DNA from: Bacillus niameyensis
GTDB lineage: Bacteria; Bacillota; Bacilli; Bacillales; Bacillaceae_C
Assembly: GCF_001375535.1 (NCBI RefSeq)
Contig: NZ_LN831197.1
Coordinates: forward strand, 2,286,535-2,350,534
DNA: 64,000 nucleotides
Direction: 5' to 3'
The notes under the pieces: generated by a model
Told to the model about the DNA's origin: nothing
Database searches by the model: none
The model's input: only the letters and a program-made list of their open reading frames with translations
Shown here: positions 1-64,000 of the stretch, in pieces
Layout of the letters: every line of letters starts with the position of its first letter
Position numbering within the stretch: the first letter of the stretch is position 1
Translations under genes and position numbers: made by a program

Positions 1-1648
1 GTGCGTTGACAATAAAATCAACCATTGGAATGACATAGCCCATTGCGACAACGAGTAGCATGAGTAAAATTGTTCGGCTCCAGCGTTCTGTCCAATATGG
101 TGTTGGAGCTGCTCCCTCCTCTTCCTCAGCTATTGGGAATTCCGTTTCTCCCTTTGGTGCAAAGAACATGAGGTGAACAACAGCATAGACTTGGATAAGA
201 ACGCCAATGATCAAGAGAGTTCCCCCGATAGCAAGTAACATCAAGTACGGATCCCAACCTAGTGCTGTTGCATTATCCCCGTATGTTGAATATGCCGTTC
301 TGCGCGGTGCACCGAAAAGGCCAACATAGTGCATCGCCCCGGACATAAAGAGCATACCTACTGTCCAAATGAGCGTTTGAATCACGCCAATTTTATTCAT
401 CTTCGGTGTTAAAACCCGTTTTGAAATATAAGGAACGAGCCAGTAACTAATTCCGAAGAAGGTAAGTATGACTGAGGTTCCGACTGTTAAATGGAAATGT
501 CCAACTACCCATAATGTATTGTGGACGACTTGGTTTAATTGGTTCGTACTTTGAACGATTCCACCTGCTCCAGCTGGGATAAACGCGATCATCGCAACCA
601 TCGGAGCCAAGAATCGAACATCGCCCCAAGGTAATTTTTTATACCATCCAACTAACCCTTTTCCACCCTTTTTTCTAGCAGTACGTTCAAATACTGCAAA
701 CATAGCGTAAGCAGTCATTAAAGAAGGAAAGCCTATCGCAAGACTCATAAATACATGTAAAAATTTGATAGATTGCGAAATTCCTGGATCAATAATTTGA
801 TGATGAAATCCACCCGGAATGTTCATAATAACGAGTGCAATGACAATGATCCTTGTTAGTAAGTCATTCCAACGTTTTCCGCCAATAATCTTTGGAACGA
901 TTACATACCAAGCAGATACGGCAGTTAAATACCAAATATTAACTAATGTATGGCCAAAAGCCCAAAAGAGCGTCCGCGCAACCATGACGTTAATTGTATC
1001 GACCCAACCAGCTGCCCAAGGAATGATCGTTAACACTTCAATTGCAACAGGGATACTTCCAAAGAAGAGAAGAACGAAAACACCTGTTGCAAAAAATGCA
1101 AGAATTGGAACATGTTGTCCTTTATGCTTTTTTCTCCAATCAGCCACATTGATAAAGCAGCCAAAAGCACACATCCAGACACCAAGAACGATAAATACCA
1201 ATCCAACATAATAAATTGGAGATGCGGCCATTGGTGGATAAAATGTGTATAACACACTGGCTTCATTCATGATGATGGGGATAACGGCTAAAACAAAGCC
1301 AATGATCTTCATCCAGAAACCAATCCATGCCATTTTCCTTACTTTAGGTAGAATTCCCCCTAATGTGTGGGAAAGGGCCGCATAAAAATAACCGATTGTA
1401 AAGAAAGCTGTTAAGACCAGTACTAAAAGTAATCCGTGGGCGGTCAGTACTTGGTAATAATTGAGCCACGATGGCAATTCCAGTAATCCAGCCCGGTTTA
1501 ATCCTTGTAAAAGTCCTAAAATCCCGCCAACAAGCAGTGCTGCAAAGGCAACTAATAAATATGATTTCGTAAGTTTTGCATCCTCCGGACTGATCCCCAT
1601 CGCTTGATTAGCCTTTTCCTTAAAATTGTGAGGTACTGCTACTCCCAT
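1..1648 (-). CDS. B-family (ba3-like) heme-copper oxidoreductase subunit I, 3' end cut by window; candidate CuA-type nitric oxide reductase
   Basis: 549 codons are visible, reading off the window edge. Polytopic membrane subunit carrying the two hemes and CuB. Metal ligands are present: low-spin heme His71 (TAHGLLL) and His386, high-spin heme His384 (VVGHFHLTVG), and CuB His233 (FGHTLVN), His282 and His283 (GFHHQ). In Thermus ba3 oxidase and B-family oxygen reductases the motif after the first CuB histidine is GHPxVY, whose tyrosine cross-links to that histidine. Here it reads GHTLVN, so Asn237 sits at the tyrosine position. Tyr248, Ser309 and Thr312 resemble K-channel residues. Loss of the tyrosine is expected for nitric oxide reductases derived from this family (the Bacillus azotoformans CuA-NOR type). 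Start ATG has AAAGGAGG 9 nt upstream. It is the third gene after subunits IIa and II. Family identity is sure; substrate (NO or O2) is inferred. Confidence 0.9.
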   Translation of the reverse strand, partial: MGVAVPHNFKEKANQAMGISPEDAKLTKSYLLVAFAALLVGGILGLLQGLNRAGLLELPSWLNYYQVLTAHGLLLVLVLTAFFTIGYFYAALSHTLGGILPKVRKMAWIGFWMKIIGFVLAVIPIIMNEASVLYTFYPPMAASPIYYVGLVFIVLGVWMCAFGCFINVADWRKKHKGQHVPILAFFATGVFVLLFFGSIPVAIEVLTIIPWAAGWVDTINVMVARTLFWAFGHTLVNIWYLTAVSAWYVIVPKIIGGKRWNDLLTRIIVIALVIMNIPGGFHHQIIDPGISQSIKFLHVFMSLAIGFPSLMTAYAMFAVFERTARKKGGKGLVGWYKKLPWGDVRFLAPMVAMIAFIPAGAGGIVQSTNQLNQVVHNTLWVVGHFHLTVGTSVILTFFGISYWLVPYISKRVLTPKMNKIGVIQTLIWTVGMLFMSGAMHYVGLFGAPRRTAYSTYGDNATALGWDPYLMLLAIGGTLLIIGVLIQVYAVVHLMFFAPKGETEFPIAEEEEGAAPTPYWTERWSRTILLMLLVVAMGYVIPMVDFIVNA

Positions 1649-1663
1649 TTCCTTTTCCCTCCT

Positions 1664-2131
1664 TTATTTCACCGTAATTGTCGTGCTCATATAATGATGG
1701 CCCGCACCGCAATATTCATTACATAAAATTAAATATTCACCAGGTTTATTAAATTTCTGGGTAATCTTTTGAATATATCCCGGCATAACCATCGCGTTTA
1801 CATTCGTTTTAGCAATTTGAAATCCGTGGACAACATCTTTTGAAGTCATTATAAAATGTACTGTTGAACCAGCAGGAATTTCGATATTCCCAGGATTAAA
1901 ATTAAACACTTCCAAAGTCATCACAACTTCATATTCATTTTCACCGATTTCGTAAACACCTGGTTTATCGAAAGGAGCCGTTTCATCTACTTTTTGTGGA
2001 TCAAGGGTTTCTTTATTGCTTGGTGGTCCCATCTCTAATGCGAAAGTTTGGTAACCCGTGATTAACATAAATCCGATTATCATCCCGAAACTAATGATGA
2101 GCCAAATTTCTTCTGAACGACGCATTTTCAT
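1664..2131 (-). CDS. Heme-copper oxidoreductase subunit II with CuA site
   Basis: 155 residues. One N-terminal membrane anchor (about residues 10-31) is followed by an extracytoplasmic cupredoxin domain. The dinuclear CuA ligand set is complete: His102, then Cys137-x-Glu139-x-Cys141-x3-His145-x2-Met148. The domain takes electrons from a cytochrome c or quinol-linked donor and passes them to subunit I. The short length and single helix fit B-family (ba3/CbaB) subunit II rather than the two-helix A-family form. It lies between the small subunit IIa gene and subunit I with spacings of about 15 nt, so the three are one operon. A retained CuA site fits both a ba3 oxidase and a CuA-type NO reductase. 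Confidence 0.93.
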   Translation of the reverse strand: MKMRRSEEIWLIISFGMIIGFMLITGYQTFALEMGPPSNKETLDPQKVDETAPFDKPGVYEIGENEYEVVMTLEVFNFNPGNIEIPAGSTVHFIMTSKDVVHGFQIAKTNVNAMVMPGYIQKITQKFNKPGEYLILCNEYCGAGHHYMSTTITVK

Positions 2132-2146
2132 CTCTCTTTCCCCTCC

Positions 2147-2299
2147 CTAGACTCTAGCCATATAGAGGCCATAAATGATTAAATACGTAATGAAAATGAC
2201 GACTCCAACAACGGTAACCGAAAAAATTGTTCCTTTTACTGTTGTTGATTGACTTTCTTTATCTATATTTTCTTGACGATTTACTTTAGAAGCTGCCAT
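2147..2299 (-). CDS. Heme-copper oxidoreductase small subunit IIa (CbaD/COX2A-like)
   Basis: A 50-residue protein with a polar, Lys/Glu/Gln-rich N-terminus (about 22 residues) followed by one hydrophobic helix (about 24-46) ending in GLYMARV. This is the layout of the single-helix subunit IIa that replaces the missing second helix of subunit II in ba3-type enzymes. ATG start with GGGAGG 8 nt upstream. First gene of the operon, directly behind the Fnr-type promoter, ending 15 nt before subunit II. Identification rests on size, topology and position; no catalytic residues are expected. Confidence 0.8.
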   Translation of the reverse strand: MAASKVNRQENIDKESQSTTVKGTIFSVTVVGVVIFITYLIIYGLYMARV

Positions 2300-2336
2300 C
2301 TGTCATCAACCTCCCTTTAAATTCGATCTTACTTGC

Positions 2337-2379
2337 ATCATAATTGATAATCCTTCTCAATAATGTGACCTGCGTCACA
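2337..2379 (-). promoter_or_regulatory. Fnr-type activated promoter of the heme-copper operon
   Basis: TGTGA-N6-TCACA (2364-2379) is a perfect inverted repeat matching the Bacillus Fnr consensus TGTGA-N6-TCACT/A. On the minus strand a TATGAT -10 hexamer lies at 2342-2337. A start 6 nt further on (about 2330) puts the palindrome centre at -41.5, the standard position for class II CRP/Fnr activation. No good -35 hexamer is visible, as expected for an activated promoter. Leader about 31 nt. Regulator identity is inferred. Confidence 0.75.
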
Positions 2380-2465
2380 GAATGAAAACTTTTATAAAAC
2401 GGTGGGCCAAATATCATGACGTATTCATCGTAATTAGACGGGCTAAGTGCCATGAGCCTTTTCCC

Positions 2466-2501
2466 ATTTAAAAAAGCTACCCTCAAATTCGAGGATAGCT
2501 T
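2466..2501 (-). terminator. Intrinsic terminator after the ribbon-helix-helix gene
   Basis: 11-bp stem (AAGCTATCCTC with GAGGGTAGCTT), 6-nt loop, followed on the minus strand by TTTTTTAAAT. It closes the SPFH/RHH operon just upstream of the Fnr promoter. Confidence 0.85.
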
Positions 2502-2531
2502 CTTGTTAAATCTATATTTTATGATCAGTTT

Positions 2532-2708
2532 CTACTTTTCATCTTTAGGATTTTCTTGTTTTTTTAGTCTTCCAGCATCTTTTAATGCCTTTTTAATAAT
2601 CAATTCAATTTGCGCATTTACACTGCGGAATTCATCCTCTGCCCATTTTTCGAGGGAATCATATACTTTTTGATCAACACGCAGTAAAAATCGCTTTTTT
2701 TCAGCCAC
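2532..2708 (-). CDS. Arc-family ribbon-helix-helix DNA-binding protein
   Basis: 58 residues. The beta strand (KRFLLRVDQKVYDSLEKWA) and following helix (EDEFRSVNAQIELIIKKAL) match the Arc/MetJ-type pattern FxLRxxxxxxxxLxxWAxxxxRSxNxxIxxxI. The C-terminus is a Lys-rich tail. These proteins bind operators as dimers through the paired strands. Start taken as GTG, 12 nt after the stop of the SPFH gene; an AAGG lies 10 nt upstream. No ATG gives the conserved N-terminus. Co-transcribed with the SPFH gene; a 29-bp palindrome upstream of that gene is a plausible operator, making this a likely autoregulator. Confidence 0.8.
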   Translation of the reverse strand: MAEKKRFLLRVDQKVYDSLEKWAEDEFRSVNAQIELIIKKALKDAGRLKKQENPKDEK

Positions 2709-2720
2709 TACATCACAACC

Positions 2721-3587
2721 TTAGTAAATCGTTCCAGTATTCATGACAGGTTGGCTCCCTTTATCAGAGACAATTGCCACCATCAAGTTATTCACCATTT
2801 GTGCTTTCTTCTCTTCGTCCAGCTCGACAATTCCCTCTTCCTTCAGTTGGTCAATGGCTGATTTAACCATCGTTACTGCACCATCAACGATAACTTTTCT
2901 TGCAGCGAGAACAGCTTTTGCCTGCTGTTTTTGGAGCATCGCCGAAGCAATTTCGCTCGCATACGCAAGGTGCATAATTCGTGCTTCAATAATTTCCACA
3001 CCGGCAAGTTCCAGACGCTTTTGCAGATCTTTCGTCAACTCATCGCCAACTTCATCAGAGTGCTGGCGTAGCGAGATTTCATAATCATTATTCATATTAT
3101 CATATGGATACTGACTTGCAATATGGCGTAATCCTGTTTCACTTTGAGTGTGGACGAATTCCTTATAATCCTCAACATCAAAGACCGCTTTGGCGGAATC
3201 AAAAACTTTATAAACAACGACCGCAGCGATTTCAACCGGATTCCCTTCTAAATCATTTACTTTTAATTTTTCACTGTTAAAGTTAATTACCCTAAGGGAA
3301 ACGGTTCTTCTGACCGCTAAAGGAACCGTAAAATAAAAGCCTTCATGCTTAATTACACCAAGATAGCGACCAAATAAAGTAAATACTTTCGCTTGATTAG
3401 GCTGAATAATTGTAAATCCAGTAAGAGTTAATGCCGCTAGCAAAGCGCACAAAATACCAATAATTAAAAGTGGGATGTTTTCATTTACGTCAAATTGCCA
3501 AATTCCAACAGCAGCTCCTGCCACGAAGATTAGAAACAAGATAACTCCGATTAAACCATTCATCTTAAACATATCTTTCTCTTGCAT
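2721..3587 (-). CDS. SPFH/stomatin-like membrane protein
   Basis: 288 residues. Two closely spaced N-terminal hydrophobic segments (about 8-29 and 38-62) are followed by an SPFH (band 7) domain, seen in ILQPNQ-like IIQPNQAKVFTLFGRYLG, GNPVEIAAVVVYKV and the late RIMHLAYASEIASAMLQKQQA helix typical of slipins. Such proteins oligomerise in membrane microdomains as scaffolds. ATG start behind GGGAGTGATGGGCG. Followed after 12 nt by a ribbon-helix-helix gene, so probably a two-gene operon. Substrate or partner cannot be read from sequence. Confidence 0.9.
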   Translation of the reverse strand: MQEKDMFKMNGLIGVILFLIFVAGAAVGIWQFDVNENIPLLIIGILCALLAALTLTGFTIIQPNQAKVFTLFGRYLGVIKHEGFYFTVPLAVRRTVSLRVINFNSEKLKVNDLEGNPVEIAAVVVYKVFDSAKAVFDVEDYKEFVHTQSETGLRHIASQYPYDNMNNDYEISLRQHSDEVGDELTKDLQKRLELAGVEIIEARIMHLAYASEIASAMLQKQQAKAVLAARKVIVDGAVTMVKSAIDQLKEEGIVELDEEKKAQMVNNLMVAIVSDKGSQPVMNTGTIY

Positions 3588-3614
3588 CGCCCATCACTCC
3601 CGTTCACTTTATAT

Positions 3615-3643
3615 CATTATGATATCACTTTGATGTCATAATG
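3615..3643. promoter_or_regulatory. 29-bp palindrome upstream of the SPFH/RHH operon
   Basis: CATTATGATATCA and TGATGTCATAATG form a 13-bp inverted repeat with one mismatch around a 3-nt centre. It lies 28 nt upstream of the SPFH start; a TATAAA -10-like hexamer follows on the minus strand (3613-3608). A dimer-of-dimers operator for the co-encoded ribbon-helix-helix protein is inferred. Confidence 0.6.
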
Positions 3644-3660
3644 TGAAGTAGAATTTTAAA

Positions 3661-3707
3661 AAGGTGCCTGGCACCATGGGGATTATTACCCACGGTGCCT
3701 GGCACCT
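3661..3707 (-). terminator. Nested palindrome of the GTGCCTGGCAC family, acting as terminator of lnrN
   Basis: Two copies of the near-palindrome GGTGCCTGGCACC face each other around TGGG/CCCA and an 8-nt loop, giving a stem of about 18 bp. On the minus strand it is followed by TTTTTAAAA, 18 nt past the lnrN stop. Same family as 18883, 23220 and 41897. Confidence 0.75.
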
Positions 3708-3724
3708 CCATACTTTAGCCTTAT

Positions 3725-4822
3725 TTATACCCTCCTCCGCTCCATCACATTAATGCCGATTCCCATCATGACAACAGCCATTAATAAAAGGATACTAATT
3801 GGTTGTAATAAATCCGTAAAGCCGTATCCGTACAATGTCGCTCCTTTTAAGGCTTCCATCCCATATAGTAATGGCGAGATTTTACCAATAGCTAGCATAA
3901 TGGGCGATGATACGATTTCGATCGGCCAATAAGCACCTCCGAGCATGGCTAGGCTAACGGAAAATAGCGGAACAAGGCCATTAAATTGGCTCAAGGTTTT
4001 TGAAAATGCAGCAAGCATCATGCAAAGTGCGACAATGGATAAAACATAGGGGATTAATAAAAGCAATGTCTTGCCAAAACCACCATGAAAATCGACCCCC
4101 GCTCCGTAGCGAAAAGCAACAAAGACAAGAACGACTTGAAAGTAACCCATCAAAAAACTATACAGGAGATTTCCTACATACATCTCCCATTTTGTCACAG
4201 AAGAGACAGTCATTCGGTCCCAAATTCGCGCTCGCTTTTCTTCTAAAATATGAATAACGTTGAATGCAATCGTGTAAATGACGAAAAATAACGAGAATCC
4301 AAATATTCCTTGTAATTGATTATCAATAACCCGTGATTGATCATTACGGAAATTTTCCTTTTTCAACCCAAAAAGTGGTTTTGCATGGGCTGTCTGCCAA
4401 ATCTGTTCAACCTTTTCCTTATTATCGGTTAACGATAGTAAGTGAGCTTTTTGGATTTTTTTCATATAGATCGTTTGGACATATTGTTCTAATAAAGTAG
4501 CATTTTCAGAATGAGCTGTCATAATTAGTGAAAAATCTTCTGCTCGCGCTTCCAGGCCTGCTTCCACTTTACCGTTCTGAATAGCGTCTCTCGCTTCTTG
4601 TTTACTAACATGTTCAAATTCAAATAAATCGGATTCGTTTAACTCTGTTAGCAATGCCCCCATTTCCTGCTCAGACAAATCACTAAATACAGGCACGTAT
4701 ATCTTGCTATAGCTAGATTTACCTACAAAATAAGCAAAGAGGACGCATATAAAAGTCATGATAAGGAACAACCACGGATTGCGAATAAAAAGTCGAATTT
4801 TTGTACGAATAATCCCAATCAT
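3725..4822 (-). CDS. lnrN: ABC-2 type permease, LnrN-like
   Basis: 365 residues. One N-terminal helix (about 15-33), a large extracytoplasmic domain of about 130 residues, then five hydrophobic segments, as in the YhgE/DrrB-like ABC-2 permeases. Start chosen at the ATG that overlaps the TGA of the previous gene by one base (TGATG); the open frame extends 11 codons further without a binding site. Last gene of HK-RR-ATPase-permease-permease, the order of B. subtilis lnrJKLMN (formerly yfiJKLMN), whose LnrLMN exporter gives resistance to linearmycins and other polyenes. Expected to form a heterodimeric membrane channel with the upstream permease. Substrate is inferred from gene order only. Confidence 0.83.
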   Translation of the reverse strand: MIGIIRTKIRLFIRNPWLFLIMTFICVLFAYFVGKSSYSKIYVPVFSDLSEQEMGALLTELNESDLFEFEHVSKQEARDAIQNGKVEAGLEARAEDFSLIMTAHSENATLLEQYVQTIYMKKIQKAHLLSLTDNKEKVEQIWQTAHAKPLFGLKKENFRNDQSRVIDNQLQGIFGFSLFFVIYTIAFNVIHILEEKRARIWDRMTVSSVTKWEMYVGNLLYSFLMGYFQVVLVFVAFRYGAGVDFHGGFGKTLLLLIPYVLSIVALCMMLAAFSKTLSQFNGLVPLFSVSLAMLGGAYWPIEIVSSPIMLAIGKISPLLYGMEALKGATLYGYGFTDLLQPISILLLMAVVMMGIGINVMERRRV

Positions 4823-6093
4823 CACGCGCGCTCCTTTCGTGGAAAAGTAAACCATGCACTAACGATTAGCACAGCAGCTGTTCCCAATAATACGAATAGA
4901 TGACCGATGATTTCATTAACGCCTGCCCCCTGCATCACCTTCATATAAGCCGTCATCGCAGCCCCATTTGGTGTTAACTGCCCGATTTGCACTAATAACT
5001 CTGAAATATTCCCGACAGGTGTAAAACTGCCGCCAACAAAAGAGAGGACTGCGACAAAAGCACTCATAAATAATTTAGATGCAGATTCCGAACCGAGCCG
5101 ATGATTAATAGCCATCAATAATACAGCTATCCCACCCGTTGCCAAAGCTAGGGCTAAGGAGATTAAGAAAAATGGAGAGAATTGTGGCCAATGTACTCCA
5201 TACGCAATGGCTGCAACACCATATAATATAAGCATTTGTAAGGCAGCAAGTACAATGGTCGAGATGAAAACAGCACCAGCATACGCCCATGCAGGTACAT
5301 TAGCAAGCAAAATTCGATCAAGTACATTCCATTTTTTTTCTAAAAAACTGCGTGAACTTACACTAGATGCAATAAATAAAATAAACATGACGCCCATTCC
5401 AATTGTGTAATAAGTAAATGCCCCAATTGGTTCCTTTTTTGACAATGATTCAACTGTAGCAAGTGATTGAGTTGGTACATAGATTGCATCTGGATTGAGC
5501 AAGCCTTCTTTCCCTAAATTTGCCCAAACAGAATATTGTTCTTGAAAATTCCCCACAATGTCCTCGACAATGGCAGAGGACAGCTCCTTCCCTTCATTAG
5601 AGTACACCGTAAGGGCAGGAATCTCTTTTTCTTCTATAAAAAGTAACTCTAATATTTTACTAGTAAAATGAGGTGGAACTTCGATGATCGCCGAATATTG
5701 CTCTGCCGTTTTTAGCTCTTCCAGTTCTGACGAGGGCACTTCCTCAAGGGTTAGAATTGATTCGAGCTCTTCATTATTAAAAATTTGTTCTTTTAGCATA
5801 GTAATCGGCAATAGGCTTTTGGCCCCCATCTCCATTTGCTCTTTTGCTTCTGTTGGAATAGGCAGATCGGTCAATTTCTCAAGAAATAACTCCATTTCCT
5901 CTTCCTCATTCGAATGGTTTACGAGAGCGACTTTTCCAGAGAAAGACTGCACATCTCCATTCATAAGCGATCCAAGAGCAAATCCAAGTATCATAATTAA
6001 TAATAGGGGCATCGCAAGAAGAACAAGCAATTCATCAGGGCTCCGAACAAATAGCAATAATTCCTTTTTAATAAAAGATAAAAGTAACCTCAA
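4822..6093 (-). CDS. lnrM: ABC-2 type permease, LnrM-like
   Basis: 423 residues. N-terminal helix (about 20-44), an extracytoplasmic domain of about 190 residues rich in Glu, then five to six membrane helices. The start is TTG, overlapping the stop of the ATPase gene in TTGA, with GGAGG 11 nt upstream, so translation is coupled to lnrL. Pairs with the following permease and the LnrL-like ATPase. Slightly longer than the roughly 390-residue B. subtilis LnrM. Confidence 0.83.
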   Translation of the reverse strand: MRLLLSFIKKELLLFVRSPDELLVLLAMPLLLIMILGFALGSLMNGDVQSFSGKVALVNHSNEEEEMELFLEKLTDLPIPTEAKEQMEMGAKSLLPITMLKEQIFNNEELESILTLEEVPSSELEELKTAEQYSAIIEVPPHFTSKILELLFIEEKEIPALTVYSNEGKELSSAIVEDIVGNFQEQYSVWANLGKEGLLNPDAIYVPTQSLATVESLSKKEPIGAFTYYTIGMGVMFILFIASSVSSRSFLEKKWNVLDRILLANVPAWAYAGAVFISTIVLAALQMLILYGVAAIAYGVHWPQFSPFFLISLALALATGGIAVLLMAINHRLGSESASKLFMSAFVAVLSFVGGSFTPVGNISELLVQIGQLTPNGAAMTAYMKVMQGAGVNEIIGHLFVLLGTAAVLIVSAWFTFPRKERA

Positions 6094-7022
6094 TTTCGAA
6101 GCGCCCTCCCCGTCAAATGGAGGAAAACATCTTCCAATGTAGGTGATTGTATTTCTACGCCAAGAATATTAGCTTTTGTTTCTTCCGCCCATTTAAAAAG
6201 TTTAGCAATTAGATTCACTTCTTTTGGAACGACTATCGTCACTTGATGATCTTTCATTTCAACACGAGCGATGATCGGTTGAGATTGGAGAATTTGAATG
6301 AATTCTTCATTTTCCCGCTCCATTTTAACCTGGATCATCTGGTCAGCAGACAATATATTTTTGATTTCCTTTTTCGTACCAGATGCAATAATGCTTCCCC
6401 GATCCATAATATAAATTCGATCACAAAGGTACTCTACTTCCTCCATATAATGGCTTGTATATAGGATCGTCATTTGCTTTTCTTGATTGAGTCGCTTCAC
6501 TGTTTCTAAAATATAATTGCGCGACTGCGGATCAATTCCGACCGTTGGTTCATCCATAATTAATATTTCTGGCTCATGTAAAAGGGCCGCTCCGATATTT
6601 AATCGACGTTTCATACCACCTGAAAAATGTTTTACTAATTTCTTACCTTGATCTTGGAGTCCGATTTGTTCTAAAACTTCCTGAATCTTTTCCTTTAATT
6701 CCGGATTTTTCATTTTCTGGATGCGACCGAAAAATTCGAGATTCTCTTTCGCAGTTAAATCATCATATAAAGCAATCTCCTGAGGAACTACTCCTAATTT
6801 TTTTCGGAGAACTTGCGGATTTTTCAATACATCTTTTTTTTGGAAATAAACTTCGCCCGTTGTCGGGGTAATCAGGGACGAAATCATGCCTATCGCTGTC
6901 GACTTCCCTGCTCCATTTGGCCCAAGTAAGCCAACAATTTCCCCGCGTTTCAAATAAACATTAATCGCCTGCACTGCTTTATGTTGTTTAAAATGCTTCG
7001 TCAGCTCAACTGCCTCAAGCAT
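6090..7022 (-). CDS. lnrL: ABC transporter ATP-binding protein, LnrL-like
   Basis: 310 residues. Walker A GPNGAGKST (34-42), signature FSGGMKRR, Walker B ILIMDEPT and switch-region TSHYMEE are all intact; the C-terminal extension of about 80 residues is typical of drug-export (DrrA/CcmA-like) ATPases. Start taken at the ATG behind GGGAGG-atcaa; the longer open frame from an upstream GTG would place this binding site inside the gene. Upstream lie a TGAC-N4-GTCA site and a 21-bp-periodic repeat array separating it from the two-component genes. Confidence 0.9.
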   Translation of the reverse strand: MLEAVELTKHFKQHKAVQAINVYLKRGEIVGLLGPNGAGKSTAIGMISSLITPTTGEVYFQKKDVLKNPQVLRKKLGVVPQEIALYDDLTAKENLEFFGRIQKMKNPELKEKIQEVLEQIGLQDQGKKLVKHFSGGMKRRLNIGAALLHEPEILIMDEPTVGIDPQSRNYILETVKRLNQEKQMTILYTSHYMEEVEYLCDRIYIMDRGSIIASGTKKEIKNILSADQMIQVKMERENEEFIQILQSQPIIARVEMKDHQVTIVVPKEVNLIAKLFKWAEETKANILGVEIQSPTLEDVFLHLTGRALRN

Positions 7023-7100
7023 TTGATCCTCCCCTTTCACTTAGCTTCATTCTAAAGCAGGGTCGGTATCATTTCGAGTAGCTGGAGTCATAAAATGGGG

Positions 7101-7112
7101 TGACTTGGGTCA
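7101..7112. promoter_or_regulatory. Candidate NarL-type response-regulator site upstream of lnrL
   Basis: TGAC-TTGG-GTCA, an inverted repeat with a 4-nt centre, 79 nt upstream of the lnrL start, with a further GTCAT half-site at 7087-7091. The same TGAC-N4-GTCA form lies 84 nt upstream of the yvfR-like ATPase (37491). Binding by the LnrK-like regulator is inferred. Confidence 0.5.
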
Positions 7113-7146
7113 TGAGGTAAGTTTTAATGGTTTGAAAGTTAAATCC

Positions 7147-7293
7147 AGCCGAACTTTGAAAGATTCTCCTCCAAACTTGAAAAATTATTGCCAAACTTAA
7201 AAAATTCCCTTTCAACTCGAAAAATTATACCGAATCTTAAAAAATTCCCTCCCGAACTCGAATAATTATTGCCCATACTTAAAAAATCCCCTT
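7147..7293. repeat. Degenerate 21-bp-periodic intergenic array
   Basis: Read on the minus strand, about seven units of 19-21 bp follow the pattern GGGAATTTTTTAAGTTTGG, alternating with AATAATTTTTCGAGTTTGG. It fills most of the 333-nt gap between lnrK and lnrL. No ORF in it. A second array of similar sequence is at 59073-59222. Confidence 0.65.
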
Positions 7294-7324
7294 CCAATAA
7301 CTATCTTTGAAGCATTTAGACAAA

Positions 7325-7351
7325 ATAAAAACGCCCTCACAAAGGGCCGTT
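7325..7351 (-). terminator. Intrinsic terminator after lnrK
   Basis: AAACGGCCCT / AGGGCGTTT stem with one bulged G, then TTTTTATTT on the minus strand. It would separate lnrJK transcription from lnrLMN. Confidence 0.65.
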
Positions 7352-7355
7352 TCAA

Positions 7356-7991
7356 TTAAACAAGATCATTTTTCACTGCATAAATTGCCAACTGGGTTCG
7401 GTCGCGCAGTTCGAGTTGTTGCAATATTTGTGAGATATGGTTTTTTACCGTGCCTACAGATAAATAGAGGATTTCCGATATCTCCTTATTCGTTTTCCCC
7501 TCGCCTACGAGCCGAGCGATATCGAGTTCACGGTCTGTTAAAGGGATTTGAACAGGCACACTCATTTTTTTCTCCAGTAAGCGCGGCATCATTTTCGCTG
7601 CAACTTCTTCATGCAAAACCAACCCACCGGCAAAACAACTTTCGACCGCATTGATCAACTTTTCTGGCTCGGATGTTTTCAGTAAAAAACCATTAGCTCC
7701 ATCCTTTAACGTTTCCACTGCGGCTTCTTCATCATTAAAAGTTGTTAATACTAAGATTTTCACCTCTGGCCAGCGTTGTTTTATGATTTTTGTTGCTTCA
7801 ACACCGTTCATATCAGGCATTCGAATGTCGAGTAAAATCAAATCGGCTTGGCACTGTTCCATAGCAGCAATGGCTTCTAGCCCAGTACCAGCTTCACCGA
7901 CTATTTCAAATTGACCAGGTTGTTCCAAAATCATCCGCAACCCTTTTCGCACAATAACCTGATCCTCGACTAATAAAATCCTCTTCCTCAT
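7356..7991 (-). CDS. lnrK: NarL/LuxR-family response regulator, LnrK-like
   Basis: 211 residues. Receiver domain with acidic pocket (Glu9, Asp10), phospho-acceptor Asp55 (LILLDIRMP) and Lys104-region GFLLK; C-terminal LuxR-type helix-turn-helix (LTDRELDIARLVGEGKTNKE and following helices). ATG overlaps the TGA of the kinase gene in ATGA, with GGAG 8 nt upstream. Phosphorylated by the adjacent kinase and expected to activate lnrLMN, perhaps through the TGAC-N4-GTCA site upstream of lnrL. Confidence 0.9.
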   Translation of the reverse strand: MRKRILLVEDQVIVRKGLRMILEQPGQFEIVGEAGTGLEAIAAMEQCQADLILLDIRMPDMNGVEATKIIKQRWPEVKILVLTTFNDEEAAVETLKDGANGFLLKTSEPEKLINAVESCFAGGLVLHEEVAAKMMPRLLEKKMSVPVQIPLTDRELDIARLVGEGKTNKEISEILYLSVGTVKNHISQILQQLELRDRTQLAIYAVKNDLV

Positions 7992-9085
7992 CCCACATTC
8001 TCCTTTACAGGCATGGATCCTTCGATAATAAACTCTTTATCCGTTTGATAAATACGTAATTGGCCGGCTTGTTCTTCAATTCGTTCACGCATAGCTGTCA
8101 AACCAAAGCCAAGTTCAAACGGTTTTGGTTCATGAATCACGTTTGAAATGACCCATTCGATTTCTCCAATGGCCGTGCGTCCTAACGTCAATTCCACTTC
8201 TCTAGAAGAGCCGTGTTTCATCGCATTCGTTAAAGCCTCTTGAATCGAACGGTATAAAACAATGCTTTGAGCGTTAGATAGTTTTGTTAGCAAAACACCT
8301 TGTTTCATTGTAAAACGGATGAGCAAATGATTCTCCGACTCTAGCTTTCTAATAAGTTGAACAACCGATGTAATGCCAGCAACTTCCTCCTGCTTCAACG
8401 TTTTCACGGCCTGTCTCGTTTCCTCTAAACTTTCCTTCGCCAATTGTTTTAACTCCGCATACTCACCTGATTGATTCTGCATAGAAAACATTTCAAGTTG
8501 CATTAGCAGTGCCGTCAATTTATGACCAACTGAATCGTGGATATCTCGGGCAATCCTTGTTCGTTCTTCCAATCTCGCCACTTGCTCATTTTCTAGATTC
8601 ATTCGTTTCAACTGACGATATTCTCCTAAAAGCTGTTCATAAACGTCACGTTGTTCCTGCCGCTCCATGACATAACGATTTAGCCTGATTTCGATAAAAA
8701 ATAAAATGATTGCAAATATATATAATGGTAGAACCCATTCCGATAATAGTGCGCTTGCTATAATAAGTAAGGCAATGCTATATATAATAAAAGCTTTTAA
8801 TTCCAGAGCAGTTAAGTGAAAAACAGCTTCCACTGTTATAAACAATAAGAAAAGCCATACCCAAATCATTGGAGTATGCACCAAAACAAGTACGCTTAGA
8901 AGGCTTTGTAATATGACAAAAAACAAAACGGGCCTTTTTACAATCGGGAGAAAAAAATAAAGTGTAAATGCAGCCGCACAAACGATGAGTTGAACAGAAA
9001 GCTCCTTTTCCCCTACATCATTTCCAACCCACATACATCCCCATAAAATAGCAAACGCAAGTATTCGCACAAACCACGACTTCAT
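7988..9085 (-). CDS. lnrJ: HisKA_3 sensor histidine kinase, LnrJ-like
   Basis: 365 residues. About five or six short N-terminal membrane helices with no extracytoplasmic domain (an intramembrane-sensing type), then a coiled region, the HisKA_3 dimerisation box with phospho-acceptor His183 (ARDIHDSVGHKLT) and a HATPase_c domain with N-box EALTNAMKH and G-box GFGLTAMRERIE. First gene of the five-gene module. Intramembrane kinases of this type sense membrane perturbation or their cognate transporter. Linearmycin-like ligands are inferred from synteny. Confidence 0.88.
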   Translation of the reverse strand: MKSWFVRILAFAILWGCMWVGNDVGEKELSVQLIVCAAAFTLYFFLPIVKRPVLFFVILQSLLSVLVLVHTPMIWVWLFLLFITVEAVFHLTALELKAFIIYSIALLIIASALLSEWVLPLYIFAIILFFIEIRLNRYVMERQEQRDVYEQLLGEYRQLKRMNLENEQVARLEERTRIARDIHDSVGHKLTALLMQLEMFSMQNQSGEYAELKQLAKESLEETRQAVKTLKQEEVAGITSVVQLIRKLESENHLLIRFTMKQGVLLTKLSNAQSIVLYRSIQEALTNAMKHGSSREVELTLGRTAIGEIEWVISNVIHEPKPFELGFGLTAMRERIEEQAGQLRIYQTDKEFIIEGSMPVKENVG

Positions 9086-9150
9086 GGCCCACCCCCATTA
9101 ACTTCTTCCATTCTACTAAACATACTCTATATCAACTAACAAATTGTACG

Positions 9151-9182
9151 AAAAATATCAGACCTTCAGTGGCCTGATATTT
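9151..9182 (-). terminator. Intrinsic terminator after the histidine phosphatase gene
   Basis: 12-bp stem AAATATCAGGCC / GGTCTGATATTT with a 6-nt loop, followed on the minus strand by TTTTTC-like sequence; 14 nt past the stop. Confidence 0.75.
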
Positions 9183-9196
9183 GGAGTATTGCAATA

Positions 9197-9757
9197 CTAT
9201 TGAAGACTGCTTACCTTTTCAGCTAATTCATAAATAATCATTTCTCCATTTTTCCAGCGTCTTTTTCTTTTCCCCTCATATCCAGATCTTTGAAGCGCTT
9301 TCGATAACTCAATTAGAAAAAAACCATGAGAAACAACTAATATGTTCTCTTCACTTCTTGATTCTAGCAAATCCATGAACTTTTTTACACGCCTTTTTGT
9401 TTGTTCCCGTGTTTCTCCCTGGGAAGAGTGAGAACTGAACCAAGCAAATCTTCCTGCAAAATTCCATACTGCAAGCGGTAACTTAAACTGTCTTTTACTG
9501 AAGGCAGCTAATGGAATTTCTCTAAGTAATGGTGTTTCAATAATTTCGCAATCACATATTCTTTTCGCTGTGTGGAAAGCTCGCATGAGGTCACTCGTGT
9601 AACAAAGGTCCCATTGACCATGATCACTCTCTTTCTGAATTGGCAAAATGGTCGCTTCATTATAATGGTCAATCCATTCAGAAAACTCATCAGCCGTCAG
9701 TAAACTGTTCGGCTTTTGATCATTCACCTTAAAATGGCGAACAAGCGCCACTTTCAT
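9197..9757 (-). CDS. Histidine phosphatase superfamily protein (phosphoglycerate-mutase-like)
   Basis: 186 residues. The N-terminal catalytic motif is LVRHFKV with His8 as the phospho-acceptor (RHF instead of the usual RHG), and the second histidine is in VVSHGFFLIEL near residue 142. The middle carries the acceptor pocket Glu in LLREIPLAAF. Start at the ATG preceding KVALVRH, behind GGAAGGGA; six extra codons are open upstream. The single gene is flanked by divergent and unrelated genes. Substrate unknown; members of this branch are broad-specificity phosphatases. Confidence 0.82.
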   Translation of the reverse strand: MKVALVRHFKVNDQKPNSLLTADEFSEWIDHYNEATILPIQKESDHGQWDLCYTSDLMRAFHTAKRICDCEIIETPLLREIPLAAFSKRQFKLPLAVWNFAGRFAWFSSHSSQGETREQTKRRVKKFMDLLESRSEENILVVSHGFFLIELSKALQRSGYEGKRKRRWKNGEMIIYELAEKVSSLQ

Positions 9758-9964
9758 GTTGCATCCCTTCCCCATATATAAAAATTGTATTTCTATAACT
9801 TTATCAAAAAAACTTAAAAATAAGAACTTTTTTCTCTTAATCTTACCAAATAGGACATTTTCCCTAGAATATTGTTGTAAATCAAGTTATCCAAGTAATG
9901 AAAATGATATGTTTATGGTATTCTAGCCCTATAACACAAAATTAATAGGAAAGAGGTTCGTGCA

Positions 9965-11692
9965 ATGATCTCGATGTTACTCGCTAACAAGATAAAAAAT
10001 ATTAGCATTCAGCCCATTCAACAAAGTGATTTAACGGAAAACATACATAACACACAAGCTTCTAATCTATTGGAATTAACTCAACTTACTCAAAAGGATC
10101 TCGAAAACCTAAAAAAAATCGATACTATCATGGAGGAACACGCTACTAACATCGCGGAACGACATTACAACATGATTATGGGTATTCCCGAAGTAAAGAG
10201 GATCTTTGAGCAATATTCTTACAAGGAACGTTATACGAATGCAATTACAAAGTATTTTAGAGAATTGACAAAGGGTATCGTTGATCAAGATTACATCCTT
10301 TATCGAAAAAAAATTGGACAAGTACATAGCAGAATTCATTTGACCGATGAATGGTATATCGGTTCGTACATTCGTGTTTATGAATATTTGCTCCCTTTTA
10401 TTACTGCTAAATTTTATAAATCTCCGATCGAATTAGCCGATATTCTCCTTGCCTTAAACCGAATCATAACCTTTGATAGTTTAGTCGTTTTAGGAGCTTA
10501 TCAAGAGGCGAATGACTATAAGATGGTCGAAAAAATTAATACTGTCACAGAATATGTGATAGGTGTTGATAAGGTTAAGGATTTATTAGATGATGTGGAC
10601 AATACAGTAAACGAAGCTGAGCATGTTAGTTCTTCTGCCCAAGAATTAAACTCTTCTGTTGCCGAAGTCGCTGACCATGCAGTCGCAGTCTCCGAAAAGA
10701 CGGAGCAGATGGTTAAGGAAACACGCCAAGGACAGGAAGTTATCGAAACATCCATAAATGGATTTTTATCTATGGCTGATGATTTTCTTAATATGAAAAA
10801 CGATATACAGTCGTTAGTGCAGCAAGTAGATGAAATCTCACAAATAGTAGATTTCATTAAAAACGTCGCAAATGATACGAATTTACTTGCACTTAACGCA
10901 TCAATTGAAGCTGCACGGGCTGGAGAAAGTGGTCGAGGTTTTGCTGTAGTAGCAGATGAAGTTCGAAATTTAGCGGATCAAACGAGAATTTCGGTTGAAA
11001 AAATCTCTGCAACTATTATAAAAATCCAACATGAATCCACTGAAGTGAAAAATGTTGCGGAAAATATGGCGAGCCAATTAGACGGAAGAATATCCCAATC
11101 TAAAGAAGCAATGGTAACTTTAAATCAAATCATGAGTAAAGTGACGGAAGTAGGAAATGCGACAAGTACAATTGCCGCGATTGCTGAAGAACAGGCTGCG
11201 GCAACTCAGGAAATTTCCACAAGAATGAATGCTGTCCGTCTCCATACAGAAAAAATTAAAAACAAAGTAAATGAAACTGGATCGTCCATTTATCAAGCAA
11301 GCTGTCAAGTTGACGACTTAAGAAAACAAACGATTCAAGAAATTCCTGAATTAACAGAAGCACAATTGCTTAGAGTTGCCCAAACAGAGCATTTATTGGC
11401 AAAGTGGTGGGCTTACAATACCGTCATGGGCTATCACTTATCTGAAGATGTCCGAGTAGGTGATTGGTATAATAAGCTTAAAAACAATGCATTTGTTCGT
11501 TCTTCTGTTTCCTTTCAGACCCTTGAGAAACCTCTCCAAAAGTACGAGAAACTTATTAAACAGATACATTCACTAGTCAGGAATGATCAACCTACTGATG
11601 CCGGATCTTTGTTAATAGAATTGGATACTTTGTTAAAGCAAATAAAGGATCAAATGGCGGGCATAGAGAAAGATCTGCTTAAAACGAAATAA
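9965..11692 (+). CDS. hemAT: HemAT-type globin-coupled chemoreceptor with degenerate C-terminal CZB domain
   Basis: 575 residues, no membrane segment. Residues about 36-185 form a globin-coupled sensor with proximal heme ligand His121 ([10 protein letters not shown]). Residues about 215-450 are the methyl-accepting signalling domain with the conserved hairpin tip [20 protein letters not shown]. After it, residues about 462-575 resemble the chemoreceptor zinc-binding (CZB) domain: [22 protein letters not shown] and [14 protein letters not shown]. Of the four CZB zinc ligands only His476 is kept; Cys is Val496 and the two His are Leu524 and Tyr527. HemAT senses oxygen for aerotaxis. The B. subtilis protein (432 residues) ends after the signalling domain. 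ATG with GAGG 8 nt upstream. Convergent with a cheX-like gene. Confidence 0.92.
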
Positions 11693-11705
11693 ATCAAGAA
11701 GTATA

Positions 11706-11738
11706 AAACTGTCGGAGTCATTCGGCGGTTTTTTTTTC
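11706..11738 (+). terminator. Intrinsic terminator after hemAT
   Basis: AAACTGTCGGA / TTCGGCGGTTT stem with G-T pairs and a 4-nt loop, followed by nine T. Lies between the convergent hemAT and cheX-like genes. Confidence 0.8.
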
Positions 11739-11782
11739 TATTTTAACCGTCCGAATGAGTTATGTTACTTTATCCCCTATCA

Positions 11783-12244
11783 TCAATCCAGTAACAAATA
11801 AATCTCCAAATCTCCTGCATTTGCAAACATTGAAGTTAGTTGAATCGCTTTATCATAACCAGTTAAGGTAACATCGCCTTGAATGATTGTCGGAGAGGTA
11901 ATGTCCATATTTACTCCATGTTCAACAATAATCGTCGCGAGACTTCCCGCTATCATATTTCCTAATTCACCGCTAAATGATGCAAGCATTTCCCCTTCCA
12001 GAGCCATTCCGAACATGACTTCACCAATTGCACCAAACGTAGCGGATTGCCCTGCTATGATTAACTTTCCTTTTATATCACCAATGATACCAATCAGTAC
12101 TCCGTATTGGAGTTCCAAGGATCGGCCAAGTAATTTTGGTTTTGTTATCTCATGAGGAATCGGTACAATATTTTTTAGAGACTGAATCGTCCCATTTAAC
12201 AAATAAGTAATCGAAATATTTCGATCTCCACTCGCAATAGCCAA
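11783..12244 (-). CDS. CheX-like chemotaxis phosphatase
   Basis: 153 residues of the CheC/CheX/FliY family. The active-site motif ExxN is seen in SGELGNMIAG (Glu93, Asn96), inside the long helix that follows GxxxFGMALEGEM; CheX has one such motif, CheC and FliY two. These enzymes dephosphorylate CheY-P. Start taken as TTG because GGGAG lies 8 nt upstream of it; the GTG three codons earlier overlaps that binding site. Its position opposite a soluble chemoreceptor suggests a paired aerotaxis function, although no other che gene is present. Confidence 0.83.
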   Translation of the reverse strand: MAIASGDRNISITYLLNGTIQSLKNIVPIPHEITKPKLLGRSLELQYGVLIGIIGDIKGKLIIAGQSATFGAIGEVMFGMALEGEMLASFSGELGNMIAGSLATIIVEHGVNMDITSPTIIQGDVTLTGYDKAIQLTSMFANAGDLEIYLLLD

Positions 12245-12403
12245 TGTACACACTCCCTTTTCGCTTTCATTATTACTTTATTACTAACAGCATAAAGTAA
12301 TAATATATGATTCCATACTTAATTACTACAAAACTCAACAATTTTAAACATTTTTCTACATCATTATTCTAACAATTGATTCTTTAGACCTAGCAAAATG
12401 ACA

Positions 12404-12440
12404 CAAAAAAACCTGGACGAAAAGATGCCCAAGTTTTTTT
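12404..12440 (-). terminator. Probable intrinsic terminator after the MMPL gene
   Basis: AAAAAACTTGG / CCAGGTTTTTTT on the minus strand, with one mismatch and a loop of about 13 nt, ending in seven T; 9 nt past the stop. Confidence 0.6.
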
Positions 12441-12448
12441 GCCTTAAG

Positions 12449-15400
12449 TTAATGTTTTAAGAAGGGCCACCAATTCGCCTTTCCTAACACTTTTATCAAT
12501 ACCGGAACAAAGAGCGGTAAAATGATTAATGCGTAGAATAGAAGTCCCGTTAAAACGAGTGTTGCAATTTGCAGCATCGATAATACACCTGATGGCAACA
12601 TAGCTGCAAAAGTTCCAGCTAAGATAACGGCAGCACTCATAATAACAGTTCCCATATTTTTCATCGCAATTAAAATTCCTTCTTTAACATCCAGTTCCTT
12701 ATATTCCGAGAAACGATCCATTAGAAAGATGGAATAGTCTACACCTAACGCGATTAGGATAACAAACCCGAAGAACGGCGTAACCCAGTTAATACCAGGA
12801 TATCCGAGAATGTTAACGAAAATAAGCTCTGTCATGGCAATCGAAGAATAATAGGTTAAGAGTAACGATGCAATAATATAGATTGGCATTACAAGAGAGC
12901 GAAGTAGAATAATTAAGATTAACACAATCCCAATCATCATGAACGTAACCGTTTTGGTGTAATCGGCATTGGACATCGTTTCAAGGTCGCGGTTCATACT
13001 AGTGACACCGCCCACACCAATATGGGCCTGTTCTAACTTCGTGTCTTTCGTTACTTCCTGAATCGCTTTTTCCATATCATCAATAAGATCCATTGATTGT
13101 TTGGAATAAGGGCTGGCATCTAAAATGACATCCATCGTTGTCATTTTTCCATCTTCTGATAAATAGACATCAAATACTTGCTGGAAGTCCTCATTTGTCA
13201 AAAGCTCTTCAGGAATATAAATACCTGATTGTTGTAAGTTTTGATCTTTAGAAAGCTCATCTAAATAATTCTTCGCTTCTCCAAATCCTTCTTCAATTTT
13301 TCCGAGCCCTTCACTACTTTGCGCAAGACCATCACTTAATTCATCTAATTGACTTCCCATATCGCCGAAGCCTGTTTTCAATTGTTCTTGACCACTAGCA
13401 ATATCACCGAGTCCTTTAGATATCTGAGGCAGTTGCTGAACAACTTGCTTCTGTCCCGAAGACGCCTTACCTAATCCAGATTCAAGCTGAGCCAAACCTG
13501 TTGTAATCTCGTTCAAGCCTTTTGAAAATTCACCAAGACCGCCACTAATTTTCGCTAAATTTTGGTTAGCTGTATCTAATCCTGAACGTACTTTCTTCAA
13601 TTCCTCATTTAACGCGGAAATCGTTCCACCCGCTGTTCCTACCTGTGTCGGAAGAGTTTGCATGATGGCTGAGATTTCGGCAAAATTCGGATCTGTTGTA
13701 ATTTCTGGATGATTTTCCGCAAGCTTCGATAAAGCAGTACCTAAGGATTGCAATTGTCCGAGAGCTTCATTCAAAGTCGCTGGTACCTTATCATATTGTG
13801 CAATTAATTGTGTAAGCCCCTCTTGTGCCTGCACATATCCTTCTAGCAAAGCTTGAGTTCCAGTCTGAAGCTCTTTCGCCTGTTTCGCAGCTTGAGTAGT
13901 TCCATTTTTAAGATCCTTTGCCCCAGTGGCACCGGACCTAATGCCGGTTTCAATCTGAGTAAGGGCCGACTGAAGTTTTGTCACTCCGGATTGAAGCTCT
14001 TTTGTACCCGCAGTTAGATCACCGATTCCCGATGTTGCTTTTTCAATTTCAGGTTTGGAATCTTTAAGCGAAGTCGCCGCCTCGTTCAATCCATTTTTAA
14101 TTGTGGAAATCCCGTCGTTTCCTTCTCCTATCCCTTTTCCAAGTTCTCCAGCCAGATTCTGAACATAGATTTCATCCATTCTCTCGCCTGTTGGCCTTGT
14201 AACGCTACGAATTTTATCAACGTGATCTAATTTTTCAAGTTTATTCCCAATTGATTCGATAATAGTTAGATATTCTGTTGATTTCATAGATTCATCATTT
14301 TCAAGAACGATTTGAATTGGCATCACTTCGCCCGGTCCAAAATTCTCGGAAACGAGGTTAAAGCCTTTAACCGAATCATAGTCATCGCCAATTTCGTCAA
14401 GGGAGTTGAACGATAATTCTCCATCATAACTAATAATGAGCGGTACTGTAAAAATAGCAACAATTGCTAAAGCCGCAAGAGGTCTAACAATGGCAAGATT
14501 CCCCATCCACCCCCATAATCCACTTTCCTTATGAGAAATATCCTTTTTCACCGGCCAGAAAAGAGCCTTTTTCAAAGTAGCCATGAAAAACGGAACGATT
14601 GTAAAGAGCGCAATCATTAGGACGAAGACACCAACAGCAACACCGACAGCAGATTGATATAGTTTAAAAGTTGCGAAACCGATTGATGCAAAACCGATCA
14701 TGACGGCGAGACCGCTGTAAATGACCGTTTTCCCTGCCGTTTTATAAGTGGTAACTATGGCTGTATGAATATCTTGACCGTTTGACAGTTCCTCTTTATA
14801 GCGGCTCAAAAGCAAAATACAGTAGTCTGTTCCTACTCCAAAAAGGACTGCAACTAAAAAGGTTTGAGTGAAATTCGATACTGGAAAATTCACTACATCA
14901 ACGAGAAAAGCAACAATCGCTTGACTCACGACATAAGTCATCCCAACGGTTAGCAGTGGAATAAATGGAGCCACTGCAGAACGGAAGACTAGCAAAAGTA
15001 CGATCATAATAAAAATAACCGTAATCACTTCTGTTTTGGCAAGACCCTTTTCGGAACTAATCACAACATCTTCATTGATTAGTGAGTTCCCTGTCATATA
15101 AGTGTCAACACCATCTGTTTTAATGGCTTGATCAAGTCGATCACGAATATCCTTAATTTCCTCATTACCGATTTTGACATCTAGCAATGCAATAATCGTA
15201 TTCTCATCTTTTGAAACAAGCTGATCTTTTAGAGCATCGTCATTAAAATGGGTTGTAATCCCTGAAATCCCTAGCTTGGATTCATTTTCTTCAAGATGTG
15301 CGATTGTTGACTGAATGTTATCTAGTTGGGAGTCAGAAAGCTTTTGATCATCATGAAAAACGAGAATAAACGCCTCTGTCCCTTCTTCACTGGAAGAATG

Positions 15401-15568
15401 TTTATCTATAATCTCTGAAGCTACCGTTGATGGGTATCCATCAGCAATCTCAAGCTGGCCCTTATCCCTAACAAGTTGAGCCATATCAGGTGAATTCAAA
15501 GCTAACAATATAGCAACTACTACCCATGCTGCTACTATGCCCCACCTCAATTTTAAAATGGTTCTCAA
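12449..15568 (-). CDS. MMPL/RND-family membrane transporter
   Basis: 1039 residues. Twelve predicted helices in two MMPL halves: residues 1-25, then about 175-330, and 855-1030, each with an extracytoplasmic domain. The second loop (about 430-800) holds a long coiled repeat of GL...L..G..xL..G units, as in YhgE/Pip-type exporters. The helix-4 proton-relay motif GTDYCILLLSRYKEE and its second copy GVDYSIFLMDRFSEY are intact. Start is TTG, overlapping the MarR stop in TTGA, with AGGGGG upstream. MarR-MMPL order resembles B. subtilis ydgG-ydgH (885 residues), so this is probably a lipid or drug exporter repressed by its neighbour. Confidence 0.88.
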   Translation of the reverse strand: MRTILKLRWGIVAAWVVVAILLALNSPDMAQLVRDKGQLEIADGYPSTVASEIIDKHSSSEEGTEAFILVFHDDQKLSDSQLDNIQSTIAHLEENESKLGISGITTHFNDDALKDQLVSKDENTIIALLDVKIGNEEIKDIRDRLDQAIKTDGVDTYMTGNSLINEDVVISSEKGLAKTEVITVIFIMIVLLLVFRSAVAPFIPLLTVGMTYVVSQAIVAFLVDVVNFPVSNFTQTFLVAVLFGVGTDYCILLLSRYKEELSNGQDIHTAIVTTYKTAGKTVIYSGLAVMIGFASIGFATFKLYQSAVGVAVGVFVLMIALFTIVPFFMATLKKALFWPVKKDISHKESGLWGWMGNLAIVRPLAALAIVAIFTVPLIISYDGELSFNSLDEIGDDYDSVKGFNLVSENFGPGEVMPIQIVLENDESMKSTEYLTIIESIGNKLEKLDHVDKIRSVTRPTGERMDEIYVQNLAGELGKGIGEGNDGISTIKNGLNEAATSLKDSKPEIEKATSGIGDLTAGTKELQSGVTKLQSALTQIETGIRSGATGAKDLKNGTTQAAKQAKELQTGTQALLEGYVQAQEGLTQLIAQYDKVPATLNEALGQLQSLGTALSKLAENHPEITTDPNFAEISAIMQTLPTQVGTAGGTISALNEELKKVRSGLDTANQNLAKISGGLGEFSKGLNEITTGLAQLESGLGKASSGQKQVVQQLPQISKGLGDIASGQEQLKTGFGDMGSQLDELSDGLAQSSEGLGKIEEGFGEAKNYLDELSKDQNLQQSGIYIPEELLTNEDFQQVFDVYLSEDGKMTTMDVILDASPYSKQSMDLIDDMEKAIQEVTKDTKLEQAHIGVGGVTSMNRDLETMSNADYTKTVTFMMIGIVLILIILLRSLVMPIYIIASLLLTYYSSIAMTELIFVNILGYPGINWVTPFFGFVILIALGVDYSIFLMDRFSEYKELDVKEGILIAMKNMGTVIMSAAVILAGTFAAMLPSGVLSMLQIATLVLTGLLFYALIILPLFVPVLIKVLGKANWWPFLKH

Positions 15569-16020
15569 TTCTCGTCCCCCCTGTAATTCTCTATGTAATC
15601 AGCAATCTTTTCGTAAACATTAAGGAAAATTTCCATTTCCTTTTCGGGAATATCTTTAACAATCGTTTCTACAAATTGGTTAATGTTTTTTTCCAACGTT
15701 GCATAAAATTGGATTCCTTCATCAGAAAGCTTTAAAAAAACATTGCGACGGTCACTTTCGTCTCTGTGACGCTCCACCAACCCTTTCTTAACTAACTTTT
15801 CTACCCGGACTGTAATCGCACTTTTGTGAACTAGCAGTTGTTCTGCCAATTCCGATGCACGAACAGGTCCTTGCAAATAAAGCATTCGCAAAAGCGAAAA
15901 CTGCTCAAACGACAATTCCTCCATCAAATGAGTAGACATTTGCATTGAAACACTTTTCGTACCATGCATAAAAATGTCCATATACCGTTCAAAAATAACC
16001 TGTATTCTTTCCTTATTCAA
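15565..16020 (-). CDS. MarR-family transcriptional regulator of the MMPL exporter
   Basis: 151 residues with the MarR winged helix: GPVRASELAEQLLVHKSAIT as recognition region and LVKKGLVERHRDESDRRNVF as the wing. Start is TTG, with GGGGTGA 7 nt upstream; no ATG fits. Four-base overlap with the exporter gene. Direct repeats covering its own -10 region suggest autorepression relieved by a ligand. Confidence 0.88.
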   Translation of the reverse strand: MNKERIQVIFERYMDIFMHGTKSVSMQMSTHLMEELSFEQFSLLRMLYLQGPVRASELAEQLLVHKSAITVRVEKLVKKGLVERHRDESDRRNVFLKLSDEGIQFYATLEKNINQFVETIVKDIPEKEMEIFLNVYEKIADYIENYRGDEN

Positions 16021-16029
16021 ATTAGTTCA

Positions 16030-16082
16030 CCCCATAAACTATTGACCCCATAAACTATAGAGGATTTTTTTGATAGTGTCAA
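16030..16082 (-). promoter_or_regulatory. Sigma-A promoter with tandem operator for the MarR-MMPL operon
   Basis: TTGACA (16082-16077), 17-nt spacer, TATAGT (16059-16054), nearly consensus. A 13-bp direct repeat ATAGTTTATGGGG occurs twice with a 16-bp period (16058-16046 and 16042-16030); the first copy includes most of the -10 box, the second reaches the ribosome binding site. MarR binding here is inferred. Confidence 0.75.
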
Positions 16083-16262
16083 TGAACAGATTTCGAAGAT
16101 TCGCAACAGCGGATAACAAACTTTAATTAGTAGTGATAGAGATTGGATCCTGGCATGTGCGAATGAACACACATTACTCGTAAATCAACACAATATAGCT
16201 CATGTGAAAACCGGCTGCTCGTTTTGTGCAAATACAGGTACCTTGAATTTTTACAGGTCAAA

Positions 16263-16286
16263 GAAAAACCCCCTTATAAAGGGGGC
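16263..16286 (-). terminator. Intrinsic terminator after the nitroreductase gene
   Basis: CCCCCTT / AAGGGGG hairpin directly after the stop codon, followed on the minus strand by TTTTTC. Confidence 0.85.
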
Positions 16287-16841
16287 TTAGAATGCAATTA
16301 ATTTTTCAGCAGGGTCCGTTCTTTTCCGGACTTTTTTAGAAACGATCTCCTTATCAAAGTAACCAATATTAAGGACACCGATAATCTTTTCACCAGATTC
16401 CACACGAAGTGCTGAACGAAATCTTGGATCATGAATGTGCTGTGGCGTTTTCCATACGGTTCCAATATTTTTCTCCCACGCGAGTAATTGGAAATTTTGT
16501 AACATACAGCTCGTTGCAGCAAAATTCTCTTCCCATTGTTTTTGGCGCGGATCTTCTGTCATGACGACAGCTAAGAATGCAGGTACGTTGATGAATTTAT
16601 TTCGAACAGCTTCATGCTTGTTTTTCTCATGGCATTGTAAGACGGCTTCGATAAAGGCTTCTTTACGATCTCCCGAAATAAATATGAACCGCCACGGCTC
16701 TCTTACACCATGAGTCGGGGCCCAAACCGCGTCCTTTAATAGGGAAAGAACGAGTTCCTGACTGACTTCCTTGTCGATATATCCAGCTTTAACAGACGTC
16801 CTTTCACGAACTACTTCAGCAACTGATTTAACCGCTAACAT
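16287..16841 (-). CDS. Nitroreductase-family flavoprotein
   Basis: 184 residues of the FMN-dependent nitroreductase fold: RERTSVKAGY near the N-terminus for phosphate contacts, WAPTHGVREPWRF, NFQLLAWEKNIGTVWKT and IIGVLNIGYFD near the end. Reduces nitro compounds, quinones or flavins with NAD(P)H in the cytoplasm. ATG behind AGGAGG-cacaaa. A near-perfect Fur box lies 17 nt upstream of the start, so expression should rise in iron starvation; B. subtilis yfhC, a nitroreductase of the same type, is reported in the Fur regulon. Single-gene unit with its own terminator. Confidence 0.88.
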   Translation of the reverse strand: MLAVKSVAEVVRERTSVKAGYIDKEVSQELVLSLLKDAVWAPTHGVREPWRFIFISGDRKEAFIEAVLQCHEKNKHEAVRNKFINVPAFLAVVMTEDPRQKQWEENFAATSCMLQNFQLLAWEKNIGTVWKTPQHIHDPRFRSALRVESGEKIIGVLNIGYFDKEIVSKKVRKRTDPAEKLIAF

Positions 16842-16857
16842 TTTGTGCCTCCTGATA

Positions 16858-16876
16858 GATAATGATAATCATTTTC
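16858..16876 (-). promoter_or_regulatory. Fur box upstream of the nitroreductase
   Basis: GATAATGATAATCATTTTC matches the 19-bp classical Fur consensus at 18 positions (consensus ends ATTATC). It lies between the gene start and any possible promoter, where Fur-Fe would block transcription. Confidence 0.85.
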
Positions 16877-17009
16877 AATCAATAATATCATGATTACAAT
16901 TAATATCAAGGAGAAGGACACCCAAAATGGGGAGTTTCTTGGAACACCTCTTATTTCCTCGTTGCACATTCGTTAATTACACTGAATTATTACCGATCCA
17001 CGAGGCCCT

Positions 17010-17046
17010 CTGGAAAACGGTAACGATTTAATCTAAATCGTTACCG
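17010..17046 (-). terminator. Intrinsic terminator after pdp
   Basis: Perfect 13-bp stem CGGTAACGATTTA / TAAATCGTTACCG with a 3-nt loop, followed on the minus strand by TTTTCC; 17 nt past the pdp stop. Confidence 0.75.
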
Positions 17047-17062
17047 AACTCCTCTTTATATT

Positions 17063-18367
17063 CTATTTGATCGTTGCATGTATCAAAGGAATTGATTCTG
17101 ACTTACCATCCGAAAAGCTGTAGGCTGCCACGATGCGCTTTGCCACTTCGGACACGTCAGCCGAATTACTATGAATGGTTGCAATCGGCTCTCCAGCTTC
17201 AATAGAGTCCCCGATTTTTTTATGCAAAACAACTCCAACACTAAGATCAATCTCAGATTCCTTAGTAACCCTGCCAGCACCTAGCATCATGGCAGCAATT
17301 CCGATTTCATTTGCAACAATTCCCGAAACGAACCCACTTACTGGAGCCGCTACAGGAAGTTGAAATGGGGCTTGCGCAAGTTTTCCAGGATCATCTACAA
17401 CCGCTGCATCTCCACCTTGTGCTGATAAAAATTGTTTAAAAGCGGATAATGCTTTGCCATTCTCCACAACTTCTTCTAACATCACACGAGCCTCATCCTC
17501 TGACCCTGCTTTTCCAGCGAGCACAACCATTTTACTGCCAAGCACCAAACATAATTCATATAAATCAGCTGGACCTTTCCCCTGCAATGTCTCAATGGCT
17601 TCCTTAATTTCAAGGGCATTTCCGACCGCAAGCCCAAGTGGTTGACTCATATCAGAGATGACCGCAACGGTTTTTCTACCGACTTGGTTGCCGATCTCTA
17701 CCATAGCCTCGGCCAATACTTTCGCATCATCGATTTTTTTCATAAAAGCTCCTGAACCTACTTTAACATCAAGAACAATGGAGTCTGCACCAGCAGCAAT
17801 TTTTTTACTCATAATTGAACTTGCAATTAAAGGTATTGAATCGACCGTGCCCGTGACATCCCGCAATCCATAGATTTTTTTATCGGCTGGCGTTAAATTC
17901 CCTGACTGACCTACGACTGCAAGTTTATTCTTATTCACTAAATCGATAAACGTCTCTTCTGGAATTTCGACCTTAAAACCAGGAACCGATTCTAATTTAT
18001 CAATCGTTCCACCTGTATGTCCTAAACCGCGCCCTGACATTTTAGCAACCGGGACACCAAGGGCCGCCACTAACGGTGCTAAAATTAGAGTTGTCGTATC
18101 TCCCACACCGCCAGTCGAATGTTTATCCACTTTCAGTCCTTCAATTCCACTCAAATCAATTTGATCACCCGATTCCACCATTGCCATCGTTAACCATGCC
18201 GTCTCCTCAGGTGTCATACTTTGAAAATAAACAGCCATTAAAAAGGCCGACATTTGATAATCAGGAATAGTTTCATTCGTATAGCCATCCACAACAAAAT
18301 CGATTTCCGCTTTAGATAATGAAAGACCATCCCTTTTCTTAGCGAGAATATCTACCATTCGCATCAT
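17063..18367 (-). CDS. pdp: Pyrimidine-nucleoside phosphorylase
   Basis: 434 residues, the length of the B. subtilis enzyme. Phosphate-binding [30 protein letters not shown], pyrimidine-site [25 protein letters not shown] and the C-terminal LGAGR-x4-ID region are all present. It cleaves uridine, deoxyuridine and thymidine with phosphate, feeding pentose phosphate to catabolism. ATG chosen with AGGGG 8 nt upstream; a second ATG follows directly. In B. subtilis pdp belongs to dra-nupC-pdp; here no deoC or nupC is next to it, so the gene stands alone. Confidence 0.96.
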
Positions 18368-18397
18368 AAAATACACCCCTTTAGTTTATATTCAAAT

Positions 18398-18781
18398 TTA
18401 ATCCTTTTTCTCTTTCAATAAATCACGAATTTCCGTTAATAACTCTATTTCTGGGGCAACTGTCGTCTCTTCTTCTATTACCTCCTCTTCTTTCTTAGTC
18501 TTCAACTTTCCAAGAAGTTTAATAAATAGAAAGATGGAAAAAGAGATAATGAAAAAGTCGACAATACTTTGAATAAAAATTCCATATGTAACTTCAGCAT
18601 CCCCAATTGATACGTGCAACTTTTCAAAACTGTAACCACCAAGTAACCCTCCTACAAGTGGCATAATAATATTGTCCACAAGCGAGGAAACGATTTTACC
18701 GAACGCACCGCCAATCACAACAGCGACGGCCAAATCCAACACATTACCTTTAACGGCAAACTTCTTAAATTCTTCCCACAT
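18398..18781 (-). CDS. mscL: Large-conductance mechanosensitive channel MscL
   Basis: 127 residues. N-terminal amphipathic helix MWEEFKKFAVKGN, pore helix VLDLAVAVVIGGAFGKIVSSLV, DNIIMPLVGGLLGG, second helix with FGIFIQ-like YGIFIQSIVDFFIISF, and the charged C-terminal helix EIELLTEIRDLLKEK. Homopentameric emergency valve for osmotic downshock. Start at the ATG behind GGAG; seven upstream codons are open but lack a site. Follows pdp divergently spaced by 30 nt on the same strand. Confidence 0.96.
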   Translation of the reverse strand: MWEEFKKFAVKGNVLDLAVAVVIGGAFGKIVSSLVDNIIMPLVGGLLGGYSFEKLHVSIGDAEVTYGIFIQSIVDFFIISFSIFLFIKLLGKLKTKKEEEVIEEETTVAPEIELLTEIRDLLKEKKD

Positions 18782-18865
18782 ATTTGCAACACTCCAATAC
18801 AAATAACTTTCCTTTTACTTTAACTTTTTTTCACAAATTGTCCATCTATTTCCATAGAAAAATCG

Positions 18866-18931
18866 TATAATATTATTAGACACGTGCCTGTCACTCCCCG
18901 AATTTTGTCGAATTCGAGTATGACAGGCACG
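18866..18931 (+). repeat. GTGCCTGTCAC-family palindrome in the lepB leader
   Basis: CGTGCCTGTCA (18883-18893) and TGACAGGCACG (18921-18931) are perfect inverted arms around CCCCGAATTTTGTCGAATTC. A TATAAT (18866-18871) lies just before the left arm, so the element would form the 5' end of the lepB transcript. The reading frame stays open through the repeat but the gene starts after it. Confidence 0.7.
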
Positions 18932-18964
18932 TCCGGGAATATATCGAATACACGAGGTGAGGGA

Positions 18965-19534
18965 ATGGAAGAGGAGAAAAAGGGTAAACAATATTGGGAC
19001 TGGGGATGGGCAAGATCGATTTTGTTTGCGATCGTTGTTGCATTTCTGATCCGGGCTTATATTTTAACCCCTGTCTTGGTGGAAGGAGCATCGATGGAAC
19101 CTACACTTCATGATCATGAAAAAATTATTGTAAGTAAAACTATCTCCTGGATCGGCGAGATACATAGAGGAGATATTGTCATTATAAAAGATGATGAAGT
19201 AAAAATTAATTACGTTAAAAGAGTAATCGGTCTTCCAGGTGAGACGATTGAAATGAAAGACGATGTTTTATTTGTTAACGGTAAAGAGATTCGTGAGCCT
19301 TACCTTGATGACTATAAAAAGACGGCTAACCAACTAGGCAGCCGCTTAACGGGAGACTTCGGTCCGATTGAAGTTCCTAAAGATCACTATTTTGTTATGG
19401 GAGATAACCGCCCACATAGCATGGACAGTCGAACCGACTCATTAGATACTCTCGGATTCATCGAAACAGATCGAATTATTGGCAAAAGTAAATTTGTCTT
19501 ATTTCCCTTTAAAAATATTAGGATAACAAAGTAA
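18965..19534 (+). CDS. lepB: Signal peptidase I
   Basis: 189 residues, type I signal peptidase of the Gram-positive SipS kind with one N-terminal anchor (about 15-36). Catalytic serine Ser43 in GASMEPTL, general-base Lys85 in YVKRVIGLPG, and the late GDNRPHSMDSR box are intact. Cleaves signal peptides on the outer face of the membrane. Start at the ATG with GAGGTGA upstream; a longer open frame runs back through a dispersed palindrome and is not used. Followed by a terminator shared with the convergent diguanylate cyclase gene. Confidence 0.95.
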   Translation: MEEEKKGKQYWDWGWARSILFAIVVAFLIRAYILTPVLVEGASMEPTLHDHEKIIVSKTISWIGEIHRGDIVIIKDDEVKINYVKRVIGLPGETIEMKDDVLFVNGKEIREPYLDDYKKTANQLGSRLTGDFGPIEVPKDHYFVMGDNRPHSMDSRTDSLDTLGFIETDRIIGKSKFVLFPFKNIRITK

Positions 19535-19545
19535 AGTGAAGTTTC

Positions 19546-19582
19546 AAACAGTGGAGGTTTTTCGGCCCCCACTGTTTATTTT
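19546..19582. terminator. Bidirectional terminator between lepB and the GGDEF gene
   Basis: AAACAGTGG / CCACTGTTT stem around a 14-nt loop, with ATTTT following on the plus strand. It lies between convergent genes and touches the stop of the minus-strand gene. Confidence 0.7.
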
Positions 19583-21060
19583 GCCTCTTTAAAAATATGG
19601 TATTGATGCTTTCCATTTTCTTTAGACTGATACAGCGCAATATCCGCTTTATTATACAGACTTTCTGCATCATCTTCTTCCTCAGCAAGTGCAATACCGA
19701 TACTAACAGAAACACAAATAGGAAAAGCTGCTTGCGCTTGGAACTGTTGTTTTAATCGTTTTATTAAATTGACAGCGATCAACTCCAATTGCTTTTCCTC
19801 AGCATCTGGAAAAATGATAACAAACTCATCCCCGCCAATTCTGGCACCGATATCATCCTTACCTACTAAAGTTTCAATTATTTTTGCTGTTAACTGTAAA
19901 ATCCGATCGCCTTCTATATGGCCAAGTTGGTCATTAACCTGTTTAAAATTATCGAGATCAATCATCATTAGAGCAGTACGTTTTCGTTTGCGGTTCAATT
20001 GTTCTCTTAACAAATCCTCAAAAGCAGCACGATTCTTTAATCCTGTCAAACTATCATGAAAAGCAAGATGCATTGGCTTTCCAATTAATCTAGCAATAAG
20101 CAGTGCCAGCAAAATAGCCCCTGCAAAGATTACGGCGAGCTGAAGATAAAATTCTCGGCGTTCAACCATAATAGACTCTTTTAATTCCACATCATTATAA
20201 ATAATTTCCACAACCCGATTGGTCGATAACCCTCTTGTTATCGTCGCCTCATATGGAATATAGCGATATGTTACAAACTCATTATCATTCCACATCTCCT
20301 TTATTTCAATCGGTTTCCCACCTGAGACAACTTTTTGGAACGCCTCTAGCCTTTCTGGTGACGACTGCAAATCTCCTTTTTGCTGGCTAGCATTGCCTAT
20401 AATAAACCCGTCATGATTATAGACAGAAATTCGATTAATAAACGAATATTTCTCTTCCTGCCTTTTGACTAAATCCAAAAAATTAAAATGTCGAAATATC
20501 TCTCCATTCGTTAATGAGACACCTAATTCAATCAAGTATTGTTGATCTGGGGTTGGCACATAACTAAATTTTTTTATTTCACCGCTTTTTTGTTGTAAGT
20601 CCATGCCATCGTGCACAAACTTTCCTGCTTTTCTCCTCTTGTCTAATAGCTCGGAGAATTCTAGACAGCAACTATGAAAATCCAGACCAATATCAGGTTG
20701 AAAGCTACTGTTAACGATTACATTATGATCATTCAATATGTAGATATCCATTCCATATTTCTCTTTAAGAGCTGCAAAATCCCAATCTTCAACATTTGGA
20801 TTCGTTTCATAAAGGGCTAATAGTTCATTAGAATATCTTTTCATTTCCTCTGCTATATCCGAATCAAACAATAAATAAACTTGATCAATCGTATGTAAGG
20901 AATCCATAATCCTTTCTTCTGCTGTCACCAATTTTGCTATATGTTCATCAATAAGTTTTTCTTTCATCTTTGTTTGATCAAAAAAGGCAACAAAAAACGT
21001 AATAAATACAGCAAAAATAATCATAACCAATGTTAGGTGTAACCGAAAATGTTTATTCAT
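19576..21060 (-). CDS. Membrane-anchored diguanylate cyclase (GGDEF)
   Basis: 494 residues. Helix at about 9-27, an extracytoplasmic sensor region of about 275 residues (28-303), helix at about 307-326, then a GGDEF domain. The catalytic motif ARIGGDEF is intact at 409-413 and DxLTGLxNR is present (HDSLTGLKNR), so it should make cyclic di-GMP. The inhibitory RxxD site five residues before GGDEF is absent (GKDD, Arg replaced by Gly400). The sensor contains an adjacent cysteine pair (Cys131, Cys132), unusual outside the membrane. ATG with AGGAGG 8 nt upstream. Single gene; no EAL partner nearby. Confidence 0.92.
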   Translation of the reverse strand: MNKHFRLHLTLVMIIFAVFITFFVAFFDQTKMKEKLIDEHIAKLVTAEERIMDSLHTIDQVYLLFDSDIAEEMKRYSNELLALYETNPNVEDWDFAALKEKYGMDIYILNDHNVIVNSSFQPDIGLDFHSCCLEFSELLDKRRKAGKFVHDGMDLQQKSGEIKKFSYVPTPDQQYLIELGVSLTNGEIFRHFNFLDLVKRQEEKYSFINRISVYNHDGFIIGNASQQKGDLQSSPERLEAFQKVVSGGKPIEIKEMWNDNEFVTYRYIPYEATITRGLSTNRVVEIIYNDVELKESIMVERREFYLQLAVIFAGAILLALLIARLIGKPMHLAFHDSLTGLKNRAAFEDLLREQLNRKRKRTALMMIDLDNFKQVNDQLGHIEGDRILQLTAKIIETLVGKDDIGARIGGDEFVIIFPDAEEKQLELIAVNLIKRLKQQFQAQAAFPICVSVSIGIALAEEEDDAESLYNKADIALYQSKENGKHQYHIFKEAK

Positions 21061-21226
21061 GGGTCAAACCTCCTATATATGGGAAATTACACCTAAGACT
21101 ATTATACTATTTACTAACTTCATACTCCATACCATTTTGATTAATCACTTCTCTAGCAGCGGAAAAGGATCAGAGAGATCCGTTTATCACTAGAAGCTAA
21201 TATAAAAATGTGATTATTAGGTCCCG

Positions 21227-21255
21227 TTCATTAAAATACTGCATTTGTTTATAAT
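21227..21255 (+). promoter_or_regulatory. Probable sigma-A promoter of the DUF2207 gene
   Basis: TTCATT (21227-21232), 17-nt spacer, consensus TATAAT (21250-21255), 34 nt before the TTG start. Confidence 0.55.
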
Positions 21256-21288
21256 GAGGGTTACGTACAAGAAAGGGATGAATAGTTT

Positions 21289-23205
21289 TTGCCATTCAAA
21301 TTGATTCGAACCTTCCTTCCCGCTCTAGCTCTAATATTATTTTTTATTCCTGCACATGCAAGTGCGAGATCATTCACCATAGATGCTGTCGACATTAACG
21401 CCTTTATTTTTCCTGATGGTGATCTGTATGTTGAAGAATTATATACTTATACGTTTGAAGGTTCCTTTAATGGAACTACACGCATTATTGGCGACGACGA
21501 TTTCAATGGTGTTGAATTTTTTGAAGGATATCAAGTAGCTGATGATGCGGAAATGGGAAAAATCTCACAAGAGGACGCAACCCCGCTCAAAATCGAACGC
21601 GAGGATTATACGTTCAAAATCCATCGCCCCGCCGAGAATGAAACGACAAAAGTATTTTATCGTTATCGACTAAGTGACGCCATCCGTAAATATGAAGATG
21701 TCGGTGAATTTTATTGGCGCTTCTTCGATGAAATGGGTGAGGACGACATAAACCATCTGCGTGTATTTGTGCAGCTTTATGGAGTCAATAAGCTGCCAGT
21801 AGAATCACTTGGTTTTATGCATGATTTGAGTGGAGGAGATTTTCAGTTAACAGAAACAGGTTTATACTATCAAAATAATAAGCTACCAGGTGGACAGCCG
21901 TTTGAACTAAGACTTTTATTTCCAGCTGATTTTTTAAGTGAAATGGATTTTACAGAAAAGGAAGAAATGCTTCCAACCTTCTTAAAAGAAGAGGAAAAAT
22001 ACGATGAAAGATTAGTCACACGGGATAAATGGCTTCCATTTTTAGAAAATGTGAATGCTGTCATCTTTTTCATTTTCATTCTCTTAGCGGTATATTCCAT
22101 TCTGTTTCTAAGAAGGCTACTCCGTTGGATTGGTCCTGCTGCCTCTTCTCGTGATATTGGAAACATGGATTCATTTACTTTAACAGCGATCTATCGCAAA
22201 TTGAAATTAAAACCGCAAGATGTGAATGCCGCCCTTTTTCGGCTATATCAAAATGGGGACTTAACTGTTGAACATGTTTCTTCAAGTCAAGACGATGAGT
22301 CAGAGTTGGATCATACTTTTAAATTTAGCATTCAGCAAAATTCAGCTAACTTATCTGAACAAGATCAGTTTTTAATAGATTGGCTGTTTACTGCCTCTGA
22401 AAATGGAAAACGGGTATTTTATTTAGATGAACTTCCTGTTCAAACGAATAGAAAGAAACACAATGAAACGAATAATATACTAGTTAAGGAATTTAAGGCA
22501 AATTATCGCAAGTGGGCAAAAATAGCAGCTAAAGATTCAAATATAAAAGCCTTTGTAAAACCCGTTTTACTAAGGAAAGTTTTCATAAATGCGATTATTC
22601 CAGTGTGGATGCTGTGGGCTACCTTCAATTTATGGATTGGCATGGGAGAACGCTCAGATGTTTTGCTTGGAATTAGTATTTTTGCTGTATACAATATTAT
22701 AAGATTTTTTAAAAATGAACGAGTTGTATCCACCATATTCTTTTTAATACTTCTTTTTGCATTTCCTGAATTTGGATTAGATCCGGGATTGGAATTTTTA
22801 GAAGCTTCTGCGTTGCCGCTCATCTTCATCTCGGGCTTCTTACCAATGACATATCCAACTTATCAGGGAGTGCAATATTTTAAAGGAGCAAAAAAGTGGT
22901 TAAAGCAATTGAGGAAAAAGGAATTGAAGATTCCCGAAGTCAAATCAAAGGTGGAAATATACTACCAGCACGCCATTGCTCTAAATGAGGCGTTGATTTT
23001 TATGGCTCATTACGGGGATAAAATTGAAGCAACGCAAACAGATTCTATTTACCCATTTTTAATCTCCCCTAGGGAAACAGCAAGAATTTACTCTTATAAC
23101 TATAGAATGCTCCATTCAAGATTCGGCTCATCCTCATCTGGTGGAGGCGGCTCATCTGGCTCAAGTGGAGGCTCAGGCGGCGGAGGCGGAGCCGGTGCAT
23201 TTTAA
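21289..23205 (+). CDS. DUF2207-family predicted membrane protein
   Basis: 638 residues. Signal peptide (1-27, ending AHASA), an extracytoplasmic beta-rich domain (VDINAFIFPDGDLYVEELYTY at its start), a helix near 260-280, a cytoplasmic region, further helices near 435-530 and a C-terminal tail of only Ser, Gly, Ala and Phe. This arrangement, including the glycine-rich tail, is that of DUF2207 proteins, whose biochemical function is unknown. Start is TTG with AAAGGGA about 10 nt upstream. A GTGCC-type dispersed repeat follows 15 nt after the stop. Confidence 0.85.
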   Translation: MPFKLIRTFLPALALILFFIPAHASARSFTIDAVDINAFIFPDGDLYVEELYTYTFEGSFNGTTRIIGDDDFNGVEFFEGYQVADDAEMGKISQEDATPLKIEREDYTFKIHRPAENETTKVFYRYRLSDAIRKYEDVGEFYWRFFDEMGEDDINHLRVFVQLYGVNKLPVESLGFMHDLSGGDFQLTETGLYYQNNKLPGGQPFELRLLFPADFLSEMDFTEKEEMLPTFLKEEEKYDERLVTRDKWLPFLENVNAVIFFIFILLAVYSILFLRRLLRWIGPAASSRDIGNMDSFTLTAIYRKLKLKPQDVNAALFRLYQNGDLTVEHVSSSQDDESELDHTFKFSIQQNSANLSEQDQFLIDWLFTASENGKRVFYLDELPVQTNRKKHNETNNILVKEFKANYRKWAKIAAKDSNIKAFVKPVLLRKVFINAIIPVWMLWATFNLWIGMGERSDVLLGISIFAVYNIIRFFKNERVVSTIFFLILLFAFPEFGLDPGLEFLEASALPLIFISGFLPMTYPTYQGVQYFKGAKKWLKQLRKKELKIPEVKSKVEIYYQHAIALNEALIFMAHYGDKIEATQTDSIYPFLISPRETARIYSYNYRMLHSRFGSSSSGGGGSSGSSGGSGGGGGAGAF

Positions 23206-23249
23206 AGTGCCGGTTCCAGGTGCCTGGCACGCCCCGAATTTTGTCGAAA
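23206..23249 (+). repeat. GTGCCTGGCAC-family element, half copy
   Basis: GTGCCTGGCAC followed by GCCCCGAATTTTGTCGAA, the same flank as the copies at 18883 and 41897. It sits between the DUF2207 stop and the next gene and is readable in the frame of that gene. Confidence 0.65.
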
Positions 23250-23251
23250 AG

Positions 23252-23563
23252 GTGGTGTTTGAAATCGTTAGGATTCTGAATGTTGTCGGGATTGCCATGA
23301 TTGTTATTAGCGTTATTGCTGGAATTATGACGGGAGCCATTTTGAGTTTCTTCTTTTCCCTATTAGGCGGAATTGTTTCAGCGTTAATCTTTTTTGCATT
23401 AGCCCTGATTTTAGATAACCAAGAAATGATAATGTACCAGATTCAAGAGCAAAAAGCGTATATCAAAAAGCACATCGTAACAGAGACGAAAACTTGCTCG
23501 AATTGTCAATATGAGTATGATCGTGAATTAAGCTCTTGTCCTCATTGTGGGAGTAGAAAATAA
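23252..23563 (+). CDS. Small membrane protein with C-terminal zinc ribbon
   Basis: About 103 residues from the proposed GTG. Two hydrophobic helices (about 10-30 and 35-58), a basic linker, and a rubredoxin-like zinc ribbon CSNCQYEYDRELSSCPHCG. The open frame extends upstream to 23141 through a dispersed repeat and over the glycine-rich end of the DUF2207 gene, so the start is uncertain; no convincing ribosome binding site is seen, and the repeat may have displaced the original one. Probably co-transcribed with the DUF2207 gene. Function unknown. Confidence 0.6.
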   Translation: MVFEIVRILNVVGIAMIVISVIAGIMTGAILSFFFSLLGGIVSALIFFALALILDNQEMIMYQIQEQKAYIKKHIVTETKTCSNCQYEYDRELSSCPHCGSRK

Positions 23564-23579
23564 GGGTTCTGCCAAATGC

Positions 23580-23616
23580 AAAAGCACTGCCACATCACAT
23601 GCGCAGTGCTTTTTTC
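23580..23616. terminator. Bidirectional terminator
   Basis: AAAAGCACTGC / GCAGTGCTTTTTT stem with a loop of about 11 nt between the zinc-ribbon gene and a convergent small gene; T-runs on both strands. Confidence 0.85.
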
Positions 23617-23917
23617 AATTTCTTGAATTAATCGGATTAGAATTGAAGTATTTATTTTTAACTTTATAAAACAGGACAAACATTCCGTAGAAAAGGAGAA
23701 AATTTAGTAATGCCGGGAAAAGGTTGATATTTACTCCAGCATTGCCATTAAATAACTTCGGAAACAACCAATTCGTTGAAGTATCGCTATACACTGTGAA
23801 ATACGGAAATGGAAACCCGTATTCAAACTGATAAATATTTGTATGCAAATGGGATGGATTTAGATTTGGGATAACAAACAGGAGAAATAGTGTTAAAAAA
23901 ATTGAAATGGATCGCAT
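23615..23917 (-). CDS. Small predicted membrane protein, unrecognised
   Basis: 100 residues. Hydrophobic N-terminal segment (1-20) that could be a signal peptide or helix, an aromatic central region (YQFEYGFPFPYFTVY, WLFPKLFNGNAGVNINLF), a second helix (about 66-85) and a basic tail. The composition and the shared terminator favour a real gene. The only upstream purine run (AAAAGGAAG) is very close to the ATG, which weakens the start. I do not recognise a family. Confidence 0.5.
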   Translation of the reverse strand: MRSISIFLTLFLLFVIPNLNPSHLHTNIYQFEYGFPFPYFTVYSDTSTNWLFPKLFNGNAGVNINLFPALLNFLLFYGMFVLFYKVKNKYFNSNPINSRN

Positions 23918-24035
23918 CTTCCTTTTATCTATTGTTTTTCACCCCCAGAATATTCATAACATTATTATAACGAAGATTAACCCTCCCTTCCACCATTCTC
24001 AAAAAATGTTCCCATTCATAGCAACAATCACTGTG

Positions 24036-24090
24036 TTTACAATTCGTTTACAACTCGTTGTATACCTATTTACACCTTCTATGGCAAAAT
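24036..24090 (+). promoter_or_regulatory. Candidate autoregulated promoter of the OmpR/HK pair
   Basis: Direct repeat TTTACAATTCG-TTTACAACTCG (11-bp period, TTACAA cores at 24037 and 24048). A CAAAAT hexamer starts exactly 48 nt after the first core. The same box with the same 48-nt spacing to TATAAT precedes the lipoprotein gene at 26374. Eleven-bp direct repeats are typical OmpR-family sites. Confidence 0.6.
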
Positions 24091-24115
24091 GAAGGTAAAA
24101 AGTGGAGGTAAAAGG

Positions 24116-24778
24116 ATGGCTAGAAATAGAATTTTAATAGTGGAAGATGATGTATCCATATCAAAGATTATTCAGAAAAACTTACTTTCAACTGGTTATG
24201 CAGTTTTTGCTTGCTTTGATGGTGAGGAAGCAAAAAATATTTTAGCAACGGATACAGATTTTGATCTCGCCCTTCTTGATATTATGCTGCCTCATTTAGA
24301 TGGGTTTGAGTTAATGGATTATTTGAAACACGATAATATTCCTGTTATCTACTTAACAGCAAAGGCGGATTTAGAGTCGAAAATTCAAGGTTTACGCAGC
24401 GGTGCAGAAGATTATATAGTGAAGCCATTCGAAATTTTAGAGTTACTTGTCCGGATCGAAAAGGTGTTGGAGCGTACAGGAAAAGTGAGCCAAATCCTCT
24501 ATGCTTCTGATTTGGAAATCAACTTATTAGAAAGGTCGATTCGAAAAAACGGCGTGGAAATCGTCTTGAAACCAATGGAATTTGACCTGCTAGTTATGCT
24601 TGCGAAAAATAAAAATATCGCCCTTTCCCGCGAGCGTTTGCTCCATGGTGTATGGGGTGTTGACTATATTGGCGAGACTCGAACGGTAGATGTACATATT
24701 GGACAACTGCGAAAAAAACTTGGACTAACGAACAATATTAAAACAATTTCAAAGATGGGCTATCGTTTGGAGGATTAA
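24116..24778 (+). CDS. OmpR/PhoB-family response regulator
   Basis: 220 residues. Receiver with acidic pocket (Glu10, Asp11, Asp12), phospho-acceptor Asp55 (LALLDIMLP), Thr/Lys switch residues (YLTAKA, VKPF), and a C-terminal winged helix (ERLLHGVWGVDYIGETRTVD, recognition helix with VDVHIGQLRKKLG). Start chosen at the ATG with GGAGGT 6 nt upstream rather than the ATG nine codons earlier. Overlapping expression with the kinase one base downstream. Proposed to bind TTACAA-N5-TTACAA boxes at its own promoter and at the DUF6034-like gene. Confidence 0.93.
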   Translation: MARNRILIVEDDVSISKIIQKNLLSTGYAVFACFDGEEAKNILATDTDFDLALLDIMLPHLDGFELMDYLKHDNIPVIYLTAKADLESKIQGLRSGAEDYIVKPFEILELLVRIEKVLERTGKVSQILYASDLEINLLERSIRKNGVEIVLKPMEFDLLVMLAKNKNIALSRERLLHGVWGVDYIGETRTVDVHIGQLRKKLGLTNNIKTISKMGYRLED

Positions 24779-24779
24779 C

Positions 24780-26165
24780 ATGAAATTATGGTTAAAAGTA
24801 TCGCTTATCTCCATGATTATGATTACATTGGCGACAAGTATTTGTAGTCTAATCCTCCTCATTCGTTCCGGAAAAAGCAATCTTGAACTCGCGATAGAAA
24901 ACACTATAACAGATCAGCAAATGCGCGTAACTTCTTGGAGTACTGCGATGGAAAATGCTGTTACCGACGAATATGGTGTAACCTCCAAGCGTAGCCTAGC
25001 TCGTTATTTAATTGATAAATTTGCTGATCAACATACCGTTCTTCTCTCTGACGGGGATGTTATTTATAATGCTACTTCAATTAACCCTGAGGATTATCTT
25101 CCAATGGAAGAAGACATGCTCCAATATATTATTCAAGATATCGATAATCGCTCGATTTTAATTGTTGGCAGTGGCTTGCAGATCGGGGAAACGAACTATC
25201 ATCTTTATAAAATAAACGACATTAGCTCCGTCTATTCTAATATTAAAAATATGGCCTATCAGTTTGCTATTATTAATCTCATTATTTTATTCGTATCAGG
25301 GGTCACATTGATTTTTTTAATTCGCCTCATACTACGCCCTATTTCCATATTGAAACAGAATACAGGATTGATAGCTTCAGGGATTTACGATAAACGGATT
25401 GTTGTTGCAGAAAAGGATGAAATCGGGGAGCTGGCAACTAATTTTAATCAAATGGTATCAGCAATCGAGAAAAATATGAAAGATTTACGCGAGGAAGTCG
25501 ACAGACGAACTTTATTTATGTCTGCACTTACACATGAACTAAAAACTCCGATGACGTCTATATCTGGAAATGCGCAAACATTATTATATACAAAAATGGA
25601 TGAAGAAGAACGTGAAGATGCACTTTTGCGTATTTATTCGGATTGCACAAGGATCGAGCGATTATCGCAAAAGCTTTTGCAACTAATCGTCCTTCGGCAA
25701 AAGGACAGTATTCCCATGAATCCATATAATGTTGCCCGCTTGTTAGAAGATGTACAGCTCATGTGTGCCGAACAGCTTAAGGATCGGCAATTAACCCTTT
25801 CAATTAACAATAATATCGGTGAACTTATGATGGATCGTGATCTAATGGAAAGTCTCCTTCTCAATCTGATCGATAATGCTGGGAAAGCTTCAAAACCTGG
25901 TGATACGATTGATGTTTTAGCAAAAGAGAATACTATTCTAGTAAAGGATCAAGGTGTCGGCATTTCACATAATGAGTTAAATAAAATTACCCAACCTTTT
26001 TATATGGTTGATCCGTCACGCAGTCGCAAATCTGATGGCACTGGTTTCGGACTTGCGCTTGTTGAGGAAATAGCGCGCCTCCATCATGCAAAGCTTTTAT
26101 TTGATAGTACACCTGGTAAAGGAACAACTGTGAAGGTGGTGTTTAACTACGATGAGAAGAAGTAA
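24780..26165 (+). CDS. Sensor histidine kinase (HAMP, HisKA, HATPase_c)
   Basis: 461 residues. Helix at about 8-28, an extracytoplasmic sensor of about 130 residues, helix at about 163-183, HAMP (184-235), HisKA with phospho-acceptor His252 (ALTHELKTPMTS), and HATPase_c with N-box LLNLIDNAGKAS, G1 DQGVGI and G2 GTGFGLALVEEIA. ATG directly after the regulator stop, with GGAGG upstream. Its 3' end overlaps a 45-codon membrane ORF by 14 nt. The pair controls, by inference, the following lipoprotein and ABC genes. Confidence 0.93.
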   Translation: MKLWLKVSLISMIMITLATSICSLILLIRSGKSNLELAIENTITDQQMRVTSWSTAMENAVTDEYGVTSKRSLARYLIDKFADQHTVLLSDGDVIYNATSINPEDYLPMEEDMLQYIIQDIDNRSILIVGSGLQIGETNYHLYKINDISSVYSNIKNMAYQFAIINLIILFVSGVTLIFLIRLILRPISILKQNTGLIASGIYDKRIVVAEKDEIGELATNFNQMVSAIEKNMKDLREEVDRRTLFMSALTHELKTPMTSISGNAQTLLYTKMDEEEREDALLRIYSDCTRIERLSQKLLQLIVLRQKDSIPMNPYNVARLLEDVQLMCAEQLKDRQLTLSINNNIGELMMDRDLMESLLLNLIDNAGKASKPGDTIDVLAKENTILVKDQGVGISHNELNKITQPFYMVDPSRSRKSDGTGFGLALVEEIARLHHAKLLFDSTPGKGTTVKVVFNYDEKK

Positions 26166-26289
26166 GTGGAATTTATTATACGGATTATTAATTCTTTTAT
26201 TGTTGCTCTCCCTCGTTGTAATTCCCAAAATCACTATTCATGTTTTAAACGAAACAAAAGGGAAAATTATTTTTGTGCAATCAAGATAA
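26152..26289 (+). CDS. 45-residue single-helix membrane protein overlapping the kinase gene
   Basis: Starts at an ATG inside the last codons of the kinase gene, in another frame, with AGGTGGTG 10 nt upstream, and stops just before the TTACAA box of the next promoter. The product has a basic N-terminus (MRRSKW), one strong helix (about 9-27) and a short tail, ITIHVLNETKGKIIFV. The tail vaguely resembles the start of DUF1850 proteins, which would make it a truncated relic; it could equally be a small regulator of the kinase. No homolog is certain. Confidence 0.5.
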   Translation: MRRSKWNLLYGLLILLLLLSLVVIPKITIHVLNETKGKIIFVQSR

Positions 26290-26293
26290 AAAA

Positions 26294-26347
26294 TTACAAT
26301 CTGCTTACAATTCGATGAATTCTTGTTGCCTGTTTACCCCTTATAAT
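26294..26347 (+). promoter_or_regulatory. Response-regulator-dependent promoter of the DUF6034-like lipoprotein
   Basis: TTACAATCTGC-TTACAATTCG direct repeat (11-bp period, cores 26294 and 26305), followed 48 nt after the first core by consensus TATAAT (26342-26347). No good -35 hexamer, as expected for activator dependence. Spacing is identical to that at 24037-24090. Confidence 0.65.
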
Positions 26348-26373
26348 AACAGCAATTACTAGGAAATGAGGAA

Positions 26374-27795
26374 ATGAGGATGAAAAAGAAATTAATAACT
26401 TCTATTATAACGGTAACTTTCCTAGCGGGCTGTCAGGCAACCCCCGAAAATCCTGTCGTGATACAAAAGGATACCGAGCAGATGGTAAATGTGGCGAAAA
26501 CTAATCAAAATAATAAAAAGTTAACTGAAATGTTGAATGCACCAGCTACGCTGCAAACATCTGTTACGGATAAAAGTGGCAATGTGGTGGTTAATGCCAA
26601 TGCCGAAGTGGTTGTTCCAGATGTTGAAGGAATTCCAACAGTAAGAGTGGCAAAACATCCTTTTACACAAGAAGAAGCGAACAAAATACTAGATTATTTT
26701 ATCGGGGACAATGAACTGATCGATGAGAATTCTATCTTCAGCACCACTTACACAGAACAGCTTATCCAATGGAAGGCGGAATTAGCGCAGGAGAAAAACG
26801 AAGCTAAGCGGGATCAGCTAGCTATGAATATTGAAAAACTAGAGGAAATGGGAATTACGGAAACTCCAAAAGAAGTAACATCTGTTGCCAAAACATTTGA
26901 ACAGGACGAAATGGGCGGGGAAAGTATAAAAGGGATCTCCCATCATAATAGCAACTACAATTATATCGAAATAATCAATAACCCTGCTGAAAATAATTAT
27001 CGTGTTTTTTATTCGAAAGAACAAAAAGGCTACGCTATTTCAGAAGGTTACTACTTCAATGAAGGTCTGAAGATAAACTTCGAAAAAAGCGGCTTAGATT
27101 CCGCTATTATGAAACAATTAACACTTTCTCTAACAAAGGAGGAAGCAATAGAACTTGCCACGGATCTTATATCTCAGCTAGGCATTCAAGATATGGTTTT
27201 ATCTTCCTTTGAAATGGTTTCTGGCAGTGCGACACTTCAGGGTGGACCTGTAGATACTCAAGAAAGAAAAGCTTATCGTCTAGAATATGTACGTTCAATC
27301 AACGGCATTCCCATTACCTTTACTAGTAACGGAGTTGAGACTGATTATGAAACAGATAATACTACAGGAGAGAAAGTTGCTGTCGGTTGGCCAAATGAAA
27401 CCGTCCATTTTATTATCGATGACACTGGTATTGTTGAATTTAGTTGGCTCTCACCATACGAGCTTGGCGAAACTGTGACGGAAAATACGACTGTCAAATC
27501 GTTTGCTGATATCCAGGATGTATTTGAAAAAATGAGCCTGATCACACATGCCTATCCTGGGGAGGATGGAGCAAAAACAACGCTCGATATTTCAAAGGCA
27601 CAATTAGGATTAATGCGAATTAATGAAAAAAATAACTCAGATACAGCTTTACTAATTCCTGTATGGGACTACTTCGGAACATTAACATACGATAACGAAG
27701 ATGACGAGCCCTATATTGACACAGACCTTCTCAATAGTCGGCTAACTATCAACGCTATTGACGGATCCATTATTAATAGAAGATTAGGTTATTAA
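26374..27795 (+). CDS. DUF6034-like lipoprotein
   Basis: 473 residues. Lipoprotein signal with lipobox LAGC (Cys20) followed by QATPENPVVI; the mature part has a VVVNANAEVVVPDVEGIPTV region and repeated PepSY-like alpha/beta stretches. The N-terminal pattern (CQATPE-x-PVV, later PDV-x5-V-x-V) is what I recall for DUF6034 lipoproteins of Firmicutes found beside two-component and ABC genes. Exposed on the outer membrane face; role unknown, possibly ligand capture or signalling to the kinase. Either of two ATGs two codons apart may be used. A strong terminator follows, so much of its transcription should stop before the ABC genes. Confidence 0.75.
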   Translation: MRMKKKLITSIITVTFLAGCQATPENPVVIQKDTEQMVNVAKTNQNNKKLTEMLNAPATLQTSVTDKSGNVVVNANAEVVVPDVEGIPTVRVAKHPFTQEEANKILDYFIGDNELIDENSIFSTTYTEQLIQWKAELAQEKNEAKRDQLAMNIEKLEEMGITETPKEVTSVAKTFEQDEMGGESIKGISHHNSNYNYIEIINNPAENNYRVFYSKEQKGYAISEGYYFNEGLKINFEKSGLDSAIMKQLTLSLTKEEAIELATDLISQLGIQDMVLSSFEMVSGSATLQGGPVDTQERKAYRLEYVRSINGIPITFTSNGVETDYETDNTTGEKVAVGWPNETVHFIIDDTGIVEFSWLSPYELGETVTENTTVKSFADIQDVFEKMSLITHAYPGEDGAKTTLDISKAQLGLMRINEKNNSDTALLIPVWDYFGTLTYDNEDDEPYIDTDLLNSRLTINAIDGSIINRRLGY

Positions 27796-27805
27796 ATGTG
27801 TGAAC

Positions 27806-27836
27806 ACAGGCATGATTATGCCATGCCTGTTTTTTT
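27806..27836 (+). terminator. Intrinsic terminator between the lipoprotein and ABC genes
   Basis: ACAGGCATG / CATGCCTGT stem, 7-nt loop, seven T; 11 nt after the lipoprotein stop. Ratio of lipoprotein to transporter would be set by read-through here. Confidence 0.85.
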
Positions 27837-27888
27837 ACGGCCATTTTTCTTTCCTTTCCATTTATTACGGCCAAAAAGGATGAGATCC

Positions 27889-28656
27889 ATGAATAAATAT
27901 GTTCTTACATCAGATATTCAGCGCGCACTTACAGGAAGGGGCTTTCTCATCGGTATAGCCAGCATGATCATCGTCATTACCTTCTCCTCGATCGAGGATT
28001 TTATTGAGATCATACGAAATCCTCTCCCTTTGGAAAATGGCTACCACGGACAATTGATTATGACCGCTTTATCTTCGGATACGATAACACTTGCACTTCC
28101 TATTCTGTCCGCGCTTCCCTTTACAACCGCCTTTGTGGACGATGTCAAAAGTGGTTTTATAAAGCAATTTTTGTACCGCTCTGGCAGGTCGTCCTACATA
28201 TCAGGGAAGCTGTTAGCCTGTGGATTATCAGGGGGAATGGTGTTATTTCTCGGAATTCTAATTACATACGGACTCTTCATGCTTATGTTCATGCCGATGG
28301 AGTTAGCGATCGATGTGACAGAAATTTCTCAGCCCTATTTTTCAAAAATTGTACCGAAGTTATTATTGCTGTTTTTCATAGGAGCCTTTTTATCACTTTT
28401 CGGATTTACGCTCGCCGCCTTGACGATGAACAAATATATAGCATATGCTTCACCTTTTATATTCTATTATTTGCTCATCATTTTGAAAGAGCGATATTTT
28501 GATAGTTTATATGTTCTTTACCCGAAAGAATGGCTATTCCCCTCGGAAGTTTGGATGTTCGGACATTACGGGGTCATCATACTCCTTTCCATTTTAATAG
28601 CGGTAGTAAGTTTAATCTTTACAGTTGTGGCACAAAGGAGGATTGCCCATGTTTAG
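27889..28656 (+). CDS. ABC-2-type permease subunit
   Basis: 255 residues with six hydrophobic segments (about 20-38, 65-85, 100-125, 145-170, 185-205, 225-250), the usual topology of short ABC-2 permeases such as those of lantibiotic-immunity transporters. Start at the ATG with AAAGGA 8 nt upstream; an open frame of 31 codons before it runs through the terminator and is not coding. Overlaps the next permease gene by 8 nt. Partner of the second permease and of the ATPase at 29543. Confidence 0.8.
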   Translation: MNKYVLTSDIQRALTGRGFLIGIASMIIVITFSSIEDFIEIIRNPLPLENGYHGQLIMTALSSDTITLALPILSALPFTTAFVDDVKSGFIKQFLYRSGRSSYISGKLLACGLSGGMVLFLGILITYGLFMLMFMPMELAIDVTEISQPYFSKIVPKLLLLFFIGAFLSLFGFTLAALTMNKYIAYASPFIFYYLLIILKERYFDSLYVLYPKEWLFPSEVWMFGHYGVIILLSILIAVVSLIFTVVAQRRIAHV

Positions 28657-29539
28657 ACAGATTGTCTCCGTTGCCGCTTATAATTTTCGGCAGTGGCACC
28701 GAAATCCGCGTATTTTTATTACTTTTACGTTAGCATTCATTCTTTGTTTTCTATTATCGGATAAAGCTGTGCGTTTTGCGAATGAATATGGAACGATTAT
28801 GCAAATCTTGGAACCGTTCATCTGGACATTTGGAGATAGTCAATCCATTTTGCTTTCTTCCCTGTTATTAATGTTGCTTTTTGCCGATATGCCATTCATC
28901 AGTACAGGCACACCCTTTTACTTAATGCGAATCAATCGTAAAATTTGGCTTTGCGGACAAGCGGTCTATATTGTGCTTGCGACTACAATCTACATGATCT
29001 TTATTTTGCTCTCTACCTCATTAGTTAGCATGAATCATTCTTTTATCGGCAATATGTGGAGCGAAACAGCGGCAATCTTAGGTTATTCAGGTGCTGGTGA
29101 GGCAGTTGCCCTTCCTGCCTTTGTAAAAACATTGGAAATGAGTACCCCTTATCAGGTCGCACCGACAATTTTTTTGCTAATGCTTCTTTACACGCTGCTT
29201 ATGGTGTTTATTATGCTAACTTTTACAATTTACAAGGGGCAGTTAAGCGGAGTGATAAGCGTGCTTATTTTCAACCTGTTCGGATTCCTGTTAAATCCTG
29301 CGCTTCTACAAACTCTATTCCAGTTATCTGAACAATATATGTATAAAGCAAATGTGGCTCTAGGTTGGATCTCCCCTCTCAATCACGCCACCTATCATAT
29401 GCATAATTTCGGGTACGACTTATTGCCCCGTCTCTGGCAAACTTATCTTATTTTTGTCGTATTGATTGGATTTTGTTTTATTTGCGCACTTAGATCAATA
29501 CGAAAATTCAATTTTAACTTTACTGGAACGGAGGGATAA
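28649..29539 (+). CDS. ABC-2-type permease subunit, second
   Basis: 296 residues with about six to seven membrane segments and a cytoplasmic N-terminus (MFRQIVSVAAYNFRQWHRNP). ATG behind a perfect AAAGGAGG, inside the end of the previous gene (8-nt overlap), so the two permeases are translationally linked. Likely heterodimer partner of the 255-residue permease. No close named family is recognised. Confidence 0.8.
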   Translation: MFRQIVSVAAYNFRQWHRNPRIFITFTLAFILCFLLSDKAVRFANEYGTIMQILEPFIWTFGDSQSILLSSLLLMLLFADMPFISTGTPFYLMRINRKIWLCGQAVYIVLATTIYMIFILLSTSLVSMNHSFIGNMWSETAAILGYSGAGEAVALPAFVKTLEMSTPYQVAPTIFLLMLLYTLLMVFIMLTFTIYKGQLSGVISVLIFNLFGFLLNPALLQTLFQLSEQYMYKANVALGWISPLNHATYHMHNFGYDLLPRLWQTYLIFVVLIGFCFICALRSIRKFNFNFTGTEG

Positions 29540-29542
29540 AAG

Positions 29543-30184
29543 TTGAATGTAGCGATTAAAGTTCAAAATGTTAGCAAAAGCTTTGGCGATGAAACGGTCT
29601 TATCTAATGTTTCTCATGATTTTGAGGAAGGCAAGATCCATGGCATTGTTGGAAATAACGGGAGTGGAAAAACGGTCCTTATGAAATGTATTTGTGGCTT
29701 CCTTTTACCAAATAAAGGAGAAATCTACGTCCAATACAAGCAGGTTGGAAAAGAGATTGACTTCCCTAAAAATATGGGGATCATCATTGAAACTCCCGGT
29801 TTCTTGCCTAACTATTCAGGTTTAAAAAATTTACAAATCCTTGCTTCCCTCAATAAAAAGATTGATCGTCAAGCAATCGCGAAGACTATCCGCAGAGTTG
29901 GGCTTGATCCAACGCTGAAAAAGCCGGTGAGCAAATATTCACTTGGTATGCGGCAACGTCTTGGCATTGCCCAAGCGATTATGGAAAACCCCGCTATTCT
30001 TATTTTAGATGAACCTTTTAATGGATTAGACAAAAATGGTGTAGCGCAAATCCATCAGCTTATTAAAGGATTACGAGAACAAGGAAAAACGATTCTGCTC
30101 GCTAGTCATAACCAGCTCGACATTGATGAGTTATGTGACACAGTTTGTGAAATGGATGCAGGTGTCATTACGGTGGTGAGATGA
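29543..30184 (+). CDS. ABC transporter ATP-binding protein
   Basis: 213 residues. Walker A GNNGSGKT, a signature loop YSLGMRQR (second Gly of LSGGQ kept, as in BcrA/lantibiotic ATPases), Walker B AILILDEPF and H-loop ASHN are intact, so the protein should be active. Start is TTG with GGAGGG 7 nt upstream. Stop overlaps the next gene start. It should energise the two preceding permeases, forming an export or immunity-type complex. Confidence 0.88.
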   Translation: MNVAIKVQNVSKSFGDETVLSNVSHDFEEGKIHGIVGNNGSGKTVLMKCICGFLLPNKGEIYVQYKQVGKEIDFPKNMGIIIETPGFLPNYSGLKNLQILASLNKKIDRQAIAKTIRRVGLDPTLKKPVSKYSLGMRQRLGIAQAIMENPAILILDEPFNGLDKNGVAQIHQLIKGLREQGKTILLASHNQLDIDELCDTVCEMDAGVITVVR

Positions 30185-30846
30185 TGAAAGAGGTTATTCG
30201 ATTGGAAAATGTCGTAACAGTTTCTAGTCGCGTACACCTTAACGATGTGAGCCTTTCTGTATTAAAGGGTGAAAAAATAGAGATTTACGGTCAACCTGAC
30301 AGTGGGAAAGAGACACTAATTAAACTAATTACTGGTATGGAGTACCCGAGCACTGGAAAAGTGTATGTACACGGAAAAGCTGTACATCAAATGAGGGCGG
30401 ATACTGCTGCGGTCATGCGCGGTAAATTTTTTGGGATTGTACGACAAGACCCGCATTTTATATCTAATTTGACGACATGGGAAAACATTGCTCTTCCATT
30501 AATGATCCAAAGTGTTCCTAGAGCGAAAAGAAAAAAGGCAGCATTAGAACTACTTAACCAATTCCATTTAGACTATGTCGCTCACGTTTACCCCAAACAG
30601 CTATCTATATTTGAAATGCAGATGGCTGCAATGGCACGTGCATTTGTTACAAAACCTAAAATTCTATTATTCGATGAAATAACAGCACATTTTTCTAAAA
30701 AGGAGGCAGGACATTTGCTGGAGACTTTAAGCTCCCTATCTGCTTTCAATGAGGCAACCGTTATTTATTTTACGACAATAAAAAATAGCGCTTCCTTTGC
30801 TACTAGACATTTTGTGTTATATGACGGAATGATTTGGGAGGAATAA
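30181..30846 (+). CDS. Degenerate LolD/MacB-like ABC ATPase
   Basis: 221 residues with the fold and length of LolD/MacB-type ATPases (LTTWENIALPL is the usual LTVxENVxLPL). Key catalytic motifs are changed: Walker A reads GQPDSGKET, with Glu44 where Ser/Thr should bind magnesium; the signature is LSIFE instead of LSGGE (141-145); the proline after the Walker B DE is Ile; the H-loop histidine is lost (YFTTIKNSAS). Asp165 and Glu166 remain. The frame is uninterrupted and has a good start, so this looks like a selected non-hydrolysing or weakly active subunit, not a decaying gene. Probable partner: the FtsX/MacB-like permease at 32308. Confidence 0.8.
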   Translation: MMKEVIRLENVVTVSSRVHLNDVSLSVLKGEKIEIYGQPDSGKETLIKLITGMEYPSTGKVYVHGKAVHQMRADTAAVMRGKFFGIVRQDPHFISNLTTWENIALPLMIQSVPRAKRKKAALELLNQFHLDYVAHVYPKQLSIFEMQMAAMARAFVTKPKILLFDEITAHFSKKEAGHLLETLSSLSAFNEATVIYFTTIKNSASFATRHFVLYDGMIWEE

Positions 30847-30848
30847 AC

Positions 30849-32321
30849 ATGAAAAAAAGAAGCTTGCTCCTAACAATAATCCTGCTCTTTACCTTGATGG
30901 TCCCTATGGTGACATTGGCAGAGAGCGCCAATGAAACACCACTGGAAACTGAGGAAATTGCGTCTGACAACCAGAACGAAAAAACTCCTACTACTCAAGA
31001 GGAGACTGGAACTTTTAATCTAGCGATAGATGATAAACATGTTTATGAAGGGATGGATAAAGCGTATCAAAATGGCTATTCCCCACAAGTGAAAAACGGG
31101 ATCGCCACGATCGTTCTCCCTCTTATTACGAAGGACACCATAAAGGAGAACACCATTACAGTTACACCAAATCTTGGAGATCCAGCTTCATCTCCGTTCA
31201 CGTTTAAAAACTATCAGAAGAAGGTCAGTTTAAAGAAGAATAAAGTGAATAAAGGAGCAGCAACGATCTCTTCCTATCTTATTCGATTTGACTTGGCGCT
31301 TTCTTCAGCTAGAATGAATGGCGTTTATCCAGTGGAGATTCAAATAGAAGCTGAGGCCGAAACTGGCAACCAAATCCAGCAATCCTTTACTTCCTATATA
31401 ACCATTACGGATGGGAAAAATCCGAATATAGAAGAGCCGCCACCAGTCGAGGAAAAGCCTGCTCCGCAACCGAAAGTAGTCATTAGCAGCGTAGATACAC
31501 CTCCCATTACAGCAGGCGAATCTTTCACACTTAATGTAACTCTAAAAAATACAAGTGAAACACAAAATATCCAAAACATGACTGTGACGGCAACGGTCGA
31601 TTCCCCTCACTTTTTATTGCAAAATAATAGTGATACATCTTACATCGCTAATCTTGGAAAAGGTCAAACTACTGATCTATCACTAACTTATAAGACTGAT
31701 TTGGAAACACCAGCACAACAGTACAACCTCGCTTTTTCAATTGCCTATGAAAATAGTGAGGCAACTGCTTTTACCTCTACAGGAACTGTGCCCGTTTCAG
31801 TGAGCCAACCTTTGCGAGTGGCGATTGAAGGACCTCAAGTGGCGGAGCAAGTAAATGCAGGTGATACGATTCCCCTGTCGATGCAAGTGATGAATTTAGG
31901 GCGGAGTATGATTTATAACGTTCGATTTATTATCAATGGTCCAGGCCTTATTCCTTCTGGTACTGGTTTCATTGGAAATATGGAAGCTGGAACTGCCCAA
32001 TCAAGCGAGATTGATATATTCGTGGGGACTAAAGACATGACAGAAGGTTTCGAAGGGGATGATAAGTATGGAGAAACAAACGGTATCCTTACTCTTATTT
32101 ATGAAGATGGGACAGGAAAGGAACATTCGCAAGAAACAGAGTTTTCAACAATAATCAATAAACCGGTACTGAATGAAGTAGCTGCTGAACAGGAACAACA
32201 GCCAGAAAAAGCGAGTCAATGGTGGATATCCATCACGATCGGCGGGACGATCATAATAGGGTTCACAGCTTTTCTTCTGTGGCGCAATCGGCGCTTGGTG
32301 AAACAAAATGAAGAGTTTTGA
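30849..32321 (+). CDS. Secreted membrane-anchored CARDB-like (COG1361-type) protein
   Basis: 490 residues. Signal peptide (1-24, ending VTLA), a Glu/Thr-rich linker, a first domain (about 55-190), a Pro-rich linker (IEEPPPVEEKPAPQPK), two repeated immunoglobulin-like CARDB/NPCBM-type domains (SVDTPPITAGESFTLNVTLK; VNAGDTIPLSMQVMNLGR) and a C-terminal helix (about 458-478) with a basic tail. Start chosen with GGGAGG 7 nt upstream. Overlaps the permease gene by 14 nt. It resembles the COG1361 S-layer-like proteins coded beside MacB-type transporters and may act as the external adaptor. Confidence 0.75.
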   Translation: MKKRSLLLTIILLFTLMVPMVTLAESANETPLETEEIASDNQNEKTPTTQEETGTFNLAIDDKHVYEGMDKAYQNGYSPQVKNGIATIVLPLITKDTIKENTITVTPNLGDPASSPFTFKNYQKKVSLKKNKVNKGAATISSYLIRFDLALSSARMNGVYPVEIQIEAEAETGNQIQQSFTSYITITDGKNPNIEEPPPVEEKPAPQPKVVISSVDTPPITAGESFTLNVTLKNTSETQNIQNMTVTATVDSPHFLLQNNSDTSYIANLGKGQTTDLSLTYKTDLETPAQQYNLAFSIAYENSEATAFTSTGTVPVSVSQPLRVAIEGPQVAEQVNAGDTIPLSMQVMNLGRSMIYNVRFIINGPGLIPSGTGFIGNMEAGTAQSSEIDIFVGTKDMTEGFEGDDKYGETNGILTLIYEDGTGKEHSQETEFSTIINKPVLNEVAAEQEQQPEKASQWWISITIGGTIIIGFTAFLLWRNRRLVKQNEEF

Positions 32322-33402
32322 CCTTTTAAGGATTGCTTTAAAAATGGTTAAAGGTAAGTGGTGGGGGTTCGTAATTTTATGTATGGCCATCAGTATGTTT
32401 AGCTTTTGTTTCACAGGAAAGACGCTGTTCGCTGTGAAACAAGAAAAATCCCTTCCCTATGAACTTACTATTTCAGCAGGCAGCAATACCGAATTAAACG
32501 ACAGCAATATAAATAAAATAGGAGAAATACCTTACGTAACAGCCGTAACGCCTTTAATAGCCTTCCCTGCTATTCTTAAAATTGGAAAGAAAGAAGAACA
32601 AGCTACACTTACTGGGATTAACGCTAATTATGTAGATGAGACATTTATACAAGGTGCGATTTTTCCAAATACAAGCGCAATGCCCTATATTATGGTGAAT
32701 GATGTCTTTCAGAAGCAATTTTACAATATAGATGAAGATACAGACGCAATCGATTTAGTGAATAGTAGTATTTCTATACAGCTTAGCGAAACAGATCGGC
32801 CAACCCAAGCAAAAATACATGGAATATTTTCTGATGAACAAGTAAAAGAACCGACTCTATTTGTTAGTTTATCTGTCGCCAAAGAAATGCTGCGTAAAAG
32901 CGGACAGAACGCCGCCTATACGGAAGCTCGTGTGCGCGTAACGAACATCGATGATACCGAAAACGTTGTTAAATCTGTCGAAGCACTTGGATTTACTGTT
33001 ACAAATATGGATGAGGAAACACAAATGCTGTGGGAATCGAAGTTAAAAGAAGTGAATTACTTGCTCATCATTGGCCTATTTAGCTTGTTCCAAGCAAGTG
33101 CATGGATTGTGGCTTGCAAACGACTATTTCTTCTTGAGCAAAAAAAGATATTGGCCATGTTTCAATGGCTAGGAATGAAAAGAAGAGATTTGAATTCATT
33201 ATTTTTGATTCAAACTCTCACCCTTGTCTCAGTCGGCATAGCCATTGGACTTTTCGTATGTTTTTCTCTACCCTTGTTTCTTCCAAAGGAATACGGAGGA
33301 ATCTTTTTACAAAAGGTGCCGTTTGAAATTGTCATGATTAGTGTGATGATTGGACTGTTCATTGCTATTTTATCTTCTATTAGGACCGTAAAGGGAGCTT
33401 AG
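32308..33402 (+). CDS. FtsX/MacB-like permease
   Basis: 364 residues. One N-terminal helix (about 20-38), an extracytoplasmic domain of about 210 residues with MacB-core features (LTISAGSNTELND, VTAVTPLIAFPAILKIGKKE), then three C-terminal helices (about 253-272, 300-325, 338-358). This 1+3 topology is that of MacB/FtsX mechanotransmission permeases. ATG lies within the previous gene. Together with the degenerate ATPase and the CARDB-like protein it would form a second transporter complex in the cluster. Ends at a hairpin before a convergent gene. Confidence 0.8.
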   Translation: MKSFDLLRIALKMVKGKWWGFVILCMAISMFSFCFTGKTLFAVKQEKSLPYELTISAGSNTELNDSNINKIGEIPYVTAVTPLIAFPAILKIGKKEEQATLTGINANYVDETFIQGAIFPNTSAMPYIMVNDVFQKQFYNIDEDTDAIDLVNSSISIQLSETDRPTQAKIHGIFSDEQVKEPTLFVSLSVAKEMLRKSGQNAAYTEARVRVTNIDDTENVVKSVEALGFTVTNMDEETQMLWESKLKEVNYLLIIGLFSLFQASAWIVACKRLFLLEQKKILAMFQWLGMKRRDLNSLFLIQTLTLVSVGIAIGLFVCFSLPLFLPKEYGGIFLQKVPFEIVMISVMIGLFIAILSSIRTVKGA

Positions 33403-33418
33403 GTTCATTGCCTAAGCT
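33396..33418. terminator. Hairpin between convergent genes
   Basis: 8-bp stem AGCTTAGG / CCTAAGCT around 7 nt, overlapping the permease stop. It lacks a clear T-run on the plus strand, so terminator strength is doubtful. Confidence 0.45.
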
Positions 33419-33419
33419 C

Positions 33420-33992
33420 TTAAACAGGCTGTTTGAACAACTCCTCCATCTCGACACGAAACCCGTCAAGAATTTTCGAATGAATGCTGCCTGTCTCCGT
33501 TTTCATGTCATGCTGTTCATACATTCCATTATCATTTATTGTGTAGACTGTGATCGCTTTGAGCATCGGATTAACAATCCAATATTCTGGGACACCGCAA
33601 TCCATATAGAGGTTCAGTTTCGTGACTAAATCATGGGATTGGTTTGAGGGACTGAGAATTTCAACGATTAATTCAGGCACACCGATATACCTTTCATCAG
33701 TAAAGCCGCTCTTGTCGCAGATAATGCTAATGTCTGGAACGACAATTTTCTTTCCTTTCAATTTATCACTTTCCAACTGAATATCATAAGGGGCGTGGAA
33801 CATCTCGCATGGCTTATTATCGAGAAAGTCCTCTAAAAAACGTTCAAGCCTACGTGAGATTCTCTGGTGTTTTGTCGAAGGTGATGGAGACATATAGACA
33901 ATCCCATCAATATACTCCATTATGGCCTCATTGGTTTCGCGGATTTGAAAAAACTCTTCCACTGATACGTTTCCGTTTTGAGAGAATGTCAT
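33420..33992 (-). CDS. Uma2-family (DUF820) PD-(D/E)XK nuclease-fold protein
   Basis: 190 residues. The Uma2 pattern is clear: MEYIDGIVYMSPSPSTKHQRIS near residue 30, VVPDISIICD (catalytic Asp), VPELIVEILSPSN (Glu), and DLVTKLNLYMDCGVPEYWIV (Lys). Function of these widespread proteins is not settled; a nuclease activity is predicted from the fold. ATG behind GGAGGT-aggact; 28 extra codons upstream are open but lack a site. Single gene between two unrelated operons. Confidence 0.88.
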   Translation of the reverse strand: MTFSQNGNVSVEEFFQIRETNEAIMEYIDGIVYMSPSPSTKHQRISRRLERFLEDFLDNKPCEMFHAPYDIQLESDKLKGKKIVVPDISIICDKSGFTDERYIGVPELIVEILSPSNQSHDLVTKLNLYMDCGVPEYWIVNPMLKAITVYTINDNGMYEQHDMKTETGSIHSKILDGFRVEMEELFKQPV

Positions 33993-34044
33993 AGTCCTAC
34001 CTCCAATAATAATAGGAATTTTTAACGCTTCAATACCTTTATAC

Positions 34045-34647
34045 TCAAATCCAGCCCTTCTCCTGCGCCAATGCAATCGCCTCTATTTTATTTTTCGCTT
34101 CCATTTTCTGGAGAGCCTCTGACATGTAATTGCGTACGGTACCTGCAGATAAAAATAACTGTTTTGCGATTTCTTTATACGTTTTTCCTTCTGCTGCGAG
34201 TCGTAAAACTTCTTGTTCTCGCTCTGTCAGCGGATTATCTTCATGATAAGCATTCATCATCAACTCCGGATCATATTCCCTCTTCCCTTTCACAACTCTC
34301 CGGATCGCTTCGGCAAGCTCTTCAATAGAACCATCTTTTAATAAGTAGCCGTACACCCCCGCCTTCATTGCCCGTTCAAAATAACCTGGACGAGCAAATG
34401 TTGTTAATATAATCACCTTGCAAGAAGAGCCATCTCGTTTCATTTCTTCTGCCACATCAAGACCACTTTTTACGGGCATTTCAATATCCATTAAACAAAC
34501 ATCAGGTTGGAATTCCCTTACTAGTCTTAGCGCTTCCTCCCCGTTCGCCGCTTGCCCGACAATTTCAAAGTCCTCTTCAAACTCGAGTAACGTCCCAAGG
34601 GCTCCTCGTAATATCCGTTGATCTTCCGCAATGACAATTCGAATCAT
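34045..34647 (-). CDS. yvfU: NarL-family response regulator, YvfU-like
   Basis: 200 residues. Acidic pocket Glu8/Asp9, phospho-acceptor Asp54 (VCLMDIEMPVK), Lys at YLLKD, and a LuxR-type helix-turn-helix (LTEREQEVLRLAAEGKTYKE). ATG overlaps the kinase stop in ATGA. Last gene of ATPase-permease-kinase-regulator, the order of B. subtilis yvfRSTU. Proposed site: the TGAC-N4-GTCA palindrome upstream of the ATPase gene. Confidence 0.9.
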   Translation of the reverse strand: MIRIVIAEDQRILRGALGTLLEFEEDFEIVGQAANGEEALRLVREFQPDVCLMDIEMPVKSGLDVAEEMKRDGSSCKVIILTTFARPGYFERAMKAGVYGYLLKDGSIEELAEAIRRVVKGKREYDPELMMNAYHEDNPLTEREQEVLRLAAEGKTYKEIAKQLFLSAGTVRNYMSEALQKMEAKNKIEAIALAQEKGWI

Positions 34648-35747
34648 AAGGCGAACTCCTCTTGTTTCATAATAACTGGTACCATAAATTCTACTACTGT
34701 ACCTTTTTCTGAAATCAACTCTAACTTACCTTCAATCAGAGCTAAGCGCTCCTTCATGCCATTAAGACCATTTCCGACATTTGATAAATCAGCTATTCCA
34801 ACGCCATCATCTTTTACAATAATCGGTAAATGGCTTTTTTCTTCCTGCATCGTCACAATACAGCATTTTGCTCTACTATGTTTAACAATATTCGTTCCAG
34901 CTTCACGAAGGCAAAGGGCTAATATATTTTGCTGTAATGGGGATATTTTAGAAAAGTCAATTTTCCCCTCTTGCAAAAAATCGATTTCTGCCGCTGTCAA
35001 AATTTGTTCCATTTGGATAAGTTCCTCTTGGATCGTATTCGCCCGCATATCGGAAACCAGTTCACGAACTTGCTTTAGTGCTGAACGTGATGTTTTTTCT
35101 ATTTCCTTAGCTTCCGCTTTTGCTCGCCCAGACTCCTTTTCTATCAGTCTCTGAACTAGTTGACTTTGCAATGTAATGAGAGATAATGTGTGTCCTAATG
35201 TATCATGCAAATCGCGTGCAATACGAACCCGTTCTTCCCTTTTGACCAATTCTTTAATCTGCTCATTCGCTTGATCTAACTGTTTTTCCAGTTCCATGCG
35301 CTTATACATTGAGCGAATCCCAAAAGGTGAAATCAACATGACTGCCAAAAACGGCAATATGAAGAGGATATCAACGAGTGAATGCCGGATCGCCAAGATT
35401 ACAGATGTTCCTACTAATACCGCAGTAAAAGCCCCGTAAGCCCGATGGAACTGCCACTTTTTTTCATACCAACCAATAAAGTTGGCGGGAAAGAACCCTA
35501 GAAATAAATTGTACGGGCTAAACCAAATAGTAAGAATGACTATAATTGCTAATTGTACAACGAGCCAGTTTGAAAAGATTTTTACCGCAGGGTACCAAAA
35601 AAGGTTCCGATATGAAAGGAGAAAAAGCAGGATGAGGGTGTATCCTAAAGCGGCTTTCCACCCTCGTTCAAGAGAAACGTAGTAAATGGGCATGACAAGA
35701 TAAACTAAAAAAATATAAGGGAAAAACCCGAACTGCCTTGGGAACAT
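34644..35747 (-). CDS. yvfT: HisKA_3 sensor histidine kinase, YvfT/DesK-like
   Basis: 367 residues. Five to six short N-terminal helices (to about residue 145), a coiled linker, phospho-acceptor His181 (IARDLHDTLGHTLS), and a HATPase_c domain with EAGTNIVKHSRA and GVGNGLNGMKERL-like G boxes (VGIADLSNVGNGL). DesK-type topology suggests sensing within the membrane. Start at the ATG with AAGGA 7 nt upstream; a TTG five codons earlier is also open. Confidence 0.88.
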   Translation of the reverse strand: MFPRQFGFFPYIFLVYLVMPIYYVSLERGWKAALGYTLILLFLLSYRNLFWYPAVKIFSNWLVVQLAIIVILTIWFSPYNLFLGFFPANFIGWYEKKWQFHRAYGAFTAVLVGTSVILAIRHSLVDILFILPFLAVMLISPFGIRSMYKRMELEKQLDQANEQIKELVKREERVRIARDLHDTLGHTLSLITLQSQLVQRLIEKESGRAKAEAKEIEKTSRSALKQVRELVSDMRANTIQEELIQMEQILTAAEIDFLQEGKIDFSKISPLQQNILALCLREAGTNIVKHSRAKCCIVTMQEEKSHLPIIVKDDGVGIADLSNVGNGLNGMKERLALIEGKLELISEKGTVVEFMVPVIMKQEEFAL

Positions 35748-35765
35748 ACGAAATTCCTTCAATCT

Positions 35766-36503
35766 TTACACCGCTTCCTGTTTCCTTCTTATATAAATAG
35801 ATAATACCATGAAAAGGAGTAAATAGGCGGATAAAATCAGAATATTCCTTACATCAGGAGCATGCCCGCGAATAATCTCCCATGCCCCATTGCCAAATTG
35901 AAACGCTGGAAGCCATAGACCGATTTTTTGGATAATATTTGGCAAAACATCCATTGGCATCCACATTCCACCTGTTATCGCCAAAACCATATAAATGACA
36001 TTGCTGACACCTACAGCTGTATCAACTCTTTTCATTGTTCCTACTAGCGTCCCTATTGCTAGAAACGGAACTGACGCAAGTAAAATCCAGCCGGCACTGA
36101 AAACCCATTCGAGAGCGGACAATGACACTTGGTTCACAACGACACCGGCAACAAAAATCACCAATACTGATAATACATGTACCAATGTCTGCCCTACCAT
36201 TTTAGCAGAATAATAGACAGCATCAGATAACGGTGTGACTCGGATAAATGTTGTCCACCCTTGCGTCCGCTCCTCAACTAACCGAACCCCCATCGTCATG
36301 ATAGAGCTCCCCATCACACTAAAAGTGGTCATCGACATTAAATAATGGGCATTCCATTCATTTTGATCAGGAACATCAAATTTGAAAATCTTTGTAAAAA
36401 TAATGTAAAACAAAATCGGCATGAAAAGTGACCAAAATAAATAATATGGATTCCTCAGCATCCGTAGAATTTCTATTTCACACTGATGTTTGAATATTTT
36501 CAT
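35766..36503 (-). CDS. yvfS: ABC-2 type permease, YvfS-like
   Basis: 245 residues with six hydrophobic segments and the ABC-2 signature region near YMVLAITGGMWMPMDVLPNI. ATG behind GGAGG, one base after the ATPase stop. Forms an exporter with the YvfR-like ATPase; substrate unknown. Confidence 0.88.
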   Translation of the reverse strand: MKIFKHQCEIEILRMLRNPYYLFWSLFMPILFYIIFTKIFKFDVPDQNEWNAHYLMSMTTFSVMGSSIMTMGVRLVEERTQGWTTFIRVTPLSDAVYYSAKMVGQTLVHVLSVLVIFVAGVVVNQVSLSALEWVFSAGWILLASVPFLAIGTLVGTMKRVDTAVGVSNVIYMVLAITGGMWMPMDVLPNIIQKIGLWLPAFQFGNGAWEIIRGHAPDVRNILILSAYLLLFMVLSIYIRRKQEAV

Positions 36504-36504
36504 C

Positions 36505-37407
36505 TTATATGGCCTCCTTTTCCTTGTTAGTCAACTGCTCAAACGCTTCCTCCAGACGCCCCTTCTCTATGCGAATATCTTTAACTTGAAGATTCAAGCT
36601 GTAAATTTTCGCTAAGACAGCATCTGTATCATCTGTCACAATGATTACTCGACCATCTTTCTCGATTAAATCTGAAATAAAGGACTCTTCTATCAACATC
36701 TTTCTTGGCAGACGTTGCTCTGTAATAAAGGAAACCGATTGCCTCGTCAATTTATTTTTGATTGCATCAGGCTCCCCATCAGCGATAATCGACCCTTGAT
36801 TAAATAAAATAATGCGGCTCGCGATATCATCTGCTTCCTGCAAGTAATGGGTTGAGAAAAGGATCGTCTTCCCTTGGTCTGCTAACTGTTTTATAGTCTT
36901 CCAGAACATATTCCGTGCAGAAATGTCCATCCCAACAGTCGGTTCATCAAAAAATAATATATCGGGATTTCCCGCTAGCGCTAAAGCAAAACCAACTCTC
37001 CGTTTTTGCCCTCCTGATAATTTCTCCGTTCGTCTTTTTAAATCTTCTTCAGCTAATCCTGTAAGTTTGATTAGTTGTTCCATGGAGAGCGGTGCTGGAT
37101 AATAACTTTGAAATAGGCGCAGAATTTCCTTCACTTTTAGTCCATCCATTAGACTAACATCCTGTAACATCACTCCTATTTTTTCCCGAACCCATTTTTC
37201 CTTCGCCTCACCACCAAACAATTTAGCCGATCCATTAGTCGGATTTAGAAGTCCGAGCATCATTAACATCGTCGTCGTTTTTCCTGCCCCATTTGGACCT
37301 AAAATCGCCACTACTTCTCCCTTTTTAATCGAAAAAGATACATGATCAACTGCCTTTTTATCTTTGAATATTTTCGTTAAGTGATGAATTTCAACAACAT
37401 TTTCCAT
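36505..37407 (-). CDS. yvfR: ABC transporter ATP-binding protein, YvfR-like
   Basis: 300 residues. Walker A GPNGAGKTT (37-45), signature LSGGQKRR, Walker B ILFFDEPT and H-loop STHYLQEAD are intact, followed by the C-terminal region common to drug-export ATPases. ATG with GGAGGT 9 nt upstream. First gene of the operon; a TGAC-AAAT-GTCA palindrome lies 84 nt upstream. Confidence 0.9.
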   Translation of the reverse strand: MENVVEIHHLTKIFKDKKAVDHVSFSIKKGEVVAILGPNGAGKTTTMLMMLGLLNPTNGSAKLFGGEAKEKWVREKIGVMLQDVSLMDGLKVKEILRLFQSYYPAPLSMEQLIKLTGLAEEDLKRRTEKLSGGQKRRVGFALALAGNPDILFFDEPTVGMDISARNMFWKTIKQLADQGKTILFSTHYLQEADDIASRIILFNQGSIIADGEPDAIKNKLTRQSVSFITEQRLPRKMLIEESFISDLIEKDGRVIIVTDDTDAVLAKIYSLNLQVKDIRIEKGRLEEAFEQLTNKEKEAI

Positions 37408-37489
37408 TCAACGTTCACCTCCATCGTTCTTATTTTTATTGTAGAGAATGAATGTTGGGAATTTTAGTTAAGCATGTAATGATTTTAGA

Positions 37490-37503
37490 ATGACAAATGT
37501 CAT
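37490..37503. promoter_or_regulatory. Candidate response-regulator site upstream of yvfR
   Basis: ATGAC-AAAT-GTCAT palindrome, 84 nt upstream of the ATPase start. It shares the TGAC-N4-GTCA form and distance with the site upstream of lnrL (7101). Confidence 0.5.
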
Positions 37504-37703
37504 GTAATTCTCGTTCCTTATACCAGCGCCATATAGAAATTAGAACAATTAATATTTTCTGATAAAAAAACAACTTGGCTATGTGAACGTTACCAATTAA
37601 TATAATTTTAACACTATTTAATATATTACTTACGGAATCTTTACTAATAATTAAAAATACGATGTTAAAATTACTTTAGGTTCAAATCGGGCGGAGACGT
37701 GGA

Positions 37704-37750
37704 GACAACCCAAATTGAAGTTCCTTCAATTTGGGGTTGTCTTTCTTTTT
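37704..37750 (+). terminator. Strong intrinsic terminator in the leader of the solute-binding protein gene
   Basis: 17-bp stem beginning GACAACCC-AAATTGAAG with one bulged G, 3-nt loop, then TTTCTTTTT. No gene precedes it on the plus strand, so it ends either an unannotated small RNA or an attenuated leader. It sits 41 nt before the next start codon. The remaining AT-rich 37408-37703 shows no ORF. Confidence 0.8.
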
Positions 37751-37790
37751 CCCTGATGAACTAATAAATATTAAGGTTAAGGAGGTAACA

Positions 37791-39149
37791 ATGAAGAAAT
37801 CGTTAGTAGCTTGTTTTGCACTTGTTTTTATGCTTGTATTAGTCGGTTGTCAGAGTGGTCCAGTTCAGGGGGAGGATGCTGCAGATAAAACTGGTACGGA
37901 TAAGGTGAATGAAGCCGCAGAACCTGTAGAATCAGAGGATAACTTGCTGGATGAGCCTGTGACACTAACACTTTGGAATAAAGCGATGGGTATTATAAAT
38001 GATGAGGTATCAGCGGAAATGTTTGCTCCTGTCCATGAAAAATACCCAAATGTCACCATTGAAATTTTGGAAGATGTCAATATAGAGGATATGATGGCCG
38101 CGGGAAAGGTTCCTGATTTGATTGCGACGAGCAATTATTATTTGTTGGAACACATCGATATGGGACTAGCTGGCAATATGGCTGAGTTCTTTGAAACACA
38201 TGGGATAGCACTTAGTCAATTCAATCCAGCCATTGTGGAAAATTTAAGTACATTTGCAGAAATGCAAGGGGTACCCGGTGCTATTTATGGTATGCCGGTT
38301 TCGATGAATCAAGGTGTTCTTGCTTATAACAAAGATATTTTTGATCAGTTGGGTGTTCCCTATCCTGAGCAAGGGATGACATGGAAGGAAATAATTGATC
38401 TATCAAGACAAGTTACTGGGAACTTTGGAGGAACGGATTATATAGGATTTTCACCTGGATCCATCCAAACAATGACACGTCCCCAAGGACTTGCTGTTGT
38501 TGATGATGATGAAAATGTAATCATTAACACTCCTGAATATAAAGCTGCATTCGAATTGCTCGATGAATTATATAAAATTCCTGGAGTCGTTAATGGTGAA
38601 GAATACAACTACAATATGAACTTTTTCATGGAAGAAAGACGCTTAGCGATGATCCCTTACTGGTTCGCTGCCTTTACGTCGCGAATTCCTATTATGGAAG
38701 AAACAGGATTGAATTGGGGCTTGACGAGTTTTCCGACAACACCAGATAATCCTAATTTAGGTAGAGAAGTAGATTACCATTTGTTTGTAGTGCCCGAAAT
38801 GGCAAAAAATCGTGAAGCTGCCTTAAAAGTGGTATCAGAGTTAATTACTGAAGAGGCACAATCTTATCTTGGTAAGGAAGTTCTTAGGCTAACTGTATTG
38901 GATAATGAAGATGTTCGGAATTCTTATGCAGAGGGATCAGGTTTATATGAACAGGAACAACTTGATCAAGTGTTTTCCGTAGAGCCTGCTCCAACACCAA
39001 GACCGACAATGTACGATAGGGATGTGTACTCAATATTAGGAGAGGCACACCGCAAACTCGCTGTCGAAAAACAAGACATTAACACGGTGTTACGTGAAGC
39101 TGAGGAAGAAGCAAATAATAAAGTACAAGAATTAAAAAACAACCAATAG
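37791..39149 (+). CDS. Extracellular solute-binding lipoprotein (family 1)
   Basis: 452 residues. Lipobox LVGC (Cys20) then an acidic linker; mature part has the family 1 sugar-binding layout: VTLTLWNKAMG, PDLIATSNYYLLEH, YGMPVSMNQGVLAYNKDIFDQLGVPYP, and MIPYWFAAF. Such proteins deliver sugars or oligosaccharides to MalF/MalG-type permeases. None is encoded nearby, so it is an orphan component. ATG with AAGGAGG 6 nt upstream; an open frame of 20 codons before it lies within the leader hairpin. C-terminus is Glu/Lys-rich and helical. Confidence 0.88.
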   Translation: MKKSLVACFALVFMLVLVGCQSGPVQGEDAADKTGTDKVNEAAEPVESEDNLLDEPVTLTLWNKAMGIINDEVSAEMFAPVHEKYPNVTIEILEDVNIEDMMAAGKVPDLIATSNYYLLEHIDMGLAGNMAEFFETHGIALSQFNPAIVENLSTFAEMQGVPGAIYGMPVSMNQGVLAYNKDIFDQLGVPYPEQGMTWKEIIDLSRQVTGNFGGTDYIGFSPGSIQTMTRPQGLAVVDDDENVIINTPEYKAAFELLDELYKIPGVVNGEEYNYNMNFFMEERRLAMIPYWFAAFTSRIPIMEETGLNWGLTSFPTTPDNPNLGREVDYHLFVVPEMAKNREAALKVVSELITEEAQSYLGKEVLRLTVLDNEDVRNSYAEGSGLYEQEQLDQVFSVEPAPTPRPTMYDRDVYSILGEAHRKLAVEKQDINTVLREAEEEANNKVQELKNNQ

Positions 39150-39179
39150 GATTGCGGAACAAGAGGCTTGGATATAACT

Positions 39180-39259
39180 AATCAGTGGAATGGGACATCC
39201 ATCTATGAATACTAAAACTCCCAACCTGATGCGAAAAATTGCTTCCCATTCCACTGATT
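39180..39259. repeat. Perfect 16-bp inverted repeat with 48-bp spacer
   Basis: AATCAGTGGAATGGGA (39180-39195) and its exact complement (39244-39259). No ORF inside and no target duplication recognised. It could fold as the 3' end of the solute-binding protein mRNA or be a remnant of a small element. Confidence 0.6.
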
Positions 39260-39267
39260 CCATCTGA

Positions 39268-39300
39268 TAATCAAAAGGATGATCCCCCTTCGGATCATCC
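39268..39300 (-). terminator. Intrinsic terminator after the coiled-coil gene
   Basis: GGATGATCC / GGATCATCC stem with a 6-nt loop, followed on the minus strand by TTTTGATT; the stem includes the stop region of the gene. Confidence 0.7.
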
Positions 39301-40131
39301 CTTTGGATTTTTAATCTTCTCCTTCACATCCGACCCATTCATAAGTTGAGTAAAGTAAGAAGAGGTTAATTTATAACCATGTTCGATTTTCCCAGCTAAA
39401 AAACCTACTCTTTCGAAAATAACTGAACGAATATGGTTAATTTCTCTGACTACTTTTTCTACTAGGGCTTCCTGGCTTTCTAACCTTGTGATGACATCTT
39501 GTTGATGATTCTCTTGTTCATCCATCCTGCCTATTACATTCTTCAATTGGTCTTCTTGGTTAATTAATCGTTTGATTACTTCTTCGTGAAGCTCTTCCTG
39601 CTTTCCTGTAAGTACTTCTTGGCTAAATGTTTGCTTTTCTTGTAATTCCATTTGTTCCGTCATTCGTTCTGAGTCTTGTCTTTGTTGCTCGGCCATTTCT
39701 TCATTCTTCATTTGCAGTTTTTCTAACCGTTGCATGATTTCCTGATTCGATAAGTTCATCACATGAATTTGCTCAAGAATCGTCTGTCTCCGCTGTGCCT
39801 CATCCTCGACCATTGCAGATTGCCGTCCATCTAATTTCGTCAATAGTTCAATGGCAAACTTTTCAAATGCTTCTCGTTGAAAATTGATCTCCTTTAATTC
39901 CGTTAACTGCCCAGCAATGTTTTCAATGCGCCCCGTCTGTTTGCCATCGTATTTTTTATATAACTGTTTTAAATCATGGAAAGCTTTATTTAGTTCATCA
40001 TTTGCTTGTTTTTGCTGATGTAATAATTCTGACCACTGATCATATTTAAAAATCGTCTGATTCGTCGTCCGAATTTCTCCATTATTTTTAAAAAGATTTG
40101 GGTACTCGTTCTCATTAATAAAAAGTCCCAT
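39295..40131 (-). CDS. Coiled-coil protein divergent from cotA, unrecognised
   Basis: 278 residues from the ATG before GLFINENEYPNLF. The first 45 residues look ordered; residues about 45-250 are almost continuous heptad coiled coil rich in Gln, Glu and Lys, with repeated LxxQE and xRLExQE units; the tail is basic. Upstream codons are open to 40176 but GGGG lies 12 nt before the chosen ATG. A CATACGATA sequence matching the sigma-K -10 consensus lies 34 nt upstream. With cotA across the divergent region this suggests a spore-coat or mother-cell protein; that role is inferred. Confidence 0.65.
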   Translation of the reverse strand: MGLFINENEYPNLFKNNGEIRTTNQTIFKYDQWSELLHQQKQANDELNKAFHDLKQLYKKYDGKQTGRIENIAGQLTELKEINFQREAFEKFAIELLTKLDGRQSAMVEDEAQRRQTILEQIHVMNLSNQEIMQRLEKLQMKNEEMAEQQRQDSERMTEQMELQEKQTFSQEVLTGKQEELHEEVIKRLINQEDQLKNVIGRMDEQENHQQDVITRLESQEALVEKVVREINHIRSVIFERVGFLAGKIEHGYKLTSSYFTQLMNGSDVKEKIKNPKG

Positions 40132-40164
40132 ATTGGCATACATCCCCTTATGGCATGATCTTGA

Positions 40165-40173
40165 TATCGTATG
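40165..40173 (-). promoter_or_regulatory. Candidate sigma-K -10 element of the coiled-coil gene
   Basis: CATACGATA on the minus strand fits CATAnnnTA exactly. No clear AC-type -35 element stands 16-17 nt upstream, so support is partial. Confidence 0.4.
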
Positions 40174-40332
40174 CATCCGTTTTCGGGAAGGACATTGGAA
40201 TCAGAAGAAATATTTTACTTTCATCCGCGTTTGGCCATTCATAAACAGATGCCCTGCGTAAAATATCATGAGCAGAAGTGACTTGCTAGCTTGTTCGTCA
40301 TGGGCAAAGGAATAAAGAAAGGAGTGTGAAAA

Positions 40333-41889
40333 ATGCATACACTTGACCAAGTCACAGATAAAATAGACCCTTCAAACCCTGATACAATTCCAAAATTTGT
40401 GGATGAGTTGCCGATTCCCTCCGTCGCAAGGCCAAGCAAAGTGATTAGAGGCAAGTCATACTATGAAATTGATATGAGGCAAGTTCAGCACAAATTTCAC
40501 AAATTCATGCCGTCAACAACGATTTGGGGATACAATGGATTGCAGCCAGGACCAACGATTAAGGTCAAACGAAACGAAACAATCTATGTTAAATGGAAAA
40601 ATCAATTACCTGCGAAACATTTATTACCAATTGACCGAACACTTCATGGATCTGCTGGTCCACATGACGTTCGGACAGTCGTCCACGTACATGGAGCCAA
40701 TGTCGATTGGGAAAGTGATGGTTATCCAGAAGCGTGGTTTACAAAAAATTTCGCCGCAACTGGCCCTAACTTTTTACGCAAAGTCTATGAATATACGAAC
40801 CGCCAAATGGGAGCAACCCTTTGGTATCATGATCATGCAATTGGCATTACACGACTTAATGTTTATGCCGGACTCGCCGGTTTTTATTTAATTCAAGATC
40901 CTGTGGAAAAGCGTTTAAAGTTACCTAGTAGTCGCTATGATATTCCGATCATGATTCAAGACCGCTCGTTTAATGCTGATGGCTCGTTGTTTTATCCGGA
41001 AAATACGGATCCGCCTGCCCCTGTAAACCCATCTGTTCAACCGTTTTTCAATGGAAATACGATCGCAGTAAACGGCAAACTATGGCCCCGTTTGAAAGTT
41101 GAGCCGAGAAAATATCGCTTTAGAATTTTAAATGCATCTAATACAAATGGCTATACATTAAGATTAGGGGATGGAAGAACTTTCTATCAGATCGCTACTG
41201 ATGGAGGACTTATTGAAAAACCAGTTGAACTCGATACGCTGCCTCTTTTTCCAGCAGAACGTTCAGAAATCATCGTTGATTTTTCAAAACATAAGGGAAA
41301 AAAAATAATCTTACAAAATACAAATGAAGAAGGAAATTTAGGCGTAATCATGAGGTTTGACGTTGTTCTTCCGCTTAGTCAAAAGGATACGAGTCGGATA
41401 CCAGCTACTCTAGTCCCTGAGCAACCATTAGAAGAAAAAATGGCCGATAAAACTCGCTTATTGACGTTAAATGGTACGCAAGATGAATACGGGAGACCTT
41501 TGCTTTTATTGGATCACCGCATGTGGCATGACCCCGTAACAGAGAAACCTGAAATCGGGACAACGGAAATTTGGAAATTTATTAATGAAACGACCTTCCC
41601 ACATCCGATGCATATTCATTTAATTCAATTTAAAGTCTTACATCGCAGACCTTTTGATTTGGAGCGTTTCCAACAAGATGGATATATCCAATATACCGGG
41701 CCGCCGATTGAACCAGAAGTGTATGAAAGAGGTTGGAAAGATACCGTAAGAGCGGATGACGGAATGGTCACAAGTGTCATTATGAAATTCACAGAAAATC
41801 CCGGTCTCTACGTATGGCACTGCCACATTTTGGAACACGAGGATTATGACATGATGAGGCCGATGACCGTTGTAAAGAAAAGGAAATAG
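40333..41889 (+). CDS. cotA: Spore-coat multicopper oxidase (laccase) CotA
   Basis: 518 residues, close to B. subtilis CotA (513) throughout: FVDELPIP, WGYNGLQPGPTIKVKRNE, DGYPEAWF. All copper motifs are present: HVHGAN, WYHDHAIG, HPMHIHL and WHCHILEHEDYDMM, giving type 1, 2 and 3 sites with Met as axial ligand region. In spores it oxidises phenolics and bilirubin-type substrates and makes the brown coat pigment. The hairpin-rich region of CotA with a cysteine pair is shorter here. ATG with GGAGTG 6 nt upstream. Divergent from a coiled-coil gene and convergent with an acetyltransferase, separated by a palindromic repeat. Confidence 0.96.
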   Translation: MHTLDQVTDKIDPSNPDTIPKFVDELPIPSVARPSKVIRGKSYYEIDMRQVQHKFHKFMPSTTIWGYNGLQPGPTIKVKRNETIYVKWKNQLPAKHLLPIDRTLHGSAGPHDVRTVVHVHGANVDWESDGYPEAWFTKNFAATGPNFLRKVYEYTNRQMGATLWYHDHAIGITRLNVYAGLAGFYLIQDPVEKRLKLPSSRYDIPIMIQDRSFNADGSLFYPENTDPPAPVNPSVQPFFNGNTIAVNGKLWPRLKVEPRKYRFRILNASNTNGYTLRLGDGRTFYQIATDGGLIEKPVELDTLPLFPAERSEIIVDFSKHKGKKIILQNTNEEGNLGVIMRFDVVLPLSQKDTSRIPATLVPEQPLEEKMADKTRLLTLNGTQDEYGRPLLLLDHRMWHDPVTEKPEIGTTEIWKFINETTFPHPMHIHLIQFKVLHRRPFDLERFQQDGYIQYTGPPIEPEVYERGWKDTVRADDGMVTSVIMKFTENPGLYVWHCHILEHEDYDMMRPMTVVKKRK

Positions 41890-41896
41890 CGATCAT

Positions 41897-41935
41897 TCGA
41901 CAAACTTCGGGGCGTGCCTGTCACGCCCCGAATTC
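41897..41935. repeat. Full copy of the GTGCCTGTCAC palindromic element between convergent genes
   Basis: TTCGACAAACTTCGGGGCGTG-CCTGT-CACGCCCCGAATTC folds into a stem of at least 14 bp. It carries the stop codon and last codons of the acetyltransferase gene and can act as bidirectional terminator. Confidence 0.75.
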
Positions 41936-42493
41936 TTCTTTCAAAATGGAATACATTTTAAGATCTCTATGTTTGCCTTTTATATACATAACTTTTCTTA
42001 AAACACCTTCAAACGACATCCCGGCTTTTTCCATAACTCTGCTGGAAGCTACATTTTCCTCCATACATCTTGCCTGGATTCGTACTAGATCCATTTTTTC
42101 AAAACCAAAACGAACGACTTCCCGAACGGCTTCCGTCATAATCCCCGCTCCCCAATAATCGCGCGATAAAACATAACCGATTTCAGCATGACCATGTCTT
42201 GGTTTCCAAGAGAAAAAATCAATTGTCCCAATCAGCTTTCCATTTTCTTTCCACTCAATGCCCCACGGGCCTTCTTGACTATTTTCGTATCTTTCCAATA
42301 CAAATTGAATGAATGCCTCCGTATCCGCTAACGAACGATGCGTATCCCATGTTACATACCGGGAAACTTCGTGATCAGATCCATAATGGTGTATATCATG
42401 AAGATCTTTCATCGTTACTTTCCTTAGAAGCAATCTCTCCGTTTCTAAAGATGGCAAATCCCCATAAATATGCTCAATCTCCAAACTCCCCAC
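41921..42493 (-). CDS. GNAT-family (RimJ/RimL-type) N-acetyltransferase
   Basis: 190 residues. ETERLLLRKVTMKDLHDI at the N-terminus, IGTIDFFSW, the acetyl-CoA loop region VLSRDYWGAGIMTEAVREVVRFGF (R/Q-x-x-G-x-G/A form) and ARCMEENVASSRVMEKAGMSFEG are typical of the ribosomal-protein/aminoacyl acetyltransferase branch. The start may be GTG (given) or a TTG three codons later, which has GGGGGA at better distance. The last three residues, FGA, are encoded by a dispersed palindrome. Substrate unknown. Confidence 0.88.
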   Translation of the reverse strand: MGSLEIEHIYGDLPSLETERLLLRKVTMKDLHDIHHYGSDHEVSRYVTWDTHRSLADTEAFIQFVLERYENSQEGPWGIEWKENGKLIGTIDFFSWKPRHGHAEIGYVLSRDYWGAGIMTEAVREVVRFGFEKMDLVRIQARCMEENVASSRVMEKAGMSFEGVLRKVMYIKGKHRDLKMYSILKEEFGA

Positions 42494-42653
42494 TCCCCCT
42501 CAATTGTTTGCACTATTATACACGATTGAAGGTTGGATTAGTGGATTATTTTTGAGATCTGTTGGTTTTTACTCCCTCGTATTATTAAGCTAAACGAGAA
42601 AAAAATACATATAGGCTTTCATTTTAAACAAGCATTTTCTTAATAGTTGCAAT

Positions 42654-42715
42654 GTTGTTCGCGTTATTTTCCGGTTATTCGCGTTAAAAGCCTAGTTGTT
42701 CGCGATAAGTCCAGA
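42654..42715. repeat. Three-unit 20-21-bp array (GTTNTTCGCG type)
   Basis: GTTGTTCGCGTTATTTTCCG, GTTATTCGCGTTAAAAGCC and GTTGTTCGCGATAAGTCC start at 42654, 42674 and 42695. Same period as the arrays at 7147 and 59073 but another core sequence. Lies between the acetyltransferase and sspH. Confidence 0.6.
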
Positions 42716-42777
42716 ATGACGCAGTCCTAATCAAACCTGCCCGAATTGGTAATCCGATTACAAAGGAGGCTATAAAT

Positions 42778-42972
42778 ATGGACATTCAACGTGCACATGA
42801 AATCATTTCTGCACCGCACATGATTCATGTCAATTACCGAGGAATTCCCGTCTACTTGAAAAAAGTTCATGAAGACAATCAGATTGCCACTGTTTTCCCT
42901 TTAGATAATATGGATCATGTTCAAATTGTCGATGTGAATGGATTAGCCGAAACAAATGGGGGAGGTATTTAA
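42778..42972 (+). CDS. sspH: H-type small acid-soluble spore protein
   Basis: 64 residues. MDIQRAHEIISAPHMIHVNYRGIPVYL and the following VHEDNQIATVFPLDN match the SspH family (start M-x-IQRA, central VxYxGxPVxIxxVxExxxxA). Minor forespore protein made under sigma-G and retained in the mature spore. Slightly longer than the usual 59 residues because of the tail NGLAETNGGGI. ATG with AGGAGG 8 nt upstream. Followed without gap by a second paralog. Confidence 0.93.
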   Translation: MDIQRAHEIISAPHMIHVNYRGIPVYLKKVHEDNQIATVFPLDNMDHVQIVDVNGLAETNGGGI

Positions 42973-43152
42973 ATGAACCGTCAACGAGCAGAGGAAATTG
43001 TTCAATCTGGAGATTTGAAACATGTTACTTATAACGGCGAGCGCATTTTTATTCAACAAGTTGATGAGCAAAAAGAAACTGCACGAATTTATCCGTTAGA
43101 CGATCCTCAAAACGAATTGGATGTTCCTCTTTCACAGTTGGTTGAAAAATAA
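42973..43152 (+). CDS. sspH: H-type small acid-soluble spore protein, second copy
   Basis: 59 residues, the canonical SspH length: MNRQRAEEIVQSGDLKHVTY, then NGERIFIQQVDEQKETARIY. Its ATG directly follows the stop of the first copy, and its ribosome binding site GGGGGAGGT is formed by the Gly-Gly-Gly codons at the end of that gene, so expression is coupled. The two copies are clearly diverged paralogs, so the duplication is old. A strong terminator follows. Confidence 0.93.
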   Translation: MNRQRAEEIVQSGDLKHVTYNGERIFIQQVDEQKETARIYPLDDPQNELDVPLSQLVEK

Positions 43153-43165
43153 ATATTTCCTATAA

Positions 43166-43207
43166 AAAAGCCTGTTCCCATTCAAACAAGTGGGAGCAGG
43201 CTTTTCC
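43166..43207. terminator. Bidirectional terminator after the sspH pair
   Basis: AAAAGCCTGTTCCCA / TGGGAGCAGGCTTTT stem with a 10-nt loop, T-run on both strands, between convergent genes. Confidence 0.9.
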
Positions 43208-43208
43208 T

Positions 43209-43436
43209 TTAATATCCGGAAAGGGAATATCCGGCCATGACGACTAAAATCATAATGACAACGCTAATGATGATAGCGATCAATTCAAATAACAATACAG
43301 CCAATGCAAAGTTTTTACGTGGACTTTGCGATCCAAAACCCCACACGAGCAAAAGTATGAAATTGACAAGTGGGATAGCAAGCAAAAGTAACGTTAAAAA
43401 CCATTGACCAACCGACAGTTGCTTTTGTTCTTCCAT
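43209..43436 (-). CDS. Small two-helix membrane protein
   Basis: 75 residues: a polar start (MEEQKQLSVGQWF), helix (about 12-33), a short loop with SQSPRKNFA, and a second helix (about 42-68). The SVGQWFLTLLLLAIPLVNFI opening is common in small conserved Firmicute membrane proteins without assigned function. ATG with GGAGAGG upstream; the 32 open codons before it have no site. Confidence 0.72.
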   Translation of the reverse strand: MEEQKQLSVGQWFLTLLLLAIPLVNFILLLVWGFGSQSPRKNFALAVLLFELIAIIISVVIMILVVMAGYSLSGY

Positions 43437-43559
43437 TAAGGTCCTCTCCTTATGATGTACTAACTCTTGATGTTTGGTTAAAAAAATATAAAGTGTATGA
43501 TTCCAAACATTAGAATTATAACAGAGAGGCAACCTTTTCTTCTATATGTTTTTTTAAGC

Positions 43560-45254
43560 TTACATTTCTTCTGGAGCTTTTAATCCTAATAAACGCAAAC
43601 CTTCCTTTACGACAATCGTTGTCGCTTCCACTAACTGGAGGCGAGCTCCTCTCTCTAAGTCTTCGTTTAAAATTTTGACAGCTCCATAATATTTATTAAA
43701 TGCTTGCGCCACATCAACCGTATATTTTGCTATGTGGGAAGGGTCAAACTGCTCGTACGAATAACGAATGACTTCCTCAAATTTCATTAATAAAGAGATA
43801 AGCATCCAAGCCTTTTCATCCTCAAAGGCAGCGTAAGATAAAGCATCTTGTTTCATTAATTTTCCTTTTCTCAAAATGGAACGGGCACGCGCATGTGTAT
43901 ATTGAAGATATGGCCCTGTCTCCCCTTCAAAAGTGAGCATCGCATCAAGCGAAAATTCAATATCATTTAAGCGGAAGTTTTTCAAATCATGAAAAATAAC
44001 GGCCCCTACCCCAACAGACTTTGCAACCTCTGTTTTATTTTGAAGATTTGGGTTCCTACTTTCAATATGTTGTTGTGCAAGTTCAATCGCTTCTTGGAGA
44101 ACTTCCTCTAATAAAACAAGTTTCCCTTTCCTTGTCGACATTTTCTTCCCGTCTTTCAACATCATACCAAAGGGAATATGATGCATATCCTTAGCCCAGG
44201 AATAATCCATTTTTTCCAAGACACGAAATATTTGTTTAAAATGTAGGGATTGTTCTCCTCCTACTACATATAAAGCTTTTGCGAAATCATACTCCTCTTT
44301 ACGGTAAAGGGCCGCCGCTAAATCCCGGGTCGCATATAAAGTTGCCCCATCGGATTTTTTTATCAGACATGGTGGAGAGTCATACTCATTAAGCTGAACA
44401 ACCATCGCTCCATCGGACTCTTCTAACAAATTTTTATCTGCTAATTCTTGGACAACTGGATCCATCTTATCATTGTAAAAAGCTTCCCCTTTATAGGAAT
44501 CAAATTCAATTCCTAAAAGTTTGTAAATTTTATCAAATTCCTTTAATGATTCGGCCCGGAACCATTTCCATAATGTTAATGCTTCTTCGTTACCATCTTC
44601 CAGCCGTTTAAACCAAAGTCTCCCTTGATCTTCTAGTTTTGGATCTTTTTCAGCCTCTTCATGAAAACGTATATACAGGGTCAGCAATTCCTTGATTGGC
44701 TGAGCTTTAACCTTTTCCTCATTGCCCCACAGCTTGTAAGCATGTATTAGCTTGCCAAACTGAGTTCCCCAGTCACCAAGATGGTTAATTTTCACGGGCG
44801 TAAATCCACACTTTTTCATAATGTTTGCTAAGGCATTTCCGATTACGGTCGAGCGCAAATGCCCCATCGAAAAAGGCTTCGCAATATTCGGTGAAGACAA
44901 ATCAATCGTCACCTTTTCACCATTGCCAATCCCCAAATCCCCGAAGTGTTCTTTACTTGCCAAAATCGTATTAACTACTTCCTCACCTACCGTCTGTTTA
45001 GCAAAAAGGAAATTAACATAAGGCCCTATTGCTTCCACTTTTTGAATGAGAGGATGCTTAATTGCTGAAGCAAGATCTGCTGCGATAAGATTGGGTGCCT
45101 TCCTTAATTCTTTCGCTAGAACGTAACAAGGAAAAGCATAGTCTCCCATTTGCGCTCGCGGGGGAATTTCGAGATAGGATTCAATTTCTTTTTCAACATT
45201 CATTTGTCTCAATACTTGGTGAATCGCCGAAACAATTATTCCTTTATAATTCAT
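43560..45254 (-). CDS. argS: Arginyl-tRNA synthetase, T-box controlled
   Basis: 564 residues, class I synthetase. N-terminal tRNA-recognition Add-1 domain (about 1-115), HIGH-like SSPNIAKPFSMGHLRST (120-136), KMSK-like GKKMSTRKGK, and the DALR anticodon-binding domain with TGPYLQYTHARARS at its start and a C-terminal GLRLLGLKAPEEM, the usual ending with Met. Charges tRNA-Arg. ATG behind AGGGAGG in the T-box leader, so it is induced by uncharged tRNA-Arg. The neighbours are not the rpoE/pyrG region where the primary argS usually lies in Bacillus, so this may be a second copy. Confidence 0.96.
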   Translation of the reverse strand: MNYKGIIVSAIHQVLRQMNVEKEIESYLEIPPRAQMGDYAFPCYVLAKELRKAPNLIAADLASAIKHPLIQKVEAIGPYVNFLFAKQTVGEEVVNTILASKEHFGDLGIGNGEKVTIDLSSPNIAKPFSMGHLRSTVIGNALANIMKKCGFTPVKINHLGDWGTQFGKLIHAYKLWGNEEKVKAQPIKELLTLYIRFHEEAEKDPKLEDQGRLWFKRLEDGNEEALTLWKWFRAESLKEFDKIYKLLGIEFDSYKGEAFYNDKMDPVVQELADKNLLEESDGAMVVQLNEYDSPPCLIKKSDGATLYATRDLAAALYRKEEYDFAKALYVVGGEQSLHFKQIFRVLEKMDYSWAKDMHHIPFGMMLKDGKKMSTRKGKLVLLEEVLQEAIELAQQHIESRNPNLQNKTEVAKSVGVGAVIFHDLKNFRLNDIEFSLDAMLTFEGETGPYLQYTHARARSILRKGKLMKQDALSYAAFEDEKAWMLISLLMKFEEVIRYSYEQFDPSHIAKYTVDVAQAFNKYYGAVKILNEDLERGARLQLVEATTIVVKEGLRLLGLKAPEEM

Positions 45255-45263
45255 TAAATGAAC

Positions 45264-45480
45264 CTCCCTGAAAAAATAAAAACCCCCATCTCTAATATGA
45301 TTAGAGACGAGGGTTATGCTCGCGGTACCACTCTATTTGCTTTTTAAAAAAAGCCTGCTTAAAAACGTAACGGGTTTCATCCGGGTTTACCTACTACTTT
45401 TTTCAATAAACCTTCTCAGAGGTGCGCTTCATAATTGATTTCGTGCCAGACTCCCACCACATTCTGACTCGCTATGAAGA
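45264..45480 (-). ncRNA. T-box riboswitch leader of argS
   Basis: The conserved T-box GTGGTACCGCG (45331-45321) precedes a terminator AACCCTCGTCTCTAA / TTAGAGATGGGGGTT followed by TTTATTTTTT (to 45271). Stem I shows AGCGAGTC and GGTGGGAGTCTGGCACG-type AG-bulge and distal-loop sequence, closed by CTTCATA / TATGAAG. The triplet after this stem is CGC (45426-45424), an Arg codon followed by the usual purine A, fitting argS. The 5' strand of the basal stem is unclear because a dispersed element abuts at 45480. Confidence 0.88.
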
Positions 45481-45625
45481 AAAGCGTAAGCGCATTGCTC
45501 ATCGACGTACAAACTTTCTAGCACCTGACGAGATAAAGGAGACACGATGAGCCGTTTTTTTGGCGAATCGATGTCGACTTATCGTAGGAAGGTGCATAGA
45601 AGTTTGCTAGTCGATATGCGCTAAA
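45480..45625. repeat. Long imperfect palindromic element upstream of the argS T-box
   Basis: Arms of about 60 bp: GCGCATTGCTCATCGACGTA...AGCACCTGACGAGATAAAGG on the left and the complement of GCGCATATCGACTAGCAAAC...ATCGATTCGCC on the right, around TTTTTTT. It begins AAAAGCGTAAGCGC, a sequence I associate with dispersed elements in Bacillaceae genomes. No ORF. 45626-45850 is AT-rich and shows nothing recognisable. Confidence 0.65.
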
Positions 45626-45866
45626 GCTAGACATTGCACTAGCCGAAATTTGAACGCTTATCTAAATACGAAAATTCAACTACTACTTTCCTCTTCTTCA
45701 AATTCATGATATTCAAATATTAAGGGATATTATACATGACTTAACAACGAAATAGCAATAAATTTTCAACCTCAATAGGTCCAGTTTATAAAATTTGAAC
45801 ATCCCCCTTCCAAAAACTCCCTCCCCTTCAAATTAGATTTTCCCTAAGAATTGATATAAAATACAA

Positions 45867-45901
45867 TATATATACTCTATATATATTATGAGTCATATAT
45901 A
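45867..45901. promoter_or_regulatory. Inverted repeat in the promoter region of marR-ftsH
   Basis: TATATATACTC and GAGTCATATATA (one-base gap) separated by 12 nt, ending 3 nt before the AGGGGTG ribosome binding site. TTGATA at 45851-45856 may be the -35 element; the -10 box is ambiguous. Operator role for the adjacent MarR protein is inferred. Confidence 0.45.
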
Positions 45902-45914
45902 AAGGGGTGTTATC

Positions 45915-46361
45915 GTGGACGTCGATGAGTTTAAAAATATTCTGTGGGAGTACACTAGGAAGATTGGTGAAAATACAAATATTGCCATGAACTCCCTGTG
46001 TGATCAGTTTGACTTGACCATTTTGCAAATGAGAATACTAATGGCGATCAAGCAAGAAGGATTTCACACGATTGGTAGTCTGGCGCATACTATTCATGTT
46101 GCTGGTACAAATATGTCCACTATGTGTAAGAGACTAGAAAAGAAAGAGCTCATTCAACGAATTAGGGATCAAAATGATGAAAGAGTTGTGAAAGTCATCC
46201 TTACTGATAAAGGTCTGCATATCGTAGATGAAATTGATCGAATGTTGATCGAGAAAATCTCTCAGTATGTGGACAATGTAAGTACGGAAACACTATATGA
46301 AATTATTGCCGGGCTAAAAAAGATGAATGAACTACTAGAGGGATTGCATACAAAATATTAG
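45915..46361 (+). CDS. MarR-family transcriptional regulator
   Basis: 148 residues. MarR winged helix: LTILQMRILMAIKQEG, recognition region HTIHVAGTNMSTMCKRLEKKEL and wing RDQNDERVVKVILTDKG. Start is GTG with AGGGGTG upstream. It ends 22 nt before a FtsH-type protease gene, with which it forms a clear operon; control of the protease by this regulator is inferred. Confidence 0.88.
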   Translation: MDVDEFKNILWEYTRKIGENTNIAMNSLCDQFDLTILQMRILMAIKQEGFHTIGSLAHTIHVAGTNMSTMCKRLEKKELIQRIRDQNDERVVKVILTDKGLHIVDEIDRMLIEKISQYVDNVSTETLYEIIAGLKKMNELLEGLHTKY

Positions 46362-46383
46362 CCAAAGGCAAGGAGGATCGAAT

Positions 46384-48231
46384 ATGGAAATAAAAAAAGG
46401 CCCGAAAAAACCACTCATTTATTATTTAATCATCTCCATTGGCGTCGTCCTGATTTTAAACGCTTTTGTCATACCTATGTTTAATAAGCAACAATTAGAA
46501 GAAGTCGATTACGGCACATTTTTATCTCAAATTGATAAAGGTGCTGTTGATACTGTAGAAATTCAGGATAAGCAAATTGGTTATAAACTAACGAACGAAG
46601 GCGGTCGTCAAAAGGTTTATGTTACGGGAAGAATGGATGACCCTGATTTAGTGAATCGTCTTTATAACGCAAATGTGAAATTCACTCAAATTATTCCAAA
46701 AGAAACGTCACCAATTATCGGTTTTCTTTTGGCTTGGATTCTACCGCTCGTTATTTTCATAGCGATTGGTCAATTCTTCGCAAGAAAATTATCTGGAAAA
46801 CTAGGCGGCGGTTCCAACGCCATGATGTTTGGCAAAAGTAAAGCGAAAGTGTACGTAGAAGCCCAAACTGGTATTTCCTTTGCAGATGTTGCAGGTCAAG
46901 AAGAAGCAAAAGAAGCGTTGCAGGAAATTGTTGATTTTTTGCACAACCCAGGAAAATATAAAGAGATTGGAGCTAAAATACCAAAAGGCGCTTTGCTTGT
47001 AGGTCCTCCAGGTACAGGGAAAACCCTTTTAGCGAAAGCTGTTGCGGGTGAATCAAAAGTTCCATTTTTCTCCATTTCCGGTTCGGAATTCGTAGAGATG
47101 TTTGTCGGAATGGGTGCCGCTCGTGTGAGAGATCTTTTTAAACAAGCGCAAGAGAAAGCACCGTGTATCGTGTTCATTGATGAAATTGATACAATCGGTA
47201 AAAGCCGTACGGCAGGTGGTCCTGGCGGAAATGATGAGCGCGAGCAAACATTGAACCAGCTTCTGACCGAAATGGATGGCTTCGATGCCGATAAAGGGGT
47301 CGTTATTTTAGCGGCAACAAATAGACCTGAAACACTTGATAAAGCATTATTGCGACCAGGCCGATTTGACCGCCGAATTCCAGCAGAGTTGCCAGACCTT
47401 GTTGGACGAGAAGCGATACTAGAGGTACACGCGAAGAAGGTTAAGTTGGATACAGATGTCGATTTCAATGCAATTGCAAGAGCGACAGCAGGAGCTTCCG
47501 GAGCTGATTTAGCAAATATTATTAATGAGGGGGCTTTACGTGCTATTAAATTAGGTCGTAAAGTGATCAATCAAAGTGATTTGGAAGAATCTGTAGAGGT
47601 CGTCATTGCGGGATATCAACGGAAAAATGCCGTGATGTCGATGAAAGACAAGTTAACGATATCCTACCATGAAATTGGACATGCCTTAGTCGCTGCCAAA
47701 CAGAGCCATTCCGCACCAGTCCATAAAATCACCATCATTCCGCGTACTTCCGGAGCATTAGGATACACAATGCAAATCGAAGAAGGCGAAAAAGTGCTCA
47801 TGAGCAAGGATGAGATTTTGGATAAAATTACAGTCTATATGGGTGGACGTGCAGCCGAGGAAATTATTTTTAATTCGATCACATCAGGTGCATCCAATGA
47901 TATCGAGCAGGCTACCAAGCTAGCAAGAGCGATGGTTACTCGCTACGGAATGAGTGAGGAATTCGATATGATGGCACTTGAAACTGTGAATAATCCGTAT
48001 TTAGGCGGGGACACCTCGTTGTTAGTTTCGGCGGAGACAGCATCTAAAATTGATGACGTCATTTTAGAAATCATCAAATCGTCCCATGAAAAGGCGAAAC
48101 AAATTTTAGAGGAAAACAAACCGAAATTACATGAACTCACGAAGTATCTTTTAGAGAAAGAAACGATTACGGGTGAAGAGTTTATGAAAATCCTAAATTC
48201 CGACGAAAGTGAATTTGCATCACAGGAGTAA
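46384..48231 (+). CDS. ftsH: FtsH-type ATP-dependent zinc metalloprotease, probable second copy
   Basis: 615 residues. Two helices (about 11-31 and 110-132) flank a small external domain; AAA module with Walker A GPPGTGKT (207-214), Walker B IVFIDEID, second region of homology NRPETLDKALLRPGRFDRR; peptidase with zinc motif HEIGH (429-433, HEAGH in housekeeping FtsH) and third ligand Asp506. Hexameric membrane protease that extracts and degrades proteins. ATG behind AGGAGG. The usual ftsH neighbours (tilS, hpt, coaX) are absent and a MarR gene precedes it, so it is probably an inducible paralog with its own substrates. Confidence 0.93.
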   Translation: MEIKKGPKKPLIYYLIISIGVVLILNAFVIPMFNKQQLEEVDYGTFLSQIDKGAVDTVEIQDKQIGYKLTNEGGRQKVYVTGRMDDPDLVNRLYNANVKFTQIIPKETSPIIGFLLAWILPLVIFIAIGQFFARKLSGKLGGGSNAMMFGKSKAKVYVEAQTGISFADVAGQEEAKEALQEIVDFLHNPGKYKEIGAKIPKGALLVGPPGTGKTLLAKAVAGESKVPFFSISGSEFVEMFVGMGAARVRDLFKQAQEKAPCIVFIDEIDTIGKSRTAGGPGGNDEREQTLNQLLTEMDGFDADKGVVILAATNRPETLDKALLRPGRFDRRIPAELPDLVGREAILEVHAKKVKLDTDVDFNAIARATAGASGADLANIINEGALRAIKLGRKVINQSDLEESVEVVIAGYQRKNAVMSMKDKLTISYHEIGHALVAAKQSHSAPVHKITIIPRTSGALGYTMQIEEGEKVLMSKDEILDKITVYMGGRAAEEIIFNSITSGASNDIEQATKLARAMVTRYGMSEEFDMMALETVNNPYLGGDTSLLVSAETASKIDDVILEIIKSSHEKAKQILEENKPKLHELTKYLLEKETITGEEFMKILNSDESEFASQE

Positions 48232-48237
48232 AATGAA

Positions 48238-48271
48238 GACCAGAATGGACGTGATCCTTCTGGTCCTTTTT
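48238..48271 (+). terminator. Intrinsic terminator after ftsH
   Basis: GACCAGAA / TTCTGGTC stem, 12-nt loop, then CTTTTT. Confidence 0.85.
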
Positions 48272-48349
48272 CATTTGTTGCTCTCTTTCTAATAGTATCA
48301 CTGACAAACAATTTGATTGAACGATATAATATATTTCAAATAATTTACG

Positions 48350-48375
48350 GAGCTTAGAGTCTAAGCTCTTTTTTT
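48350..48375 (+). terminator. Second intrinsic terminator, no gene before it
   Basis: GAGCTTAG / CTAAGCTC stem, 3-nt loop, seven T. About 75 bp of AT-rich DNA without ORF separate it from the ftsH terminator, so it is either a back-up or the end of a small RNA. Confidence 0.7.
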
Positions 48376-48537
48376 ATGAAATGGAAAGTTGAATATACAT
48401 AGATTTTCTAGGTATGTGTATGGTACTATTGTATAGAAATCCAACAATTTTAATATTTGAATTTTAAAATGATTCCAAGGTTGTATGAATCAATCCCAAA
48501 AATAACAATAATTAAGAAAGCATCGGTGGTGACTATA

Positions 48538-49602
48538 TTGACATTTTTAATGTACCTTTTTTTATTAATGATTGTAATGATATTCATACAATATTTACCC
48601 ATAGTAACGGTTCCAGCAGCGATATTTGGTCTTTTTCGTAAGAAAAATATTAAAAAAACGATCATAGTGATAGTTGTTATAGCCTTAATTGAAATATTTA
48701 ACAATGTGCACAGAAATGGAAGGGGTCCAAGTGAAGCAGAATTCTTCTTGTCGCAATTACGGCAAGGTTCTATATGGGCTATTCTTTCACTTATGGGTTA
48801 TTTATATCTGATTTATTGGTGGGTAACATTCCTTAAAAGAAGAAAGCAAAATAAGAAGTTAACAGTTGGAGGCATTAAGGAAGAAAAAGAAAATATGGAC
48901 ATAGAGCAAGATATTACACACAAAAAAAAGCGGGCTAAATGGGGCGGTTTAATATGGGCGGTTATTCTATTTTTGGGACCCATTTTTTTATTTGCCAGTT
49001 ATTTTCATTATCAGACAGAGATTAAGGAACGTACGTTGATAGTTAGTCATTCTCCGAACGGTAAGAATACAATTGAAATTGCGGAAAAGGGCGAACCATT
49101 CTTTTTCGGTCCATCCTCTATCGAGATTAAATATCGGAATCAACATATTCACAGAATCATTAGTAACGATGGGAAAACACTTAATGATTCAAATGCTACT
49201 GTAAAATGGGAAAGTGATGATACTGCAATCATTGCTTTATATGGAGAGGAACAATTTCCAGAAATAATCGAATTTAATAAAGAAAATCGTGAACCTTTCA
49301 AAAATGTGCAAATAGAACTCGATTCCAATACATTAATGACAAGTGAATCCCCCGACCATAAAAAGATGATTGAATTAAGAGAAATAATTAGGTCTCAGGG
49401 ACAAAATCCTAAAAGGCTTTTAAGAATTTATTACGGAGATAACGGAAGTAATTTAAATAAATATAAAGAATATACCCATCTGGATAGAAGTTACAAGGCA
49501 GACCAACTTAATGTGATTTGGGTAAATAACACTCAGGCATCTATACGAATATTTGCCGAGAATGGGTTCGAGGATGCCATTGAAATTGACTTTAGTAAAT
49601 GA
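48538..49602 (+). CDS. Membrane protein with DUF5412-like C-terminal domain
   Basis: 354 residues from the TTG that has GGTGGTG 6 nt upstream (the frame opens at 48457 without a site). Helices at about 1-22, 30-48, 70-88 and, after a charged linker (KKRRKQNKK, KKKRAKWG), about 130-150. The C-terminal 200 residues are extracytoplasmic: SPNGKNTIEIAEKGEPFFFG and FGPSSIEIKYRN resemble DUF5412 proteins of Bacillus, whose function is unknown. Codon use is AT-rich compared with ftsH. Single gene followed by a terminator. Confidence 0.7.
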   Translation: MTFLMYLFLLMIVMIFIQYLPIVTVPAAIFGLFRKKNIKKTIIVIVVIALIEIFNNVHRNGRGPSEAEFFLSQLRQGSIWAILSLMGYLYLIYWWVTFLKRRKQNKKLTVGGIKEEKENMDIEQDITHKKKRAKWGGLIWAVILFLGPIFLFASYFHYQTEIKERTLIVSHSPNGKNTIEIAEKGEPFFFGPSSIEIKYRNQHIHRIISNDGKTLNDSNATVKWESDDTAIIALYGEEQFPEIIEFNKENREPFKNVQIELDSNTLMTSESPDHKKMIELREIIRSQGQNPKRLLRIYYGDNGSNLNKYKEYTHLDRSYKADQLNVIWVNNTQASIRIFAENGFEDAIEIDFSK

Positions 49603-49677
49603 TGCTTGAAACAATTGTACTTAAAGTAAAGGTGAATTAGTTGAATTTGAATGAGCTATCGGGAATGGATGTAAGAT

Positions 49678-49706
49678 GTAGCTCAGTGAACTGAGTCATT
49701 TTTTTA
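49678..49706 (+). terminator. Intrinsic terminator after the DUF5412-like gene
   Basis: CTCAGT / ACTGAG short stem followed by TCATTTTTTT, about 80 nt past the stop. Confidence 0.6.
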
Positions 49707-49794
49707 TTACCATAACAGATATAAAACATGGGGGTTCTTTAATATCGAATCTTTTTATGGAAGTGTCTACGGTTTATCTTACGAAAGGGCGATA

Positions 49795-49855
49795 AAAAAG
49801 TAGTCCGTTTTGGAGTGAGTTTTTACACTTTGCACTCCAAAACTGAACTACTTAG
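49795..49855 (-). terminator. Long intrinsic terminator after the VanZ gene
   Basis: AAGTAGTTCAGTTTTGGAGTG pairs with CACTCCAAAACGGACTACTT around a 15-nt loop; TTTTTTATC follows on the minus strand. It is about 70 nt past the VanZ gene stop. The rest of 49603-49925 shows no ORF. Confidence 0.75.
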
Positions 49856-49925
49856 GACATGATCCTTCAGGCCTTTTTTTATCCTGCATTAACTTGCTGT
49901 GAGACCCCACACTTCAACCCTTCGT

Positions 49926-51317
49926 CTATATCCCCGGCATCAAGATCTTGAATTCATTCCCATTTATAGTACAATCAAAAGCAAAAACAGGCTGATAATA
50001 GCCTTTAGAGTCCAAGTAATAGCTTAGCTCTACATCATGGATTTTCATCGTTTCGATTTTTCCACTTTCAGGGTAATATTGAAACTTACCTTTTAAAATG
50101 TCCTCGTACGCTTCTTGTTCACTTTTAATTTCAATATCCTTTACCTTGTCATAGGTAATTAAGCGATTGTCAATTTGCTTCACTGTGCCGTCCTTATAGT
50201 AGGTTGCCCCCAATGAACCATCGATCAACTGATCACCAAGGACCTTTTTATCAACCGTCCAGACATAGGAACCTGTATTAACTTTTTCAAATTCTGCATC
50301 TTGCGAGATCTGTATATCGAAATCTCTTAACTTTTCTTTTAAAATTTCTTCCTCAACATCGGTCGGTTCATTATCCTCGTCATGGCTTGAAAAATCTGTA
50401 TATGAATAACTTCCGTCTAAATAGTTGAACGAGATACTAACAAATTTTTCATCGCTAACTCTATAAATTACATCATCTGGATAGGAAATAACTTCCATGT
50501 TCGTTGTATCCATATTCATTTTCCGGAAAAATTTCTCAGCAAATTCATCTGCCGCCTTCTTTGTGTAACTTGGCGCTTTATAAACCGGGACTGTTTTTCT
50601 TTGATCATCCAGTTGGATATCGATCATGGTCTCAACTTGTTTCATATTTATTTTATGTACTGGCATGATAGCAAGATTCCCAAATTCCTTGAAATGATAA
50701 TATGTAAATACACTTCCAGATAGGATCAATACTAATAGTAAGGGTGCAAAGTAAGATAATGCCTTCATTATTCTTTTCTCTTTGATGTTAATAATACCCA
50801 TGACGATCCCATACCCGATGATCCCGCCAAGTAAATTATTAAATAAGTCATCGATATCAAATATGCCAAATCCGGTGATTAGCTGGATGCATTCAATCGC
50901 AAGCGTAAATAACGCTGCTGCGCCAATTGTCCAAACCGCCTTTTTAAAACGCGATCGATATAACGGTAAAAGGATGCCGAATGGTATAAACATAAGAATG
51001 TTAAGATACAAGAACTGCCATTGCCTTACAGTAAATTCAAACCAAGCTTCACGATATGAACTAAAAAGCGATAATTCCATCCTGCTTTGATAATGGGAGC
51101 CTCTACTCAAAAAGGTGACACCCATCACCATAATGATATAGCCAATCAACATTCCTCCAACTAACAGTTGTTTTTTCGGAAGCCTTCCCTTCCCTCCAAG
51201 GAATTTGCGATTAATGATTGTATATCCAATAAAAAAGACAACCCCTAACACAACGATGGCTGCGAATGCTAAGAAAAAATATTCCTTAAGCATTCCGATA
51301 ATTTCTTGCAATCTCAT
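49926..51317 (-). CDS. VanZ-family membrane protein with C-terminal extracytoplasmic domain
   Basis: 463 residues. Helices at about 10-32 and 51-70, then the VanZ core with LNILMFIPFGILLPL, LFTLAIECIQLITGFGIFDIDDLFNN and LLGGIIGYG; a last helix at about 187-207. VanZ proteins carry the ECIQ-x4-R/G-x-F/DIDD motif seen here. The remaining 250 residues are polar with two PepSY/YycI-like alpha-beta units (IKSEQEAYEDILKGKFQYYP). VanZ was first described in teicoplanin resistance, but most Bacillus members have no known role. ATG with GGTGAGG upstream. Confidence 0.88.
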   Translation of the reverse strand: MRLQEIIGMLKEYFFLAFAAIVVLGVVFFIGYTIINRKFLGGKGRLPKKQLLVGGMLIGYIIMVMGVTFLSRGSHYQSRMELSLFSSYREAWFEFTVRQWQFLYLNILMFIPFGILLPLYRSRFKKAVWTIGAAALFTLAIECIQLITGFGIFDIDDLFNNLLGGIIGYGIVMGIINIKEKRIMKALSYFAPLLLVLILSGSVFTYYHFKEFGNLAIMPVHKINMKQVETMIDIQLDDQRKTVPVYKAPSYTKKAADEFAEKFFRKMNMDTTNMEVISYPDDVIYRVSDEKFVSISFNYLDGSYSYTDFSSHDEDNEPTDVEEEILKEKLRDFDIQISQDAEFEKVNTGSYVWTVDKKVLGDQLIDGSLGATYYKDGTVKQIDNRLITYDKVKDIEIKSEQEAYEDILKGKFQYYPESGKIETMKIHDVELSYYLDSKGYYQPVFAFDCTINGNEFKILMPGI

Positions 51318-51368
51318 TTCCTCACCCTATTTTCCCAATAATCTATCAACCTTTACAAGGGATGCCCT

Positions 51369-51971
51369 TTATATAACAAATTCAAAGCCAGTAGGTTTAT
51401 CGAACGGAACTTTATATTCCGTAAAAATAAGTTTGGTTTGAGATATGTCTTCTGGCAAGGTCGGCGATACAATAAAAGAATAAGACATATGGCCACCTGA
51501 TCCACTCCCAAAATCGTTCCGACAATCATACTCAACCTCTTCACCCTCTATAGAAAGTTTAAAATAAGTATGATCTTCAAAACCTGTATGGATTTCTTCT
51601 TCCGAATTTTCCCGGTCAATCGTAAACTGAATCACACTCGCATTTTTATATTGCCGCATGAATGTGACTGAATAAAACACTTTGTCTTTTTCGAACGATT
51701 TTAAGATCGGTATATTTTTAAGAAACCCCTTTGGATCTACAACAGGTTTATAAATGTCTTCATTTAGAAAGTCCATAAATACACTATTTAAAAACCCTTC
51801 ATAAAAGTTGAACTGTTTTGACCATGCAGAAATGAGTTGTTTCGTTGGAAAACCAGGATTATTATCTGATAGGTCCTTCCGTTTTTTTATTAATTCGCAT
51901 ATTTGTTGATCGAGGTCTTTTATCCGTTGATCATAGTGATCTGTAGGTGGTTCAAATTCGTATCGTCTCAT
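51369..51971 (-). CDS. Protein of unknown function
   Basis: 200 residues, soluble. An acidic-basic helical start (DQRIKDLDQQICELIKKRKDL) followed by a mixed alpha/beta region with a Gly-Ser loop (NDFGSGSGGHM) and SFIVSPTLPEDISQTKLIFTEY near the end, which reads as beta-sandwich strands. ATG with GGAGG 8 nt upstream makes the gene credible. I recognise no family. It lies between the VanZ gene and an ECF sigma module, on the same strand but with separate spacing. Confidence 0.7.
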   Translation of the reverse strand: MRRYEFEPPTDHYDQRIKDLDQQICELIKKRKDLSDNNPGFPTKQLISAWSKQFNFYEGFLNSVFMDFLNEDIYKPVVDPKGFLKNIPILKSFEKDKVFYSVTFMRQYKNASVIQFTIDRENSEEEIHTGFEDHTYFKLSIEGEEVEYDCRNDFGSGSGGHMSYSFIVSPTLPEDISQTKLIFTEYKVPFDKPTGFEFVI

Positions 51972-52102
51972 ATAGAATACCTCCTATATCAAGGCAAACA
52001 CAGCCCTAGTTTATTTGTATAGTAATGGGAATCGTACCCTTCACTAGTTTACCATACCCCTCTTTCTAATTATCTATTTTTCCACAACATTACAACAAAA
52101 TA

Positions 52103-52141
52103 GAAAAGAGATTTACCTATCATTACTGCGATAGATAAATC
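52103..52141 (-). terminator. Intrinsic terminator after the DUF4179 gene
   Basis: GATTTATCTATC / GATAGGTAAATC stem, 8-nt loop, then TCTTTTC on the minus strand; 10 nt past the stop. Confidence 0.75.
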
Positions 52142-52150
52142 CCTGTAAAA

Positions 52151-53143
52151 TTACTTCTTCAAATCAACTTCAAACGACTTATCTTCCATTACCATTTCGC
52201 CTTTTTCCATATTAATAAATGGGGTTAGTTTGATCTTTTGCACATCGTCCGCTATGGCAATAAAGCGATTATAATTTTCCTTCGTGCCTATGCTGCCGAA
52301 AAACGCCTGTAGTTCTTTCCCTTTATCATCTTCAATTTTAAAATAGATTTCATCTTCTGTTGGATCATTTACTATATAGGATAGTTTTGTAGAAACAGGT
52401 GTCAGTATCAATTCATCCACTTCTACCTTTTGTCCATCCGCTGTCACAAATTGATGGTGAATGGGAATCGTTTTAGTATGGGCCATCAAATTTTCAGCAG
52501 AGGCCATAAATTCAAAGCTCCAAGTTCCTTCCAGTTCCTTTTGATCATCACTACGTTTCAAATCTTTGAAAACAATTTTTACTCGCTGGTCTTTCTTCGT
52601 CAATAAAGGACCTATTTCTTGAGTCCAAAAATATTGAACGTGTGAATTGGTGATTTCCTCCGGACCCCCTCCACCACCTAATGCGATTTCTTTACCATCT
52701 AAATATACTTCAATATTTGTGTACCAGTTATAGGCCAAGTCCGAACCTTCTAGATTTGTATGAAAGGTGCTGCCAATAAGCAGTTGACCTTCGTCAAGGA
52801 TTACTTCATTTAATGTCACTTTCATTCCCTGATCTTCCACAGTTTTCCCAAGAATCGTTTTATAATCTGTTAGACCCTCTTGTTGCGCTAAAACAAACTT
52901 TTCTAATTTAGCCCCTATAATTGGAAGATCTGCCAATGCAAAATTGGAATTCATAGCTAGAGCGGAAATAAAAACAACAGCCGCAACAGCCGGTATGGCT
53001 ACTTTCCTTCGCATTTTTCGAGTACGAATCTTCTTTTGGATTCTTTTTTTAATCCTTCCTTTTTCCAAATCGGTTAATGTTTCACCTTCAAATTCAGCAA
53101 GATCAATAGTTTCATCATTAAATTGATCAAATCCCTGGTTCAT
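52151..53143 (-). CDS. DUF4179-domain anti-sigma-like membrane protein
   Basis: 330 residues. Cytoplasmic N-terminus of about 48 residues (TDLEKGRIKKRIQKKIRTRKMRRK), one helix (about 48-66), then an extracytoplasmic region with the DUF4179 pattern (ALADLPIIGAKLEKFVLA, GMKVTLNEVILDEGQLLIG) and a C-terminal immunoglobulin-like DUF5643-type domain. Such proteins are coded next to ECF sigma factors and are thought to hold them at the membrane. AGGTGAT upstream of the ATG; 16 nt after the sigma gene. Confidence 0.85.
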   Translation of the reverse strand: MNQGFDQFNDETIDLAEFEGETLTDLEKGRIKKRIQKKIRTRKMRRKVAIPAVAAVVFISALAMNSNFALADLPIIGAKLEKFVLAQQEGLTDYKTILGKTVEDQGMKVTLNEVILDEGQLLIGSTFHTNLEGSDLAYNWYTNIEVYLDGKEIALGGGGGPEEITNSHVQYFWTQEIGPLLTKKDQRVKIVFKDLKRSDDQKELEGTWSFEFMASAENLMAHTKTIPIHHQFVTADGQKVEVDELILTPVSTKLSYIVNDPTEDEIYFKIEDDKGKELQAFFGSIGTKENYNRFIAIADDVQKIKLTPFINMEKGEMVMEDKSFEVDLKK

Positions 53144-53159
53144 ATGATCACCTCAGTCC

Positions 53160-53699
53160 TTAAAATTCACTAAACTTTTCTTTGTAAATCGTCCGCAATT
53201 TCTTCCGCCCACGAGATAAACGATTATAAATAACCGATTTTTCTACTTCACGCTCCATGGCAAGTTCTTCAATACTTTTTTGTTTAGCATAGTGGTCCAG
53301 AAATAATAATTGATCTTCTTTTTTCAAATGGCTTAACAACTTTTCCGTGCGGCTGCTCCATCCATCCACATCAATATCAGCATTAGTACTGCCTACCATC
53401 TCTTCTTTAATTTCCAACTGGTCGAGGTATTTTTGATACTTCCTCAAATAATCGATTGCCTTATATTTCGCGATCCCTGCAATCCAATTTTTCAGCGGAT
53501 TCTTACGCGCATCATACCCATCGATATTTAGCCATATCGACATAAGAATATCGTCCATGCATTCATCCTGAACATGCTCTAATTGATATAAGTATTTACG
53601 AATAATCGCTTTAATCAAGCCGCCATATTCGTCAATGACAGCATACAAACCCTTTTCATTTTGCTTTTTTAATTGTGAAACAATCCTTTCATCTTTCAT
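53160..53699 (-). CDS. ECF-type RNA polymerase sigma factor
   Basis: 179 residues. Region 2 with DECMDDILMSIWLNIDGYDARK and NWIAGIAKYKAIDYLRKYQKY, region 4 with EDQLLFLDHYAKQKSIEELA and VEKSVIYNRLSRGRKKLR. Start at the ATG behind GGAGG-agagcg. Pairs with the DUF4179 membrane protein, so it is released or activated by an envelope signal. A possible own promoter is not clear. Confidence 0.9.
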   Translation of the reverse strand: MKDERIVSQLKKQNEKGLYAVIDEYGGLIKAIIRKYLYQLEHVQDECMDDILMSIWLNIDGYDARKNPLKNWIAGIAKYKAIDYLRKYQKYLDQLEIKEEMVGSTNADIDVDGWSSRTEKLLSHLKKEDQLLFLDHYAKQKSIEELAMEREVEKSVIYNRLSRGRKKLRTIYKEKFSEF

Positions 53700-53989
53700 C
53701 GCTCTCCTCCTATAAGGGCCCTTACATCTATTACTACGTACACAAAAAACGATTTCTATCAATTTTATAAAAGAATTTGGAAAGACACATAATAAAAGTG
53801 CTGGATCACAGCGTACTATTTAAGAAGATTTTAAAGTAAGTGGGGAAAGGCGTTGCCACATTTTTCCCTTTCTAATAATCCATTGCGCTTTTTTAGTGGA
53901 TTGGACATTGTGGCGATAGTGAGAAGAATTTAGTGAGGTCAAAAGGTATGGGGAAGTCCAAAGTAATTAACTTTGAACATCCTCATTTT

Positions 53990-54186
53990 TCATTTGTTCT
54001 TTTCTTTCTTCAACATCTCAATAATTCGATCAAGCTTTTGATTCATTTCAATGGATTGATTGGTTTTGTTGCTGAATTTTGGCTTGATCTTCTAATAAAT
54101 AACGCCAACGAAACGAAGAACAAGGGAATTAAAGCAATGATTACAGCAATAAATATAAAAGATAATACAGCTCCGTCAGCTTCCAT
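53990..54186 (-). pseudogene. Small membrane protein gene broken by a frameshift
   Basis: Begins at an ATG with GGAGG 9 nt upstream and encodes MEADGAVLSFIFIAVIIALI then a charged stretch, ending after 47 residues at a TGA (54045-54043). One base shift near 54070-54080 (an AAAACC run) would join it to NQSIEMNQKLDRIIEMLKKE, a coiled tail typical of small helix-plus-coil membrane proteins, giving about 65 residues. Either a real frameshift or a base-call error. 53700-53989 holds only weak hairpins. Confidence 0.5.
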
Positions 54187-54293
54187 TAGGAATACCTCCT
54201 TTTCGTTATCAAGTTCTATGTAATGGTTTCTATATTGATGGAGAATGCTCCTACGTAGAGACCCTCTTGATTTAGCCTTTTTAAGTAAAGCAA

Positions 54294-54330
54294 TGCCAGT
54301 CCCACACTATAGTATACTGTGGGACTGGCA
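54294..54330. repeat. Perfect 13-bp hairpin
   Basis: TGCCAGTCCCACA / TGTGGGACTGGCA around 11 nt. No T-run directly after it on either strand. It lies downstream of the nucleotidyltransferase gene (minus strand) and could end its mRNA. Confidence 0.65.
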
Positions 54331-54401
54331 CTAAAATTTAGTTGCACATAAATGTTCCAAATGAATATAGTCTGTTACGCTTCAATAGATTAGGGGGCTA
54401 G

Positions 54402-55118
54402 TTACCCATTGTGCAGCGAAATATTGCCAATCTGCTCAGTAATAACTTTCCATGTAGCATTCCAAGCTTCCACTAGCTTTTGAGCATCAGCGATCTCCCG
54501 AGGATTTAGAAAAACATCCACTACATAAGGAATATAATCCTGAAGGGATGTAGGCAATGGATACTTCTGAACTTTGGTTAATGGTATATAATCAGCATGT
54601 CCTTCATATACAAAAGACATTGCAATCGATTGCAATATATACTTCGCTACTAATCTACTACCATTTGTATCCAGATTTTTAAGGGAATTTATATCTTTCC
54701 CATCATCCTTCAATATTGATAAAATAGCCATTGCACACTTCTCTTTTTCTGGAAGTTTTGGGAGGAATGTAGATGGGTGTTTACCGTAAAGTACTTCTGA
54801 GTCATAGTAGCTGGAATACAACCAATATATTTTAGTATTCTCGTCCATTTCCATTAATCTTTGGTTCGCAATACGTTGGATGACTAAAGCCTCTCCACCC
54901 TTAATATTTCTTACAGTTTCCTCAACATGTTTCTTTACTAAATTATCTTCTTTAGTATGACTTTCGAAAGCAAGAACTAAATCTAAGTCAGATATACCCC
55001 AAACGGCATCTCCTCGGGCTACTGAACCCTTTATATAAATTGAATTAAGTCTAGAACCAAGGTGCTTAGAAAATTGTTGAACTACATAACCTGTTATTGG
55101 TTTATAGCGGTTGTCCAT
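54402..55118 (-). CDS. Nucleotidyltransferase-fold protein
   Basis: 238 residues. Pol-beta-type active site GSVARGDAVWGISDLDLVL: Gly31-Ser32 and the metal ligands Asp44 and Asp46; a third acidic residue may be Glu75 region (GGEALVIQ). The C-terminal half is helical. The family includes aminoglycoside nucleotidyltransferases and MNT antitoxin-like proteins; no HEPN partner gene is adjacent. ATG with AGGGGCG upstream. Substrate cannot be assigned. Confidence 0.8.
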   Translation of the reverse strand: MDNRYKPITGYVVQQFSKHLGSRLNSIYIKGSVARGDAVWGISDLDLVLAFESHTKEDNLVKKHVEETVRNIKGGEALVIQRIANQRLMEMDENTKIYWLYSSYYDSEVLYGKHPSTFLPKLPEKEKCAMAILSILKDDGKDINSLKNLDTNGSRLVAKYILQSIAMSFVYEGHADYIPLTKVQKYPLPTSLQDYIPYVVDVFLNPREIADAQKLVEAWNATWKVITEQIGNISLHNG

Positions 55119-55378
55119 TGTTTCGCCCCTAATTTTTCACTTAAAATGATTATAGAAAACTAGCTAAACAGTTGTGTCGTCAGGCTTCTACTAAAGAAAA
55201 GATTCGATAAAAATGATTGTATAAGTCAATTTTAACATACTACCTCCGATGAAATATAAGAGTTTTTAAAATGTTAAAAACCATAATCACAGATTAGCCC
55301 CTTATCTGAGCGATCTTAAAAAAACTAGTAATTTTAAAAAATGAATGAACCAGCTCTAAGTTACAAACGTCTTGTTAA

Positions 55379-55963
55379 GTGAAGGGGGTGAGTCGGCTGG
55401 AAGAGTTTACAGATGAATTGTTGATTCAATGTAGTATACAAGGAGATCAGCAGGCATTCAGTGTTTTATGTCAACGCTATGAAAGTTCTGTGACTCGCTT
55501 AATCCGTTATCAAGTGAATGATACTGTGGCACGCGAGGACATTTTTCAAGAAACGCTACTGACTTCATGGCGTAACCTAAGCGTTCTAAATAAGCCTGAC
55601 AAGTTCAAAAGTTGGATTCTGCAAATAGCGCGTAATAAGTGTAAAGATTACTATCGGCGTCAAAATCACATTGATCAGCCAATGGAATATGAAATATTGG
55701 AACATAAGATTAACCGCCACGGTATTACACACCAGAAACAGGATTTATTAATTGAAAGGTTGTTAGAGGAATTGGAGCAAATGTCCCCTGCTGAAAAGCA
55801 ATTACTTCGATCATTCTATTTCAAAGGTATGACAGTAGCCGAAGTTTCCGTTAAAAGCGGAGTACCTATTGGGACTATTAAAAGTCGATTACACACTGCC
55901 CGACAACACATTAGAAGAAAGCTGGATTTAAATAATGAGAGGAGTACAGAAGATGGACAATAA
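55379..55963 (+). CDS. ECF-type RNA polymerase sigma factor, second
   Basis: 194 residues. Region 2: DQQAFSVLCQRYESSVTRLI, AREDIFQETLLTSWRNL, SWILQIARNKCKDYYRRQ; region 4: MSPAEKQLLRSFYFKGMTVA and GVPIGTIKSRLHTARQHIRR. The given GTG has no clear binding site; AAGGGGGTGA stands 5 nt before a CTG six codons later, so the true start is uncertain. Overlaps by 11 nt with a gene for a soluble protein, not a membrane anti-sigma factor. Confidence 0.87.
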   Translation: MKGVSRLEEFTDELLIQCSIQGDQQAFSVLCQRYESSVTRLIRYQVNDTVAREDIFQETLLTSWRNLSVLNKPDKFKSWILQIARNKCKDYYRRQNHIDQPMEYEILEHKINRHGITHQKQDLLIERLLEELEQMSPAEKQLLRSFYFKGMTVAEVSVKSGVPIGTIKSRLHTARQHIRRKLDLNNERSTEDGQ

Positions 55964-56720
55964 AATCATTTATAATGAATTCCCAGAGAAATGCCCAATG
56001 ATACATGTACAGCCACTAGATAAAGAGACTATTACGATAGATTTCCCTGAATTACGCTGGTGGTTTGCTATTCCAGAGGTAGGGCATCAGTGCAAATGGG
56101 CACAGTTTAATGGTGCACAGGGTTTATTAGAAATCATTGTAGACATGAAGGCAACTAATGAGGCTGTCATACATGACATTCGTGGCGTAGAGTTTGAAGT
56201 GGCTCAGCATGAAAAAGGGAACGAATGGAAACCTAAAATAATGCATATGTATGCCCGACTTACTGAACAAACAGTCCAATGGTTGGCTATTTTTAATAAA
56301 CAAAACAATGTTAGAACGCTAAGAACATTTTTAGATGAAAATTTTGAAGAAGATTGGGGACCTGAGGAACAGCGTCTTATTTCTGGGAATGAAAAGTTCG
56401 GTTATACTATGGCAAATGTTCAAATTGGGCAGCAAAATTTCGAGTGTCTACGAATAGTGGAATTGGATCATCTGGGAAATGATGACCCTAATGAGGAAGG
56501 GATATTAATTGAATCCTTTATTTCTGCCGAAGGCCGTGCCATTCTTACGAGAAGATATAATGGTCGCAAATGGGCACTGAAAGAGGGAGAATTTGCACAG
56601 GGAGAACAACCTTGGGATGAGCGTTATCCAGACAACCACAAAATAACTTTAGCAGGGCAGACATACGTTCATTGGTACAATTGTATCTCTAGCGATGTGT
56701 TAAAACTGCTCGTTGATTAA
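55953..56720 (+). CDS. Soluble protein of unknown function translationally coupled to an ECF sigma factor
   Basis: 255 residues from the ATG with GAGGAG 8 nt upstream, inside the end of the sigma gene. No signal or helix for the membrane. Many Trp residues (RWWFAIPEVGHQCKWAQFNG, RKWAL, QPWDERYP, VHWYN) and short beta-like stretches suggest a compact ligand-binding domain. I recognise no family. Coupling suggests it modulates the sigma factor or is the effector of its signal. Confidence 0.75.
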   Translation: MDNKIIYNEFPEKCPMIHVQPLDKETITIDFPELRWWFAIPEVGHQCKWAQFNGAQGLLEIIVDMKATNEAVIHDIRGVEFEVAQHEKGNEWKPKIMHMYARLTEQTVQWLAIFNKQNNVRTLRTFLDENFEEDWGPEEQRLISGNEKFGYTMANVQIGQQNFECLRIVELDHLGNDDPNEEGILIESFISAEGRAILTRRYNGRKWALKEGEFAQGEQPWDERYPDNHKITLAGQTYVHWYNCISSDVLKLLVD

Positions 56721-56893
56721 AGGTTTAATGTTTCGGTAAAAAAGTCCGCGTCAAAAGTTACCTTATGCTTTTTATCAATGTTTAGGATTCTATGGAATTG
56801 GATGTTTTTCCAACGCAATATGAAACGAGAGTGTTTCTCTTGGCGCTCTCACCACTAATTCACAGAGGAACTCGCCACGAGATAAAGGCAAAT

Positions 56894-57103
56894 TCACTTT
56901 TGACGCCGGTAGTCGAATTTATCGTGGGGTATGACGAGAATATGACCATTGATTTCAACGGTCTCATGATCTAGCCAATGAATATTCGCTGTCTCCTCAC
57001 GGTAATTCCAATAAAATGCCCAGTATATTCCATAGCCAACTAGCCCAACAAAAAATAAACAAATTAGCCCAAAAACAAGCAAGACTTTTTTATATGTTTT
57101 CAA
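56894..57103 (-). CDS. Small membrane-anchored protein
   Basis: 69 residues: basic start, one helix (about 7-30), then a short extracytoplasmic tail NIHWLDHETVEINGHILVIP-HDKFDYRRQK. The tail pattern (W-x-D/N-x3-V-x-ING-x4-P-x-D-x-FDYR) recalls the end of small DUF5412-like proteins. Start is TTG with GGTGAT close upstream. 56721-56893 shows no other gene. Confidence 0.55.
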   Translation of the reverse strand: MKTYKKVLLVFGLICLFFVGLVGYGIYWAFYWNYREETANIHWLDHETVEINGHILVIPHDKFDYRRQK

Positions 57104-57120
57104 CCCATCACCATCATTTA

Positions 57121-57153
57121 CAAACAGCCCTTGAAAGAATCAAGGGCTGTTTG
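57121..57153 (-). terminator. Intrinsic terminator after the fucosidase gene
   Basis: Perfect 13-bp stem CAAACAGCCCTTG / CAAGGGCTGTTTG with a 7-nt loop; the T-run is weak (TAAATG follows on the minus strand). Confidence 0.65.
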
Positions 57154-57165
57154 TATCTTATTTAT

Positions 57166-58827
57166 TTAGCCTTTCGTCACTGTTGCCGATTCAAACACCA
57201 AGTTCAAATCTTCGCCCACATGCTTAGGTTCAGCCAGAGTAATGTTCAATGGTACGACTTGGTTTGCGGATACAAAGAAAGGTCCTACTACAGCAGTTGT
57301 TAATTGTTCACCTGTTACAACGTGTTCTGTTCCGTCAAGCTGCACGCGGTAGTTACGGGACGGATCAGCTTCCCCTGCAACTTTTAGCGAAACTGTTCCT
57401 GCTTCGTTCGTTGCAAGATAACTCGTTAAACGTACACGTGTCTTTTTCATCGTGAAGTAGCTTCCGCCGTCAGCATAGCCATTTCCTGTATACAGATTTT
57501 CAGGTAGGATCTTCCAACTGCCTTCTGATTCTACGATTGTTTGTTGAGGGATCACACTAAGCTCTCCATCTAATGCTACTTGAATCACAGGCAGCACTTC
57601 GTCAGCAGGCTTTTCAGGCAATGTAATGATTAGATCATTGCCTTCCACCTGATAAGCTAGCACTGTATTCGAGCCATCTTCCTTCACATCTGTTACGTTT
57701 GTTGCTAGTCCATTCAAAACGAGTTTGCCATCTTCTGGCCAATTCATTACATATAAAAATAAGTTTCCGTTCCCTGTAAGTACTTCTCCCCAAGCATGTT
57801 GATCAAATTGGGTTGCGGATAGATCGTCAAATCCAGGATGACGATCCAACCATGCACCGATTCCGCGTAAAACATCGGCTTCGAACTCTACGATCGATCC
57901 ATCGCCACGAGGCCCAATATTTAGAAGATAGTTTCCTCCTCTAGCACGCACACTTACTAAAGTTTTAACTAGTTCTTCCATTTTTCCCTGAAAGTCATCA
58001 CGCTTCTGCCAGCTTCTGTAACCCCAAGTTGAATGATAGATCGATGCTGGAGTTTGCCAAGCGCCTTCAATTGGCACTTTTGGAACTTCGTTATCGTTTA
58101 ATGTACGAAATTCACCTTCGTTATTCCAAATCCGACTATTCACAACTGCATTTGGTTGGAGTTCATGCACAAGGTTCTTAAACTTTTTACTTTGTTCAAC
58201 AGTTGGTGCGGACATATCAAACCAAACTTCCGCAATTGGGCCATAATTAGTTAATAATTCGCGGAGCTGGCCTTCAATAACAGGTTCCATCGACTCCGGA
58301 ATCGAATTACAGTTGTTATAATCAAATTCATGTCCTTGATGCCAGTCCACAAGCGAAAAATAAAGACCAAATTCTAATCCAAAGTTTTGGCATTCCTCTG
58401 CCAATAATTTTAACGGGTCTTTCCCATAAGGAGTTTTTTCGACAATGTTATAGTCTGTCGTTGCCGTATTAAACATTGAAAATCCGTCATGATGTTTGGA
58501 AGTAATCACGATATATTTCATACCAGCATCTTTTGCCAGCTTACAAATTTCCTTAGCATCAAATTTTTCAGCTGAAAAATGTTTTGCAATTTCCAAATAT
58601 TCAGCTTCTGAAATGTCAGCCCACATTTGGATTTGCTCATTGTATCCCTTTGTAACAGGCTCACCATTCCAAACGCCACCTATTTCGGAGTAGAGACCCC
58701 AATGGATAAACATTCCGTATTGAAGGCGTTGCCATTTTTCAATTCTCGCATCTTGACTTAATGCTACTTTACCTGTAATTCCTTTAATAGAATCTGTTAA
58801 ATTTGCCACGTTTGTTGTTCCCTCCAT
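57166..58827 (-). CDS. Alpha-L-fucosidase, GH29 family, cytoplasmic
   Basis: 553 residues. GH29 barrel with WQRLQYGMFIHWGLYS (32-46), YIVITSKHHDGFSMF (105-119) and nucleophile Asp204 in AEVWFDM; later RGGNYLLNIGPRGDG. A C-terminal beta-rich region (about 340-553) completes the enzyme. Hydrolyses alpha-L-fucosides. No signal peptide, so it acts inside the cell on imported fucosyl-oligosaccharides. The start is uncertain: GGAA is 13 nt before this ATG, and a GTG at codon 7 has GGAGGG before it. No sugar transporter or regulator is adjacent. Confidence 0.92.
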   Translation of the reverse strand: MEGTTNVANLTDSIKGITGKVALSQDARIEKWQRLQYGMFIHWGLYSEIGGVWNGEPVTKGYNEQIQMWADISEAEYLEIAKHFSAEKFDAKEICKLAKDAGMKYIVITSKHHDGFSMFNTATTDYNIVEKTPYGKDPLKLLAEECQNFGLEFGLYFSLVDWHQGHEFDYNNCNSIPESMEPVIEGQLRELLTNYGPIAEVWFDMSAPTVEQSKKFKNLVHELQPNAVVNSRIWNNEGEFRTLNDNEVPKVPIEGAWQTPASIYHSTWGYRSWQKRDDFQGKMEELVKTLVSVRARGGNYLLNIGPRGDGSIVEFEADVLRGIGAWLDRHPGFDDLSATQFDQHAWGEVLTGNGNLFLYVMNWPEDGKLVLNGLATNVTDVKEDGSNTVLAYQVEGNDLIITLPEKPADEVLPVIQVALDGELSVIPQQTIVESEGSWKILPENLYTGNGYADGGSYFTMKKTRVRLTSYLATNEAGTVSLKVAGEADPSRNYRVQLDGTEHVVTGEQLTTAVVGPFFVSANQVVPLNITLAEPKHVGEDLNLVFESATVTKG

Positions 58828-58961
58828 GCTATGTATAGATTCCTTTCTTCATACTACCATTATTTAATTGAGAATGGCAGTTTAATACTCTATTTTTTTG
58901 GAATTTATCAAGTTATATATTATAGCTTTGGTTTTATAAGATTAGTAATTATTCAGAAGTC

Positions 58962-59009
58962 GGTGATCAGCTTATTTCAGCATGGAAAAGGAATAAGCCC
59001 GCGATCACC
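58962..59009. promoter_or_regulatory. Bulged inverted repeat upstream of the fucosidase gene
   Basis: GGTGATC-a-GCTTATT pairs with AATAAGC-ccgc-GATCACC around a 15-nt loop, 135 nt upstream of the start. Could be a leader RNA structure or operator. The rest of 58828-59298 has the 21-bp array below and no gene. Confidence 0.4.
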
Positions 59010-59072
59010 CTCTATATAGAGCTGAGTTGGAAGAAAGGACACCCCTTCTAAAGGAAATTTATTAATATTGCA

Positions 59073-59222
59073 CGTTATTTTATACTTTGAAAGGCGATCT
59101 TCCGAGTTTGAGATGGAATTTCACGACTTTGAGGGAGAATTTTTCAACATTGAAGCAGAATTTCACGACTTCCGTTCATAATCTTCCGACTTTCATTCAT
59201 ATTTTCTCGACTTTAGCTTTTA
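59073..59222. repeat. Degenerate 21-bp-periodic intergenic array
   Basis: About seven units of 20-21 bp of the type GGAATTTCACGACTTTGAG / GAGAATTTTTCAACATTGAAG. Sequence and period match the minus-strand reading of the array at 7147-7293. Confidence 0.65.
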
Positions 59223-59257
59223 TTCTTTTACTACCCTTAAAGGAGGCTAATAGAATG

Positions 59258-59292
59258 TAAAAAAACAGCCCATACTCGTATGTATGGACTGC
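59258..59292 (-). terminator. Intrinsic terminator after sbcC
   Basis: CAGTCCATAC / GTATGGGCTG stem with a 6-nt loop, then TTTTTTTA on the minus strand; 7 nt past the stop. Confidence 0.8.
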
Positions 59293-59298
59293 TCTCTT

Positions 59299-62200
59299 TT
59301 ACTTAAGTAAAAACCGTGTCTGGCTGTATCCTTCTTTCGTTTTCTTAACTTCCAGCACAGCTGGGAAAATTGTTTTTAATTCTTGAACGTGAGAGATGAC
59401 ACCAATCATGCGTCCAGATTGTTGCAAGTCGACTAATGTATCGATCGCCTTGTTCAAAGACTCTTCATCTAACGTGCCAAAGCCTTCATCAATAAACATT
59501 GTTTCGATGGAAATATTGCCTTGGAAACTTTGAATGACATCGGACATACCTAATGCTAAACAGAGCGAGGCATTGAATTTTTCTCCTCCAGACAAAGTTT
59601 TCACGTCACGAGTTTGTCCCGTATAGGAATCGGCGACATCTAAAGCTAAACCACTTTGTCTTCCGTGAGATTCTTGGCGGTCACTCCGAATGAGCTCATA
59701 CTGTCCATTGGATAAGTTTTTCAGTCGCCCATTGGCTGCATCAATAATTCGTTCTAAATATTCGATTTGTAAATAGCGTTCGAATGATATTTTATGGCTA
59801 TTTTGACCTCTAATCACATCATATAAATCGGCAAGAATAGCCAATTGCTCTTCACTTTTACGGACGCGTTCATTCGTAGCTGAGATCATCGTAATCAAGC
59901 GAGTCGTCTCTTGATGGTATTCTTTCGATTGATTCCACTCGCTTAGCGCTCGTTCATAAGCGAGCTTAGAGTCATTCAGTTCTTGTTGCAGGACAGTCAG
60001 GTCAATTCGTGACTTATCTTTTAACAACTCTTTCAACTCACTTACCTGTTCCCGCGCTGTAGACAAATTTTGTTTAAATTGTTCTATTGCCTTTTTAAAA
60101 TTTTGCCGTTCACTTTCAGGCATTTTTGCTTGATTATACGCTTCGCTGGAATCGAAGCCCGCTTTTTGCACAGCCTCTTGAAATGCGAGTATCGCTGCTT
60201 CCTTTTTTTCCGTCGTTTCTTCAAGCAGCTTGTTCGCATGTTCCAGATTAGCAAGAGCTTTTGTCCTGTTTTCCTGAGCCTTTTGAAGATCCTTTTGTGC
60301 TTGTTCCCATGCCATTTCCAAGTTTAACTTATTTTTTTCTGTTTCAGCTATTTCATTTTCTAAGTCTGCAAGCACTCGCACTTCTTCCGGAATTTGATGA
60401 AGGCGATCTTCATAAACCGCACGGGCTGTTTCAAAAGCTGTTTTTTGCTTTTGAAGCAATTGATCACAATCTACCTTTTCGGACTCCAATCCTTGCATTT
60501 CAGCATTAACTTTTTCAACTGCTTCTTTTAATTGAATCAGTCTTTTTCTTGATTCCGTCAATTGGTCAACTTCAACTTTCAGCCTTTTTCCTGCTACGAC
60601 AAGTTCCTCTTTAACAGTCGCAACTTCTTCTACACGAATGCCAAATTGAACAACTTCTTCTGTCTTTTCCTTCAATTGTGAAACAATCGTATTCAGAAGA
60701 GCGACATGATCGCGATAAAGACTGTCCTTCTCATCCAACTGCTTCTTCAAAGCCTCAAGTTGTTCCCTCGTCACAACTCCCTTTGCAGAAGTTGCTTTCT
60801 CAGGATGTGTGAAACTTCCGCAAACTGGACAAGCCTCTCCATCGTGTAAATGACTTGCTATCATAGCCGCCTGGTTATTGAGCCATGCATTTTCAAGTGA
60901 TAAATATTCTGCCCTTTGCTTTTCATAGTCTTGTTGTTTCACAGCCACTTCTCGTTCCAACTGACTCTGTTTATGAGACCAATTCATAAAATCAATTAGC
61001 ACTTTTACCTTGTCGCGCATCGTTAATAAAGCTTGCTGTTTTTCTGGCAATTCAATTACAGCATTGTCCAGCTCTTTCATTATTTCACGATTCGTTTCGA
61101 GCATTTCCTTTTTTTCGTCCAAACGTTTTTGAATAGATGACAACTTATCAAAAGTCTGCTTAGCCTCATTCCTCAGTTTTTGAATCGCCTGTTTTCTTTC
61201 ATCAATTTCTTTTACTATCGGCAAAAACTCTTGGAGACGATTCAGTTTTTTACTCGTTTCTTCTCTTACCGCCTTTTTAGCTTCCTCTTGATTGTAAACT
61301 TGTTGCACCTTTTCAAATTGTTCAAAGGCATGATCTTTATTCCGTAATGCAAGTTCAAATGTTGTAGTCTTCTCTACTTCTTCCTTTTTCCAGTCATTCG
61401 CTTGTTTCTCATAGGGCTGTAGCGTACTTGCACGTTCGGCAGCAGCTAATTGCTTTTCTTTTTCGGTGAAAAGTGGAACTTGACTATGTAGTGATTCAAG
61501 CTGGGTTTCCTTCCGATCTAATTCGAGAAAACGTTCATTCAATGCTTGCGCTTGATGAAATTCACGCTGTTTTTCATCATTTGCTTTATAAGCTTTTTCG
61601 TATTTATCTTGATCTATCATAATTTGTTGTTCATAAAAGACAGCTTCTTCTGTCAGACCCGTCAACACTTGAGTCACATTATAATGTTCCTGGGAAAGGA
61701 CATGAAAGATAGAAGAATCCTCACGCATCGGCATTGTCGCGCTAATACTTTGAATATACGTATGTTGCATTTGCCGTTCTTGGGTAAAAATTTCCTCTAC
61801 TCGTCTTTTCCGTTCTCTTAATCGATCGCCAATATGCTTATACGAGTCTGTTTTGAATAATCTGCGTAAAATTTCTTCCTTATTCTCCGTTTGTGAAGTT
61901 AATAATTTGCGGAATTCTCCTTGAGGCAACATAACAATCTGTTTAAATTGATCTTGGGTGAGGCCAATGAGTTGTTCAACTTTTTGATTGATTTCTGAGA
62001 CGATTTGGCGATCCACGCACGGAATTTCTCTTTCATTCAAGCTTTCAAAAAACTCGTATTTTTCCCCGGTTTTTGTCTTATTTCCTTGTTTCACGTGACC
62101 CAATTGCCTGAGAATTCGGTAATAACGTCCATTCAATTCGAATTCCAGTTCAACCGCTGTATGTGTGTCATCGTCTGCAAAATCACTGCGAAGCATCACT

Positions 62201-62391
62201 TGATTTTCACGATCTTGGCCACTGGCACTTCCGTATAAAGCGAAACAAATCCCATCAAAGATCGTTGTTTTCCCAGCGCCCGTATTCCCAGATATAACAA
62301 ATAATTGGTGGTCTTCCAGCTCCTGAAAATCAATCACTTCCGTATTTTTATACGGCCCGAATGCTGACATTTTAAGTTTTAATGGTTTCAA
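59299..62391 (-). CDS. sbcC: Nuclease SbcCD subunit C (Rad50-like ATPase)
   Basis: 1030 residues. Walker A in SGNTGAGKTTIFD near residue 38, two long coiled-coil arms, a zinc hook Cys521-Pro-Val-Cys524, then the C-terminal ATPase lobe with signature TLSGGEKFNASLCLALG and Walker B MFIDEGFGTLDEESL. Forms the Rad50-like half of SbcCD, which cleaves hairpins and protein-blocked DNA ends. Start is TTG with GGAGG 8 nt upstream, 18 nt after sbcD. Confidence 0.96.
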   Translation of the reverse strand: MKPLKLKMSAFGPYKNTEVIDFQELEDHQLFVISGNTGAGKTTIFDGICFALYGSASGQDRENQVMLRSDFADDDTHTAVELEFELNGRYYRILRQLGHVKQGNKTKTGEKYEFFESLNEREIPCVDRQIVSEINQKVEQLIGLTQDQFKQIVMLPQGEFRKLLTSQTENKEEILRRLFKTDSYKHIGDRLRERKRRVEEIFTQERQMQHTYIQSISATMPMREDSSIFHVLSQEHYNVTQVLTGLTEEAVFYEQQIMIDQDKYEKAYKANDEKQREFHQAQALNERFLELDRKETQLESLHSQVPLFTEKEKQLAAAERASTLQPYEKQANDWKKEEVEKTTTFELALRNKDHAFEQFEKVQQVYNQEEAKKAVREETSKKLNRLQEFLPIVKEIDERKQAIQKLRNEAKQTFDKLSSIQKRLDEKKEMLETNREIMKELDNAVIELPEKQQALLTMRDKVKVLIDFMNWSHKQSQLEREVAVKQQDYEKQRAEYLSLENAWLNNQAAMIASHLHDGEACPVCGSFTHPEKATSAKGVVTREQLEALKKQLDEKDSLYRDHVALLNTIVSQLKEKTEEVVQFGIRVEEVATVKEELVVAGKRLKVEVDQLTESRKRLIQLKEAVEKVNAEMQGLESEKVDCDQLLQKQKTAFETARAVYEDRLHQIPEEVRVLADLENEIAETEKNKLNLEMAWEQAQKDLQKAQENRTKALANLEHANKLLEETTEKKEAAILAFQEAVQKAGFDSSEAYNQAKMPESERQNFKKAIEQFKQNLSTAREQVSELKELLKDKSRIDLTVLQQELNDSKLAYERALSEWNQSKEYHQETTRLITMISATNERVRKSEEQLAILADLYDVIRGQNSHKISFERYLQIEYLERIIDAANGRLKNLSNGQYELIRSDRQESHGRQSGLALDVADSYTGQTRDVKTLSGGEKFNASLCLALGMSDVIQSFQGNISIETMFIDEGFGTLDEESLNKAIDTLVDLQQSGRMIGVISHVQELKTIFPAVLEVKKTKEGYSQTRFLLK

Positions 62392-62409
62392 TTGTTGATC
62401 CTCCTTTCC

Positions 62410-63591
62410 TTAATTTGTGACGACTTCTTTCGTCGGTTTCACTGTTTCATTTTCTACTTGTAAAAGATCATCAAGAACCTCTTTGAAAATGGCCTCAGTT
62501 TCTTCTGATGGTTCCACACCTTTAACTTGCTTATAGAAAGATTGGAAGAGTTCGAGATCTGTCATTTTACTCCGCGCTTTTGTTTCATAACGTTCATCGG
62601 AAATGGCCGATGTCGCCTTTCGCTCAACGTGCATCGCATTTGGGTAAACAGATCTCACTTTCTCCATTGGTGATAAAACTGGTGTTTCATCTAATAAACG
62701 TACAAATACATAGTCTTCATTTATTGGATGAGTGAGAATTTCCTCCATTGTCCCTTCCACTGTTCGCATATCTCGTTTCGGGGTAAAAGTCCGCTTTTCT
62801 ATCGCAACTTCTCCATTTTCGTCCAATTCCACAATTGAAAAGCCTTTTTTATGACGCTCTTCTGAAATAGAATATTTTAAAATCGATCCTGCATAACGAA
62901 TTTTTTCAGCAGAGACGTAGTGAGCCTGATGCAAATGGCCTAGTGCAGTATAATGGAAATTAGCAAATAGACGGGCATCAACGTACTCAGCTCCACCAAT
63001 TGAAAGTGGCCGTTCTGAATCACTCGTATTCTCTTCTTTTTCTCCAAAGGGAGTCACAAAAGCATGGCCGACTAAAACATGACGCGCTTGTTTATCTTGA
63101 TTCGCGCTAATATGTTCAATGATTTTCCGCGCTGCATCATTATGAGACCGAACCTCTTCATCTTCGAAAAGATTCCGAACGACACTTGGGTCACAGTAAG
63201 GTACGAGATGAAAATGGACCTCACCATTCTCGTCATGGAGGATAACAGGCTCCATGTCTTTCGTCAGCCGTCCGACAAGATTCAAACCCTTTTCTTTCAT
63301 AATCTTACTGCCAAAATTTAAGCGACTTGGGCTGTCATGATTCCCTGCCACTGCTATGACTGGAGTTTTTAATTTTAAGACGATCGTCTCTAACACTTCA
63401 TCTAGAAGATGGACCGCTTCCGTTGGCGGTACTCCTCGATCATATAAATCGCCCGCAATGATGACCGCATCTGGCTGTTCTTCTGTAATCGCCTGAATGA
63501 ACTGGTCAAGTATGTAACGTTGATCTTCTGTCATATAAACACCTTGAACAAGTTTCCCCAAATGCCAATCCGCCGTATGGAAAAATTTCAC
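62410..63591 (-). CDS. sbcD: Nuclease SbcCD subunit D (Mre11-like exonuclease)
   Basis: 393 residues. Metallophosphoesterase motifs: HTADWHLGK, IIAGDLYDRGVPP, VAGNHDSPSR, GHAFV and LGHLHQAH, in the order of SbcD/Mre11. The C-terminal helices bind the SbcC coiled coil. Start taken as the GTG giving MKFFHTADWHLGK, with GGGTGAGG just upstream; three earlier codons are open. First gene of the sbcDC operon. Confidence 0.95.
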   Translation of the reverse strand: MKFFHTADWHLGKLVQGVYMTEDQRYILDQFIQAITEEQPDAVIIAGDLYDRGVPPTEAVHLLDEVLETIVLKLKTPVIAVAGNHDSPSRLNFGSKIMKEKGLNLVGRLTKDMEPVILHDENGEVHFHLVPYCDPSVVRNLFEDEEVRSHNDAARKIIEHISANQDKQARHVLVGHAFVTPFGEKEENTSDSERPLSIGGAEYVDARLFANFHYTALGHLHQAHYVSAEKIRYAGSILKYSISEERHKKGFSIVELDENGEVAIEKRTFTPKRDMRTVEGTMEEILTHPINEDYVFVRLLDETPVLSPMEKVRSVYPNAMHVERKATSAISDERYETKARSKMTDLELFQSFYKQVKGVEPSEETEAIFKEVLDDLLQVENETVKPTKEVVTN

Positions 63592-63819
63592 CGACCTCAC
63601 CCTTTCAAAGTCTACTATTTAATAGCTCTTATTATATCGTATTTTTCTATTCTAAGAGATTGGAATCAACAGGAAAATCTGATTTTCAACAAACTGGGGC
63701 AGGGATATAATAGTAGATACGAGAGGTGATTTATCTCTTAAATGCCTTAAAAGTTCATGTAATCTAGCGTGAAAATACCTATGTAAATACACTACGATTG
63801 CCATAGTTGGCCTTTTCCT

Positions 63820-63848
63820 TTGACATAAACCCTTACTTATGATATCAA
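63820..63848 (+). promoter_or_regulatory. Sigma-A promoter of htpG
   Basis: Consensus TTGACA (63820-63825), 17-nt spacer, TATCAA (63843-63848). The start point, about 63855, falls at the edge of the CIRCE operator. Remaining 63592-63819 shows no gene. Confidence 0.75.
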
Positions 63849-63856
63849 ATAAATGA

Positions 63857-63883
63857 TTAGCACTCGGCATTAAAGAGTGCTAA
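63857..63883. promoter_or_regulatory. CIRCE operator (HrcA site) upstream of htpG
   Basis: TTAGCACTC-N9-GAGTGCTAA, a perfect match to the CIRCE consensus, directly after the promoter and 36 nt before the htpG start. HrcA bound here blocks transcription until heat or unfolded protein titrates GroE. Confidence 0.93.
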
Positions 63884-63919
63884 AATGGTTATATAAATTT
63901 TTGAAAGGAGAAAATCATT

Positions 63920-64000
63920 ATGGAAAAGAAAGCTTTTCAGGCAGAATCGAAACGACTGCTAGACATGATGATCCACTCAATTTATTCAAATAAAGAAATT
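63920..64000 (+). CDS. htpG: Molecular chaperone HtpG (Hsp90), 3' part outside window
   Basis: 27 codons are visible: [20 protein letters not shown] followed by IYSNKEI. This is the conserved N-terminus of bacterial Hsp90 (B. subtilis HtpG begins [20 protein letters not shown]). ATG with AAAGGAG 9 nt upstream. Placed behind a sigma-A promoter and a CIRCE site, unlike B. subtilis where htpG is not under HrcA control. Confidence 0.95.

Follow-up and report, generated by a model that had tools for sequence, protein, structure and literature searches.

NO reductases of the bNOR group (CuANOR type I) reduce NO, contain two b-type hemes and receive their electrons from menaquinol and cytochrome c551. 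The enzyme type is already known: it has been purified, a 2012 study assigned its genes and noted the same replacement of Tyr by Asn that we describe below, and it is found in many Bacillaceae. CuANOR had been purified by 2001, as cited in PMC3475470, and it is the available part of this 2012 paper that ties the cbaC-cbaB-cbaA-senC-cbaD operon of Bacillus azotoformans to the purified protein, whose subunit II begins MHKSEKIWLTLSFGMIMGFM. The same text reports an adjacent 46-residue peptide that is a near match to a sequence previously assigned to the CuANOR large subunit, an Asn in place of Tyr in subunit I, and genes for SenC and a six-helix protein after the subunit I gene (PMC3475470). The protein came from strain NCCB 10003, and the genome compared with it is reported as that of LMG 9581T (PMC3475470). 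In the accessible accounts, the B. azotoformans enzyme is an NO reductase of very high activity (PMC5826923, PMC3475470), and it is reported to be electrogenic (as cited in PMC5826923). Of 433 Bacillota genomes that have Nor and/or Nos, 123 contain bNOR according to figures given in 2024 (available text of PMC11388526).

Used as a search pattern, the 20-residue N-terminus of the B. azotoformans protein had one match in 397 genomes of the order and zero in 34 genomes from the family to which the DNA analysed here belongs. The match lies in genome G205 at C42:105051, the contig position that PMC3475470 gives for cbaB1. As the available text of that paper describes, this genome also carries two ba3-type subunits I (L134, L135), both Tyr-bearing, and a type II protein.

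The operon and its surroundings

The window, by which we mean the whole 64-kb stretch of DNA analysed, starts with an operon on the minus strand in which the order cbaC-cbaB-cbaA-senC-cbaD is confirmed, all five genes being collinear with those of B. azotoformans. The bNOR of that organism (qCuANOR type I; BAZO_06394, BAZO_06399 and neighbours) also shares with the window the Asn, the CuA motif and the small subunit, and identities over nearly the whole length of the proteins are 69% for CbaA and 75% for CbaB, the two main subunits, 44% for IIa, 63% for Sco and 66% for CbaD. The gene for subunit I, cbaA (1..1648, minus strand), runs past the window edge at position 1: 549 of its 559 residues are inside, and the final 10 with the stop codon lie outside and were read from the host genome, where the complete gene is L009:16004-17683. 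Subunit II (155 residues) is encoded by cbaB (1664..2131, minus strand) and the small membrane subunit IIa (50 residues) by cbaC (2147..2299, minus strand), whose product gave no family above cut-off in a Pfam search. In transcription order, cbaC, cbaB and cbaA are followed by a SCO1/SenC gene (L009:15260-15901; Pfam SCO1-SenC match), by cbaD (L009:14698-15294), which matched nothing in Pfam or NCBIfam, and, just past the edge of the window, by a gene (L009:14229-14597) whose product is a small cupredoxin that begins like a lipoprotein.

This arrangement recurs among the relatives. A scan of GTDB genomes yielded 144 relatives, of which the best 80 were retained; together with B. azotoformans they give 81 loci, which have CbaB in 81 cases, Sco in 78, CbaD in 78 and IIa in 72 (the last by tblastn). 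The three loci missing Sco and CbaD include L070 and L091, which stop shortly after cbaA; in the third, L042, neither was seen in the roughly 4 kb past cbaA.

Subunit II carries the motif C-x-E-x-C-x3-H-x2-M, written CNEYCGAGHHYM, and VVH upstream of it, residues that we take to be the CuA ligands and that fit a complete predicted ligand set. A CuA-type subunit II is also a property of the host genome's own ba3-type oxidase. In front of the operon, 65-80 bases ahead of the start of cbaC, an exact TGTGA-N6-TCACA box of the Fnr/Crp type (TGTGACCTGCGTCACA, 2364..2379, listed without a strand) is the sole exact site within the 64-kb window. At the B. azotoformans bNOR locus the upstream box has one mismatch. 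The original prediction had named a IIa subunit, a full CuA site and an Fnr-type promoter element, and each is borne out: the first by a cbaC reading frame alignable to the 46-residue B. azotoformans peptide, the second, as far as the motif goes, by CNEYCGAGHHYM and VVH (which gives the CuA-bearing subunit II typical of bNOR/CuANOR type I), the third by the exact box.

With at most one mismatch allowed, 61 of the 81 loci have a box (exact in 14) no more than 600 bp upstream of CbaB, mostly 225-260 bases from it, and none of 81 control stretches of equal size inside CbaA has one, counts to be read with the relatedness of the loci in mind, which are not independent, and with coding sequence as an easy control. 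No box with at most one mismatch occurs in that interval in the other 20 loci.

Where the locus departs from that of B. azotoformans is in the CuA-like cupredoxin gene after cbaD and the Crp/Fnr-family gene that follows (L009:13491-14180, opposite strand to the operon). The cupredoxin reads CSIFCGAGHSDM, which resembles the CuA motif except that the Glu is missing; a 70% identical gene stands downstream of cbaD only in L049 among the 81 loci. A set of 53 cupredoxin matches considered as further neighbours was discarded, most of them being CbaB picked up by cross-match, at its own position and with about 22-33% identity. A role of the cupredoxin as electron donor or copper carrier for bNOR is possible. 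L021 and L049 have genes about 67% identical to the Crp/Fnr gene close to the operon, and weaker matches occur in eight more of the 81 loci. Since its product is without any cysteine, this regulator may sense by a cofactor other than an Fe-S cluster. The gene next to it, at L009:12156-13412, passes the cut-off of the NCBIfam model for anaerobic sulfatase maturase. Near the Tyr-bearing ba3-type oxidase of the host genome, a Crp/Fnr-like reading frame with C-terminal cysteines (L002:3795-4298; family judged by eye) could encode the protein that binds the box at 2364-2379.

The active site of subunit I

Oxygen reductases of the B family have a tyrosine cross-linked to a histidine, which we take to be Tyr237 in the usual Thermus thermophilus ba3 numbering and which is residue 243 in the numbering of the PDB chain by our alignment. 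The subunit I encoded in the window belongs to the same family as T. thermophilus ba3 and the Bacillaceae ba3-type oxidases and has their His ligands (His71, 233, 282, 283, 384 and 386). Its residue 237 is Asn (codon AAT, 938..940, minus strand), within GHTLVN, aligned with the Tyr of GHPIVY in T. thermophilus ba3. A six-His heme-copper subunit I of the B family is thus combined with a position 237 that lacks the Tyr of the His-Tyr cofactor, just as had been predicted.

Every one of the 83 NOR-type rows of our alignment (two of them type-II-like) has Asn237 and every one of the 24 oxidase-type rows has Tyr; as the split between rows was made on residue 237 itself, only the tree counts as independent evidence. 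Five of the six His are kept in 83/83 NOR-type rows (His71 falls outside that table and is invariant in a separate comparison of 22 rows). Other columns differ as well between NOR-type and oxidase-type rows: Thr (81/83) against Pro (24/24) at position 234, Tyr (81/83) against Leu (24/24) at 240, and Gln (80/83) against Asn (24/24) at 366. The two NOR-type rows without Tyr240 are the type-II-like ones. The ba3-type oxidases keep Tyr244 together with Tyr237 (24/24), whereas Tyr244 is found in 0/83 NOR-type rows and the window protein has Asn237, Tyr240 and Val244. Tyr248 and Thr312 are kept in 83/83 and Ser309 in 81/83 NOR-type rows; these three, with Tyr244, are presumably K-channel positions. 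Tyr240 and the neighbouring columns are our own selection, made among about 30 columns that distinguish the groups and among tabulated functional positions; numerous columns will differ between any pair of clades. Because the alignment kept one protein per locus, L097 is represented in it by its second, type-II-like protein instead of its bNOR, whose motif is counted among the 80 relatives; L126, a fragment from G019, stayed outside the alignment. In L097, a locus titled Mesobacillus maritimus, a type-II-like CuANOR subunit I accompanies the bNOR.

In the tree, built from 55 of the 107 alignment rows (with every third of the remaining bNORs) and drawn midpoint-rooted, a branch with support of 97/80, present in 96% of 200 bootstrap trees, has the bNOR rows on one side. 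The window protein and the B. azotoformans enzyme are both inside, as the original prediction would have it, and the Tyr-bearing rows are outside. The Tyr-bearing group is weakly supported (49/68, 50% of bootstrap trees), and the Thermus row is long-branched. Both type-II-like rows, likewise on long branches, lie far from the rest (100/100).

All 80 relatives (the best 80 of 144), which span many genera, have GHTxVN followed by IWY, hence both Asn237 and Tyr240. This constancy, with the box in 61/81 loci against 0/81 controls, makes chance or sequencing error unlikely. Within the sample of 34 same-family genomes, 16 of them of the window's genus and its own included, five have a copy at at least 81% identity, all in that genus, and 25, those five included, have a relative at 46-51% identity; in G019 only a fragment was found. 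All 21 inspected members of these 25 relatives (L002, L106-L125) have Tyr; four oxidase-like matches (G010, G012, G015, G016) were left out because no locus was assigned to them. With copies in 5 of the 16 same-genus genomes, bNOR is patchy even inside the genus.

Alternative readings and a working scheme

These observations bear on the inference, made originally from the missing Tyr, that the operon more likely encodes an NO reductase derived from the B family as in B. azotoformans, for which a Tyr-to-Asn change is on record (available part of PMC3475470). Orthology across five genes and the position in the tree strengthen it, and we regard the operon as very probably an orthologue of the B. 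azotoformans bNOR that would reduce NO instead of O2.

One could object that Tyr240, one helix turn below Asn237, stands in for Tyr237 in what is still an oxygen-reducing ba3-type oxidase. It is found in the window protein, the B. azotoformans row and 80/80 of the best 80 of 144 relatives, with Leu in 24/24 oxidase-type rows, and a cross-linked tyrosine on another helix is described for C-family oxidases (PMC8780969, in the text available). Yet the purified B. azotoformans protein, on the published accounts available, is a highly active NO reductase (PMC5826923, PMC3475470) and has Tyr240 too, which makes this residue no argument for O2 reduction. From helix geometry, moreover, the cross-linked Tyr would be passed before Tyr240 is reached, which comes seven residues after His233, and the host genome has other oxidases. 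We hold an oxygen-reducing oxidase of this kind to be improbable. Even less credit goes to an oxidase that is promiscuous or has decayed and serves no specific NO function, in which loss of the Tyr would be simple decay. Weak NO reduction is indeed described for bacterial oxidases, the ba3 enzyme of T. thermophilus among them (PMC8780969, in the portion available), but Asn237 is kept in 80/80 of the best 80 of 144 relatives across many genera, five of the six His persist in 83/83 NOR-type rows, and Sco and CbaD follow cbaA in 78/81 loci. Assignment to the sNOR or type II CuANOR group seems almost negligible: the B. azotoformans representative, BAZO_04705, resembles the window in its Asn for Tyr, its CuA and a SenC nearby, as the accessible text of PMC3475470 has it, but it is only about 26% identical over the aligned part, falls on a separate branch (100/100) and lacks Tyr240.

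If the operon encodes a bNOR, as we think, loss of the His-Tyr cofactor in a B-family heme-copper enzyme would have gone with reduction of NO in place of O2. Menaquinol and/or a membrane-bound cytochrome c would deliver electrons to the CuA of CbaB, from where they would pass to the low-spin heme (His71/His386) and on to the heme-CuB site (His384; His233/282/283), where two NO would be coupled to give N2O and water. Protons might come from the cytoplasm by a K-channel analogue in which Tyr248, Thr312 and Ser309 are kept, Tyr244 is lost and Tyr240 is gained. The Sco/SenC protein would load copper, CbaD would act as a membrane partner, and a regulator of the Fnr/Crp family would turn the operon on at low oxygen. 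The absence of Tyr237 came with near-fixed changes, Pro234 to Thr, Leu240 to Tyr, loss of Tyr244 and Asn366 to Gln, of which those at 234, 240 and 244 are on or near the Asn237 helix and that at 366 is elsewhere. For this reason one may speculate, with considerable doubt, that Tyr240, close to Asn237 in sequence, is a relocated tyrosine that serves the NO site in redox chemistry or as proton donor; such a feature would belong to the whole bNOR family and not to this genome in particular.

NO metabolism of the host

A search of the host genome for nir, nar and nos genes, which the original prediction had proposed, was answered in part: two NarG and an Hmp score above cut-off, no match to NirK, NirS or NrfA was found, NirB matches are below cut-off only, and those to NosZ are cupredoxin matches, likewise only below cut-off. 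Three COX1-family genes are above cut-off, namely those of a caa3-type subunit I, a Tyr-bearing ba3-type oxidase (GHPLVY) and the bNOR cbaA; two more matches are below it, and no qNOR was seen among the five. With the caa3-type and ba3-type enzymes present, O2 reduction appears to be served elsewhere. Given two NarG and Hmp, and no match to NirK, NirS or NrfA, NO removal with release of N2O is likelier than full denitrification, and the task of the enzyme would probably be to clear NO arising from nitrate respiration or from outside. Hmp could also remove NO. About 9 kb downstream of the operon are genes for two membrane proteins of about 410 residues (L009:1948-3180 and 4490-5737), one weakly COX1-like, accompanied by two DUF2249 genes and a FeS_assembly_P gene; the two proteins look NnrS-like to us and may belong to NO stress. 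B. azotoformans differs from the host in that the available text of PMC3475470 lists NirK, qNOR and NosZ for it. Production of N2O via CuANOR has been described in the ammonifier Bacillus vireti (PMC4719734, in the part accessible).

NCBIfam offers only weak, below-cut-off models for both subunits and is therefore unable to separate bNOR from the oxidases, and KEGG is reported to label the bNOR family coxA (PMC11388526, as far as its text is available). That a bNOR can be concealed behind an oxidase-like annotation is a general point already in print. In the present case, an operon that NCBIfam matches weakly, of a family labelled coxA, is a probable NO reductase and hence a probable source of N2O. 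The predicted physiology of the host changes with it: the organism would be a nitrate reducer with NO removal, rather than one with merely another oxidase.
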